A stretch of DNA of 39,474 bases from an uncultured Clostridia bacterium (lineage in GTDB: Bacteria > Bacillota_I > Bacilli_A > RF39 > UBA660): positions 1 to 39,474 of the forward strand of contig CAMVLU010000004.1 in the NCBI GenBank assembly GCA_947168405.1, written 5' to 3'. Positions 1 to 39,474 of the stretch are shown in pieces (positions within the stretch are counted from its first letter, which is position 1; the number at the start of each line of letters is the position of its first letter). A program made the translations under genes and the position numbers. Below the pieces are notes generated by a model. That model saw only the letters and a program-made list of their open reading frames with translations, made no database searches and had not been told where the DNA came from.

Positions 1-1
1 T

Positions 2-565
2 GTAATAGTCAATTCAAGTAGAATTAATTATTACACTCATATGGTACCAGGTAGATATGGTGGAACATATGCTCATAAAGATATTGCATTTGAATTTGGA
101 ATGTGGATTAATCCAAAATTCAAACTATTATTAATCAAAGAGTTTGAAAGACTAAAATCAGAAGAACAAAAACAAATAGGATGGAATGCCAAAAGAGAAT
201 TATCAAAAATTAATTATAAAATACATACAGATGCCATAAAACAACATTTGATACCTGATAAACTAACAAAAGATCAAATCAATCATGTATATGCGACTGA
301 AGCTGATGTTTTAAATATGGCATTATTTGGAATGACTGCAAAAGAATGGAAAAATAAAAATCCTAAAAAAACCGGAAATATAAGAGATTATGCCTCTATA
401 AATGAATTAATTTGTTTAGCTAATTTAGAAAATCTTAATTCAGTATTTATTAGTGATGGTTTAAATCAATCCTTAAGATTAGAAAGATTAAACAAAATAG
501 CTATTTCACAAATTAAAATTCTAAATGAAAATGATATAAAATATTTAGAAACCACAAATAATTGA
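2..565 (+). CDS. KilA-N domain protein, 5' end cut by window edge
   Basis: The frame is open to the left edge: in-frame codons from position 2 encode VIVNSSRINYYTH just before the first ATG at 41, so that ATG is internal and the gene is partial. The stretch RINYYTH, PGRYGGTYAHKDIAFEF and the following WINPKFKLLLIKEFERLK is the conserved part of KilA-N domains, a DNA-binding domain common in phages and in bacterial proteins of phage origin. The remaining 130 or so residues are helical and charged with no motif I recognise. It ends in TGA, and a hairpin shared with the converging gene at 598 follows at once. A role in DNA binding is known for the family; the specific function here is unknown. 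Confidence 0.85.
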   Translation, partial: VIVNSSRINYYTHMVPGRYGGTYAHKDIAFEFGMWINPKFKLLLIKEFERLKSEEQKQIGWNAKRELSKINYKIHTDAIKQHLIPDKLTKDQINHVYATEADVLNMALFGMTAKEWKNKNPKKTGNIRDYASINELICLANLENLNSVFISDGLNQSLRLERLNKIAISQIKILNENDIKYLETTNN

Positions 566-573
566 TTTTAAAC

Positions 574-615
574 AAAAAAAAGAATTTAGACACTAATCTA
601 AACTCTTTTTTTTCT
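574..615. terminator. Bidirectional intrinsic terminator
   Basis: A stem of AAAAAAGAATTTAGA and TCTAAACTCTTTTTT surrounds a short CACTAA loop. On the minus strand the single mismatch becomes a G-U pair, so it fits that direction best. It separates the KilA-N gene from the sortase operon, and the TAG stop of the minus-strand gene (598-600) lies inside it. Confidence 0.75.
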
Positions 616-1413
616 TCTTCTACTTATTATAAATATTATTAATTTTAATAATTCTAATATTATTCCTATAATACAAATATATAATATATATTTAATATTA
701 TCATTAAAGATATTTTTTATTATATTTGATACAGAAGTATTCCAAAACTTAATAGATGATATATTTATTTTAGAAACAATAAATATATAACTAACTATAA
801 ATAATAAAATAGATGTAATTACAGGAATAGATAAAGTTATTTTTTTAAATAATATTCTAGTAATTATAGATAATATTACAAATAAAGATAATATACTAAT
901 AAATAATATATTTATTAACTTATTATATTTAGTAAAAGTTTTATTTAAATCATTTATTTTATCACTTATTATAATTCTATTTGTATATATTTTAAGAAAT
1001 TCTTCTTTAAATAAATTAATAGAATCATCATCAGTAATTGTAATATTAATTTTATTACAATATTCTTCTATATTACTATTTAATTTATCTTTTATTTTAC
1101 TTGTATCTATTTCTATTTTTTTACCTTTATAAAAATTATCCACATTTTTGTTAATAATTTCTTTTAAGTCATCTTCTGTAAATAAATTATTTTTAATACT
1201 TATATCAAATCCAGAAGGTCTTATATAATTTTCAAAATCATTATCTATTTCAGTATATAATTCATGATAATAATTAGTTTTATCTAATTGTTTTATAAAA
1301 TAATTTTTATTTAAAACAGTTAATTTTAAAGTAAATAATATTATTAAACTAAATAAACAAATTGTTAAAACTAATTCTAATAAATAATATATTAATACTT
1401 TTTTATTTTTCAT
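598..1413 (-). CDS. Multi-pass membrane protein of the sortase operon
   Basis: A protein of 271 residues with one N-terminal membrane segment (about residues 8-30), a large presumably extracellular region of about 130 residues rich in Asn, Asp and Lys, then three hydrophobic segments near the C-terminus and a basic RRRKKR tail. I do not recognise the family. I chose the ATG at 1413 because GGTGAG lies five bases upstream; the frame also extends to a GTG at 1422 with a poorly placed ribosome site. The start overlaps the end of the sortase gene by 11 bases, so it is probably translationally coupled and works with the sortase or its substrate in the envelope. That link is inference from context. 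Confidence 0.75.
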   Translation of the reverse strand: MKNKKVLIYYLLELVLTICLFSLIILFTLKLTVLNKNYFIKQLDKTNYYHELYTEIDNDFENYIRPSGFDISIKNNLFTEDDLKEIINKNVDNFYKGKKIEIDTSKIKDKLNSNIEEYCNKINITITDDDSINLFKEEFLKIYTNRIIISDKINDLNKTFTKYNKLINILFISILSLFVILSIITRILFKKITLSIPVITSILLFIVSYIFIVSKINISSIKFWNTSVSNIIKNIFNDNIKYILYICIIGIILELLKLIIFIISRRRKKRV

Positions 1414-2041
1414 AAGACTCACCTACCTTTTTAGCATATACTAAAAATCTATGTGTTTTATGACCAATTGTATTAACAGGATAACATGTATAAATCATTA
1501 ATACTTCTTTATCTTTATAAAATGGGAAAGCATCATTATCTTTAGCATCAATTACTCTAGTACTTTCTACTTCATATGTAAAAGTTCCATATACAGCATT
1601 TATAGTAATTTTATCTCCAACTTTAATTTCTGGTAAATGATATAAAAATCCACGATCATTATGACCAGCTAAAATAATTGTTCCACCTTCACCTGGAAAT
1701 AAACTTCCTGAATAATGACCTATACCATATCTCATAATATCCAATGTATCTCCTTGAAAAACTGGTAAATTCACATTAATACTTGGAATATCTAAAGTAG
1801 CAAATTCTTTACCCCAAAGAGGATAATCTTTTAATCTTTTAGAAACATTATCAAATTTAACTTCTGGATAGGTAATATCTTTTTCTTCAATAGAAATCAT
1901 ATTAACAATATTAATATAGTTATTTATTTTATCAATAAATACAAAATGAATTATTAAAATGATAATAGATACAAAGAAAAAAGAAATTACTATCTGTTCA
2001 GTAATTTCTTTTAAAATGTTTCTCTTGTTCTTCTTATGCAT
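1403..2041 (-). CDS. Class D-like sortase
   Basis: A membrane-anchored cysteine transpeptidase of 212 residues that would cleave a sorting signal and attach the protein to the cell wall. The N-terminus is cytoplasmic and basic, followed by one membrane helix (about residues 16-36). The sortase barrel runs from about 84 to 204, with catalytic His127 in LAGHND, Cys186 in YTCYP and Arg198 in HRFLVYA. The GIGHYSGSLFPGEGG and LAGH blocks resemble class D enzymes more than class A or B. It overlaps the upstream candidate substrate gene by 8 bases and the downstream membrane protein gene by 11, so all three form one operon. The class assignment is less sure than the sortase call itself. Confidence 0.93.
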   Translation of the reverse strand: MHKKNKRNILKEITEQIVISFFFVSIIILIIHFVFIDKINNYINIVNMISIEEKDITYPEVKFDNVSKRLKDYPLWGKEFATLDIPSINVNLPVFQGDTLDIMRYGIGHYSGSLFPGEGGTIILAGHNDRGFLYHLPEIKVGDKITINAVYGTFTYEVESTRVIDAKDNDAFPFYKDKEVLMIYTCYPVNTIGHKTHRFLVYAKKVGESYEK

Positions 2042-2558
2042 TAAAAGCCTTTTTAGCTATGTATGCAACACCAAATACTGAAACAAAACCAGCAAATGCT
2101 AATACATAATAATTAACACCAGTTTGTTTAGCAATATCTTTATCAGTGATTTTAGTAAATACTGTTTTACCATCTGATTCAAATATTGTTAATACACCAT
2201 CATTTGTTAATGATGCTTTAACAGAAGTCTTACTAGAAATTTCTGCAACAATTGAAACTACTTTTGATTTGTTAGCACTTGATAATTCAGTAAAACTCTT
2301 AGCTCTGTCAGCTTTAGCTAATTCATAGATTTCATCCATCTTTTCAGCAATAAATGTACAATCTGCTTCACTAACTTCATACTTATTTAAATATCTTTCA
2401 ATTTCAGATACTTGATAATCTGAAGGTTTAACAGCCTTTCCATCTACTACATATCCATTAGTCATCTTTGTTTTTAATTCACTTTCAGTCATAGCTTTAA
2501 CATTAACTACACCTAAAAATAATACTAAAACAAATAATGCTGCAAATACTTTTTTCAT
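2034..2558 (-). CDS. Exported protein with sorting-signal-like C-terminus (presumed sortase substrate)
   Basis: A protein of 174 residues that starts with a clear signal peptide (MKK, hydrophobic core, likely cleavage after VKA at residue 22). The mature part is about 120 residues, mostly helical, with one Cys67. The C-terminus has the layout of a sorting signal: AKQTG at 143-147, a hydrophobic stretch at about 149-167, then KK at 169-170. The usual Leu and Pro of LPxTG are missing; only TG is kept. GGAGGGAG lies just upstream of the ATG. It is first in the operon, directly before the sortase, which supports the substrate role. Alternatively it may simply be a C-terminally membrane-anchored protein. 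Confidence 0.8.
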   Translation of the reverse strand: MKKVFAALFVLVLFLGVVNVKAMTESELKTKMTNGYVVDGKAVKPSDYQVSEIERYLNKYEVSEADCTFIAEKMDEIYELAKADRAKSFTELSSANKSKVVSIVAEISSKTSVKASLTNDGVLTIFESDGKTVFTKITDKDIAKQTGVNYYVLAFAGFVSVFGVAYIAKKAFNA

Positions 2559-2583
2559 ATATAATCTCCCTCCATACAGACTA

Positions 2584-2612
2584 ATTTTACTATTATTTTA
2601 CGTAAAATGCAA
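2584..2612 (-). promoter_or_regulatory. Promoter of the sortase operon with a palindrome in the spacer
   Basis: On the minus strand TTGCAT (2607-2612) and TAAAAT (2584-2589) are 17 bases apart and lie just upstream of the exported-protein gene, giving a short leader. A perfect 14-base palindrome, ATTTTACGTAAAAT (2595-2608), fills most of the spacer. It would be a natural repressor site. The promoter call is by similarity to consensus only. Confidence 0.55.
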
Positions 2613-2628
2613 GAATTTATAGCATTTT
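2604..2628. terminator. Possible weak terminator of the YtxH operon
   Basis: Arms AAAATGC and GCATTTT enclose an 11-base loop. Read on the minus strand, it follows the YtxH gene, but the U-run after it is short (TTTT then ACG). It also overlaps the next operon's promoter, so it may have no terminator role. Confidence 0.3.
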
Positions 2629-2641
2629 TTTTAAATTTTTA

Positions 2642-3091
2642 TTAATTTTTAGCTTTTTTTTCTTTATTTTTATCATTTTTTTTATTATTTATATCAATTT
2701 CTTCTAATTTTCCAATCATGTCTTTCATTACATCAACAGTTTTATCACGAACTTCAACTGCTGCATTTTTTAGAACAGGAGTTCCTTTATCTATTGCTAA
2801 ATCTACTAAATCTTGACACTTATCTTTAATTTCATCAGATTTTTCTTTAGCAATACTTAATACCTTTTCCTTATCTAAATCATTTAAATCATGTCTTATT
2901 TCTGTAATTTTTTCTTCTACCAAAGATGAAACATCATTAATTGATAATTCTTTAGCACGAGAAACTAAATCAAGCATTTTTTCTTTTAATTCCACTCTTG
3001 TTTCCTTTCCTTTCTTAGGAGCAAACAATACTCCTAAACTAGCTCCTATAGCAACACCTAATAATAAATTACCTACACTTCTTCTTCCCAT
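2642..3091 (-). CDS. YtxH domain protein
   Basis: A small membrane-anchored protein of 149 residues. It starts MGRRSVGNLLLGVAIGASLG and continues VLFAPKKGKETR, which is the typical YtxH pattern of a glycine-rich membrane helix followed by a basic APKKGKETR motif. A long charged helical region then follows, probably coiled coil, and it ends in a very basic KNDKNKEKK tail. YtxH proteins are linked to general stress in Bacillus, but their molecular role is unclear. AGGAGG lies nine bases before the ATG at 3091; an upstream in-frame ATG at 3112 has no ribosome site and would overlap the previous gene. It is the last gene of a four-gene operon and sits next to a DUF948 protein, its common partner. 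Confidence 0.85.
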   Translation of the reverse strand: MGRRSVGNLLLGVAIGASLGVLFAPKKGKETRVELKEKMLDLVSRAKELSINDVSSLVEEKITEIRHDLNDLDKEKVLSIAKEKSDEIKDKCQDLVDLAIDKGTPVLKNAAVEVRDKTVDVMKDMIGKLEEIDINNKKNDKNKEKKAKN

Positions 3092-3092
3092 A

Positions 3093-3380
3093 TTAAAATT
3101 CCTCCTTTTCATCTTCTTGGGTTTTATTTTTTCTAAAATGAAATAATTTTGTTAAAAGTGAAACAACTGCTTCAACCATTCTATCATTTACAAGTGAAAC
3201 AGAATCACTCACTTTATTAACAACATCAAATGCTTTGTTAACAGTATTCATTTTTCTTTGAACATCATCAAGTAATAAATCCATTTTAGATAAGGTTATA
3301 TTTAACCTCACTATTAATACTATTAACGCACTTAATAAAATTATTCCTAAAACTGCTAGCATTATCACTAAAAAATCCAT
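3093..3380 (-). CDS. DUF948-like membrane protein
   Basis: A protein of 95 residues with one N-terminal membrane helix (about 3-25) followed by a heptad-like helix (LSKMDLLLDDVQRKMNTVNKAFDVVNKV) and a charged tail. This is the layout of DUF948 (YtxG-type) proteins, which often lie beside ytxH. GGAGG precedes the ATG, and the gene begins two bases after the preceding gene ends, so it is co-transcribed. The role is unknown; a membrane scaffold with the YtxH protein is a fair guess. Confidence 0.75.
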   Translation of the reverse strand: MDFLVIMLAVLGIILLSALIVLIVRLNITLSKMDLLLDDVQRKMNTVNKAFDVVNKVSDSVSLVNDRMVEAVVSLLTKLFHFRKNKTQEDEKEEF

Positions 3381-3382
3381 TT

Positions 3383-4327
3383 TTAATCCTCCTTATCATA
3401 CATAGATTCTATTAAATCAAATAGATTATCCTCCAAATTATTCTCTTTATCTTTCTTTTCAACTTTTCCATCACTTTGATCTTTAGATAAATCTTTATAA
3501 TCTGTATTATAAGCAAGTCCTAAATCATTATAATATTCATCAGCTTCTCCAATAGTTACTTTATCAATTGTAGGTTTTGAATCATCTTCTGATTTAGTAA
3601 TTTTTTCTATTTTTTTCTTTTTATTCTCTTTTTTTTCATCTTCAAGAACTATTTCTTTTGGCTCTTCTTTTTTATCATCACCAATATCATCAAATAAATC
3701 ATATTCTAAATCACCAAAAGCTTTATTACGAACACTATCAAAATCTACTCTACTTGGTCTTGATGATAATCTAATTTCGGTATTTTCTTTTACCTCTTCC
3801 TTTTTATAATTTTTATCTAAAATTCCATAAATTGGCGAAATAATTGGTGAAGGTGTAAAAGTTTTTTTGGTTGTTTCAACTTTCTTAGTGTAAACATATG
3901 TTTCTTTTGGTTTAACAGATTTCATTGGTTCAACCTTTTCTTTTGAAATTTCAACTTTTACTTCCTTAGACTTTGAAGGTATATCAACCTTTTTACTTAT
4001 CACTGGAGTTTCTCTTTTTCTTTCCTCTCTTTTAGGTTCTACTTTTACTTCCTGAGGTTTATCAAAAATAAAATCATCATCATCAAATATTAATTCAGTA
4101 TTAATTTTAACTTTTGGTTCTTCCTTCTTTTCTTCTTTTATCTCTTCTTTTCTTTCTTCAACTGGTTCTTCTTTCTTTTCTTCTTCTTTTTCAACTTTAG
4201 ACACTTCTACTTTTTTAGCAATCTTTTCATCTTTTTTACTTGTTTTTAAAGGTTTAGTATCATCAATATCATCATCATCTTCTTCCTCTTCAAAGAAAAT
4301 ACTTTTTAACTTATCAACAAATCCCAT
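3383..4327 (-). CDS. Charged, largely disordered protein with SepF-like N-terminal helix
   Basis: A protein of 314 residues dominated by Lys, Glu, Asp and Val, probably unfolded over most of its length. The first 20 residues (MGFVDKLKSIFFEEEEDDDD) look like the amphipathic membrane-binding helix and acidic stretch found at the start of SepF, but no SepF fold follows. In the middle is a hydrophobic island, PSPIISPIYGILDKNYKKEE (about 163-182), and near the C-terminus an island around TIGEADEYYNDLGLAY. Such islands in a disordered chain are typical short binding motifs. It is in an operon between a lipoprotein gene and DUF948/YtxH genes, pointing to an envelope or division role. I do not recognise the family, so that role is inference. 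Confidence 0.7.
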   Translation of the reverse strand: MGFVDKLKSIFFEEEEDDDDIDDTKPLKTSKKDEKIAKKVEVSKVEKEEEKKEEPVEERKEEIKEEKKEEPKVKINTELIFDDDDFIFDKPQEVKVEPKREERKRETPVISKKVDIPSKSKEVKVEISKEKVEPMKSVKPKETYVYTKKVETTKKTFTPSPIISPIYGILDKNYKKEEVKENTEIRLSSRPSRVDFDSVRNKAFGDLEYDLFDDIGDDKKEEPKEIVLEDEKKENKKKKIEKITKSEDDSKPTIDKVTIGEADEYYNDLGLAYNTDYKDLSKDQSDGKVEKKDKENNLEDNLFDLIESMYDKED

Positions 4328-4339
4328 ATTCTCACTCTC

Positions 4340-4993
4340 CTAATCTTCTTCTGTTTCAATTATATCTTGATCTTTAGCCGTAGATTGTTCATATTTATCA
4401 AATTCTTCAACGTATTTTAAGAAATTATCATCATTCTTTTTAGAATTAAATATATTAAATTCTTCAGATTTAGTTTCAAATTTCTTATTACTTAATTTAT
4501 ATTCTATTGCACTATCATTAAATTTAATAGTAGATAAAATATAACAAACATTAATAAATCCATCATATAAATTATCTTCATCTAAATATGCCTCTATTTT
4601 AGCATAATTATACATAACCTCAAGAAAATACTTATCATCAACTTTCGTAATATCAATATAACCAAACTTATCTTTATTACTTAAATTTTTAGAATAAAAT
4701 ATTGAAGTATCTTCTTTATGTTCTGCTTTAGTTTTATAATAGTATGCAATAGTATCAACATATAAATAATAATTATTCTTTTTATCTTTTATTTCTAAAT
4801 TATACTCTTTTTTTTCTTTTACAGTCATTCCTCTTGGTTTATAAAATTTATAACCATCATATGATGTATTAATTAAATTAATATCCTTGTATAAGACTGT
4901 ATTAATTATACTATCAAAACTTCTTTCATCAACTTTAAGAATAGTACATCCTGTAAAAAGAAGTAACAAAAGAGCGAGTCCAATTTTTTTCAT
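4340..4993 (-). CDS. Putative lipoprotein
   Basis: A protein of 217 residues. The N-terminus MKKIGLALLLLLFTGC has a short basic end, a hydrophobic core and a lipobox ending in TGC, with Cys16 as the presumed lipidated residue. The rest is a soluble, mixed alpha/beta domain of about 150 residues (FKFYKPRGMTVKEKKEYNLEI and following), then an acidic tail ending ETEED. No known domain is recognised. It is probably the first gene of the operon that continues into the charged protein 12 bases downstream, with its own TGATATAAT promoter at 5016-5023. Confidence 0.75.
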   Translation of the reverse strand: MKKIGLALLLLLFTGCTILKVDERSFDSIINTVLYKDINLINTSYDGYKFYKPRGMTVKEKKEYNLEIKDKKNNYYLYVDTIAYYYKTKAEHKEDTSIFYSKNLSNKDKFGYIDITKVDDKYFLEVMYNYAKIEAYLDEDNLYDGFINVCYILSTIKFNDSAIEYKLSNKKFETKSEEFNIFNSKKNDDNFLKYVEEFDKYEQSTAKDQDIIETEED

Positions 4994-5015
4994 AATCCAC
5001 CTACTCTTCTAAAAC

Positions 5016-5023
5016 ATTATATC
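5016..5023 (-). promoter_or_regulatory. Extended -10 promoter of the lipoprotein operon
   Basis: On the minus strand TTGATATAATG gives a perfect TATAAT (5016-5021) with a TG one base upstream, about 25 bases before the lipoprotein ATG. There is no good -35. It lies between trmB and the lipoprotein gene and would start the four-gene operon. Confidence 0.5.
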
Positions 5024-5049
5024 AAATTTTTTTAAAAAGATATAGTATT

Positions 5050-5688
5050 TTAGTAATTTTTCTTCTTATTTACAACAATTTTGTAAATTGGACTGTTAAG
5101 TTTTGTAAACTTTTCTTCATATTCTGTTTTAATATTATCTAAATCTTCTCTTTTTTCTAAATCAAAAGTTATATCTTCTATAAAATAATCAGCATTATTT
5201 AAAGTTTTTATACTATAACAAAATAAATCTTTATTATCAGTTTTAAATTCTATAACATTATCATTTTTAAATATTTGGTTATATTTTTCCAAAAAAACTG
5301 GACTTGTTAACCTTCTTTTTTCATGTCTTTTCTTAGGCCATGGATCTGAAAAATTTAAATATATTTTATCTATTTCTGAGTCAAAGATATTTTCAATAGT
5401 ATTAGCATCATAGTTAATTAGTTTTAAATTATTAATTCCATCAGGTACTTTTTTAATTGCTAAAGCTAAAATACTATCTTGTCTTTCTATTCCAATAAAA
5501 TTAATATTTTTATATTTTAAACTATTTTCAATAATAAACTTACCTTTTCCCATCCCTATTTCTATATATATAGGATTATTATTATCAAAAACACTTTTCC
5601 ATTTTCCTTTATATTCTTCTGGATTATTAATATAATAACTTGAATTATTTAATATTTCATGTTTATTTTTAACATTTCTTTGTCGCAT
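5050..5688 (-). CDS. trmB: tRNA (guanine-46-N7) methyltransferase TrmB
   Basis: A SAM-dependent enzyme that methylates N7 of G46 in the variable loop of many tRNAs. At 212 residues it matches the family length. Visible motifs are the SAM-binding YIEIGMGKGKFI (about 42-53), the acidic GIERQ turn, and the diagnostic NFSDPWPKKRHEKRRL (about 112-127). The C-terminal FKTDNKDLF and YEEKF-type motif (TEYEEKFTKLNSPIYKIV) is also typical. GAGGTG precedes the ATG. It is a single gene with the small plus-strand gene divergent from it; the lipoprotein operon downstream seems to have its own promoter. Confidence 0.96.
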   Translation of the reverse strand: MRQRNVKNKHEILNNSSYYINNPEEYKGKWKSVFDNNNPIYIEIGMGKGKFIIENSLKYKNINFIGIERQDSILALAIKKVPDGINNLKLINYDANTIENIFDSEIDKIYLNFSDPWPKKRHEKRRLTSPVFLEKYNQIFKNDNVIEFKTDNKDLFCYSIKTLNNADYFIEDITFDLEKREDLDNIKTEYEEKFTKLNSPIYKIVVNKKKNY

Positions 5689-5763
5689 ATAACACCTCTA
5701 AAAAAGTATTATACACGAAAAACATTATATTGAAAAGAACATATAATATTAAAGGAGGTACAT

Positions 5764-5973
5764 ATGAACGGAATGCCATATTATGATATGAATATGAATC
5801 CAAATGGATATCAAATGAATAATAACTTTAATATAATAGAAAGAATAAATAATCGATTAAATAGATTAGAAAAACAAGTAAGGATATTAGAAAATAGAAT
5901 TAATAATTCAAATAATTATCCACAATTTATAAAAAACGAATATGAAGACAATAATAATATGTATATGCTTTAA
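5764..5973 (+). CDS. Small Asn/Met-rich coiled-coil protein
   Basis: A protein of 69 residues with an ideal ribosome site (AAAGGAGG, five bases before the ATG). The first 22 residues are low complexity (MNGMPYYDMNMNPNGYQMNNN), then a short heptad helix follows (IIERINNRLNRLEKQVRILENRINN), and the tail is Asn/Tyr/Met-rich. The helix should form a coiled coil. The composition resembles small coat-type or surface-assembly proteins of Firmicutes, but I cannot name a family. Its last four bases overlap the end of the converging Cse60-like gene. Confidence 0.7.
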   Translation: MNGMPYYDMNMNPNGYQMNNNFNIIERINNRLNRLEKQVRILENRINNSNNYPQFIKNEYEDNNNMYML

Positions 5974-6140
5974 AAGTAAATAATCATTGCAGAAAAACAA
6001 TATATTTGATCTTCTCCATATGAAAAAGCTGATGTTTGATATTTTATATCTATAACATCTATATCATTTTCTTCTAAGAATTTATTAATAGCTTTTTCTA
6101 AATCTCCTTCATATTCTTCATCAAATATTTTTACTTTCAT
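5970..6140 (-). CDS. Cse60-like small protein
   Basis: A complete frame of 56 residues starting at the ATG 6138-6140 and ending TAA at 5970-5972. The sequence begins MKVKIFDEEYEGDLEKAINK, has DIDVIDIKYQTS in the middle and ends DQIYCFSAMIIYF. The start IFDEE..DLE.AIN.FL, the central IDIKY and the end QI.CFSAMIIY match the small Cse60 (DUF2758) family as I remember it, known from sporulating Bacilli. The family role is unclear and the protein also occurs in non-sporulating relatives. The ribosome site is weak (GTGAT). It converges on the small coiled-coil gene and overlaps it by four bases. No other sporulation gene is visible in the window. Confidence 0.72.
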   Translation of the reverse strand: MKVKIFDEEYEGDLEKAINKFLEENDIDVIDIKYQTSAFSYGEDQIYCFSAMIIYF

Positions 6141-6212
6141 AAATATCACAAATAAATAATAAAATATTTATTTGTTTTATTTTGTCGTTTTATAAAATTA
6201 AAAAAAAATATT

Positions 6213-6237
6213 AAAAGGTGAACATTTTTCACCTTTT
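6213..6237 (-). terminator. Strong orphan hairpin, terminator-like on minus strand
   Basis: A perfect 10-base stem (AAAAGGTGAA and TTCACCTTTT) with a five-base loop. On the minus strand it is followed by AATATTTTTTTTTAATTTT, a good U-run; on the plus strand it has none. It lies about 70 bases upstream of the Cse60-like gene in its direction, with no gene ending there, so it could be an attenuator in that gene's leader or a barrier to read-through from tuf. Confidence 0.5.
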
Positions 6238-6371
6238 GACCTTTCTATTTCCTTGAAAAATAAGAAAATTAAAAAAAATAAATATTTTTTCAAAATTGCA
6301 AAAAAAATTAATATATTATAAGTGAAGAATAAAATATGAGAAATTTGTTTTTGAAAGGAGGAATAAAATAT

Positions 6372-7424
6372 ATGTCAAAAACAGCTGTAAAAAGAAAAAT
6401 CAAACTAAAACCTGGAGAAAAAGTTCCTTTATGCTTTGATGAATGTTTTAAAATAATGTTTGCAAATCCTAATAGATTAGAACCACTTACTTTATTACTT
6501 TCTAAAATATTAAATGTTGAATATGATGAACTAGAAGGTAAAATAGAACTTTATCCCTTAAGCATTCCTAATGAAACAATAGGAAAAAAGAAAATGGAAA
6601 GAGATGTTGTTGTAAAAATTAAAGAAAATATGGAAGGTAAAATTATTTTAGAAGTTAACTTTAGGGATTCTTTCTATGAAACAATTGTAAATAGAAATTT
6701 AAATTATTTATCAGAAGTAGCTAGTAAAGGTTTAAAAGAAGGAGATGACTATGATAAAATAATTCCAACATTACTTGTAAATTTTAATACTTTCTATGTA
6801 GATAATATTCATAAAAAAATGTTTGATTATTATTATTGGAAAAATGATGAAGGATACATATTAACAGAAAAACAAAAAATATTAAATATTAATATTGCAG
6901 AATGTTATAATAATTGTTATAATAAGACATATAAGACACCTATTGATGATAATGAAAGAGATTTATATTATTTATCAGCAGCAATGTATACAGATAAAAT
7001 CAAAGAATTTAAAGAATGCATAGAAAAAGTTATTACTAAAAGAAAAGTAAAAATTATAATGGAGGAGGTCTCAAATCGTATGAATGAAGAAGATGAATTA
7101 AAAATAAGATATGTAGACTTTTTAGAAGAAACCAAAAAGATTAATCGATCAATCTTAGCAGATGAAAGAAAAAAAGCAAGAATTGAGGGACATAAACAAG
7201 GACTTGAAGAAGGAAGAAAAATCGGAATTGAACAAGGAATTGAACAAGGTATTGAACAAGGTATTGAGCAAGGAATTGAACAAGGTATTGAAAAAGGCAA
7301 AACAGATGATGTTTTAAATATGCTAAATAATAATTTAGATATTAATTTAATATCTTTATATACCAAATTACCTACAGATACAATTAATAAAATTATTAAA
7401 GATAATAAAAAAACCAAGAAATAA
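6372..7424 (+). CDS. Rpn family PD-(D/E)XK nuclease (recombination-promoting nuclease / putative transposase)
   Basis: A protein of 350 residues. The N-terminal half matches the PDDEXK_2/Rpn family: CFDECFKIMFANPNRLEPLTLLLSKIL, then the nuclease core with Asp78 (ERDVVVKI) and Glu94 (IILEVNF). The usual Q or K after the Glu is Asn here (EVN). Later come the family's NxAECYNNCYN and LYYLSAAMY parts, then a charged helix and a C-terminal GIEQ repeat (285-308). Rpn proteins are nucleases that promote RecA-independent recombination in E. coli. The ATG at 6372 has AAAGGAGG upstream; an ATG at 6336 in the same frame has no ribosome site. The stop codon is the loop of a perfect terminator hairpin. 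It stands alone and may be domesticated or mobile. Confidence 0.85.
   Translation: MSKTAVKRKIKLKPGEKVPLCFDECFKIMFANPNRLEPLTLLLSKILNVEYDELEGKIELYPLSIPNETIGKKKMERDVVVKIKENMEGKIILEVNFRDSFYETIVNRNLNYLSEVASKGLKEGDDYDKIIPTLLVNFNTFYVDNIHKKMFDYYYWKNDEGYILTEKQKILNINIAECYNNCYNKTYKTPIDDNERDLYYLSAAMYTDKIKEFKECIEKVITKRKVKIIMEEVSNRMNEEDELKIRYVDFLEETKKINRSILADERKKARIEGHKQGLEEGRKIGIEQGIEQGIEQGIEQGIEQGIEKGKTDDVLNMLNNNLDINLISLYTKLPTDTINKIIKDNKKTKK
7224..7295 (+). repeat. 12-base in-frame tandem repeat encoding GIEQ
   Basis: Six consecutive units of GGWATTGARCAA, the last altered to GGTATTGAAAAA, encode (GIEQ)5-GIEK near the C-terminus of the Rpn-like protein. Units differ at the third base of Gly and Glu codons, so it is not a fresh duplication but could still change copy number by slippage. 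Such EG-IEQG tails are common in this family. Confidence 0.9.
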
Positions 7425-7436
7425 TTTCTTGGTTTT
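7405..7436. terminator. Bidirectional terminator between Rpn gene and tuf
   Basis: A perfect 12-base stem, AAAACCAAGAAA and TTTCTTGGTTTT, with a three-base loop (7422-7424) that is itself the TAA stop of the Rpn-like gene. The minus strand has the longer U-run, so it terminates the str operon best. Confidence 0.9.
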
Positions 7437-7448
7437 AATATTCATTAA

Positions 7449-8633
7449 TTATTGAATAATTTTTGAAACTGATCCAGCACCAACAGTTCTTCCACCTTCA
7501 CGGATTGAGAACTTAGTTCCTTGTTCGATAGCAATTGGGTGAATTAACTCAACTGTAATTGTAACATTGTCTCCTGGCATTACCATTTCAGTTCCTTGAG
7601 GTAACTCAATTACACCAGTTACATCAGTAGTTCTGAAATAGAATTGTGGTCTGTAGTTTGCAAAGAATGGAGTATGACGTCCACCTTCTTCTTTAGAAAG
7701 AACATAAACTTCAGCTTCAAATTTAGTATGAGGTGTAACACTTCCTGGTTTAGCAAGAACTTGTCCACGTTCAACATCTTCACGAGCAATTCCACGAAGT
7801 AAAACTCCAGCATTATCTCCTGCTTCAGCAAAATCTAATTGTTTACGGAACATTTCAATTCCTGTAACAACTGTTTTTTGAGTAGGTTTAATACCAACGA
7901 TTTCAACTTCATCATTTAATTTTAATTGTCCACGTTCAACACGTCCTGTAACAACAGTTCCACGACCAGTGATTGTGAATACATCTTCAATACTCATTAA
8001 GAATGGTTTATCATTATCTCTTACTGGAGTTGGAATCCATTCGTCAACAGCATCCATTAATTGGTTAATAGCTTCAACATACTTAGGATCTCCTTCAAGA
8101 GCTTTAAGAGCAGAACCACGAATAATTGGAGTATTATCTCCATCAAATCCATATTCATTTAATAAATCACGGATTTCCATTTCAACTAATTCTAATAGTT
8201 CTTCATCGTCAACCATATCACATTTGTTCATGAATACTACCATTTTTGGTACACCAACTTGACGAGCAAGTAGGATATGTTCACGAGTTTGTGCCATAGG
8301 TCCATCAGTTGCAGCAATAACTAAGATTGCTCCATCCATTTGAGCAGCACCTGTGATCATGTTTTTAACATAGTCAGCATGTCCTGGACAGTCAACATGT
8401 GCATAGTGACGTGTTGCTGTTTGATACTCAACGTGTGCAGTATTAATTGTAATACCACGTTCTCTTTCTTCTGGAGCTTTATCGATATTTGCATAATCTA
8501 CAAATTCAGCATCTCCCTTGTCAGCTAATACTTTTGTAATAGCAGCAGTTAATGTAGTTTTACCATGGTCAACATGTCCGATTGTACCAATGTTAACATG
8601 TGGTTTACTACGATCAAATTTTTCTTTTGCCAT
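7449..8633 (-). CDS. tuf: Elongation factor Tu
   Basis: The GTPase that brings aminoacyl-tRNA to the ribosome. At 394 residues it is full length, with GHVDHGKT at 19-26 (G1), RGITI (G2), DCPGHADY (G3) and NKCD (G4), followed by the two beta-barrel domains and the typical C-terminal [21 protein letters not shown] lies ten bases before the ATG. It is the last gene of the str operon, 93 bases after fusA; a TATAAT at 8663-8668 in that gap could be an extra tuf promoter, though no -35 is clear. The terminator hairpin at 7405-7436 follows. Confidence 0.99.
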
Positions 8634-8726
8634 ATTAAAATTTCCTCCTTTTTTAATTTACTATTATATTTTATCTAAGTTTTAAATAAAATACAACTAT
8701 TTTTTTTAATATTTCAAACTTTTTTA

Positions 8727-10796
8727 TTAATTACCACTTTTTTTAATTATTTCAGCAGCAATATTTGTAGGTACTTCTTCATAATGATCAAATTGCATAA
8801 TAAAGTTTCCACGACCTTGTGTATTAGATCTTAAACTTGTTGCATATCCAAACATTTCAGAAAGTGGTACCATAGCACTTAATTTAATTGCATTACCAAC
8901 ATTTTCTTGTCCAAGTGGTCTACCTCTTCTACTTGTTAAGTCTCCCATTACGTTACCAAAATATTCATCTGGTACAACAACGTCAACTTTCATTATTGGT
9001 TCAAGTAAAACTGGTTTACACTTATTTTTAGCTTCCTTTAAAGCAAAACTTGCCGCAATTTTAAAGGCCATTTCGTTAGAGTCTACTTCATGATATGATC
9101 CATCATATAAAGTTGCCTTTACGTCAATCATAGGGTATCCAGCAAGTATACCTGACTGTAAAGCTTCTTGTAAACCTTTGTCAACTACTGGAATATATTC
9201 ACGAGGTACAACTCCTCCAACGATTTCATCAACAAATTCATATCCTTTATCAGGATTTGGTTCAAATCTAACCCAAACATGTCCATATTGTCCACGTCCA
9301 CCTGATTGTTTAATATATTTACCTTCACATTCACCAGCTTGTTTAATTGTTTCACGATATGCAACTTGTGGTTTACCAATATTTGCTTCAACAGCAAATT
9401 CACGTTTCATACGGTCAACTATAATATCTAGGTGAAGTTCTCCCATACCAGCAATAACAGTTTGACCTGTTTCTTGATCAGTATGAACTTTGAAGGTTGG
9501 ATCTTCTTCAGCTAATTTTTGAAGAGCAATTCCCATCTTTTCTTGATCTGCTTTTGATTTTGGTTCAACAGCTAGTTCAATAACTGGTTCTGGGAATTCC
9601 ATTTGTTCAAGAATAACTGCTTTCTTTTCATCACATAATGTATCTCCAGTAGTAGTATTTTTTAAACCTACTGCTGCAGCTATATCTCCTGTATATACAT
9701 CAGATATTTCTGTTCTATTATTAGCATGCATTAATAAGATACGTCCAATTCTTTCTTTAGAATCTTTAGTAGAATTTAATACATAAGAACCACTAGATAA
9801 ATGACCAGAATATACACGGAAGAATGTTAAACGTCCAACGAATGGATCAGTCATAACTTTAAATGCTAAAGCACTGAATGGTTCATCATCACTTGGATGA
9901 CGTTCTACAGCATCTCCTTTTAAATCTACTCCTCTAATTGAAGGAATATCAAGTGGAGATGGTAAATAATCAATTACAGCATCTAAAAGTAACTTAATAC
10001 CTTTATTACCTAAAGCAGTTCCACACATAACTGGGAAGAATTTTGCCTCCAATGTTCCTGTACGAATTGCTTTTTTAATCATTTCAATTGATATTTCTCC
10101 ACCATCAAGGTAAGTCATCATCATTTCATCATCAAATTCAGCAACTGCTTCAATTAATTCTTCACGTTTTTCTTTAGCAATTTCTAATAAATCAGCAGGG
10201 ATTTCTATTTCTTTTGCATCTTCTTCTGGTTTACCATCATATTCATAAGCTTTCATAGTAACTAAATCAATAACTCCACGGAATTCTGATTCAGCACCAA
10301 TAGGCCATTCGATTGGTTTTGCATTAACTCCAAGTCTTTGATCAATAGTTTTTAAACTATAAACAAAATCTGCCCCCATTTTATCCATCTTATTAGCAAA
10401 AATAAGTCTTGGTACTTTAAATTCGCTTGCTTGTCTCCATACTGTTTCAGTTTGAGGTTCAACTCCTGCTTGAGCATCTATTAAAGCAACTGCTCCATCT
10501 AATACTCTAAGTGAACGACTAACTTCAACAGTAAAGTCTACGTGTCCTGGAGTATCAATTATATTAAGACGATATTTTTTCCAATATGCTGTTGTTGCAG
10601 CACTTGTAATTGTAATACCACGTTCTTGTTCTTGAGCCATCCAGTCCATTTGAGACTCACCATCATGAGTTTCACCAATTTTATGGATTTTCTTAGTATG
10701 GAATAATACACGTTCTGTACAAGTAGTTTTACCTGCATCAATATGTGCCATAATTCCAAAATTTCTTGTCATTTCTAATGACGTTTCACGAGCCAT
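8727..10796 (-). CDS. fusA: Elongation factor G
   Basis: The translocase GTPase of protein synthesis, 689 residues and full length. Motifs: AHIDAGKTT (G1, about 17-25), RGITI (G2), DTPGHVDF (G3), NKMD (G4), then domain II, and the domain IV/V segments including [36 protein letters not shown] and RGRPLG. It follows rpsG by 15 bases, so it is in the str operon. The catalytic His in DTPGH is present. Confidence 0.99.
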
Positions 10797-10811
10797 ATCC
10801 TTATTTCCTTT

Positions 10812-11279
10812 CTACCAACGATAGTGTGCAAATGCCTTATTAGCTTCTGCCATTCTATGCGTATCTTCTCTCTTTTTAACTGCTCCTCCTGTTCCATTGG
10901 AAGCATCAATTATTTCATTTGCAAGATTAATTGACATAGAGTTTCCTCCACGAAGTCTTGCATAATTAACTAACCAACGAAGTCCTAATGTTTGACTACG
11001 TTTAGCATCAACTTCAATTGGTACTTGATAGTTAGATCCACCAACACGGCGTGATTTAACTTCAAGTTGTGGTTTAATATTTTCTATAGCTTTTTCAAAT
11101 ACAGACATTGGTTCTTCACCAGTTTTTTCTTTAATTATATCAAAAGCTTCATATAAAATATGCTCTGCTTTACCTTTTTTACCATCAAGCATAATACGAT
11201 TTATTAACTTTGTAACTACTTTAGAGTTGTATATTGGATCTGGTAATACATCTCTAACTTCTGCACGTCTTTTACGCAT
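10812..11279 (-). CDS. rpsG: 30S ribosomal protein S7
   Basis: A primary 16S rRNA-binding protein of the small subunit head, 155 residues, normal length. It begins [19 protein letters not shown] and contains [16 protein letters not shown] (as [19 protein letters not shown]) and the C-terminal [29 protein letters not shown] precedes the ATG. It lies 30 bases after rpsL and 15 before fusA. In E. coli S7 is the autoregulator of the str operon; whether that holds here cannot be seen. Confidence 0.99.
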
Positions 11280-11309
11280 TTCTAATCCTCCTTTCGTAAA
11301 AATTACTTA

Positions 11310-11726
11310 TTATTTTTTCTTTTCTTTCTTAGCACCGTATTTACTACGTCCTTGTTTTCTGTCTTTAACACCAGCAGTATCTAGTGTTCCTCTTATTATA
11401 TGATAACGAACACCGATAAGATCTGGAACACGTCCACCACGAATTAATACAACACTATGTTCTTGTAAATTATGTCCTTCACCAGGAATATAACAAGTAA
11501 CTTCCATTCCATTAGATAATCTAACACGAGCAAATTTTCTTAATGCTGAGTTCGGTTTCTTTGGAGTCATTGTACCAACACGTACACATACACCACGTTT
11601 TTGAGGAGCATTAATTCTTGTTTGTTTCTTTTGAATTGTATTTACTCCAACTAAAAGTACTGGTGCTTTAGGTTTTCTAACCTTTTTTCCACGACCATGT
11701 CTTACTAATTGATTTATTGTAGGCAT
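11310..11726 (-). CDS. rpsL: 30S ribosomal protein S12
   Basis: The decoding-centre protein, 138 residues. It starts [12 protein letters not shown] and contains [31 protein letters not shown] and [19 protein letters not shown]. The loop [11 protein letters not shown] carries the lysine that is mutated in streptomycin-resistant strains; here it is the wild-type Lys. It is the first gene of the str operon, with GGAAGGAG before the ATG and a small hairpin just upstream of that site. Confidence 0.99.
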
Positions 11727-11742
11727 ATCTTCTCCTTCCTAA

Positions 11743-11848
11743 CACACATCCAGGTGTGTCATTTTTCTTAATAAAATTAAAGCTTAACTAAAATAAGCCC
11801 CAATTTCACAAACATGAATACTATACAATAAGTATTGTTTCTTGTCAA
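11743..11848 (-). promoter_or_regulatory. str operon promoter and leader
   Basis: On the minus strand a perfect TTGACA (11843-11848) and TATAGT (11820-11825) are 17 bases apart, giving a leader of about 85 bases to rpsL. A 14-base palindrome, ACAATAAGTATTGT (11825-11838), sits in the spacer. At the end of the leader, ACACAC and GTGTGT (11743-11760) form a six-base hairpin immediately before the rpsL ribosome site. The rest of the 214-base gap shows no gene and no clear terminator for the MYG1 gene. Confidence 0.8.
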
Positions 11849-11940
11849 CAAAAATTTATACAAAAATTGAAAAAAATTATTAAAATACAATTATTCTTAT
11901 TTTTTTACCTTGTTTCTTCTTTAACTAATAATTTAATCTT

Positions 11941-12909
11941 TTATTTTTTCAAACTCTTCTTTTCACAATAATATTTCTCAGTAGCAATTCGACACATTTT
12001 AAGAATATCACTATATTCATTTGCATGTGCAAAAAATCTTTCATTGTGACAAAAAATGGCTGACTTTAATCCTGTTATTTCAGGTAATCTACTAGTTTCT
12101 CCAGCCCAACTTTCTGGAAGAGGTATTCTTGAAGAAAACGTATTATTCATTGAACGTGGAACGCATTGCAATGCATAACCTCCAGTTGGATATGGAAAAA
12201 CAACAAAATCTATTTTATTATTTGAATGTTCATTATAATTAACAACTTCATAAGTCCAGGAAAGAGTTTGAGAAGGTATTACTAAAATATTTCCTATATG
12301 TTTATCTGGATCATTTAATATTAATTTAATTTCATTTTTACCTAAAGATACTGAAATATAAGATTCAATTATATTTTCTAATACTTCATATACAACATTT
12401 ATACATTGTTCAAATTTTTCATCATAATTAATGGTTTGATTCCATTTAGGTAAAAAGAATCTAATAAATTGAAAGGGATGATTTGATGAATGTTGTCCGT
12501 TATCAATCATATCTACATTTTGAATAATATCTTTATCAATATCATCAAGTATATTGTAAATTTCTTTAACACTTAATTTATTATTTGATAAATTACTGAT
12601 TATTTTATAACCAAAATCTTTCCATATTAATCCTGCACTAGCATATTTTATTCCATTTTTTCTTTGACCATTTCCACCTTTTTGATGATGATCATATTCT
12701 CCACCACCTATATCTACTAACAAATCAACATTTTCTTCAAGAAAATCTAAATCTCTTGAACGAATTACAAAAAGATTACCATCTTTCTTAGTTAAAATTG
12801 CTAATAATGCTATAGCAATTATTTCATCACTATGAAATTTACCATTATGTGTTCCAATACAAATACTATTATCATCATCTATTGGTCTTTTATTTAAAAC
12901 TTTAATCAT
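11941..12909 (-). CDS. MYG1 family protein (DHH-like metal-dependent hydrolase/exonuclease)
   Basis: A protein of 322 residues matching the MYG1/UPF0160 family, whose eukaryotic members are 3'-5' RNA exonucleases. Metal-binding motifs: CIGTHNGKFHSDEI near the start, VDIGGGEYDHHQKGGN (DHH) at about 70-85, and VDMIDNGQ in the middle. The C-terminal AVPRSM..F-type block appears as LQCVPRSMNNTFSSRIPLPESWAG, and FCHNERFFAHA is also typical. I start at the ATG 12909, which has GGGGGAT just before it; the longer frame begins with TTG at 12924. It is a single gene. The biochemical role in bacteria is not settled. Confidence 0.92.
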   Translation of the reverse strand: MIKVLNKRPIDDDNSICIGTHNGKFHSDEIIAIALLAILTKKDGNLFVIRSRDLDFLEENVDLLVDIGGGEYDHHQKGGNGQRKNGIKYASAGLIWKDFGYKIISNLSNNKLSVKEIYNILDDIDKDIIQNVDMIDNGQHSSNHPFQFIRFFLPKWNQTINYDEKFEQCINVVYEVLENIIESYISVSLGKNEIKLILNDPDKHIGNILVIPSQTLSWTYEVVNYNEHSNNKIDFVVFPYPTGGYALQCVPRSMNNTFSSRIPLPESWAGETSRLPEITGLKSAIFCHNERFFAHANEYSDILKMCRIATEKYYCEKKSLKK

Positions 12910-12975
12910 AAATCCCCCTTGCAATATATTATATATTATTTAATCTTAAAATCAAATCATTTTCTTCAAATCAAC

Positions 12976-13001
12976 AAAAAAAAACAAATTATATTAATTT
13001 G
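12976..13001 (-). terminator. Terminator of the mscS gene
   Basis: On the minus strand, CAAATTA and TAATTTG with a three-base loop are followed by nine T. It lies just after the stop of the MscS gene. Confidence 0.75.
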
Positions 13002-13005
13002 CTTT

Positions 13006-13803
13006 TTAATCTTTATTATGAATATCTAATTGATTATATGGAACTGCAATATTATTATCTTCTAATACTAATAATATTTCTCTTAAAGAATCTCTTCTTA
13101 TTTGAACTTTATTAGTTGGATCAGTATAAACTTTTATTTGATATTTAATACTAGAATCAGCTAAATTATTAACTCCTCTATATTCAGCATTATTAACTTT
13201 ATTTAATTTCTTAATACTTTGAACCATTTGATTTAAAACTTTTTCAGCACCTTCAATATTTAATTCATATGGAAGAGGAACATCTATATTAATTAAATTA
13301 GATACTACTTGAACTTCTTCGATATTACGATTAGAAATAGATACTATATTAAATGTATTTACATCTTCTAACTTAGTAGTTTTAATTCCAATCGATAATA
13401 CTTTACCTGTTACATCTTTAAATTTAATAACATCTCCTACTTTATAATAAGAATCAGATATAATATCAAATCCTTTTATAATATCTTTTAAAGCATCTTG
13501 AATAGCAAATCCTAAAATAATACCAACTATTCCAAGTCCTGCAACCATAGATGAAACATTTATACCATTAATTTGTAAAATAATTAAAATTGTTAAAATT
13601 ATCATTACATATTTAATAATACTTCTAATTAATCTAACATAAGTTTTAATCTTTTTATTAGCTATTTCTTTCCTATTACCAAAACTCTTTTGAATAACTA
13701 TATCAACTACTTGATAAATAATAAAAGCAATTGCTATAACTAAAATAGATTCTATTAATTTAGAAAACCAATCTTTACTAAATAAATCATTTAAATTTTT
13801 CAT
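13006..13803 (-). CDS. Small-conductance mechanosensitive channel (MscS family)
   Basis: A membrane channel of 265 residues that opens on osmotic downshift. It has three membrane segments: about 13-33, 57-78, and the pore helix around 85-108 (VSSMVAGLGIVGIILGFAIQDALKDIIKG), which shows the Gly/Ala packing pattern and the N/QDALK.I..G signature. The beta domain follows (DVIKFKDVTGKVLSIGIKTTKLE) and then the C-terminal alpha/beta domain. The ATG at 13803 has AAAGGAG upstream; two codons further up is a GTG at 13809 without spacing for it. Length agrees with short MscS proteins such as YggB/YkuT types. Stand-alone gene with its own terminator. Confidence 0.93.
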   Translation of the reverse strand: MKNLNDLFSKDWFSKLIESILVIAIAFIIYQVVDIVIQKSFGNRKEIANKKIKTYVRLIRSIIKYVMIILTILIILQINGINVSSMVAGLGIVGIILGFAIQDALKDIIKGFDIISDSYYKVGDVIKFKDVTGKVLSIGIKTTKLEDVNTFNIVSISNRNIEEVQVVSNLINIDVPLPYELNIEGAEKVLNQMVQSIKKLNKVNNAEYRGVNNLADSSIKYQIKVYTDPTNKVQIRRDSLREILLVLEDNNIAVPYNQLDIHNKD

Positions 13804-13837
13804 ATACACTCCTTTACTCTATTTTAACATAAAATTT

Positions 13838-13867
13838 AAAAAAACTTAGATTTTTTTCTAAGTTTTT
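13838..13867 (-). terminator. Terminator of asnS
   Basis: AAAAACTTAGA and TCTAAGTTTTT form an 11-base stem with a six-base loop. On the minus strand the final T-run is TTTTTTT. The asnS stop TAA (13866-13868) is partly inside the stem. Confidence 0.85.
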
Positions 13868-15239
13868 AATAATCACAGTTTCCTGGAGTTCTTGGATAAG
13901 GAATAACATCTCTTATATTTTCAACACCAGTTAGATAAATAAGAAGTCTTTCAAATCCCATTCCAAATCCTGAATGATAACATCCACCAAATCTTCTTAA
14001 GTTTAAGTACCATTCCATTCCTTCTTCTGGAACACCCATTTCTTTCATTCTCTTAACTAATTTATTGAAATCTGCTTCTCTTTCAGATCCACCCATTAAT
14101 TCTCCAGCGCCTGGTACTTCCAAGTCAACTGCTGCAACCGTTTCATTATCATCATTTAATTTCATATAGAAAGCTTTAATATCCTTTGGCCAATTTGTAA
14201 TAAATACTGGTCCATCAAAATATTCAGTTATATATTTTTCATGTTCTTTAGCAATATCTTCTCCATACTCTGGAGTAAATTCCCATTTAACTTTAGCTTC
14301 TTTTAAGATTGTTATAACATCATGATGACTAATTCTTGTAAATTTACTATTAATTAATTTATTTAATTTATCAAGAAGTCCTTTTTCAACAAATTTATCA
14401 AAGAATTCCATTTCTTCTTTAGCATGTTCAAGTACATATTTTACAACATACTTTAACATATCTTCCATAATATCCATATCACCTTCTAGATCACAAAAAG
14501 CAATTTCTGGTTCAATCATCCAAAATTCACTAGCATGGGTTTTTGTATTAGAGTTTTCAGCTCTAAAGGTTGGTCCAAATGTATAAACTTTTTTATAAGC
14601 CATAGCATAAGTTTCTGCTTCAAGTTGACCTGATACTGTTAAAGCGGCACTTTTTCCAAAGAAATCTTTTGAATAATCAACACTTCCAGATTTAGCTACT
14701 CTATCTAAGTCAAGTGTAGTTACTTGAAACATTTGACCTGCTCCTTCACAGTCACTTGCAGTAATTAAAGGGGCATGAAAATAAACATATCCTCTCTCCT
14801 GAAAGTATGTATGAATTGCCATAGCAGCAACACTTCTAACACGAAACACAGCATTAAATAAATTTGTTCTAGGTCTTAAATATGCTTGTTCCCTTAAAAA
14901 TTCTCTTGTATGTCTTTTAGGTTGAATAGGATATTCATCAGGACAATCTCCAACTAAGTTAATACTTGATACTTTAATTTCAAATTCTTGTCCTTTTCCT
15001 TGAGACTTAATAACAGTACCATGAACTTCTATACTAGAACCTACTTTTATTTTTTGAATATCATCAAATTCTTTTAAACTATTATCATATACAAGTTGAA
15101 CAGTTCCAAAACAAGTACCATCAGAAAAATCAATAAAACCAAATTCTTTTTGTTTACGATGATTTCTAACCCATCCACATAATACTACATCCTTATCTAA
15201 ATATTTTTTTACATCCTCTACTATTTCTCTTACATCCAT
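13866..15239 (-). CDS. asnS: Asparagine-tRNA ligase
   Basis: A class IIb aminoacyl-tRNA synthetase of 457 residues, normal length. The N-terminal OB-fold anticodon domain (VVLCGWVRNHRKQKEFGFIDFSDG) is followed by the class II core: motif 1 around FRVRSVAAMAIHTYFQERGYVYFHAP, motif 2 FRAENSNTKTHASEFWMIEPE, and motif 3 GFGMGFERLLIYLTG. AAAAGGAGG lies before the ATG at 15239; the frame extends upstream to 15278, but that part is leader. Expression is set by the T-box directly upstream, whose specifier codon AAC matches asparagine, which also separates this enzyme from AspS. Confidence 0.98.
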   Translation of the reverse strand: MDVREIVEDVKKYLDKDVVLCGWVRNHRKQKEFGFIDFSDGTCFGTVQLVYDNSLKEFDDIQKIKVGSSIEVHGTVIKSQGKGQEFEIKVSSINLVGDCPDEYPIQPKRHTREFLREQAYLRPRTNLFNAVFRVRSVAAMAIHTYFQERGYVYFHAPLITASDCEGAGQMFQVTTLDLDRVAKSGSVDYSKDFFGKSAALTVSGQLEAETYAMAYKKVYTFGPTFRAENSNTKTHASEFWMIEPEIAFCDLEGDMDIMEDMLKYVVKYVLEHAKEEMEFFDKFVEKGLLDKLNKLINSKFTRISHHDVITILKEAKVKWEFTPEYGEDIAKEHEKYITEYFDGPVFITNWPKDIKAFYMKLNDDNETVAAVDLEVPGAGELMGGSEREADFNKLVKRMKEMGVPEEGMEWYLNLRRFGGCYHSGFGMGFERLLIYLTGVENIRDVIPYPRTPGNCDY

Positions 15240-15260
15240 AATGTTTCCTCCTTTTATATA

Positions 15261-15483
15261 AATAAAAAGCATCGACAAAAGAGGCTCATTAAGAACGGTA
15301 CCACTCTTCTTATCAATGCTTGATATCTCTTTTTGATAACGGTATTCACCGACATTTTCTACTTAATTTCAAAAATACACTCCGTGGTGTTATTCTTATA
15401 TTCTTCCTGTTAATTTTCACCAACCATTAACTCTCTAAATGTAACTAAATATAATACTTCTCCACATCAACACTTTAAATGTT
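15261..15483 (-). promoter_or_regulatory. T-box riboswitch of asnS (asparagine)
   Basis: A leader RNA of about 220 bases on the minus strand. It has the stem I elements GAGAAGTA, AGAGAG and TTGGTGAAA, then GAATAACACC where AAC (15389-15391) is the asparagine specifier codon followed by A. The T-box sequence AGAGTGGTACCG is at 15296-15307; its TGG pairs with the NCCA end of uncharged tRNA. The terminator uses AGCATTGATAAGAAGAG (from 15320) and CTCTTTTGTCGATGCT (to 15269) followed by TTTTTATTT, and excludes the antiterminator. Uncharged tRNA-Asn should turn asnS on. Confidence 0.95.
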
Positions 15484-15489
15484 ATATTT

Positions 15490-15519
15490 ATTATAATCCT
15501 TATTATTATTAAAAGTCAA
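15490..15519 (-). promoter_or_regulatory. Promoter of asnS T-box leader
   Basis: On the minus strand TTGACT (15514-15519), an 18-base spacer and TATAAT (15490-15495) lie just upstream of the T-box. Confidence 0.75.
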
Positions 15520-15531
15520 CATTTTTTATTC

Positions 15532-15552
15532 AATAAAAGTACTACTTTTATT
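15532..15552. repeat. Perfect inverted repeat between divergent promoters
   Basis: Arms AATAAAAGTA and TACTTTTATT, 10 bases each around a single C, lie between the asnS and rpsD promoters, 12 bases beyond the asnS -35. It could be an operator or simply chance in AT-rich DNA. Confidence 0.5.
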
Positions 15553-15593
15553 CTAAAATGAAAGTGAAATTATTTTTGATACAAAAAAAACAT

Positions 15594-15622
15594 TTGACAA
15601 ATAAATACACTTTGTATATAAT
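15594..15622 (+). promoter_or_regulatory. Promoter of rpsD
   Basis: TTGACA (15594-15599) and TATAAT (15617-15622) are both perfect and are exactly 17 bases apart, giving a leader of about 155 bases before rpsD. Confidence 0.9.
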
Positions 15623-15628
15623 ATGGGT

Positions 15629-15783
15629 ACATATTCAATTGATAACCCAGTTTATCTATTTTTTTAATGTGTTCTTTAGGTTTAGAAGTAACCAAGGTTA
15701 TCTGGTGAAACTATTAAAAAGAATTCCCTAAGAAAATAGTAAATATCAATGTTTATGAATAAATATTGAAAGGAGAATATAGT
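15629..15783 (+). promoter_or_regulatory. Structured rpsD leader, probable S4 autoregulation site
   Basis: GATAACC (15641-15647) pairs with GGTTATC (15696-15702), while GGGT (15625-15628) could instead pair with ACCC in the first arm, and CCAG (15647-15650) with CTGG (15702-15705). Competing pairings in an rpsD leader of this size are what the Firmicutes S4 leader has. The long leader holds no gene. The regulatory call rests on position and pairing; a covariance model search would settle it. Confidence 0.6.
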
Positions 15784-16386
15784 ATGTCAAGATACACAGG
15801 ACCAGCTTATAAACAAAGTAGAAGTGTTGGATTTTCAACTCTTGAAAATGGAAAAGAATTAGCAAGACGTAATTACAAACCTGGTATGCATGGAGCAAAA
15901 AGACAAGGTAAACTTTCTAACTATGGAGAACAATTAAAAGAAAAACAAAAAGTTAAGTTTATGTATGGAATGAATGAAAGACAATTTCATAAAACATTCA
16001 TTGAAGCAGGACACATGCAAGGTATTCATGGCGAAAACTTCTTAAAGTTACTTGAATCAAGACTTGATAACTTAGTATATCGTATGGGATTTGCTAATAC
16101 TCGTCGTGGAGCAAGACAACTTGTTAACCATGGACATATAACTGTTGATGGTAAAAAAGTTGATATTCCATCATACAGAGTTAAAGTTGGATCAGTTATT
16201 GCTTTAAAAGAAAATTCAAAAGACTTAAAATGTGTTAAAGAAGCATTAGAAAACGTTACTACTAGAGTAGAATATATCGATTTTGATAAAACTAAAAATA
16301 CAGCAAAATATGTAAGACTACCTGAACGTAATGAATTAAATGCTGACATTAACGAAAGTTTAATAGTTGAATTCTATAACAGATAA
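15784..16386 (+). CDS. rpsD: 30S ribosomal protein S4
   Basis: A primary 16S rRNA-binding protein and assembly initiator, 200 residues. It starts [19 protein letters not shown] and contains [32 protein letters not shown] and the S4 RNA-binding domain ([34 protein letters not shown]). No zinc-binding cysteines are present at the N-terminus, so it is the C-minus form. AAAGGAG precedes the ATG at 15784; the frame reaches further up to 15766 without a ribosome site. Single gene, ended by a strong hairpin. Confidence 0.98.
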
Positions 16387-16390
16387 TATT

Positions 16391-16417
16391 AAAAAACTAG
16401 TTTATCTAGTTTTTTTT
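16391..16417 (+). terminator. Terminator of rpsD
   Basis: AAAAAACTAG and CTAGTTTTTT, a perfect 10-base stem with a five-base loop and a run of eight T. An extended -10 (TGCTATAAT, 16419-16427) for the next gene follows directly. Confidence 0.9.
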
Positions 16418-16443
16418 ATGCTATAATTATACTAGGTGATAGT

Positions 16444-18243
16444 ATGGAAGAAATAAAATTATGGGAATCTAATGATAAGTTTACATTTTTAAATAATATA
16501 GAAGAAGTAATAGATGCCATAAAAAATAATAAATTATCAATGTGTTTTGATTTAAAAGATAAATTTATTCCTGGAGAAGAAATAACTTCAATGTTTGATA
16601 ACTATGCTAGTAAAAGAAATTGTCTTTTTACTTATACAGATATAAATCATCCTGTTGCTATATCAGAATATCAAATATTTATTAATCCTACTTTTTTTAA
16701 ACAATATGAAGATATCATAAAAAAAGAATTTATTAATCAAGTAATAAACAATCCTAAACAAACATATTCTATTGAAAAAGAAATTTTTACTGATCAATTA
16801 TTAGAAGAATTATTAAAAATACCTGATGTATCTTTGTATTTATATAATGTAGATTTAACAAATGATCAAATTAACAAAATTAAAGAGAAATTTATCAATT
16901 GTTATGTTAAAAAAGATGGTAAACTTAATCAAATAAGTAGTAGATATCTTTTTGGTTATTATACTAAAGATGCTTTGGAGCAAAATAATAATATTTTAGT
17001 ATCAGTAGATGATTTAATAAAAAGTGATTTTAATAATTTAAAGTATCTTAAAGAAAACTCTGTTATTACAATAAATATTAATTCAAACTTAAAAGTTCAA
17101 GAAGAAAAAGTACTTAATTTATTAAAAGAGAAATTATTAATATTAGATAAATTAGATAGAAAATATATAGTAAAATTTAAAGTAGAAAAAAGAAGTATAT
17201 TTAATAAAATTTTTAAAGATATAAAATTTAATAATTTAGATTTAGTAATTAATAATGATTATTATGATTATCCATATGAAGAATATTTAAAAGAAGAAGA
17301 AAAATTAGATGAATTAGTTAAAGATATTAAAGATAAAAATTTATCACCTATGGAAAAATATTTGTATGTATATAATATAGTTAAAAACTATAAACCATAT
17401 AAAGAAAATCATGAAGATAAAGATCAATCTCGCTATTTAAGATATATAATTGACAATGAATATATGGTATGTGTTGGATATGCCAATTTACTTACAACCT
17501 TATTAGATAAAGTTGGAATAAATGCAACAGAAGTATCAATAGGAACAGATATTTCATATGATGAAGGCTTTACTAATGAAGAAAAGATAGTCGAATTAGC
17601 AGGTCACAAAAGAGCTATTGTTTCAATAGATGATGATAAATATAATATTCATGGATTATATATAACAGATCCGACTTGGGATAATGATTTAGATAAAAAC
17701 TATTTAAATCATGCTTTATTACCATTTGATAGATTACAAACTGAAAAAAGAATGTTTGAATATAACGCATATGAACCAATTTTAGATATTCATAATTTTA
17801 ATGAATATAATGATCAAATAAATTTTTTAATAAAAAGAGAATTAAAAATTCAAGAACAATATGATTTATATAAAGACTATCCATTTTCCAAAAAAATATG
17901 TATGGCTTATCAAGATGTTGCCAAAAAATTATTTAAAACATTAAAATGTGATCCAAATTATCAAACATTTTTAAATAATTTAAATGAATGTAAAACTGAA
18001 CAAGATTATATAAATTTTTATACAAATCTTGGTAATTATTTAATAAAAAGAATTAATAATCCAATAAATGAAGAAACATTATTTCAAATAAATAAAGAAT
18101 TATTAATTAAATTACAAAAAGAAAATATAGATAGTATTGATAAAGAAACAAGAAATGATTATTATGAATTAGATAATATTCAATTTCCTTATGAAATACC
18201 AAATGATTCAGAATTTAACTTAGAAGATAAAAAAACTAGATAA
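16444..18243 (+). CDS. Transglutaminase-like domain protein
   Basis: A protein of 599 residues with no signal peptide or membrane segment. Residues about 300-430 form a transglutaminase-like core: Cys343 in MVCVGYANLL, His388 in AGHKRAIVSI and Asp409 in ITDPTWDND, the expected Cys-His-Asp triad of this superfamily, preceded by SPMEKYLYVYNIVKN. The N-terminal 300 residues are charged alpha/beta sequence with no motif I know, and the C-terminal 150 are helical. Activity could be protease, amidase or crosslinking; that cannot be told from sequence. Short leader with TGCTATAAT upstream and GGTGAT before the ATG. Ends in a hairpin shared with the converging lipoprotein gene. Confidence 0.82.
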   Translation: MEEIKLWESNDKFTFLNNIEEVIDAIKNNKLSMCFDLKDKFIPGEEITSMFDNYASKRNCLFTYTDINHPVAISEYQIFINPTFFKQYEDIIKKEFINQVINNPKQTYSIEKEIFTDQLLEELLKIPDVSLYLYNVDLTNDQINKIKEKFINCYVKKDGKLNQISSRYLFGYYTKDALEQNNNILVSVDDLIKSDFNNLKYLKENSVITININSNLKVQEEKVLNLLKEKLLILDKLDRKYIVKFKVEKRSIFNKIFKDIKFNNLDLVINNDYYDYPYEEYLKEEEKLDELVKDIKDKNLSPMEKYLYVYNIVKNYKPYKENHEDKDQSRYLRYIIDNEYMVCVGYANLLTTLLDKVGINATEVSIGTDISYDEGFTNEEKIVELAGHKRAIVSIDDDKYNIHGLYITDPTWDNDLDKNYLNHALLPFDRLQTEKRMFEYNAYEPILDIHNFNEYNDQINFLIKRELKIQEQYDLYKDYPFSKKICMAYQDVAKKLFKTLKCDPNYQTFLNNLNECKTEQDYINFYTNLGNYLIKRINNPINEETLFQINKELLIKLQKENIDSIDKETRNDYYELDNIQFPYEIPNDSEFNLEDKKTR

Positions 18244-18256
18244 CTCTAGTTTTTTT
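18229..18256. terminator. Bidirectional terminator holding both stop codons
   Basis: A perfect 12-base stem, AAAAAAACTAGA and TCTAGTTTTTTT, with a TAAC loop. The plus-strand gene's TAA (18241-18243) is in the loop and the minus-strand gene's TAG (18246-18248) in the stem. Confidence 0.92.
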
Positions 18257-18917
18257 CTATAATAACACTACTTATACTATTTCCTCGATAATGTCCTAGT
18301 TCATCAAAATCATCTGCATCATAAGTAAAGACACTTAATTCTATATTACTAGTTATTTTTTCTGAATTATGTCCCCACATAAGTTTAATACTAGAAAGAA
18401 CTGTATTATCATTATATTCTTCAGGCTCTATATGTGAATGCCACCCTGTTGTATTAATATCATCATATAACCATACATATAAATATTCTCCAAATGAATA
18501 ACTATTATATACTTGAGGTTTTAAGATATTTTCATGAACTTCTCCATCAGTAGTTTCAAATTTAACACTATAACCTATTTTATAATTATTAAAGTTTTCA
18601 TACTTACTAGATAATTCCTTATATAAACTTTTTCTATTACTTCCAGATACCTCATCTTCATTACTTAATAATATAGAAAAAATTCCTATTTCTTTAAATG
18701 ATTCCACTTTACTAGAAAAACTATTTAACTTTTTATAAGAACCATTTCCAGAATAAAAAGCTATTTTAATTGGATTAGTATCAATATACTCTTCTTTTTT
18801 TTCTTCTAATTCTATAATTTCTTCTTTATCATCTTTTTTAATTTCTTTAACCTCTTCTTTTTTATTACATCCTGTTAAAACTATAATTATTAAAATCATC
18901 CATACTATTTTTTTCAT
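18246..18917 (-). CDS. Putative lipoprotein
   Basis: A protein of 223 residues with a lipoprotein signal (MKKIVWMILIIIVLTGC, lipid on Cys17), then a Lys/Glu-rich linker of about 35 residues (KKEEVKEIKKDDKEEIIELEEKKEEYI) that would lift the domain off the membrane. The remaining 160 residues are a soluble domain starting PIKIAFYSGNGSYKKLNSF, with several Trp/His (WLYDDINTTGWHSHIEPEEY). The family is not recognised. GGAGGG precedes the ATG. It follows the YlmH gene by 8 bases and is probably co-transcribed with it. Confidence 0.75.
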   Translation of the reverse strand: MKKIVWMILIIIVLTGCNKKEEVKEIKKDDKEEIIELEEKKEEYIDTNPIKIAFYSGNGSYKKLNSFSSKVESFKEIGIFSILLSNEDEVSGSNRKSLYKELSSKYENFNNYKIGYSVKFETTDGEVHENILKPQVYNSYSFGEYLYVWLYDDINTTGWHSHIEPEEYNDNTVLSSIKLMWGHNSEKITSNIELSVFTYDADDFDELGHYRGNSISSVIIEKN

Positions 18918-18925
18918 ATACCCTC

Positions 18926-19615
18926 CTATTTATATTTTTTTATATTAACTATTATATTACCACTTTTAGTATTTTTAATTATTCCATTATATTTATATTT
19001 ACCATATTTTCTAATACTAAATAAATCATCTTTATTTAACTTTTTAGAAGTTTCTTTTAATAAATTATTATTTAATAAAATATCTTTATCACTTATTAAT
19101 TTTTTTATTTTAGTTCTATTTATTCCAATTAATTTTGAAATAATAGTATCTATTCTTTCACTTGAAACTATTAATTCTATATCATCATATTCACGTTTAT
19201 AATCTTTTAATAAATCTAAATCTCTTTCTTCTAATCTAACATTTATTTTTCCTATGTTAATTATATTATTCATAAAATAGTCTTTCATTTCCTCAAGTAC
19301 ATAAAAGTAATAATGATTGTTATATATTACTATATCACCAAATGTAGATGATTCAACACCTAAAGAAAAGATACTTCCTAGTATTTTTCGATGTTCAAGT
19401 TCTTCTTTAGTAATAATTTCTAATAAAGAAATTTTAGGTTCTATCTTATTATAATAAATTACTTTTTCAGAATCAGGATATGGATAATATATTAAATAAG
19501 AATTCTTTTTTAGTTTTCTTTTTAACTCTTCTTTAATTCCTAAATCTAAAAATTTAGTTGGTAATCCTTTATTTAATAATTCTATATTGTGAATAATATC
19601 ATAGTTATTGTTCAT
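18926..19615 (-). CDS. ylmH: YlmH family S4-domain RNA-binding protein
   Basis: A protein of 229 residues. The C-terminal S4 domain (about 155-215) is clear: SERIDTIISKLIGINRTKIKKLISDKDILLNN, then LNKDDLFSIRKYGKYKY, where family members have gD.iS.RG.GRf. The N-terminal part (KFLDLGIKEELKRKL, IIYYPYPDSEKVI, RKILGSIFSLG, FGDIVIYNNHYYFYV) matches the YlmH N-terminal domain. Bacillus YlmH (RqcP2) binds stalled 50S-tRNA and takes part in ribosome quality control. It is usually in the division cluster next to sepF/divIVA; here it is separate and linked to a lipoprotein gene. GGAG precedes the ATG. Confidence 0.87.
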   Translation of the reverse strand: MNNNYDIIHNIELLNKGLPTKFLDLGIKEELKRKLKKNSYLIYYPYPDSEKVIYYNKIEPKISLLEIITKEELEHRKILGSIFSLGVESSTFGDIVIYNNHYYFYVLEEMKDYFMNNIINIGKINVRLEERDLDLLKDYKREYDDIELIVSSERIDTIISKLIGINRTKIKKLISDKDILLNNNLLKETSKKLNKDDLFSIRKYGKYKYNGIIKNTKSGNIIVNIKKYK

Positions 19616-19657
19616 ATAAACTCCTATATATTTAGTATATCTTTTTTAATTATAAAG

Positions 19658-19689
19658 TCAATAAAAATGAGATAAATAATTATCCCATT
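19658..19689 (-). terminator. Terminator of the SDR gene
   Basis: On the minus strand AATGGGATAA and TTATCTCATT pair (one G-U) around a four-base loop, then TTTTATTGACTTT. The TAA stop (19680-19682) is in the first arm. Confidence 0.7.
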
Positions 19690-20609
19690 ACTTGTCCACC
19701 ATTAATGTGGAAAACTTGTCCTGTTACATAACTTGAATCATTACTAGCTAAATATACGAAAGTTGGTGCTAGTTCATATGGATTAGCTCCTCTTGCCATA
19801 GCAGCATCTGCTCCAAGTGATGGTATTTTTTCTTTAACCCAACAAGCTGGCTGTAAAGGTGTCCAAAAAAATCCTGGTGCTATCGCATTAACTCTTATAT
19901 TTTTTAAAGCAAGATTTCTTGCAAGAGCTCTTGTAAATCCAACAATTGCTCCTTTAGTTGTAACATAATCAATTAATTGAGGATCGCCATAAAAAGTTGT
20001 TACACTTGATAAATTAATAATAGATGAACCACTTTTTAAATAAGGTAATACTTTCTTTGTTAAATAAAACATTCCATAGACATTAACTTGCATTGTATAA
20101 TCAAATTGTTCATTACTGATATTTTCTAATTTATCTTGTTGATATTGAACACCAGCATTATTAACTAATATATCTATTTTACCAAATCTTTTTAAAGTTT
20201 TATCCACAATTTCGGTGGAAAACTTAGGATTAGTAATATCTCCTCTTATTAATAAACTTTCTCCTCCAAGACTATCTATATAATTTTTAGTATCCATAGC
20301 ATCTCTTGTTTCATTTAAATAAACAATTACAACTTTAGCACCTTCTTTAACATAAGCAATACTACAAGCACGACCAAGTCCTGAATCTCCTCCTGTTATA
20401 ATTGCAACTTTATCTTGAAGTTTCCCTGATCCTATATAATTTGGATTATCAAATATAGGAAGTGGATTCATTTCATATTCCATTCCAGGTTGAATACTTT
20501 GAGATTGTTCAGGAGCTAAGATATTATAAACAATACTTTTTACTCCTTTATTACCATAATAATTATAAAAAGTATTTCCAAATTTATAATCAGCATTTTT
20601 TTCGTTCAT
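19680..20609 (-). CDS. SDR family oxidoreductase (GSP39-like stress dehydrogenase)
   Basis: An NAD(P)-dependent short-chain dehydrogenase of 309 residues. The 50-residue N-terminal extension ending MNPLPIFDNPNYIGSGKLQDKVAII is typical of the general-stress-protein 39 group (YdaD/YhdF/YhxC). The Rossmann fold has TGGDSGLGRA, the NNAG motif (DILVNNAGVQY), the catalytic Ser in NLSS and YVTTK, and FTRALARNLALKNIRVNAIAPG follows. The substrate of this group is not known. Single gene with GGTGAT before the ATG. Confidence 0.93.
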   Translation of the reverse strand: MNEKNADYKFGNTFYNYYGNKGVKSIVYNILAPEQSQSIQPGMEYEMNPLPIFDNPNYIGSGKLQDKVAIITGGDSGLGRACSIAYVKEGAKVVIVYLNETRDAMDTKNYIDSLGGESLLIRGDITNPKFSTEIVDKTLKRFGKIDILVNNAGVQYQQDKLENISNEQFDYTMQVNVYGMFYLTKKVLPYLKSGSSIINLSSVTTFYGDPQLIDYVTTKGAIVGFTRALARNLALKNIRVNAIAPGFFWTPLQPACWVKEKIPSLGADAAMARGANPYELAPTFVYLASNDSSYVTGQVFHINGGQVMG

Positions 20610-20650
20610 ATAATCACCAAATAATTATATGATATAAATTCAAAAATATT

Positions 20651-20672
20651 AAAAAAAGCGATTAAATCGCTT
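20651..20672 (-). terminator. Terminator of the acyltransferase gene
   Basis: On the minus strand AAGCGAT and ATCGCTT pair around a three-base loop, followed by seven T in total. The stop codon TAA (20662-20664) spans stem and loop. Confidence 0.85.
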
Positions 20673-22875
20673 CAATATTACTAACAATTATTTCAGTTAA
20701 TTTTTCATTTCCTTTACTAGATAAATGAACTTTATCAACTGCTAAATATTCTTTATTATTCTTAATTTCTTCATAAAAATCTATTACTTTAACTAAATCA
20801 TTTTCAAAATTTAATTCTTCATTAGTTAAATTAATAATATATATTTTATGATTTTTACATAATTCAATAATTTTATTATATTCATTTTTATTTAAAGAAG
20901 ATTCATTATCAAACAATAATACAATTTTATATTCTAATGTTTCATTATTAATTTTTTCACTTAAATCTTTATATAAACTATCAAATTTATAATCTTTTTT
21001 TATATTAAAATTAGAATTTTCAAATTTATCTTTTAAATAATTAAAAGAATAAGTTAAAGCATCATTTCCATAAAAAGTAATTTTTTGTTTTAATTCTTCT
21101 TCATGTTGTTTTATTGTTTCATTTTGTTTATTTTTTAATTCATTTAAATAATTATTATAAATAGTATCATAAATAGTTTTAACATAGGCAACTTTACCAG
21201 GATCTTTTAAATGTATACCATCAGCATAAAAATACTCTGGATGATTTTTAGAAGCTTCTTCCCATTCAACAATATGAATATTAGGATAACTTGCAGCAAA
21301 TTGTTTAAATCTTGTATTAAACTTCGGATCATCTGCTTTAACAGCACTTACCCAATATATTTCTCTATTACCTACTATATTCATTAAACCCTTATTAACT
21401 CTATCAGAATAATCACCATTATTAGCTAAAGCCAATATTAAAGTATTACTTAATTTACCACTATTTTTTAAACTAACTAATAAATCTTCTGCACCTATGA
21501 TAGAACGAGATACTTTACCATCAAAATATCCATTAGGAAATGTTTTATAAAATTCATCAATTGCACCTAATAAAACAGAATCTCCTATTCCAACAACCTG
21601 AATTTGTTTTATCTGATCAGCAATATTATCTTCTTCACTTTTCATATTATCAAGAACTTTATTCCATTCTTCTTGTTCTTTATTTAAATTATTTTCAAAA
21701 TTATTATTTCTTTCTTCTATAAGTTTTAAATTAGAATTTAATAAATTTTCTAATTCTTTCATTTCTTTAGTATTATCTTTTTCAGTAATTAATATATAAA
21801 TTCCAGGAAGAATAATACAACATAATAATATTATTTTAATAATTCTTATAATTATCTTTTTTGTAAATATATTTAAAATAAAATGTAATATATAAGAAAT
21901 AATAATTGTCGATACAAAAATAATTAATAATTTTAAATTATCTTTAACAACTAAATATTCAACAAAGAATATAACAGGATATTGAACTAAATATATTTCA
22001 TAGGTTGCAAGTGAAAATTTCTTAACGGTATTATTTATTATATTATTTTTAGAATAAGTAATAGTAGAATATTTAATTAATTCAACACTTATTATAGTAG
22101 CAATTATCATATATAAATAAAAATATTTCGAAGTATCAGGAACAATAATACATAAGGTAATTAATATTAGTAAAAATATTCCATATATTACTCTATTAAT
22201 TTTTTTAATAAATTTATTAATTTTCTTATTTCTTTTAGATTGAATTAAAGCAAATAAAACTCCAAATAAAAGAGAAAAACTTCTAGCAAAAGTATTATAA
22301 TACACAACCATAATATCTTTAGTAATACTTAAATATACAAATAATAAAGTTGATAATAAAGTTAAAAAACTTACTAATATTAAAGATAAATTTTTATTAA
22401 TTTTATCATCTAATTTTTTAAATAATTTAAATATTAAAGGAAATAATAAATCAAATTGCAATAATATAGCTATATACCATAAATGCATAAAAGGAGAATT
22501 AATATGTCTAGCAAAATAATCAAGTTTTGCTCCTAATTGCCAAAAATTATTATATCCAAACAAAACAGATAAAGTTTCAGGTTTTAAATTTAACCAAGTA
22601 ATGTTATTAAATTGTTTAAATACTATTAAAGTTAAAAATACTACAGTTATTAAAGGTAAATATATTTTTAATAAAATATTTTTATAATAATTTTTTATAG
22701 AAAAATTTTTACTTTTTAAAGATGACACACAACTTAAATAACCACTTAAAGTAAAGAAAGTACATACAGCTAAATATCCACCAGGAATTATATTTAAATG
22801 GTATAGTAATACTAATAAACAAGATACTATTCTAATTATTCCTAATCTATAATAATATATTTTTACTTCTTTCAT
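20662..22875 (-). CDS. OatA-like membrane O-acyltransferase with two SGNH domains, the second degenerate
   Basis: A protein of 737 residues. Residues 1-365 form an acyltransferase-3 membrane domain with about ten segments and a conserved His26 (LLYHLN). A charged helix (366-425) leads to an SGNH/GDSL esterase domain (426-575) with GDS at 431-433 and DGIH at 552-555, the usual OatA layout, which adds O-acetyl groups to envelope glycans and gives lysozyme resistance. After a second helix (576-597), a further domain begins FYGNDALTYSF and ends DKVHLSSKGN (714-722). It looks like a second SGNH fold that kept the C-terminal Asp/His block but lost the Ser. I start at the ATG 22875 (AAGGTG upstream); the ATG at 22902 overlaps the promoter's TATAAT (22901-22906). 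The substrate glycan is not known. Confidence 0.88.
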   Translation of the reverse strand: MKEVKIYYYRLGIIRIVSCLLVLLYHLNIIPGGYLAVCTFFTLSGYLSCVSSLKSKNFSIKNYYKNILLKIYLPLITVVFLTLIVFKQFNNITWLNLKPETLSVLFGYNNFWQLGAKLDYFARHINSPFMHLWYIAILLQFDLLFPLIFKLFKKLDDKINKNLSLILVSFLTLLSTLLFVYLSITKDIMVVYYNTFARSFSLLFGVLFALIQSKRNKKINKFIKKINRVIYGIFLLILITLCIIVPDTSKYFYLYMIIATIISVELIKYSTITYSKNNIINNTVKKFSLATYEIYLVQYPVIFFVEYLVVKDNLKLLIIFVSTIIISYILHFILNIFTKKIIIRIIKIILLCCIILPGIYILITEKDNTKEMKELENLLNSNLKLIEERNNNFENNLNKEQEEWNKVLDNMKSEEDNIADQIKQIQVVGIGDSVLLGAIDEFYKTFPNGYFDGKVSRSIIGAEDLLVSLKNSGKLSNTLILALANNGDYSDRVNKGLMNIVGNREIYWVSAVKADDPKFNTRFKQFAASYPNIHIVEWEEASKNHPEYFYADGIHLKDPGKVAYVKTIYDTIYNNYLNELKNKQNETIKQHEEELKQKITFYGNDALTYSFNYLKDKFENSNFNIKKDYKFDSLYKDLSEKINNETLEYKIVLLFDNESSLNKNEYNKIIELCKNHKIYIINLTNEELNFENDLVKVIDFYEEIKNNKEYLAVDKVHLSSKGNEKLTEIIVSNIEAI

Positions 22876-22900
22876 ATTGCACCTTCTATTATCCTTAAAC

Positions 22901-22909
22901 ATTATATCA
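22901..22909 (-). promoter_or_regulatory. Extended -10 promoter of the OatA-like gene
   Basis: Minus strand TATGATATAATG: TATAAT at 22901-22906 with TG upstream. It would start the transcript about 20 bases before the ATG at 22875, which supports that start. Confidence 0.55.
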
Positions 22910-22920
22910 TATTTTTTTAT

Positions 22921-22950
22921 AAAAAAAAGATGAAATATTAATTTTCATCT
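22921..22950 (-). terminator. Terminator of trpS
   Basis: AGATGAAA and TTTCATCT with a seven-base loop, followed on the minus strand by eight T. The trpS TAA (22938-22940) is in the loop. Confidence 0.88.
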
Positions 22951-24014
22951 CTATTATATTTAAGATTTTTATTTTCAAAGTATTCAACACCAATTGCTTT
23001 TCTTACTCTATGTAATACTTCTTGAGCTTTTTTTCTAGCTTCACGACTACCTTTCTCAAGCATATCATATACAAAATCTAAATGTTCTTCATAATAATGT
23101 CTTTTTTCTCTTATAGGTTCTAATATTTCTTCTAAGACATTTATTAAGAATTTTTTAATTTTAACATCACCTAATCCACCTTTTTGATAATGTTTTTTTA
23201 ATTCATCTAAATTCTTATATTCAGGTAAATATTTAACAAAATGTTCATCAGTTGCAAAGGCTTCTAAATATTTAAACACAACATTATTTTTAACATCTCC
23301 AGGATCTTCTACTCTTATATGATTAGGATCTGTATACATACTCATTACTTTTTGTTTAACAACTTCCTTAGAATCTGATAAATAAATACAATTATTTAAA
23401 CTTTTACTCATTTTACTTTTACCATCTATTCCAGGTAATCTTTGACATATTTTATTTTCAGGAACAATTAATTTAGGTTCTACAAGAGTATCTCCATATA
23501 TAGAATTAAATGCTCTAACTATTTCTCTATCTTGTTCTATTATTGGTTCTTGATCAACTCCTCCTGGAACTATTTCAGCATCAAAGGCAGTTATATCAGC
23601 TGCTTGACTAATTGGATAAGTTAAAAAACCGACAGGAACATTATTATCATATCCTTTATCTTTCATTTCTGTTTTTATAGTAGGATTTCTTTTTAATCTT
23701 CCTAAACTAACTAAATTCATATAATACATCGTTAACTCTGCTAATTCAGGTATTTGAGATTGTACAAAAACAACACTTTTTTCAGGATCTATTCCAACTG
23801 ATAAATAATCAAGTGCTACTTCAATTAAACTTTTTCTAATCTTTTCTGGATCTCTAGCGTTATCAGTTAAAGCTTGTAAATCAGATATAAAAATATATGG
23901 TTTATACTTACCTGAATTTTGCATTTCTACTCTATTTTTTAATGAACCAACATAGTGACCTAAATGAAGTTTACCTGTAGGTCTATCTCCAGTTAACATT
24001 ATTTTCTTTTCCAT
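22938..24014 (-). CDS. trpS: Tryptophan-tRNA ligase
   Basis: A class I synthetase of 358 residues. Visible are the HIGH-type motif in GDRPTGKLHLGHYVGSL, YFISDLQALTD (as FISDLQALTDNARDP), the amino acid pocket GFLTYPISQAADI, and the KMSKS motif (GKSKMSKSLNN). The C-terminal helical part ends RKAIGVEYFENKN. GGAGG lies five bases before the ATG at 24014; an ATG at 24026 in the same frame has no ribosome site. No T-box is seen upstream, unlike asnS. It follows the 163-residue unknown gene with a 13-base gap and is probably transcribed with it from 24543. Confidence 0.97.
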   Translation of the reverse strand: MEKKIMLTGDRPTGKLHLGHYVGSLKNRVEMQNSGKYKPYIFISDLQALTDNARDPEKIRKSLIEVALDYLSVGIDPEKSVVFVQSQIPELAELTMYYMNLVSLGRLKRNPTIKTEMKDKGYDNNVPVGFLTYPISQAADITAFDAEIVPGGVDQEPIIEQDREIVRAFNSIYGDTLVEPKLIVPENKICQRLPGIDGKSKMSKSLNNCIYLSDSKEVVKQKVMSMYTDPNHIRVEDPGDVKNNVVFKYLEAFATDEHFVKYLPEYKNLDELKKHYQKGGLGDVKIKKFLINVLEEILEPIREKRHYYEEHLDFVYDMLEKGSREARKKAQEVLHRVRKAIGVEYFENKNLKYNRDEN

Positions 24015-24027
24015 AATTGCCTCCATT

Positions 24028-24519
24028 TTATTTACTACTTTTATTATATATTACTTCTATATTTTTAGGATTATCCATAATAACAGCCATTCTTAAATTA
24101 TTTACATAATTATTCTTTTCAAATCTATATATTATAGAATTTACTCTTACAAATATATCTTTAGTAATAATCCCCATTTCTAAATCAATAAATAAATTTT
24201 TTCTTTTTAACCACAATAATTCAGTTATTTCTTTTAATTTATCTATTAATAAATCTTCATTATATTCACGAAATCTATTAATCCATCCTTCACATTCTAT
24301 TATAGATGACATAATCTGAATTGCCATTTCACGAGATATAATATTTAATTGATAATACCTATCAACAAATAATAATTTATCTTTATTTTCATCAGATAAT
24401 TCATCAAAAGAACTAGGTATATATTTTTCATTTAATCTTCCAACAACTCGAGATGTTAATGACTCTACAAATCTATTTCTATGAGTTAATAAAGATTTAT
24501 TTTCATTATTATTTTCCAT
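24028..24519 (-). CDS. Protein of unknown function, upstream of trpS
   Basis: A soluble, helix-rich, charged protein of 163 residues. It has no signal, no membrane segment and no motif I recognise. The core reads VDRYYQLNIISREMAIQIMSS and ELLWLKRKNLFIDLEMGIIT. GAGGAA precedes the ATG, and an extended -10 (TGATATAAT, 24543-24551) lies upstream. It seems to lead a two-gene operon with trpS, so its start also decides trpS expression. Position is the only clue to its role. Confidence 0.7.
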   Translation of the reverse strand: MENNNENKSLLTHRNRFVESLTSRVVGRLNEKYIPSSFDELSDENKDKLLFVDRYYQLNIISREMAIQIMSSIIECEGWINRFREYNEDLLIDKLKEITELLWLKRKNLFIDLEMGIITKDIFVRVNSIIYRFEKNNYVNNLRMAVIMDNPKNIEVIYNKSSK

Positions 24520-24570
24520 ACATTATTCCTCTTGTTGATAGTATTATATCACATATTATTATTTTTTATA

Positions 24571-25320
24571 TCATTTATTATTAATACTTTTCAAATATTC
24601 AAAACCTCGTTTTATTTTTTTCTCAATAGATATATCTTCTTTATAAATATCCCTTAATTTATCCATTACTAATTTATCACCATCATACATTTCATAAAAA
24701 GAATCATATCCTCTTTCATTAAATTTAAATATTTTATTAAATGGTTTATCATTTAATATTGGATCTGTTACCATTTCACTATATTGCCAAGAAAGATATG
24801 GTGAATTATATTCCCTTCTTTGAATTTGTGGGTATAACTGTTTCCATTTAATAAACCACCAAAAATGTAATGTTTCATGTGCTGATACTTCGATTAATTT
24901 ACTTTCACTAACATTAAATCCAATAGAAAAGCTATTATTATCTAAATATCTTGGAAAAACTGGTATTATTCCTACACTTGCATCTATTATATCTTCATAA
25001 ATCCATTCAATATTTAAATATCTAGATAAATTTTCAAAATAAATATCATTATATTTTTCCCATAATTTATTATATCTTTTTACTTCTATTTCAATTTTAG
25101 ATTCATTTTTTAAATAATCTTTTTTTACTACTTTTTCAATTATTTTATATATTTCATCTTTGGATAAATTTTTATCAATATTTGCTAATTCTGGAAAACA
25201 TTCAATTGTATAATCATGAACACTTAATAAAGCATTATCTTCAAAATAAGACCATTTAATAATTTCAATATTTTCTTCTAATGTCATTTTTCTAAAAATA
25301 ATTTTAGGAAGTTTATTCAT
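24571..25320 (-). CDS. HExxH protein, putative zinc metallopeptidase
   Basis: A soluble protein of 249 residues. SAHETLHFWWF carries a zinc-protease-type HExxH (His148, Glu149, His152), and the following SWQYSEMVTDPIL offers Glu182 as a possible third ligand, 30 residues on, a gluzincin-like layout. Before it, FSIGFNVSESKLIEVSAHE looks like the strand that precedes the active helix in such proteases. No signal peptide, so it would act in the cytoplasm. I do not know the family. The ATG at 25320 has GAGG upstream; the ATG at 25332 has none. An extended -10 is at 25358-25366. Substrate unknown. Confidence 0.68.
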   Translation of the reverse strand: MNKLPKIIFRKMTLEENIEIIKWSYFEDNALLSVHDYTIECFPELANIDKNLSKDEIYKIIEKVVKKDYLKNESKIEIEVKRYNKLWEKYNDIYFENLSRYLNIEWIYEDIIDASVGIIPVFPRYLDNNSFSIGFNVSESKLIEVSAHETLHFWWFIKWKQLYPQIQRREYNSPYLSWQYSEMVTDPILNDKPFNKIFKFNERGYDSFYEMYDGDKLVMDKLRDIYKEDISIEKKIKRGFEYLKSINNK

Positions 25321-25371
25321 AATATACCTCATACTATATTTTTTAACTATTTATTATATTATATCACAATA

Positions 25372-25402
25372 TAAAAAAAATAACTAACATATTATTAGCT
25401 AT
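25372..25402 (-). terminator. Terminator of the tRNA-Leu gene
   Basis: On the minus strand ATAGCTAA and TTAGTTAT (one G-U) with a seven-base loop are followed by a long T-run. Confidence 0.7.
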
Positions 25403-25415
25403 TTAATATTTCACG

Positions 25416-25499
25416 TGGTGCTTGTGGAGGGAATCGAACCCTCACATCATAGATACACGATTTTGAGTCGTGCGCGTCTACCAGTTCCGCCACACAAGC
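25416..25499 (-). tRNA. tRNA-Leu (CAA)
   Basis: Acceptor arms GCTTGTG and CACAAGC, with CCA encoded at 25416-25418. The D arm TGGCGGAACTGGTAGACGC is typical of leucine tRNA. The anticodon stem CACGA/TCGTG closes the loop CTCAAAA, giving anticodon CAA (reads UUG). A long variable arm and the T loop GGTTCGATTCC follow, so it is a class II tRNA. TATAAT at 25511-25516 lies just upstream. Confidence 0.96.
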
Positions 25500-25545
25500 A
25501 AGATATAAGTATTATATCATAATTTTTTAAAATTAAATACCTTTC

Positions 25546-27015
25546 TTATATCTTTTTTAATTTTTCAAATATTTTTACCATTGCATAAGTATCAAGTTCA
25601 CAATATTTAAGCATATTTTTTCTTAAAGTCTTTTGTTCTTCATAACTTAGTGTTGGTAACAGTAAATATGAATTACTAGCTTCATCACCTTTATGTACTT
25701 GTTCTAAATTATGATAATCTAAACTAGGATCATTTGGAAATAAAGCAGGTAAAACTTTTTTTATAGAATAACTACCTCCCATATCTTTTACGTAATAATC
25801 TTGATTAGAAAAAGGAATCATTAAATCAATTATATTATCTCTAATATTTAATAAATGTTCACGAAATTCTGGAAATAATTCAGCCATTTCTCTAAGTCTT
25901 GCTTTTTCAAATGTTTGATTATACACTAAAACACATGAATTCATAGGAATATCTTCACATAATTGCCTACATAATCCATACATAGGATTACCTTCATAAT
26001 CATCACATAAATATTCTTTATGAAATAATTCTCCATTTTCTTCTAAATAATAATGTAAACTATATTGAAAACATATTTGTTGATAAGGTCTAGTTCCATC
26101 TATTGTAGGAATACTTGATTGATATGATTCAAAATCTAAAAAGTATAAGGGATATTTAAAAGTATTTAAGAGTTTTTTTATATTATTTTCATTAATTTTG
26201 GGTTTATCATTTTCAAGTTCAAAATTTATTTGTTCAATTGCTTTATCATTAACTACTTCTTTATTTATTATATCTTTATAAGTAATATTTCCTCTCTTAT
26301 ACATTTCTATTTTTTTATCAAAACGAACATTCCAACCTAAATCAAATACATTAGGTGAAGGTAATTTCTTTATACAATACTTAAAGAAAGGACAATCATA
26401 TGGTTTATGACATGAAATTGATAAATCAATATTAGGTTCATCTTTAGAATTTAAAACTTCTTTTAAATCTTTAATATTATTTTCTACTTTATCTAAATCA
26501 AGTAAATCAGTAACATCTTTAATATTAAAGAATTTATTAATATTTAATTCACCATTTTTAACATAATGATTATTAACATATACAATAAAAGATTTTTTTA
26601 CTTTTAATCCACACTTTTTTAAAACCCAAGTTTGATATGAAATATCATGAATATATATATCGCTTATCTCAGTAGAAGATTTTACTTCATATATTTCTAC
26701 ACAATCTTTATCATTTTTTAAAACATCTACAGAACAAAAATTACCATCATAATTAAATGATGCTTCACAGATAATATTTGGTTTTTCTTTCAAATATTTT
26801 TTTGTTTCATCTAACATACTTTGAATTCCTTTATCAAAGTCAATTAAGATATAATTATCTCCAAATAAATGTCTTGCTAAATCTCCTATTTTATTACCAT
26901 TTTCAAGAACCGAATCATTTCCTAAATCTTCTGCTTCTTCTGGTTTATAGCATGATAACCATAATTTTTTTTTACACGTTATACCTTGTGTATATCTTGA
27001 TTTTGATAAATTCAT
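25546..27015 (-). CDS. Cas4-like PD-(D/E)XK nuclease with DUF2779 exonuclease-like domain
   Basis: A protein of 489 residues with two nuclease-type parts. The N-terminal part starts SKSRYTQGITCKKKLWL and has Asp97, Glu110 and Lys112 (SVDVL then YEVKS), the PD-(D/E)XK core. Cys14 together with Cys202, Cys208 and Cys214 (CHKPYDCPFFKYC) is the 4Fe-4S arrangement of Cas4 and AddB. The C-terminal DUF2779 part has YFLDFES (Asp294, Glu296) and YCELDTYAM (Asp475), like the first and last motifs of DnaQ-type 3'-5' exonucleases. The ATG at 27015 follows GGTGAT and a TGCTATAAT promoter (27032-27039); the frame extends to 27123 but that would start above the promoter. Probably acts on DNA; the pathway is unknown. 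Confidence 0.87.
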   Translation of the reverse strand: MNLSKSRYTQGITCKKKLWLSCYKPEEAEDLGNDSVLENGNKIGDLARHLFGDNYILIDFDKGIQSMLDETKKYLKEKPNIICEASFNYDGNFCSVDVLKNDKDCVEIYEVKSSTEISDIYIHDISYQTWVLKKCGLKVKKSFIVYVNNHYVKNGELNINKFFNIKDVTDLLDLDKVENNIKDLKEVLNSKDEPNIDLSISCHKPYDCPFFKYCIKKLPSPNVFDLGWNVRFDKKIEMYKRGNITYKDIINKEVVNDKAIEQINFELENDKPKINENNIKKLLNTFKYPLYFLDFESYQSSIPTIDGTRPYQQICFQYSLHYYLEENGELFHKEYLCDDYEGNPMYGLCRQLCEDIPMNSCVLVYNQTFEKARLREMAELFPEFREHLLNIRDNIIDLMIPFSNQDYYVKDMGGSYSIKKVLPALFPNDPSLDYHNLEQVHKGDEASNSYLLLPTLSYEEQKTLRKNMLKYCELDTYAMVKIFEKLKKI

Positions 27016-27031
27016 AACATCACCAAGAATA

Positions 27032-27060
27032 TTATAGCATAAATAAATATCACATGATAT
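27032..27060 (-). promoter_or_regulatory. Promoter of the DUF2779 gene
   Basis: Minus strand TGCTATAAT (TATAAT at 27032-27037) lies just before the gene. A palindrome, ATATCACATGATAT (27047-27060), takes the place of a -35. Confidence 0.5.
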
Positions 27061-27091
27061 GAATAAAAACAAAATAATAAATAATAATATG

Positions 27092-27316
27092 TTATATTTT
27101 TCTATAAGAGTTTTGATTTTCAATAAATTGTTTTATTTTCTGTTCACATGAATTAATTTTTTCTTCAACAATTATTATTTCTTTATTATATTTCTTTTTT
27201 TTATTAAATTGAAAAAAGAATGGTTTATGTTTTTTTATAATATTTAAATAATCTTTATAATATTTTAATTCTGAATAATAAGAATCTAAAATAAGTACTT
27301 CATTTTTTACATTCAT
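27092..27316 (-). CDS. Small basic coiled-coil protein of unknown function
   Basis: A protein of 74 residues, rich in Lys, Tyr and Phe, with a central basic stretch (FQFNKKKKYNKE) and helical ends (IIVEEKINSCEQKIKQFIENQ). GAGG lies five bases before the ATG, and TGATATACT (27335-27343) gives a promoter, so it is likely real despite its size. It precedes the DUF2779 gene, which seems to have its own promoter. No known family. Confidence 0.55.
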   Translation of the reverse strand: MNVKNEVLILDSYYSELKYYKDYLNIIKKHKPFFFQFNKKKKYNKEIIIVEEKINSCEQKIKQFIENQNSYRKI

Positions 27317-27363
27317 AATATCCTCACTTAGGTTAGTATATCATATTTTTTAAAAAAATATAA

Positions 27364-27421
27364 CTGACAATAGCAATTAATAATAATATACCACTCAAAA
27401 TGTAAAAATGAATTTGGTGGT
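27364..27421 (+). promoter_or_regulatory. Promoter and operator-like inverted repeat of the tandem-HTH gene
   Basis: CTGACA (27364-27369), a 17-base spacer and TATACC (27387-27392). The arms TACCAC-T-CAAA (from 27388) and TTTGGTGGTA (to 27422) form an inverted repeat that covers the -10, start region and ribosome site. The first arm lies mostly before the expected transcript start, so it would act as DNA, for instance in autoregulation. Confidence 0.6.
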
Positions 27422-27427
27422 AAAATA

Positions 27428-27889
27428 ATGATTACGTTTGAACGACTTAAAGATATACGAGAAGATCATGATTTAAGTCAAGAACAAATGGCTAAAATAT
27501 TGCATGTTAAAAGAGCTAGATATTCTTTATGGGAACTTGGTATAAATATTATTCCCTTAAAATATTTATCTATGTATGCAGATTATTTTAACTATAGTAT
27601 TGATTATGTCTTAGGTCTAACTAATGATAAAGATAATTCTTTATTAAAAAAAGGTTTAAATAAGGAGACGCTTGGTAAAAATATACACAAATTAAGAAAA
27701 GAAAACAACATATCTCAAAAGAAACTAGCAAACAAATTAAGAGTTACTCAAGCATGTATTACTAAATATGAAAAAGGTTTAATTGAAATATCTACATCTA
27801 ATTTATATGAATTATCTAAATTTTTTAATGTATCTATGAATAGTCTATGTGGTAAAACTAAAAAAAGAATTATTGTTACAAATAAATAA
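27428..27889 (+). CDS. Transcriptional regulator with two XRE-type HTH domains
   Basis: A protein of 153 residues made of two lambda-Cro-like HTH domains in tandem. The first (about 1-68) reads FERLKDIREDHDLSQEQMAKILHVKRARYSLWELG. The second (about 82-140) reads LGKNIHKLRKENNISQKKLANKLRVTQACITKYEKG. Each has the pattern of a regulator that binds as a dimer, so a single chain may span a full operator. GGTGG precedes the ATG. It lies 34 bases before the unknown 27924 gene, which has its own -10, so the pair may be a functional unit. What it senses is unknown; there is no other domain. Confidence 0.9.
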   Translation: MITFERLKDIREDHDLSQEQMAKILHVKRARYSLWELGINIIPLKYLSMYADYFNYSIDYVLGLTNDKDNSLLKKGLNKETLGKNIHKLRKENNISQKKLANKLRVTQACITKYEKGLIEISTSNLYELSKFFNVSMNSLCGKTKKRIIVTNK

Positions 27890-27923
27890 CTATATGATAT
27901 AATATTTCTCCAAGAGGGATATT

Positions 27924-28496
27924 ATGTTTTTATATAGAGTGGTTTTAAAAGATAATACTAAAATAATAAATAGTCCTTGGAAAGGAATAAATACTTTTCA
28001 ATATGAAAATAATAAAGAATATTTACATTTTTATTTTTTCCCAGAACATGCAGAATTTTTACAAAAAACAAAATATTACAATAAAGAAAGTACTATTATT
28101 AAATGTGATATTCCTTTAGACTTATTAGAATTTGGAATTGGTTTATACAATTATTATTTTACTTTTCAAAAATCACCTTTTTTAGAAGCAAGAATTGAAT
28201 ATGATAAATTTGATGAAAGTTTTATAATTGAAAAAAAAGATACTATAAATGACAATTGGAAAAATCCTTTATTATATAAAAGATATTTAAAAAACTGTGT
28301 CTATGGAGATAAACCATACTATATTATTGATAAAAATGATATTACAATATCAATAGTAAATGACTTTGATTTTCTATACTATATAAATGAAAATTATTAT
28401 TTAAATAAAAAAGAAAAATTAAAATTTATAAAAAAAGTATTATATAAATTATACGAAAAAAAACAAAAAACAAAAGAAAAAAAATTAATTAATTAA
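27924..28496 (+). CDS. Protein of unknown function next to the tandem-HTH regulator
   Basis: A soluble, Tyr/Phe/Lys-rich protein of 190 residues. It starts MFLYRVVLKDNTKIINSPWKG, then HFYFFPEHAEFL and CDIPLDLLEFGIGLYNYYF. The opening LYRVV plus later F/H/E-containing blocks is faintly like ADP-ribosyltransferase-fold proteins, but I cannot show a catalytic triad, so treat it as unknown. A TGATATAAT promoter is at 27895-27903. The 3' end overlaps the converging Crp/Fnr gene by 12 bases in a pure-AT hairpin. The C-terminus is a very basic KKQKTKEKK tail. Confidence 0.72.
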   Translation: MFLYRVVLKDNTKIINSPWKGINTFQYENNKEYLHFYFFPEHAEFLQKTKYYNKESTIIKCDIPLDLLEFGIGLYNYYFTFQKSPFLEARIEYDKFDESFIIEKKDTINDNWKNPLLYKRYLKNCVYGDKPYYIIDKNDITISIVNDFDFLYYINENYYLNKKEKLKFIKKVLYKLYEKKQKTKEKKLIN

Positions 28497-28509
28497 TTTA
28501 ATTAATTTT
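28481..28509. terminator. Possible AT-only bidirectional terminator
   Basis: AAAATTAATTA and TAATTAATTTT pair around seven bases where two converging genes overlap. It has no G-C pair, so its strength is doubtful. Confidence 0.4.
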
Positions 28510-29093
28510 CCTTTTGTTTTTATTATTCCAGAATTTTTCAATTTTTTTATTTCTCTCATCATAGCACTTCTATCAACAAATAAATAATCAGCTAAATCTG
28601 TATACGTAAATGGTAAAGTAAATATTTGTTTAGGTTTATCTTTTGAAAGAATTAAAAAATATGATAATAATTTATCTTTGATAGTTCTTTTAGAAAGTAT
28701 TTCTAATCTTATGTTTTCATCTATAATTTTCTTTGATAATAAATTAAAAAAATTACTCAAAAATACTTTATTTTTTACTTTATTAATTATAGAATCATAA
28801 TCTAATAATAAAACTTCACATTCCATTGTCGTGACAATCGAAATATCTTTTCCAAATTGATAAAAATATTTTCCAAATAAAGAATTATCAGATAATTTTT
28901 CTAAAATAGATCTATTACCATCATAGTCATATTTTTCAACATTTGCTTCTCCTTTTAAAATAATTCCTATATTATAGTTAACTTCATTATTTGAAATAAT
29001 TTCATTTTTAGAAAATATAATTGGTTTAGTTTCAAGTACTTTTAAAATTTTATCTTTTTCTTTATCATCTATTTCATCAAACAATGTTTTCAT
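28485..29093 (-). CDS. Crp/Fnr family transcriptional regulator
   Basis: A protein of 202 residues. The N-terminal cyclic-nucleotide-binding-like barrel is at about 20-110 (IFSKNEIISNNEVNYNIGIILKGEANV), then the long dimerisation helix, and a winged HTH at about 145-200 (TLPFTYTDLADYLFVDRSAMMREIKKLKNSGII). There is no N-terminal cysteine cluster, so not an Fnr-type iron-sulphur sensor; the barrel also lacks the Arg/Glu pocket expected for cAMP. The small form resembles regulators that respond to redox, haem or NO in Firmicutes. GAGGTG precedes the ATG at 29093. Its promoter contains the perfect palindrome GTTGCAATTGCAAC, a likely autoregulatory site. The ligand is unknown. Confidence 0.9.
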   Translation of the reverse strand: MKTLFDEIDDKEKDKILKVLETKPIIFSKNEIISNNEVNYNIGIILKGEANVEKYDYDGNRSILEKLSDNSLFGKYFYQFGKDISIVTTMECEVLLLDYDSIINKVKNKVFLSNFFNLLSKKIIDENIRLEILSKRTIKDKLLSYFLILSKDKPKQIFTLPFTYTDLADYLFVDRSAMMREIKKLKNSGIIKTKGKLIKLIN

Positions 29094-29111
29094 ATGCACC
29101 TCATTAAATAT

Positions 29112-29142
29112 ATTATATACTTTAAAATGTTGCAATTGCAAC
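29112..29142 (-). promoter_or_regulatory. Promoter of the Crp/Fnr gene with perfect palindrome
   Basis: On the minus strand TTGCAA (29136-29141), an 18-base spacer and TATAAT (29112-29117). The -35 is inside the 14-base perfect palindrome GTTGCAATTGCAAC (29129-29142), the kind of site a Crp/Fnr dimer binds. A dut -10 (TGATATAAT, 29162-29170) lies on the other strand nearby. Confidence 0.65.
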
Positions 29143-29189
29143 TATAATTGTATAGTAAATTTGATATAATATTTAAGAAGGAGTTTAAA

Positions 29190-29624
29190 ATGGAAAAATT
29201 AGAAATTAAAAAGTTAGATGAGAGAGCTATTATTCCAACATATGGAACAGTAGATTCAGCTGGAGCCGATTTATATGCAATTTTAGATGAAGAAATAACA
29301 ATTAATCCGGGAGAAACTAAAGTTATATCAACAGGACTTTCTATGGCTATTCCTAAGGGATATGTAGGTTTAATATATGCAAGAAGTTCACTTGGAACTA
29401 AAAAAGGATTAGCACCTGCAAATAAAGTTGGAGTAATTGATGCAGATTATCGAGGAGAAGTAAAAGTTGTTCTTTATAATCAATCAAAAGAAGAACAAAT
29501 AATATCTCCAAATGAAAGAATTGCTCAAATAATAATAACACCTTATATGCAAGTAGATTTCACTGTAGTAGATGAACTTTCAGAAACAGAAAGAGGAACT
29601 GGAGGATTTGGTTCAACGAACTAA
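29190..29624 (+). CDS. dut: dUTP diphosphatase
   Basis: Hydrolyses dUTP to dUMP and pyrophosphate, keeping uracil out of DNA. At 144 residues it has the five trimeric dUTPase motifs: AGADLYA, ARSSLGTKKGLAPAN (as YARSSLG), GVIDADYRGEVKVVLYNQS, RIAQIII and the C-terminal RGTGGFGSTN arm. AGAAGGAG lies before the ATG at 29190; the frame is open up to 29148 without a ribosome site and would overlap the promoter. The promoter region is shared with the divergent Crp/Fnr gene. Confidence 0.97.
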   Translation: MEKLEIKKLDERAIIPTYGTVDSAGADLYAILDEEITINPGETKVISTGLSMAIPKGYVGLIYARSSLGTKKGLAPANKVGVIDADYRGEVKVVLYNQSKEEQIISPNERIAQIIITPYMQVDFTVVDELSETERGTGGFGSTN

Positions 29625-29635
29625 ATTCTTTTTTT
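29604..29635 (+). terminator. Terminator of dut
   Basis: GGATTTGGTTC and GAACTAAATTC (two G-U pairs) with an AAC loop, then TTTTTTT. The TAA stop is in the second arm, so the last dUTPase residues are encoded by the hairpin. Confidence 0.8.
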
Positions 29636-29693
29636 CTTGATTTAATTTTAAATGTATGATATAATATCACAGATTTATTAAGGGGGAGATGTT

Positions 29694-30695
29694 ATGGATA
29701 AATCAAATAGACAAAATTATAAAGATGATATTTACTACAGACTTTATACAATGAATGATAGAAATATAAGTGTTTTAAAAGAATATTGTGTTTACTTTGA
29801 TATTTCATTAAAAAATTTTTTAGAACATATAGTAAATTATATTAATAGTAATTTTCCAATTCCAGATTATGTAAATATTATTAATAAATTATCAACAATA
29901 ACTGATGATAATTTAGTTATTAAATTTTTAGATTCAATTACTTTTGATTATAAAATATTAAAAAATAATTTAATGGATTACTTTATTAATTTTAGACCTG
30001 ATATTTATTATGCAAATGAAATACTAAAAAATAGAATCTATAATAATTTAAAATTATATGAGACATATAAAGCTAAATTAGAAACACCAAGTAAGTGTGA
30101 TAATGTAAATTTAGATGATCATATGAATAATACTATAATAGATTATATTGAAAGTGATTATACAATAACAAGATACTGTTTTAATAAAAATTTAAGTAAA
30201 ACTTTATTTAAACAATATATTGCTAAAATTAAAACAAAAAAACCTGAATTATATAATAAATTTGTTGAAGCAACAAATAAAAAAGAACAAATAAAAAATG
30301 AAATAATTGAAAATGATGTTTATACAATATTAAATATTATTAAAGAAAACTCTAGCATTTCAATTATAGATTTTCTATTAATTACAAATTATGATGTTTT
30401 TGAATTAGTTGAAGTTGCAGATAGAATCTTATCAATTGAAGATAAAAAATTATTTAGAATGAATGTTAAAGGAATACGTTATATTAATAGATTAAGTGAA
30501 AGTGGACTTGGTAATATATTAAATTCTACTTATACATTTAATATAAATGGCGAACTAATAGAATTATCAGGAAATGATAAAATAGAAATATTCCAATTCT
30601 TAAAAGATAATAATATTCCAGTTTGTAATGATACATGGACTGATGCATGTATTAAATATTTAAATGATGAATTAAAAAAAGGATGTTCAAAATAA
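29694..30695 (+). CDS. Helical protein of unknown function
   Basis: A protein of 333 residues, soluble, Asn/Lys/Ile-rich and largely helical. It has a hint of repeats (YVNIINKLSTITDDNLVIKFLDSITFDY and later IENDVYTILNIIKENSSISIIDFLLI), and HTH-like parts such as YTITRYCFNKNLSKTLFKQYIAKI, which resembles a resolvase-type or sigma-like helix pair. I do not recognise it. A good ribosome site (AAGGGGGAG) and an extended -10 (TGATATAAT, 29657-29665) are present. The TAA lies inside the terminator shared with htrA. Confidence 0.72.
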   Translation: MDKSNRQNYKDDIYYRLYTMNDRNISVLKEYCVYFDISLKNFLEHIVNYINSNFPIPDYVNIINKLSTITDDNLVIKFLDSITFDYKILKNNLMDYFINFRPDIYYANEILKNRIYNNLKLYETYKAKLETPSKCDNVNLDDHMNNTIIDYIESDYTITRYCFNKNLSKTLFKQYIAKIKTKKPELYNKFVEATNKKEQIKNEIIENDVYTILNIIKENSSISIIDFLLITNYDVFELVEVADRILSIEDKKLFRMNVKGIRYINRLSESGLGNILNSTYTFNINGELIELSGNDKIEIFQFLKDNNIPVCNDTWTDACIKYLNDELKKGCSK

Positions 30696-30704
30696 CATCC
30701 TTTT
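30677..30704. terminator. Bidirectional terminator holding both stop codons
   Basis: AAAAGGATGTT and AACATCCTTTT, an 11-base perfect stem with a six-base loop. It carries the TAA of the plus-strand gene (30693-30695) and overlaps the TAA of htrA (30703-30705). Confidence 0.9.
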
Positions 30705-31833
30705 AATTTTCTTTATATTCAGTTAATTTTATTTTTGTTGTATGTTCTTTACCATCTCTTAAATAAGTAACTGTAATTGTATCTCCAACACTATACTTAT
30801 ATAATTCATATCTTAAATATGCAACATTGCTAATCTTTTCATCATTTAATTTAGTAATTACATCACCTTTTTGTAAATCAGATTTACTAGCACCAGAGTC
30901 TTTAGATATTTCTACAACAACAACTCCTTCTGTGATACTTTCATCTAAAACTATTCTACTTCTATATAAAGAATATGTATCATTTGCATTAACCATACTT
31001 ATTCCAAGCATTGGTCTAACAATTGCTTTTCCTTGTTCTAAATTTTCTATATGGCTCATAGCATATTCAATAGGTATAGCAAATCCCATATTTTCTACTT
31101 CTGTTTGAACAAGTTTTAAAGATATAATTCCAATTACTTCTCCACTTGCGTTTAGTAAAGGTCCACCACTGTTACCAGGATTAACTGCTGCATTTGTTTG
31201 CAATACTTTCATTACATAATCATTAGTATTACCAGATATACTTACAGAAACCATACGATCTTTACCTGATAAAATTCCATCAGTAACTGTTCCACGATAT
31301 TCATATCCTAAAGGGGAACCTATTGTAAATACAGTATCACCTACTTTTGAATTTTCACTTGTTGTAATTACAGCTTTATCTATAACTTCATCTTTATTAA
31401 TTCTAACAACTGCTAAATCGAGGTAAACATCACTTCCTAAAACAGTTCCTTCAATTTCTTTATCATCACTTCTAATTAATGTTATTTTACTTGCTCCATC
31501 AATAACATGATGATTTGTTAAAACATATCCATATTTATCATCTGTTTTATAAACAAATCCAGATCCAGTTGATTGTATTTGATTTTCTTTATAATTTCTA
31601 ATCATCATTACAGCATCATATACTTTTTCAACACTTGCTGACAATGATCCATCATTTACAATAACTGTTCCACTATAAGCACGAACAACACTTCCAGAAG
31701 TTGTTTTAATTTCTTTACCCAAAAGTGAACTAATTTGATCAGAATTAATTGTTAAAAAATACATTAAAACTCCACCTAAAACAAATGCAACAAATAGACC
31801 TAAAACTAAACCAAAATAATTATTTTTTTTCAT
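30703..31833 (-). CDS. HtrA-like membrane-anchored serine protease
   Basis: A trypsin-like protease with one PDZ domain, 376 residues, for misfolded envelope proteins. One N-terminal membrane helix (about 8-28) anchors it outside the cell. The triad is His109 (LTNHHV), Asp139 (YLDLAV) and Ser222 (NPGNSGGP), all present, so it should be active. The PDZ domain runs from about 275 to 370 (PMLGISM, VVVVEISKDSGASKSDLQKGDVITKLN). The ATG overlaps the stop of the upstream Abi gene by four bases (ATGA), so the two are translationally coupled, an unusual partner. GAGGTGG precedes the ATG. Confidence 0.96.
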   Translation of the reverse strand: MKKNNYFGLVLGLFVAFVLGGVLMYFLTINSDQISSLLGKEIKTTSGSVVRAYSGTVIVNDGSLSASVEKVYDAVMMIRNYKENQIQSTGSGFVYKTDDKYGYVLTNHHVIDGASKITLIRSDDKEIEGTVLGSDVYLDLAVVRINKDEVIDKAVITTSENSKVGDTVFTIGSPLGYEYRGTVTDGILSGKDRMVSVSISGNTNDYVMKVLQTNAAVNPGNSGGPLLNASGEVIGIISLKLVQTEVENMGFAIPIEYAMSHIENLEQGKAIVRPMLGISMVNANDTYSLYRSRIVLDESITEGVVVVEISKDSGASKSDLQKGDVITKLNDEKISNVAYLRYELYKYSVGDTITVTYLRDGKEHTTKIKLTEYKEN

Positions 31834-32771
31834 TTTACCACCTCATTTATATTTTTTAAATCGTAATAATTTTTTGGAAATCCCATTCCATCTAATACTT
31901 TATCAATTTTAATACTATGTAAATTCATTTCTAAATTCTCTATATTATGTTTTATTTCTTCAATAAAATTAGAAAATTCTTCATCTTTTAACATTCTTTT
32001 TAATACAATTATTAAAGCAAATAAATCATTTTTACCATATATATACTCATCATCCATTATAGGAATATTTAGTAATTTATGATAAACATTATCCTCTAAT
32101 TCTCTTTGTGTTTTATTACAAAAAACTATATCTTCATGTGCACATAGATTACGATAATTTGATAATATTGTCAAGTAATTTGCTAATGTATCAACATCTA
32201 ATCCATAAATATCAGCAATAGACATTTGATCTTCTTTTTTTAATATAGAATATAATTCTCCAACTATTCCAAATGATAATACTTTAACAAGTACCCAAAG
32301 AGGAATATATCCATAATTATTAACATAATGACTTGTTGCTGAATGCTGAGATGCATTAAAGTTAATTTGTCTTTTCATCTTTTTAAGAATATCAACTACT
32401 TGTCTAGACTTTTCTTTATTTGCAGTAAAGTTTTTAGGAACTAAATATTCTTTTTCTCTATATCCATATTTAGAAGATAATTGATAACTAATAATTGATT
32501 TAATATTATTTTCAATTATTAAAATATTTTTAAACAATATATTTCTTAAAGTTCTATCAAATAAAAACATACTATATAATTCTTCAAAAGTAGAACCATC
32601 TATATATCTTCTATCAACATTACTTTTCATAAATAAATGTCTATATCCATTTAAAAAGAAATAGTTTTCACGAAATAAAACATCTTTTGCATATTCAGGA
32701 TTGTCAACCTTTAACCCTTTGGCTTTAAATATATTTATTTGTTCATCAAGGGTTTTAAATTCCTTTTTCAT
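31830..32771 (-). CDS. Abi family protein (Abi_2, HEPN RNase-like)
   Basis: A protein of 313 residues matching the AbiD/AbiF-type Abi_2 family from lactococcal phage-abortive systems. The N-terminal block LDEQINIFKAKGLKVDNPEYA and ENYFFLNGYRHLF are the family's signature, and LSNYRNLCAHED (Arg207, His212) is the R-x4-H motif of HEPN RNases. Proteins of this type are expected to cut RNA when the host is infected or stressed; that is family knowledge, not shown here. GGAG precedes the ATG, and TGATATACT (32795-32803) gives a promoter. It ends in ATGA overlapping htrA. Confidence 0.9.
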   Translation of the reverse strand: MKKEFKTLDEQINIFKAKGLKVDNPEYAKDVLFRENYFFLNGYRHLFMKSNVDRRYIDGSTFEELYSMFLFDRTLRNILFKNILIIENNIKSIISYQLSSKYGYREKEYLVPKNFTANKEKSRQVVDILKKMKRQINFNASQHSATSHYVNNYGYIPLWVLVKVLSFGIVGELYSILKKEDQMSIADIYGLDVDTLANYLTILSNYRNLCAHEDIVFCNKTQRELEDNVYHKLLNIPIMDDEYIYGKNDLFALIIVLKRMLKDEEFSNFIEEIKHNIENLEMNLHSIKIDKVLDGMGFPKNYYDLKNINEVVK

Positions 32772-33005
32772 TCTTTTTTTCTCCTACCTAAATAAGTATA
32801 TCACAAATTATGAAAAATTATATGTTTTTTTTGTGAATTTTTTATATACTTTTGAAGAATTACTTATCAAAATAGTAATTTAAAAAAAAAAAATAAATTT
32901 AAATAATATATCTTAAACTATATCATAAAAATAATTTTATGATTATCAATAAATTTATATTGACAAACAATAAAAATATGATATATTATTTATTGAGGTG
33001 AAATT
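32772..33005. promoter_or_regulatory. Intergenic region with divergent promoters
   Basis: This 234-base gap holds no gene. The minus-strand Abi promoter (TGATATACT) is at 32795-32803. For the plus strand, TTGACA (32960-32965) and TATATT (32982-32987) are 16 bases apart, and TATATT is preceded by TG. A perfect inverted repeat, ATCATAAAA and TTTTATGAT (32922-32943) with a four-base gap, lies 16 bases upstream of that -35. A 12-A run is at 32882-32893. Confidence 0.6.
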
Positions 33006-33458
33006 ATGTCAAATTTTAATTTAACTAAAATTATTTCTTATGTATTAAAAATAATATTTATAATCGGAATAATATTAATTCCCTTTATTCCAACTATTTA
33101 TAATTTAATTGGAACTGAAAATTTAAAAGTATTTGCAGATCAAACTATTTTATATCAAATAACTTTATATATTTGTTATCTATTTAGTTTAAGTATTATT
33201 TATATTTTAATTTTAATGTTTTCTAGTATTGATAAAAATGGCCCATTTATTATGAGTACTTCAAAATATTTAAAAATAATATCTTTATTTTTTATAATAT
33301 TATCAATTATTATTTTTATTAAAATACTATTTATTCCAACTATTATATCAATTGCTATATGTGTAATAACTTTTATTGTTAGTTTATGCTTTTACACATT
33401 AAGTGAAATATTTAAAGAAGCAATTAATCATAAAAAGGAGTTGGATTATACAATATGA
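33006..33458 (+). CDS. DUF2975 membrane protein
   Basis: A four-helix membrane protein of 150 residues with segments at about 11-30, 49-73, 87-107 and 112-134. The layout and FxxIDKNGPF motif (FSSIDKNGPFIMSTSKYLKIIS) match DUF2975. Members are nearly always next to a small Cro/CI-type HTH gene, as here. GAGGTG precedes the ATG. The TGA stop overlaps the next start (ATGA), showing translational coupling. It probably acts as a membrane partner or sensor of the regulator. Confidence 0.88.
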   Translation: MSNFNLTKIISYVLKIIFIIGIILIPFIPTIYNLIGTENLKVFADQTILYQITLYICYLFSLSIIYILILMFSSIDKNGPFIMSTSKYLKIISLFFIILSIIIFIKILFIPTIISIAICVITFIVSLCFYTLSEIFKEAINHKKELDYTI

Positions 33459-33658
33459 TAGTAGTAAATTTAGATGTCATGATGGCTAAAAGAAAAATGA
33501 GTTTAAATGAGCTTAGTAAACAAACAGGAATTACAACCACTAACCTATCTATTTTAAAAACAAATAAAGCAAGAGCTATAAGATTTTCTACATTAGATAT
33601 TATTTGTAAAGTACTGAATTGTAGTCCAAAAGATATATTAGAATATAAGGAGGATTAA
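33455..33658 (+). CDS. Small XRE/Cro-type HTH regulator, DUF2975 partner
   Basis: A single HTH domain of 67 residues: MIVVNLDVMMAKRKMSLNEL, then GITTTNLSILKTNKARAIRFSTLDIICKVLNCSPKDILEY. This is the typical YozG-like small regulator that pairs with DUF2975. AAGGAG is 13 bases upstream, so overlap coupling may matter more than the ribosome site. It probably controls its own operon; the start is set by the family's MIVVNLDV opening. Confidence 0.93.
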   Translation: MIVVNLDVMMAKRKMSLNELSKQTGITTTNLSILKTNKARAIRFSTLDIICKVLNCSPKDILEYKED

Positions 33659-33659
33659 A

Positions 33660-34871
33660 ATGGATTTTAATGATATAAAAGAATCATATCAAAAATATGA
33701 TTTAAAATTTTTAACTACAACAACTTTAATTACAACATTAATTATTACGATTATTTTTAATTTAAATATTGATTTTTATTTAAGAGGATTTATTATTCCA
33801 ATTATTTTAGTTTTAATTAATTATATTTTAAATTTGAAATATAGTATAATTAAAACTAATAATAAAAATTATAGATTATTAATACCTATTTTATTTAAAG
33901 TAGATAGCAGTAATATATTTTTAAATATTATTATTTTACCAATTATAATAACTTATTTTATACTATCTCTTTTAAATAAAAATATTAGTAAAAAATTATT
34001 TATCTTATTTATTGAAGATATTCCTAGTAGATTATTTACTAATTTAAACAAATTAGATAGTATATGGAAAGAAAAAACTAAAAAAAATAAAATATTTTAT
34101 ATAATAATAGGTATTTTAATAGGTATTCCAATTTGTTGTTTAATGATATCTCTTTTATCAAGTGCTGATTCTTACTTTGAGTATTTTATTCATCATATTC
34201 TGGATAATATATTTAATGTAATAGATATAGAATTTATTATAAAAAATATCTTTATTATCATTATAGTATTTATTTTAACATTTAGTATATTTATAAATTA
34301 CATGTTAAAAAGAAAAGAAGTAAAAGAAGAAATAAAATATATTAATGTTCCAAGTACAATTATTTCAACTATATTAATTCTTTTAAATTTAGTATTTGGG
34401 TTATTTATAATAGCAGAAATATCTAAATTAACAACTAATTTTTTACATATTCCAAGTGAATATACATATGCAAGCTATGCTAGAGAAGGATTTTTTCAAT
34501 TATTATTTATTACAAGTATTAATTATATAATAACAATATTTATTCTTTATAAAACAAAATTAAAAGATAATAAACTTATTAAAACATTATTGCTTATTTT
34601 AATTGGATTTTCAATTTTATTAATATTCAATTCTTATTATAGAATGATACTTTATATAAATGCATATACATTTACAATACTAAGACTTCAAGTAACATTA
34701 TTTTTATTGTTAGAATTAATTTACTTTGTTATATTAATTAACAATATAGTAAAAAATGATTATTTAAATAAATTTAAGTTATATTCAAGACTTGCTTTAA
34801 TATTTTATATTTTAAATCTATATTTATGTAATGAACAATTTATTAATGTTATAAATAATTTGATAAAATAA
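33660..34871 (+). CDS. DUF4173/DUF4153-like multi-pass membrane protein
   Basis: A protein of 403 residues with about ten to eleven membrane segments. The IPICCLMISLLSSADSYFEYF block (about 158-178) resembles the conserved LLSADxxF part of DUF4173, and the TYASYAREGFFQLLFI block (about 268-283) also fits. The N-terminal DFNDIKESYQKYD is cytoplasmic. It starts one base after the HTH gene, with GGAGG, so it completes a DUF2975-HTH-DUF4173 operon. The function of this membrane family is not known. Confidence 0.8.
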   Translation: MDFNDIKESYQKYDLKFLTTTTLITTLIITIIFNLNIDFYLRGFIIPIILVLINYILNLKYSIIKTNNKNYRLLIPILFKVDSSNIFLNIIILPIIITYFILSLLNKNISKKLFILFIEDIPSRLFTNLNKLDSIWKEKTKKNKIFYIIIGILIGIPICCLMISLLSSADSYFEYFIHHILDNIFNVIDIEFIIKNIFIIIIVFILTFSIFINYMLKRKEVKEEIKYINVPSTIISTILILLNLVFGLFIIAEISKLTTNFLHIPSEYTYASYAREGFFQLLFITSINYIITIFILYKTKLKDNKLIKTLLLILIGFSILLIFNSYYRMILYINAYTFTILRLQVTLFLLLELIYFVILINNIVKNDYLNKFKLYSRLALIFYILNLYLCNEQFINVINNLIK

Positions 34872-34896
34872 AAAGATTCTATTTTGAATCTTTTTT
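34869..34896. terminator. Bidirectional terminator
   Basis: AAAAAGATTC and GAATCTTTTT with a six-base loop. It overlaps the TAA of the DUF4173-like gene and the TAG (34879-34881) of the converging DUF308 gene. Confidence 0.85.
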
Positions 34897-35490
34897 ATTA
34901 GATATTTTTTTTACTTCAACTATATCAGCATCAGTTATTTTTTCTTTTTTCTTACTAGTATTCTTATAACTTTTTCCATTAAATATATAACCTATTATTT
35001 CTAAAACAGCATATACCATTAAAACTATTCCTATTGCTTTAAAAGCTAAATTAGATTCTAAAATAGTATATAATCCTCCTGCAATTAATAAAATTGATAA
35101 AATGATTGATACCCAAAATTTACTAAATCTTTTATCTAAATTAAATGATAATATTAATCTATTAATTCCAGAATATAATATCCATCCACCTATTATTAAT
35201 CTGATAAAGGCTTCAACAACACCTGCTAAAAATATACATACTATTCCTAAAATACTTAATACAAGTCCTACAACCATTTCTGTAGATGAAGTATAATTAT
35301 CTTTTTTTACATCTAAATAGTTTTTAACACATTTAAAAAGTCCTATAGCTACTAATAAACCTCCAAAAATATAAGTAGTAAATATAACTACTTCTTTAGG
35401 ATTAGTATACATAACTGCTCCTAAAATTAAAAATAAAATTGAACTTACTAAAACAAAAACATTTGAATAATTTTTTATACTTATTTTCAT
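34879..35490 (-). CDS. DUF308/HdeD-like membrane protein
   Basis: A membrane protein of 203 residues with about six hydrophobic segments, arranged as two similar halves (ILFLILGAVMYTNPKEVV and WVSIILSILLIAGGLYTILES). The repeated long segments with GG and the ILYSGINRLI type turn match HdeD/DUF308. E. coli HdeD is linked to acid resistance, but Firmicutes members are uncharacterised. A basic cytoplasmic tail (KKKEKITDADIVEVKKISNKK) ends the protein. GAGG precedes the ATG. Single gene. Confidence 0.82.
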   Translation of the reverse strand: MKISIKNYSNVFVLVSSILFLILGAVMYTNPKEVVIFTTYIFGGLLVAIGLFKCVKNYLDVKKDNYTSSTEMVVGLVLSILGIVCIFLAGVVEAFIRLIIGGWILYSGINRLILSFNLDKRFSKFWVSIILSILLIAGGLYTILESNLAFKAIGIVLMVYAVLEIIGYIFNGKSYKNTSKKKEKITDADIVEVKKISNKKDSK

Positions 35491-35571
35491 ATAACCTCAC
35501 TTAATTTAAATTATACTATAAATTTAGATGATTAATCAATATATTTATTAAATTTTTAACATATAATTACA

Positions 35572-35649
35572 TATATCGTATATTTAAAAAAATACTTGAA
35601 AAATTTCAAATTTACGATATACTATATGTAGATATATATCTATGTATCG
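35572..35649 (+). promoter_or_regulatory. Promoter of the DUF975 gene with several palindromes
   Basis: TTGAAA (35596-35601), a 16-base spacer and TATACT (35618-35623). The inverted arms TATATCGTA (35572-35580) and TACGATATA (35613-35621) flank the -35, the -35 itself is in TTGAAAAATTTCAA (35596-35609), and TAGATATATATCTA (35629-35642) lies around the transcript start. No gene lies in the 177-base gap. Confidence 0.6.
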
Positions 35650-35667
35650 GGAAGGAGTATTTTTAAA

Positions 35668-36309
35668 ATGAACAGAAAGGAAATTAAGGAGTTAGCTAAG
35701 ACTAAAATCAAAGGTAATCTTTGGACTTTACTTTGGCCAGCATTAGCAATTGGTGCTGTTGGAGGAATTTTATCTACAATACTTACTCCAAAAGCAAGTG
35801 TTGATGCAACTACTGGAGCTGTTAGTTATGCACAAGTTCCTGTTGTAAACGTAATTCTTTTATTAGTAGTTGGTATTATTTTAGGAATTGCTACAGTTGC
35901 TTACAAAAAATATGTTCTTAATTTTGCAAGAACTGGAAAATGTGATTTCAAAGACATACTAGATTGCATGAAAGAAAAATGGATTAACATTCTTGTTTCA
36001 GAAATTTTAGTTGGAATAATTGTTTCAATAGCTTCAATTGTTGTTATTCCTGGAATTATCTTAGCTTTTGCTTATACTATGGTTCCATATCTAGTTATCG
36101 ACACTGATTTAGGTGCTACTGATGCTATGAAAGAAAGCCGTCGTATAATGAAAGGTTACAAAATGGATTATTTTGTATTCCAATTAAGTTTCATTGGATG
36201 GGGATTACTTGCTGGATTAACATTTGGTATACTATTAATATGGTTAGCACCATATATGAGTGTTGCAGAAGCAATTTACTATGATAAATTAAAAGAAAAA
36301 CAAAAATAG
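35668..36309 (+). CDS. DUF975 membrane protein
   Basis: A membrane protein of 213 residues. The start MNRKEIKELAKTKIKGNLWTLLWP and the FARTGKCDFKDILDCMKEKW and CTDAMKESRRIMKGYKMDYF-type blocks (here ATDAMKESRRIMKGYK) are the DUF975 signature. It has four or five membrane segments, with the two motif loops between. The function is unknown. GGAAGGAG precedes the ATG and a dyad-rich promoter lies upstream. Codon use is slightly richer in C and G than the neighbours (for example GTC, GGC-poor but CGT/CTT present), which may mean good expression. Confidence 0.9.
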   Translation: MNRKEIKELAKTKIKGNLWTLLWPALAIGAVGGILSTILTPKASVDATTGAVSYAQVPVVNVILLLVVGIILGIATVAYKKYVLNFARTGKCDFKDILDCMKEKWINILVSEILVGIIVSIASIVVIPGIILAFAYTMVPYLVIDTDLGATDAMKESRRIMKGYKMDYFVFQLSFIGWGLLAGLTFGILLIWLAPYMSVAEAIYYDKLKEKQK

Positions 36310-36315
36310 TAAAAT

Positions 36316-36346
36316 AGAAGAATTACAACTGGTAATTCTTCTTTTA
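36316..36346 (+). terminator. Terminator of the DUF975 gene
   Basis: AGAAGAATTAC and GTAATTCTTCT with a five-base loop, then TTTATTAT. Confidence 0.85.
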
Positions 36347-36380
36347 TTATGTTAAAATATCTTTTTGTAAGGAAGAGATT

Positions 36381-37055
36381 ATGAAAAGATTAACAGAAGA
36401 AGAAGCATTGAAATTATTACTTCAAAATATTAAAGATAAAAAAGAATTAAATTTACCAGAAAACAAATGGATTCTTCATAGTATTTATGTTGGAGAAGCA
36501 GCCAAAAGAATTGCTAAAGCAATAAAAATAAATTCAGATAAAGCAGCTGCATTTGGATATATTCATGATATAGGAAGAAGAATAAATCATTCTAATCATC
36601 CAATAGAAGGATATAATTATCTAAATAATTTAGGATATATAGAAGAAGCAAGATATTGTTTAACTCATTCTTTTATTGATAATGATATTAATAAAACTGC
36701 TGGAGGAGGTCCAAAAGATACAGAAAGTTATGATTTTATTAATAACTTTTTACAAAATAACAATCATAATATATATGATAATATAATACAACTATGTGAT
36801 TTATTTTGTTTAGAAACAGGATTTACAACTATTGAAAATAGATTACTTGATATATATTCAAGAAAAGGTGTATTTGATAATTCATATGATCATTATCTAG
36901 CAGTAATGGATTTAAAAAAAAGAATAGAAAAAGGATTACAATATAGTTTATATACTTTATTTCCAGAAATAAAAGAAATTAATAACATTGAAGATGATTC
37001 AAGAAAATTAAAAGAATTATTGCAAAAGGATATAAAAATATATATATTAAAATAG
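36381..37055 (+). CDS. HD domain phosphohydrolase
   Basis: A metal-dependent hydrolase of 224 residues, probably on a nucleotide. The HD motif residues are His in WILHSIYVGEAA (about residue 29), His-Asp in GYIHDIGRR (about 61-62), a His pair in INHSNHPIEGYN, His in CLTHSF, and a late Asp in LCDLFCLE, together the HD superfamily set. No other domain is present, so the substrate is unknown. AAGGAAGAG precedes the ATG and TGTTAAAAT upstream is a possible extended -10. It lies nine bases before fhs, so it is probably co-transcribed; a link with folate metabolism is only position-based. Confidence 0.85.
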   Translation: MKRLTEEEALKLLLQNIKDKKELNLPENKWILHSIYVGEAAKRIAKAIKINSDKAAAFGYIHDIGRRINHSNHPIEGYNYLNNLGYIEEARYCLTHSFIDNDINKTAGGGPKDTESYDFINNFLQNNNHNIYDNIIQLCDLFCLETGFTTIENRLLDIYSRKGVFDNSYDHYLAVMDLKKRIEKGLQYSLYTLFPEIKEINNIEDDSRKLKELLQKDIKIYILK

Positions 37056-37064
37056 AGGTGAATA

Positions 37065-38651
37065 ATGACAGATTACGAAATTAATAAAAAAGCTAAATTA
37101 AAACCAATTAAAGAAGTTGCTAAAAAGTTAAATATCAAAGAAAAAGAATTAATTCCTTATGGTAATTATATGGCTAAATTAAATATTAAAAAAACTAGTA
37201 ATAAAAAAGGAAAATTAATTCTTGTAACTTCAACTAACCCTACTCCATATGGAGAAGGAAAAACTACTTTAGCAATTGGATTAAATGATGCCATGAATAG
37301 ATATGGTAAAAAGTCTGTTGCTGTTTTAAGAGAACCTTCTTTAGGACCTGTATTTGGTAGTAAAGGTGGCGCAACTGGAGGAGGAAAAAGTCAAGTTGCA
37401 CCCATGAATGAAATAAATCTTCATTTTACAGGAGATTTTCATGCTATAACATCAGCTAATAATTTAATATCAGCAATTATAGATAATCATATTTATTTTG
37501 GAAACAAATTAGAAATAGATAAAGTTTATTTTACAAGATGTCTTGATGTAAATGATAGGTCATTAAGAAAAATAAATACTAAACTTCGAGAAGATTGTTT
37601 TACAATTACAGCTGCTTCTGAAATAATGGCTATATTTACTTTATCAAAAGATTTAAATGATTTAAAAGAAAGACTTGATAATATCTTAATTGGAAAAAGC
37701 AAAAAAGGAAAAGATATTTATTTAAAAGATCTTGGAGGAACTGGGGCTGTTGTTGCTTTACTTAAAGATGCTATGAAACCAAATTTAGTTCAATCTTTAG
37801 AAAATAATCCTGTAATTATTCATGGAGGACCTTTTGCAAACATTGCTCATGGATGTAATTCTATAATTGCAACTAATTTAGGGTTATCACTTGCTGATTA
37901 TGTTATAACTGAAGCTGGATTTGGTAGTGACTGTGGAGCTTTAAAATTCTTAGATATAAAAAGTAAAGACAATAATTTATATCCTGATTTAATAATTTTA
38001 AATGCTACTATTAGAAGTTTAAAATATCATGGAAATGGTAACTTACAAGAAGGAATTAGTAACTTAGAATTTCATATAAAGAATATGCAAAAATATACAG
38101 ACAATTTATTAGTTATCTTAAATAAATTTAATGATGATAGCAAATATGATATAAAATATGTAAATGATTTTTGTAATTCATTAAATTGTAAAATGTTAAT
38201 AAGTAATATGTATAAAAATGGTAGTAAAAATACTAAAGAATTAGTAGATAATATTATAGAATATACAAATAAAAATAATACTAAACATTTCAAAATATAT
38301 AATAAAAATGATTCTATTATAGAAAAAATAGATAAATTTTGTAAAAATATGTATGGAGTAAAAAATATTATTTATAAAGATAATTTAAAAGATGAATTAA
38401 ATAATCTCGATAAAAAATATCAAAGTTATAATATTTGTATATCTAAAACTCCAGTATCTATAACTGATAATGCTAAAATTCTTGGATATCCAAAAAACTT
38501 TGATATGACTGTTACAGGTTATAAAATTAATAATGGTTCTAAATTTATTACTATATTAATGGGTGATGTAATGACGATGCCAGGTCTTATAAAAAACGCT
38601 AATTACTTTAACATAGACGTAATAGATGATGAAATAATTGGAATATTTTAA
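37065..38651 (+). CDS. fhs: Formate-tetrahydrofolate ligase
   Basis: Makes 10-formyl-THF from formate, THF and ATP, feeding purine and fMet-tRNA synthesis. The P-loop is TPYGEGKTT, then REPSLGPVFGSKGGATGGGKSQVAPM and NLHFTGDFHAITSANNL, which are diagnostic, and the end is MGDVMTMPGL. At 528 residues it is some 30 shorter than usual, with a compact middle region (about 330-430) that is Asn/Lys-rich. It still carries all motifs, so it should be active. GAGGTG precedes the ATG. The TAA is followed at once by the terminator. Confidence 0.97.
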   Translation: MTDYEINKKAKLKPIKEVAKKLNIKEKELIPYGNYMAKLNIKKTSNKKGKLILVTSTNPTPYGEGKTTLAIGLNDAMNRYGKKSVAVLREPSLGPVFGSKGGATGGGKSQVAPMNEINLHFTGDFHAITSANNLISAIIDNHIYFGNKLEIDKVYFTRCLDVNDRSLRKINTKLREDCFTITAASEIMAIFTLSKDLNDLKERLDNILIGKSKKGKDIYLKDLGGTGAVVALLKDAMKPNLVQSLENNPVIIHGGPFANIAHGCNSIIATNLGLSLADYVITEAGFGSDCGALKFLDIKSKDNNLYPDLIILNATIRSLKYHGNGNLQEGISNLEFHIKNMQKYTDNLLVILNKFNDDSKYDIKYVNDFCNSLNCKMLISNMYKNGSKNTKELVDNIIEYTNKNNTKHFKIYNKNDSIIEKIDKFCKNMYGVKNIIYKDNLKDELNNLDKKYQSYNICISKTPVSITDNAKILGYPKNFDMTVTGYKINNGSKFITILMGDVMTMPGLIKNANYFNIDVIDDEIIGIF

Positions 38652-38678
38652 AAAAAAAGCAAATCATTGCTTTTTTTT
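38651..38678. terminator. Bidirectional terminator between fhs and the rhomboid gene
   Basis: AAAAAAAAGCAA and TTGCTTTTTTTT, a perfect 12-base stem with an ATCA loop. The fhs stop ends at the first base; the TAA of the minus-strand gene (38677-38679) is at the far end. Confidence 0.92.
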
Positions 38679-39297
38679 ATTTAAATATACTATTTATAAA
38701 ATTATTAATAATATCTACCATTGGTTGATTTATACAAATAAAGCCAAATACTGCTCCACATAAACCTCCTATTAAATGAGAATCATGTGCAATATGATCT
38801 TTTTTTCTTAAACTTTTAATTTCATCAATAATATAAAATAATATTATTAATACTAAAGTAATAGGAATTTTCTTTTCTGTAATATTAACAAAAGCACTTA
38901 AAACAGTAAGCATAAATGATATACAACTAGCACCTTTAAGCCAAGCTTTACCTTTAATAAAATTAAATATTCCAACAACTAAAGCTGTTATTAAAATCAT
39001 TATTAAATAATTAATAGATCCATATTTTTCTTCTATTAAAGGTCCAAGTAACAATATTTTTAAATAATTACTAGATAAATGATTCCAATCAGCATGTCCT
39101 AATATATGAGTAAAAAATCTAATATAAGTTAAAGGATTTAATAAAGAAGCTCTTTCAGTTGAAAAGAATAATCTTGTTGTTTTTCCTTTAGATATTTTAT
39201 CTAATAATAACACAAATAAAGAAATAAAAAACATAGTTAAAGTAACAAAAGCATTATAATCAAAATAATCTAATATATTAAAATTTTGAATATTCAT
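38677..39297 (-). CDS. Rhomboid family intramembrane serine protease
   Basis: A membrane protein of 206 residues with six or so segments. The rhomboid blocks are GHADWNHLSSNYLKILLLGPLIEEKYGS (the HxxxHxxxN loop), GASCISF with the presumed catalytic Ser, and SHLIGGLCGAVFGF with the catalytic His. The residue after the Ser is Cys, where most rhomboids have Gly (GxSG). GGAGAG lies before the ATG at 39297; the frame begins at a TTG at 39309. The frameshifted gene just upstream may be in the same operon. Substrate unknown. Confidence 0.86.
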   Translation of the reverse strand: MNIQNFNILDYFDYNAFVTLTMFFISLFVLLLDKISKGKTTRLFFSTERASLLNPLTYIRFFTHILGHADWNHLSSNYLKILLLGPLIEEKYGSINYLIMILITALVVGIFNFIKGKAWLKGASCISFMLTVLSAFVNITEKKIPITLVLIILFYIIDEIKSLRKKDHIAHDSHLIGGLCGAVFGFICINQPMVDIINNFINSIFK

Positions 39298-39309
39298 AAA
39301 ACTCTCCAA

Positions 39310-39474
39310 TTATTCATCTTTCATATATGACTTTAAATCTTTAATTACTTTTTTATTTTTTCTAATTTCTCTTGCCTTAATAATATCTTCTTTAGTATGA
39401 TGATTTGAATTTAATGCTAATTTCTAACTTCTGCTTCCTCTTTACGTTTTTCATCTTTTTCCTTGTTAGCTTCT
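39310..39474 (-). pseudogene. 3' end of a frameshifted gene, cut by window edge
   Basis: Two overlapping frames read as one protein end. From the right edge the frame gives EANKEKDEKRKEEAEVRN and stops (TAG, 39424-39426). The next frame continues LALNSNHHTKEDIIKAREIR and on to KSYMKDE, TAA at 39310-39312. A single missing base near 39420-39430 would join them into a Lys/Glu-rich protein end. It may be a real lesion, a sequencing error in an A-rich spot, or programmed frameshifting. I do not recognise the protein; most of it lies outside the window. Confidence 0.55.

Follow-up and report, generated by a model that had tools for sequence, protein, structure and literature searches.

The stretch of DNA analysed here (39,474 nucleotides, contig CAMVLU010000004.1 of GenBank assembly GCA_947168405.1, from an uncultured bacterium of the RF39 lineage; hereafter, the window) raises the question of whether a sortase can keep a substrate of its own whose sorting signal, AKQTG, lacks the proline of LPxTG, and of what such a pair might serve. 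The source genome is a 1.44-Mb draft in 127 contigs, 88% complete, and its named relatives are uncultured Bacilli of the gut and rumen.

Three overlapping genes make up the locus, all on the minus strand: 2034-2558 (174 aa), 1403-2041 (212 aa), and, in the open reading frame list, 598-1422 (274 aa from a GTG codon). A first reading of the locus from sequence alone (here, the sequence-only reading) had described an exported protein, a sortase, and a membrane protein. The reading frames and the Pfam search agree with this layout, and in that search only the middle gene was recognised, as a sortase. For the third gene, the likelier start is an in-frame ATG at 1413, which gives 271 aa and has the sequence AGGTGAG immediately upstream. 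The first gene shares 8 bp with the second, and the second shares 11 bp with the third, counted from this ATG. We refer to the first and third products as “sub” and “mem”, respectively, and to the trio as the cassette. Its features are as follows.

2034..2558, minus strand: exported small protein sub, candidate dedicated sortase substrate, 174 aa; homologues adjoin a sortase, no Pfam or NCBIfam family
2493..2558, minus strand: signal peptide of sub, residues 1-22, consensus K2, K3, and A22 (conservation in 78 homologues)
2118..2132, minus strand: putative sorting motif AKQTG of sub, residues 143-147, with T146 the sole invariant residue of the family
2055..2111, minus strand: C-terminal hydrophobic segment of sub, residues 150-168 (sequence; weak anchor-model matches in relatives)
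2037..2054, minus strand: charged tail KKAFNA of sub, residues 169-174
1403..2041, minus strand: class D-like sortase, 212 aa (Pfam PF04203; NCBIfam class D models best, under cut-off; nearest solved structure 2ln7)
1934..1993, minus strand: predicted N-terminal membrane anchor of the sortase, residues 17-36 (sequence; conserved in the alignment)
1661..1663, minus strand: catalytic His127, invariant in 74 sortases
1484..1486, minus strand: catalytic Cys186 (YTCYP), invariant in 74 sortases
1448..1450, minus strand: catalytic Arg198, invariant in 74 sortases
598..1413, minus strand (GTG at 1422 possible as start): membrane partner mem, 271 aa from the likelier ATG (linkage to the sortase; AlphaFold2; no sequence family)

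Just past the cassette lies a gene for a KilA-N domain protein (2-565), truncated by the start of the window. A promoter scan was uninformative in this AT-rich DNA (34 consensus matches versus 24.5 expected).

The sortase and a sorting signal without proline

The sortase domain is unambiguous (Pfam PF04203, E = 4.2e-27; 94.8 bits against a curated cut-off of 26.6). His127, Cys186, and Arg198 stand exactly where the sequence-only reading had placed them in calling the enzyme complete, and none of the three varies among 74 relatives. Both NCBIfam class D models match all 74 relatives, with the best E-values among the sortase classes. On the window sortase they are also the top-scoring models but stay under their curated cut-offs (NF033746, 110.8 of 165 bits; NF058671, 117.4 of 140 bits), and the class E model scores far lower. 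Because the class D models score best but miss these cut-offs, the enzyme is, by its sequence, suitably called “class D-like”, the label first given to it, rather than a certified class D sortase. With class D sortases it shares the top models (sortase_SrtD and class_D_sortase) and the nearest solved structure, 2ln7, and the substrate of Clostridium perfringens SrtD is likewise encoded in the same operon (PMC4498605). It differs from them in scoring below the class cut-offs, in having a conserved membrane partner, and in lying near capsule rather than sporulation genes. The substrates differ as well: Bacillus anthracis SrtD uses LPNTA and C. perfringens SrtD (PDB 4D70) LPQTGS, whereas the signal of the partner protein here is [ILV]-K-x-T-G, without proline, and not of the LPxTA or LPQTG type that goes with class D.

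The sequence-only reading had noticed that sub has the layout of a sorting signal but not the motif, and the sequence agrees. The protein begins with a signal peptide with the consensus Ala22 and ends in DIAKQTG-VNYYVLAFAGFVSVFGVAYIA-KKAFNA, that is, a motif, a hydrophobic stretch, and a basic C-terminal tail. Neither TIGR01167 nor PF00746 matches the window sub, and weak matches to NCBIfam LPXTG_anchor and Pfam Gram_pos_anchor are found in 27 and 15, respectively, of its 78 relatives. In the alignment of the 78 subs, Thr146 of the motif is invariant and no other column is. Further conserved positions are the signal-peptide Lys residues (K2 and K3, about 87%), the Ala before the cleavage site (A22, 97%), a few structural residues, and the tail Lys (K170, 78%). 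Because Thr146 is invariant and residues of the signal peptide and the tail are among the next most conserved, this pattern is readily interpreted as a footprint of export plus sorting.

After sequences of more than 70% identity had been dropped, 68 subs remained, and all 68 have the motif Thr. The residue that follows it is Gly in 55, Asp in 8, Asn in 3, and Ser in 2; position -3 is Ile, Leu, or Val in 63, position -2 is Lys in 36 and Pro in only 2, and position +3 is Asn or Asp in 43. The consensus is therefore [ILV]-K-x-T-G-x-[ND], and the distance from the Thr to the C terminus is 25 to 39 residues in 67 subs and 54 in the remaining one (L085). Within the window's genus, the tails are strongly conserved as (L)VKQTG-TM-KVR. 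LPYTG and LPFTG occur among the variants (L059 and L068), which ties the sub signal to LPxTG. Since the Thr is invariant, the consensus shared, and proline found in 2 of 68 subs, the tail is a conserved sorting signal with a changed P position rather than a degenerate one; by the same proline count, the change is an old trait of the family, not private to the window's genome. Thus, when the C termini of first-gene homologues were compared, as the sequence-only reading had proposed, the motif proved to be kept. Of the two alternatives raised there, a protein merely held in the membrane and an enzyme that changed its specificity together with a dedicated substrate, the second is favoured by the conservation of Thr, Gly, and the aliphatic residue at -3.

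It could be argued that nothing more than a normal class D or class C locus is involved, in which the end of the substrate has degenerated and carries no meaning, and the standard sortase fold and catalytic residues would fit such a locus. Decay of an ordinary LPxTG tail is ruled out by the Thr in every non-redundant sub; the altered motif is conserved in two bacterial classes, and we regard this explanation as having next to no probability.

Proline is dispensable for sortases elsewhere: the class E enzyme SrtE1 of Streptomyces coelicolor uses LAXTG (PMC5148588). SrtE1 accepts a residue other than proline at the second motif position, as the cassette sortase probably does. It belongs to another sortase class, and the residue is Ala there and mostly Lys in the cassette subs.

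No Pfam or NCBIfam family could be assigned to sub. A family of processed acidic surface proteins, which we took to be a possible relative, was absent among the NCBIfam matches listed, and we found no literature on it. AlphaFold2 predicts a helical and beta domain folded to about residue 137, with low confidence from the motif on; a fold search of the PDB with this model gave no significant match, and a sequence-profile search of the PDB with sub and mem gave only noise.

Distribution, linkage, and natural fusions

A scan of genome contigs with the single sortase sequence found no relatives, and they were collected with an alignment of eight sortases instead. About 90 loci carry the cassette; they belong to Bacilli, both RF39-like and other, to Lachnospiraceae, to Ruminococcus (R. 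bromii), and to Clostridia of the Gemmiger type. Named carriers are Diplocloster, [Clostridium] fimetarium, Lachnospira, Herbinix, R. bromii ATCC 27255, and Gemmiger, in addition to many metagenome-assembled genomes, and further carriers belong to other genera of the window's family and other families of its class. In the window's own genus, sub is found in 8 of 17 genomes and adjoins the sortase and mem. Among the retrieved loci with room for it, sub adjoins the sortase in 81 of 89, and mem is linked to the sortase in 87 of 92. In a maximum-likelihood tree, the cassette sortases group in a single clade with good support, separately from the remaining sortases of their genomes; this clade also contains a few members without a recognisable sub or mem (L109 and the f14 loci). 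At a few loci sub is absent, and a VanZ-like gene stands directly before the sortase instead (L049, 5543-6007; L053, 5359-5835). Because the trio and the motif Thr are conserved across two bacterial classes, the locus is more than a chance arrangement. We found no description of the cassette in the open-access papers searched.

Sortases of the same clade exist without sub and mem in another family of Bacilli (L210 and L215-L217); the next gene there encodes a different sort of exported protein, mostly of about 190 aa, that has a membrane segment.

At seven loci (L078, L106, and L171-L175), sub and the sortase are a single polypeptide, in the order signal peptide, sub domain, two TM segments, and sortase domain. 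These fusions cluster together in the tree with modest support. Five of the seven retain TG just before the first TM segment, and two (L172 and L175) carry Val in place of the motif Thr, so that in at least one lineage it can be enough to tether the ectodomain, with no cleavage. Mem is likewise fused to a VanZ-like domain at two loci (L182, 2823-4136; L184, 2842-4158). The existence of sub-sortase and mem-VanZ gene fusions argues for physical cooperation of the parts.

A 438-aa reading frame (L169, 1591-2907), in which a sortase domain of the cassette type is fused to an N-terminal part resembling camelysin/TasA, was set apart from these fusions, having no sub match and a different position in the tree. 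The same genome also carries an ordinary cassette, and the reading frame preceding the 438-aa one encodes a similar N-terminal part alone.

The window's genome has three other, more distant sortases. Two of these adjoin repeat-domain surface proteins of their own, ending in VPITD or APKTA; signals other than LPxTG are thus common in this organism. In both cases, the sortase gene lies directly 3' of the repeat-domain gene (L003, 1456-3055; L004, 165-1890). The third, a small sortase, directly follows a reading frame resembling a conjugation coupling protein (L002, 1450-3158), suggesting a mobile-element context. A search for anchor signals in the genome also gave NPQTG, NPKTG, and VPNTA proteins, and in a pattern search of the genome, KQTG in frame before a C-terminal hydrophobic segment occurs in sub alone. 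So far as these searches reach, the proline-less signal is private to the gene beside the cassette sortase. The sequence-only reading had held that wide pairing of the sortase with LPxTG proteins elsewhere in the genome would speak against a changed specificity. Proline-containing signals are indeed found elsewhere, and the VPITD and APKTA proteins among them have sortases of their own next door; the NPQTG, NPKTG, and VPNTA proteins may also be served by the cassette sortase.

Pilus-type loci with two sortases each were seen in relatives of the same genus or family (L021, L022, L023, and L139). In the first three, one substrate ends in ELPSTGG and the other in LVQTG or LAQTG, without proline.

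These observations bear on a different explanation, in which sub is never cut and is a membrane protein held by its C-terminal helix, a subunit of the sortase, whose real substrates would be, e.g., the NPQTG, NPKTG, and VPNTA proteins. The orphan proline-type signals of the genome would suit it, as would the fusions, which fix the sub ectodomain permanently on the sortase and in two cases have lost the Thr. A passive anchor, however, hardly explains the invariant Thr, the prevalent Gly, or variants passing through LPYTG and LPFTG, nor the TG kept in most of the fusions, and we consider this explanation quite improbable. We judge it very probable that the sortase and sub form a dedicated pair, with a signal that lacks proline and with mem as a fixed partner in the membrane.

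AbpA and SrtB of oral streptococci are a described case of one sortase whose single substrate is encoded next door and has a signal of its own (PMC4974636). That system differs in its LPKTS signal with essential L and P, in the absence of a hydrophobic tail, and in comprising a class B enzyme and an amylase adhesin.

The membrane partner

In the AlphaFold2 model (pLDDT 94.1, pTM 0.86), mem has one N-terminal TM segment, a helical ectodomain of about 120 aa, and three TM helices. Its sequence matched no known family in the Pfam and NCBIfam searches. The top fold matches are structures of the lipoprotein transacylase Lit (7b0o and 7b0p; probability up to 0.77, TM score 0.43 to 0.52). Lit structures take ranks 1, 2, 4, and 8 with E values of 0.6 to 3.7, which are not significant. 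The helix layout is similar, but the mem family has no conserved His (at most 24 of 77 sequences in any alignment column); its conserved residues are Tyr143, Gly68, Tyr48, and Tyr49. A relationship to Lit was set aside, given the absent His and the weak fold scores; a Lit gene for comparison was not found in 58 genomes of the family. Mem is best regarded as an undescribed partner, possibly built on a Lit-like frame, with nothing that points to Lit chemistry. The suggestion in the sequence-only reading that the membrane protein is a specific partner of the sortase is supported by its near-constant linkage to the sortase and by the mem-VanZ fusion.

VanZ-like genes border many other cassettes. 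In some species of the genus, a second copy of mem lies upstream of the cassette (L031, 4110-4937; L032, 4543-5355).

Capsule neighbourhoods and a proposed mechanism

The surroundings of the cassette were searched with single-sequence capsule probes (BY-kinase, CpsB-type PHP phosphatase, sugar transferase, Wzx, LCP, and VanZ). BY-kinase, CpsB, sugar transferase, and VanZ are frequent neighbours. Of 61 long loci, at least 30 carry a capsule gene, VanZ excluded, no more than 6 kb from the cassette. In a set of 243 genomes from the family, 21 were counted as cassette carriers, by the criterion of a sortase match at E < 1e-30. The BY-kinase model TIGR01007 finds a match in 18 of these versus 50 of the 222 others (one-sided Fisher p = 1.2e-8, a value that ignores kinship), and the three cassette genomes without it are 69 to 89% complete. 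Within the 18 genomes, BY-kinase lies within 3 kb of the cassette in 6 (binomial p = 7e-10, again ignoring kinship). It is found in 4 of the 11 genomes that have solely a more distant sortase (E of 1e-15 to 1e-25). No capsule genes are near the cassette in the window or elsewhere in its genus; the window's genome has a set of Wzz, BY-kinase, CpsB, and sugar transferase on a different contig.

A precedent for a capsule role, not a proof of it, may be seen in Mediterraneibacter gnavus SrtB4 (RGna_12035, as assigned from the locus tags of the paper). Mutants deleted for srtB4, a gene inside a capsule cluster, no longer present a capsule, and complementation restores presentation; the authors of this 2026 study consider it unlikely that the sortase catalyses capsule production directly, and describe the M. 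gnavus SrtB homologues as a distinct clade with candidate substrates nearby (PMC13121745). SrtB4 resembles the cassette sortase in being encoded among capsule genes (LCP and a Tyr phosphatase) and differs in being of class B according to the authors and in having LCP next door instead of the order sub-sortase-mem.

There are two ways to interpret these associations. (i) The pair may be dedicated but have no capsule role, the envelope genes being merely co-located and sub having an unrelated surface task. The cassettes of the window's genus, with no capsule gene nearby, are in keeping with this, and the presence of BY-kinase may track genome content or kinship. It accounts poorly for the close proximity of BY-kinase in 6 genomes and for its much higher frequency in cassette genomes than in those with more distant sortases alone, as well as for the VanZ-mem fusion and the M. 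gnavus precedent, and we think it unlikely. (ii) The cassette probably serves capsule display across the family. In the window's own genus, which has no adjoining capsule genes, such a role rests on kinship and co-occurrence, and for the window's own genome we propose it more tentatively than for the family. Taken as a whole, our reading of the locus as a dedicated sortase-substrate cassette serving capsule display has a probability of about 0.62; within it, the pairing of the sortase with sub is strongly supported, while cleavage, the acceptor, the role of mem, and capsule function in this organism are inferred.

On this reading, Sec would export sub, the signal peptide would be cut off at Ala22, and the hydrophobic segment and basic tail at the C terminus would keep the protein in the membrane for a time. 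The membrane-anchored sortase would cleave between T146 and G147 within [ILV]-K-x-T-G, and sub would be joined via Thr146 to an envelope acceptor, most simply a peptidoglycan precursor. Mem, with its single TM segment, ectodomain, and three further TM helices, would act as a partner or scaffold of the sortase. The anchored sub would probably organise or hold polysaccharide or its export machinery.

A more far-reaching version, in which sub is joined to capsular polysaccharide still being made, or to the lipid that carries it, and mem (with VanZ) is an acceptor-side partner, is in our view very doubtful. If it were true, the cassette would be a monoderm counterpart of the PEP-CTERM/exosortase exopolysaccharide systems, and the fusions of some lineages would be a reduced form of it, a sortase that is its own substrate and cuts the N-terminal domain it carries. 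In PEP-CTERM/EpsH systems, C-terminal sorting signals are linked to exopolysaccharide loci (PMC1569441). EpsH is an unrelated multispanning membrane enzyme of diderms, whereas the cassette enzyme is a true sortase.

Proline-less signals, each with its matching sortase, are available here as a large natural set that can help in understanding sortase specificity and in engineering it. The natural fusion of a sortase with its substrate is a further, unusual find. Culturable carriers exist in Ruminococcus bromii and Diplocloster. For the biology of these organisms, the cassette, with one small substrate, its defined putative cleavage site, and one conserved membrane partner, is a candidate for the missing link between sortase and capsule in many gut Bacilli and Clostridia.
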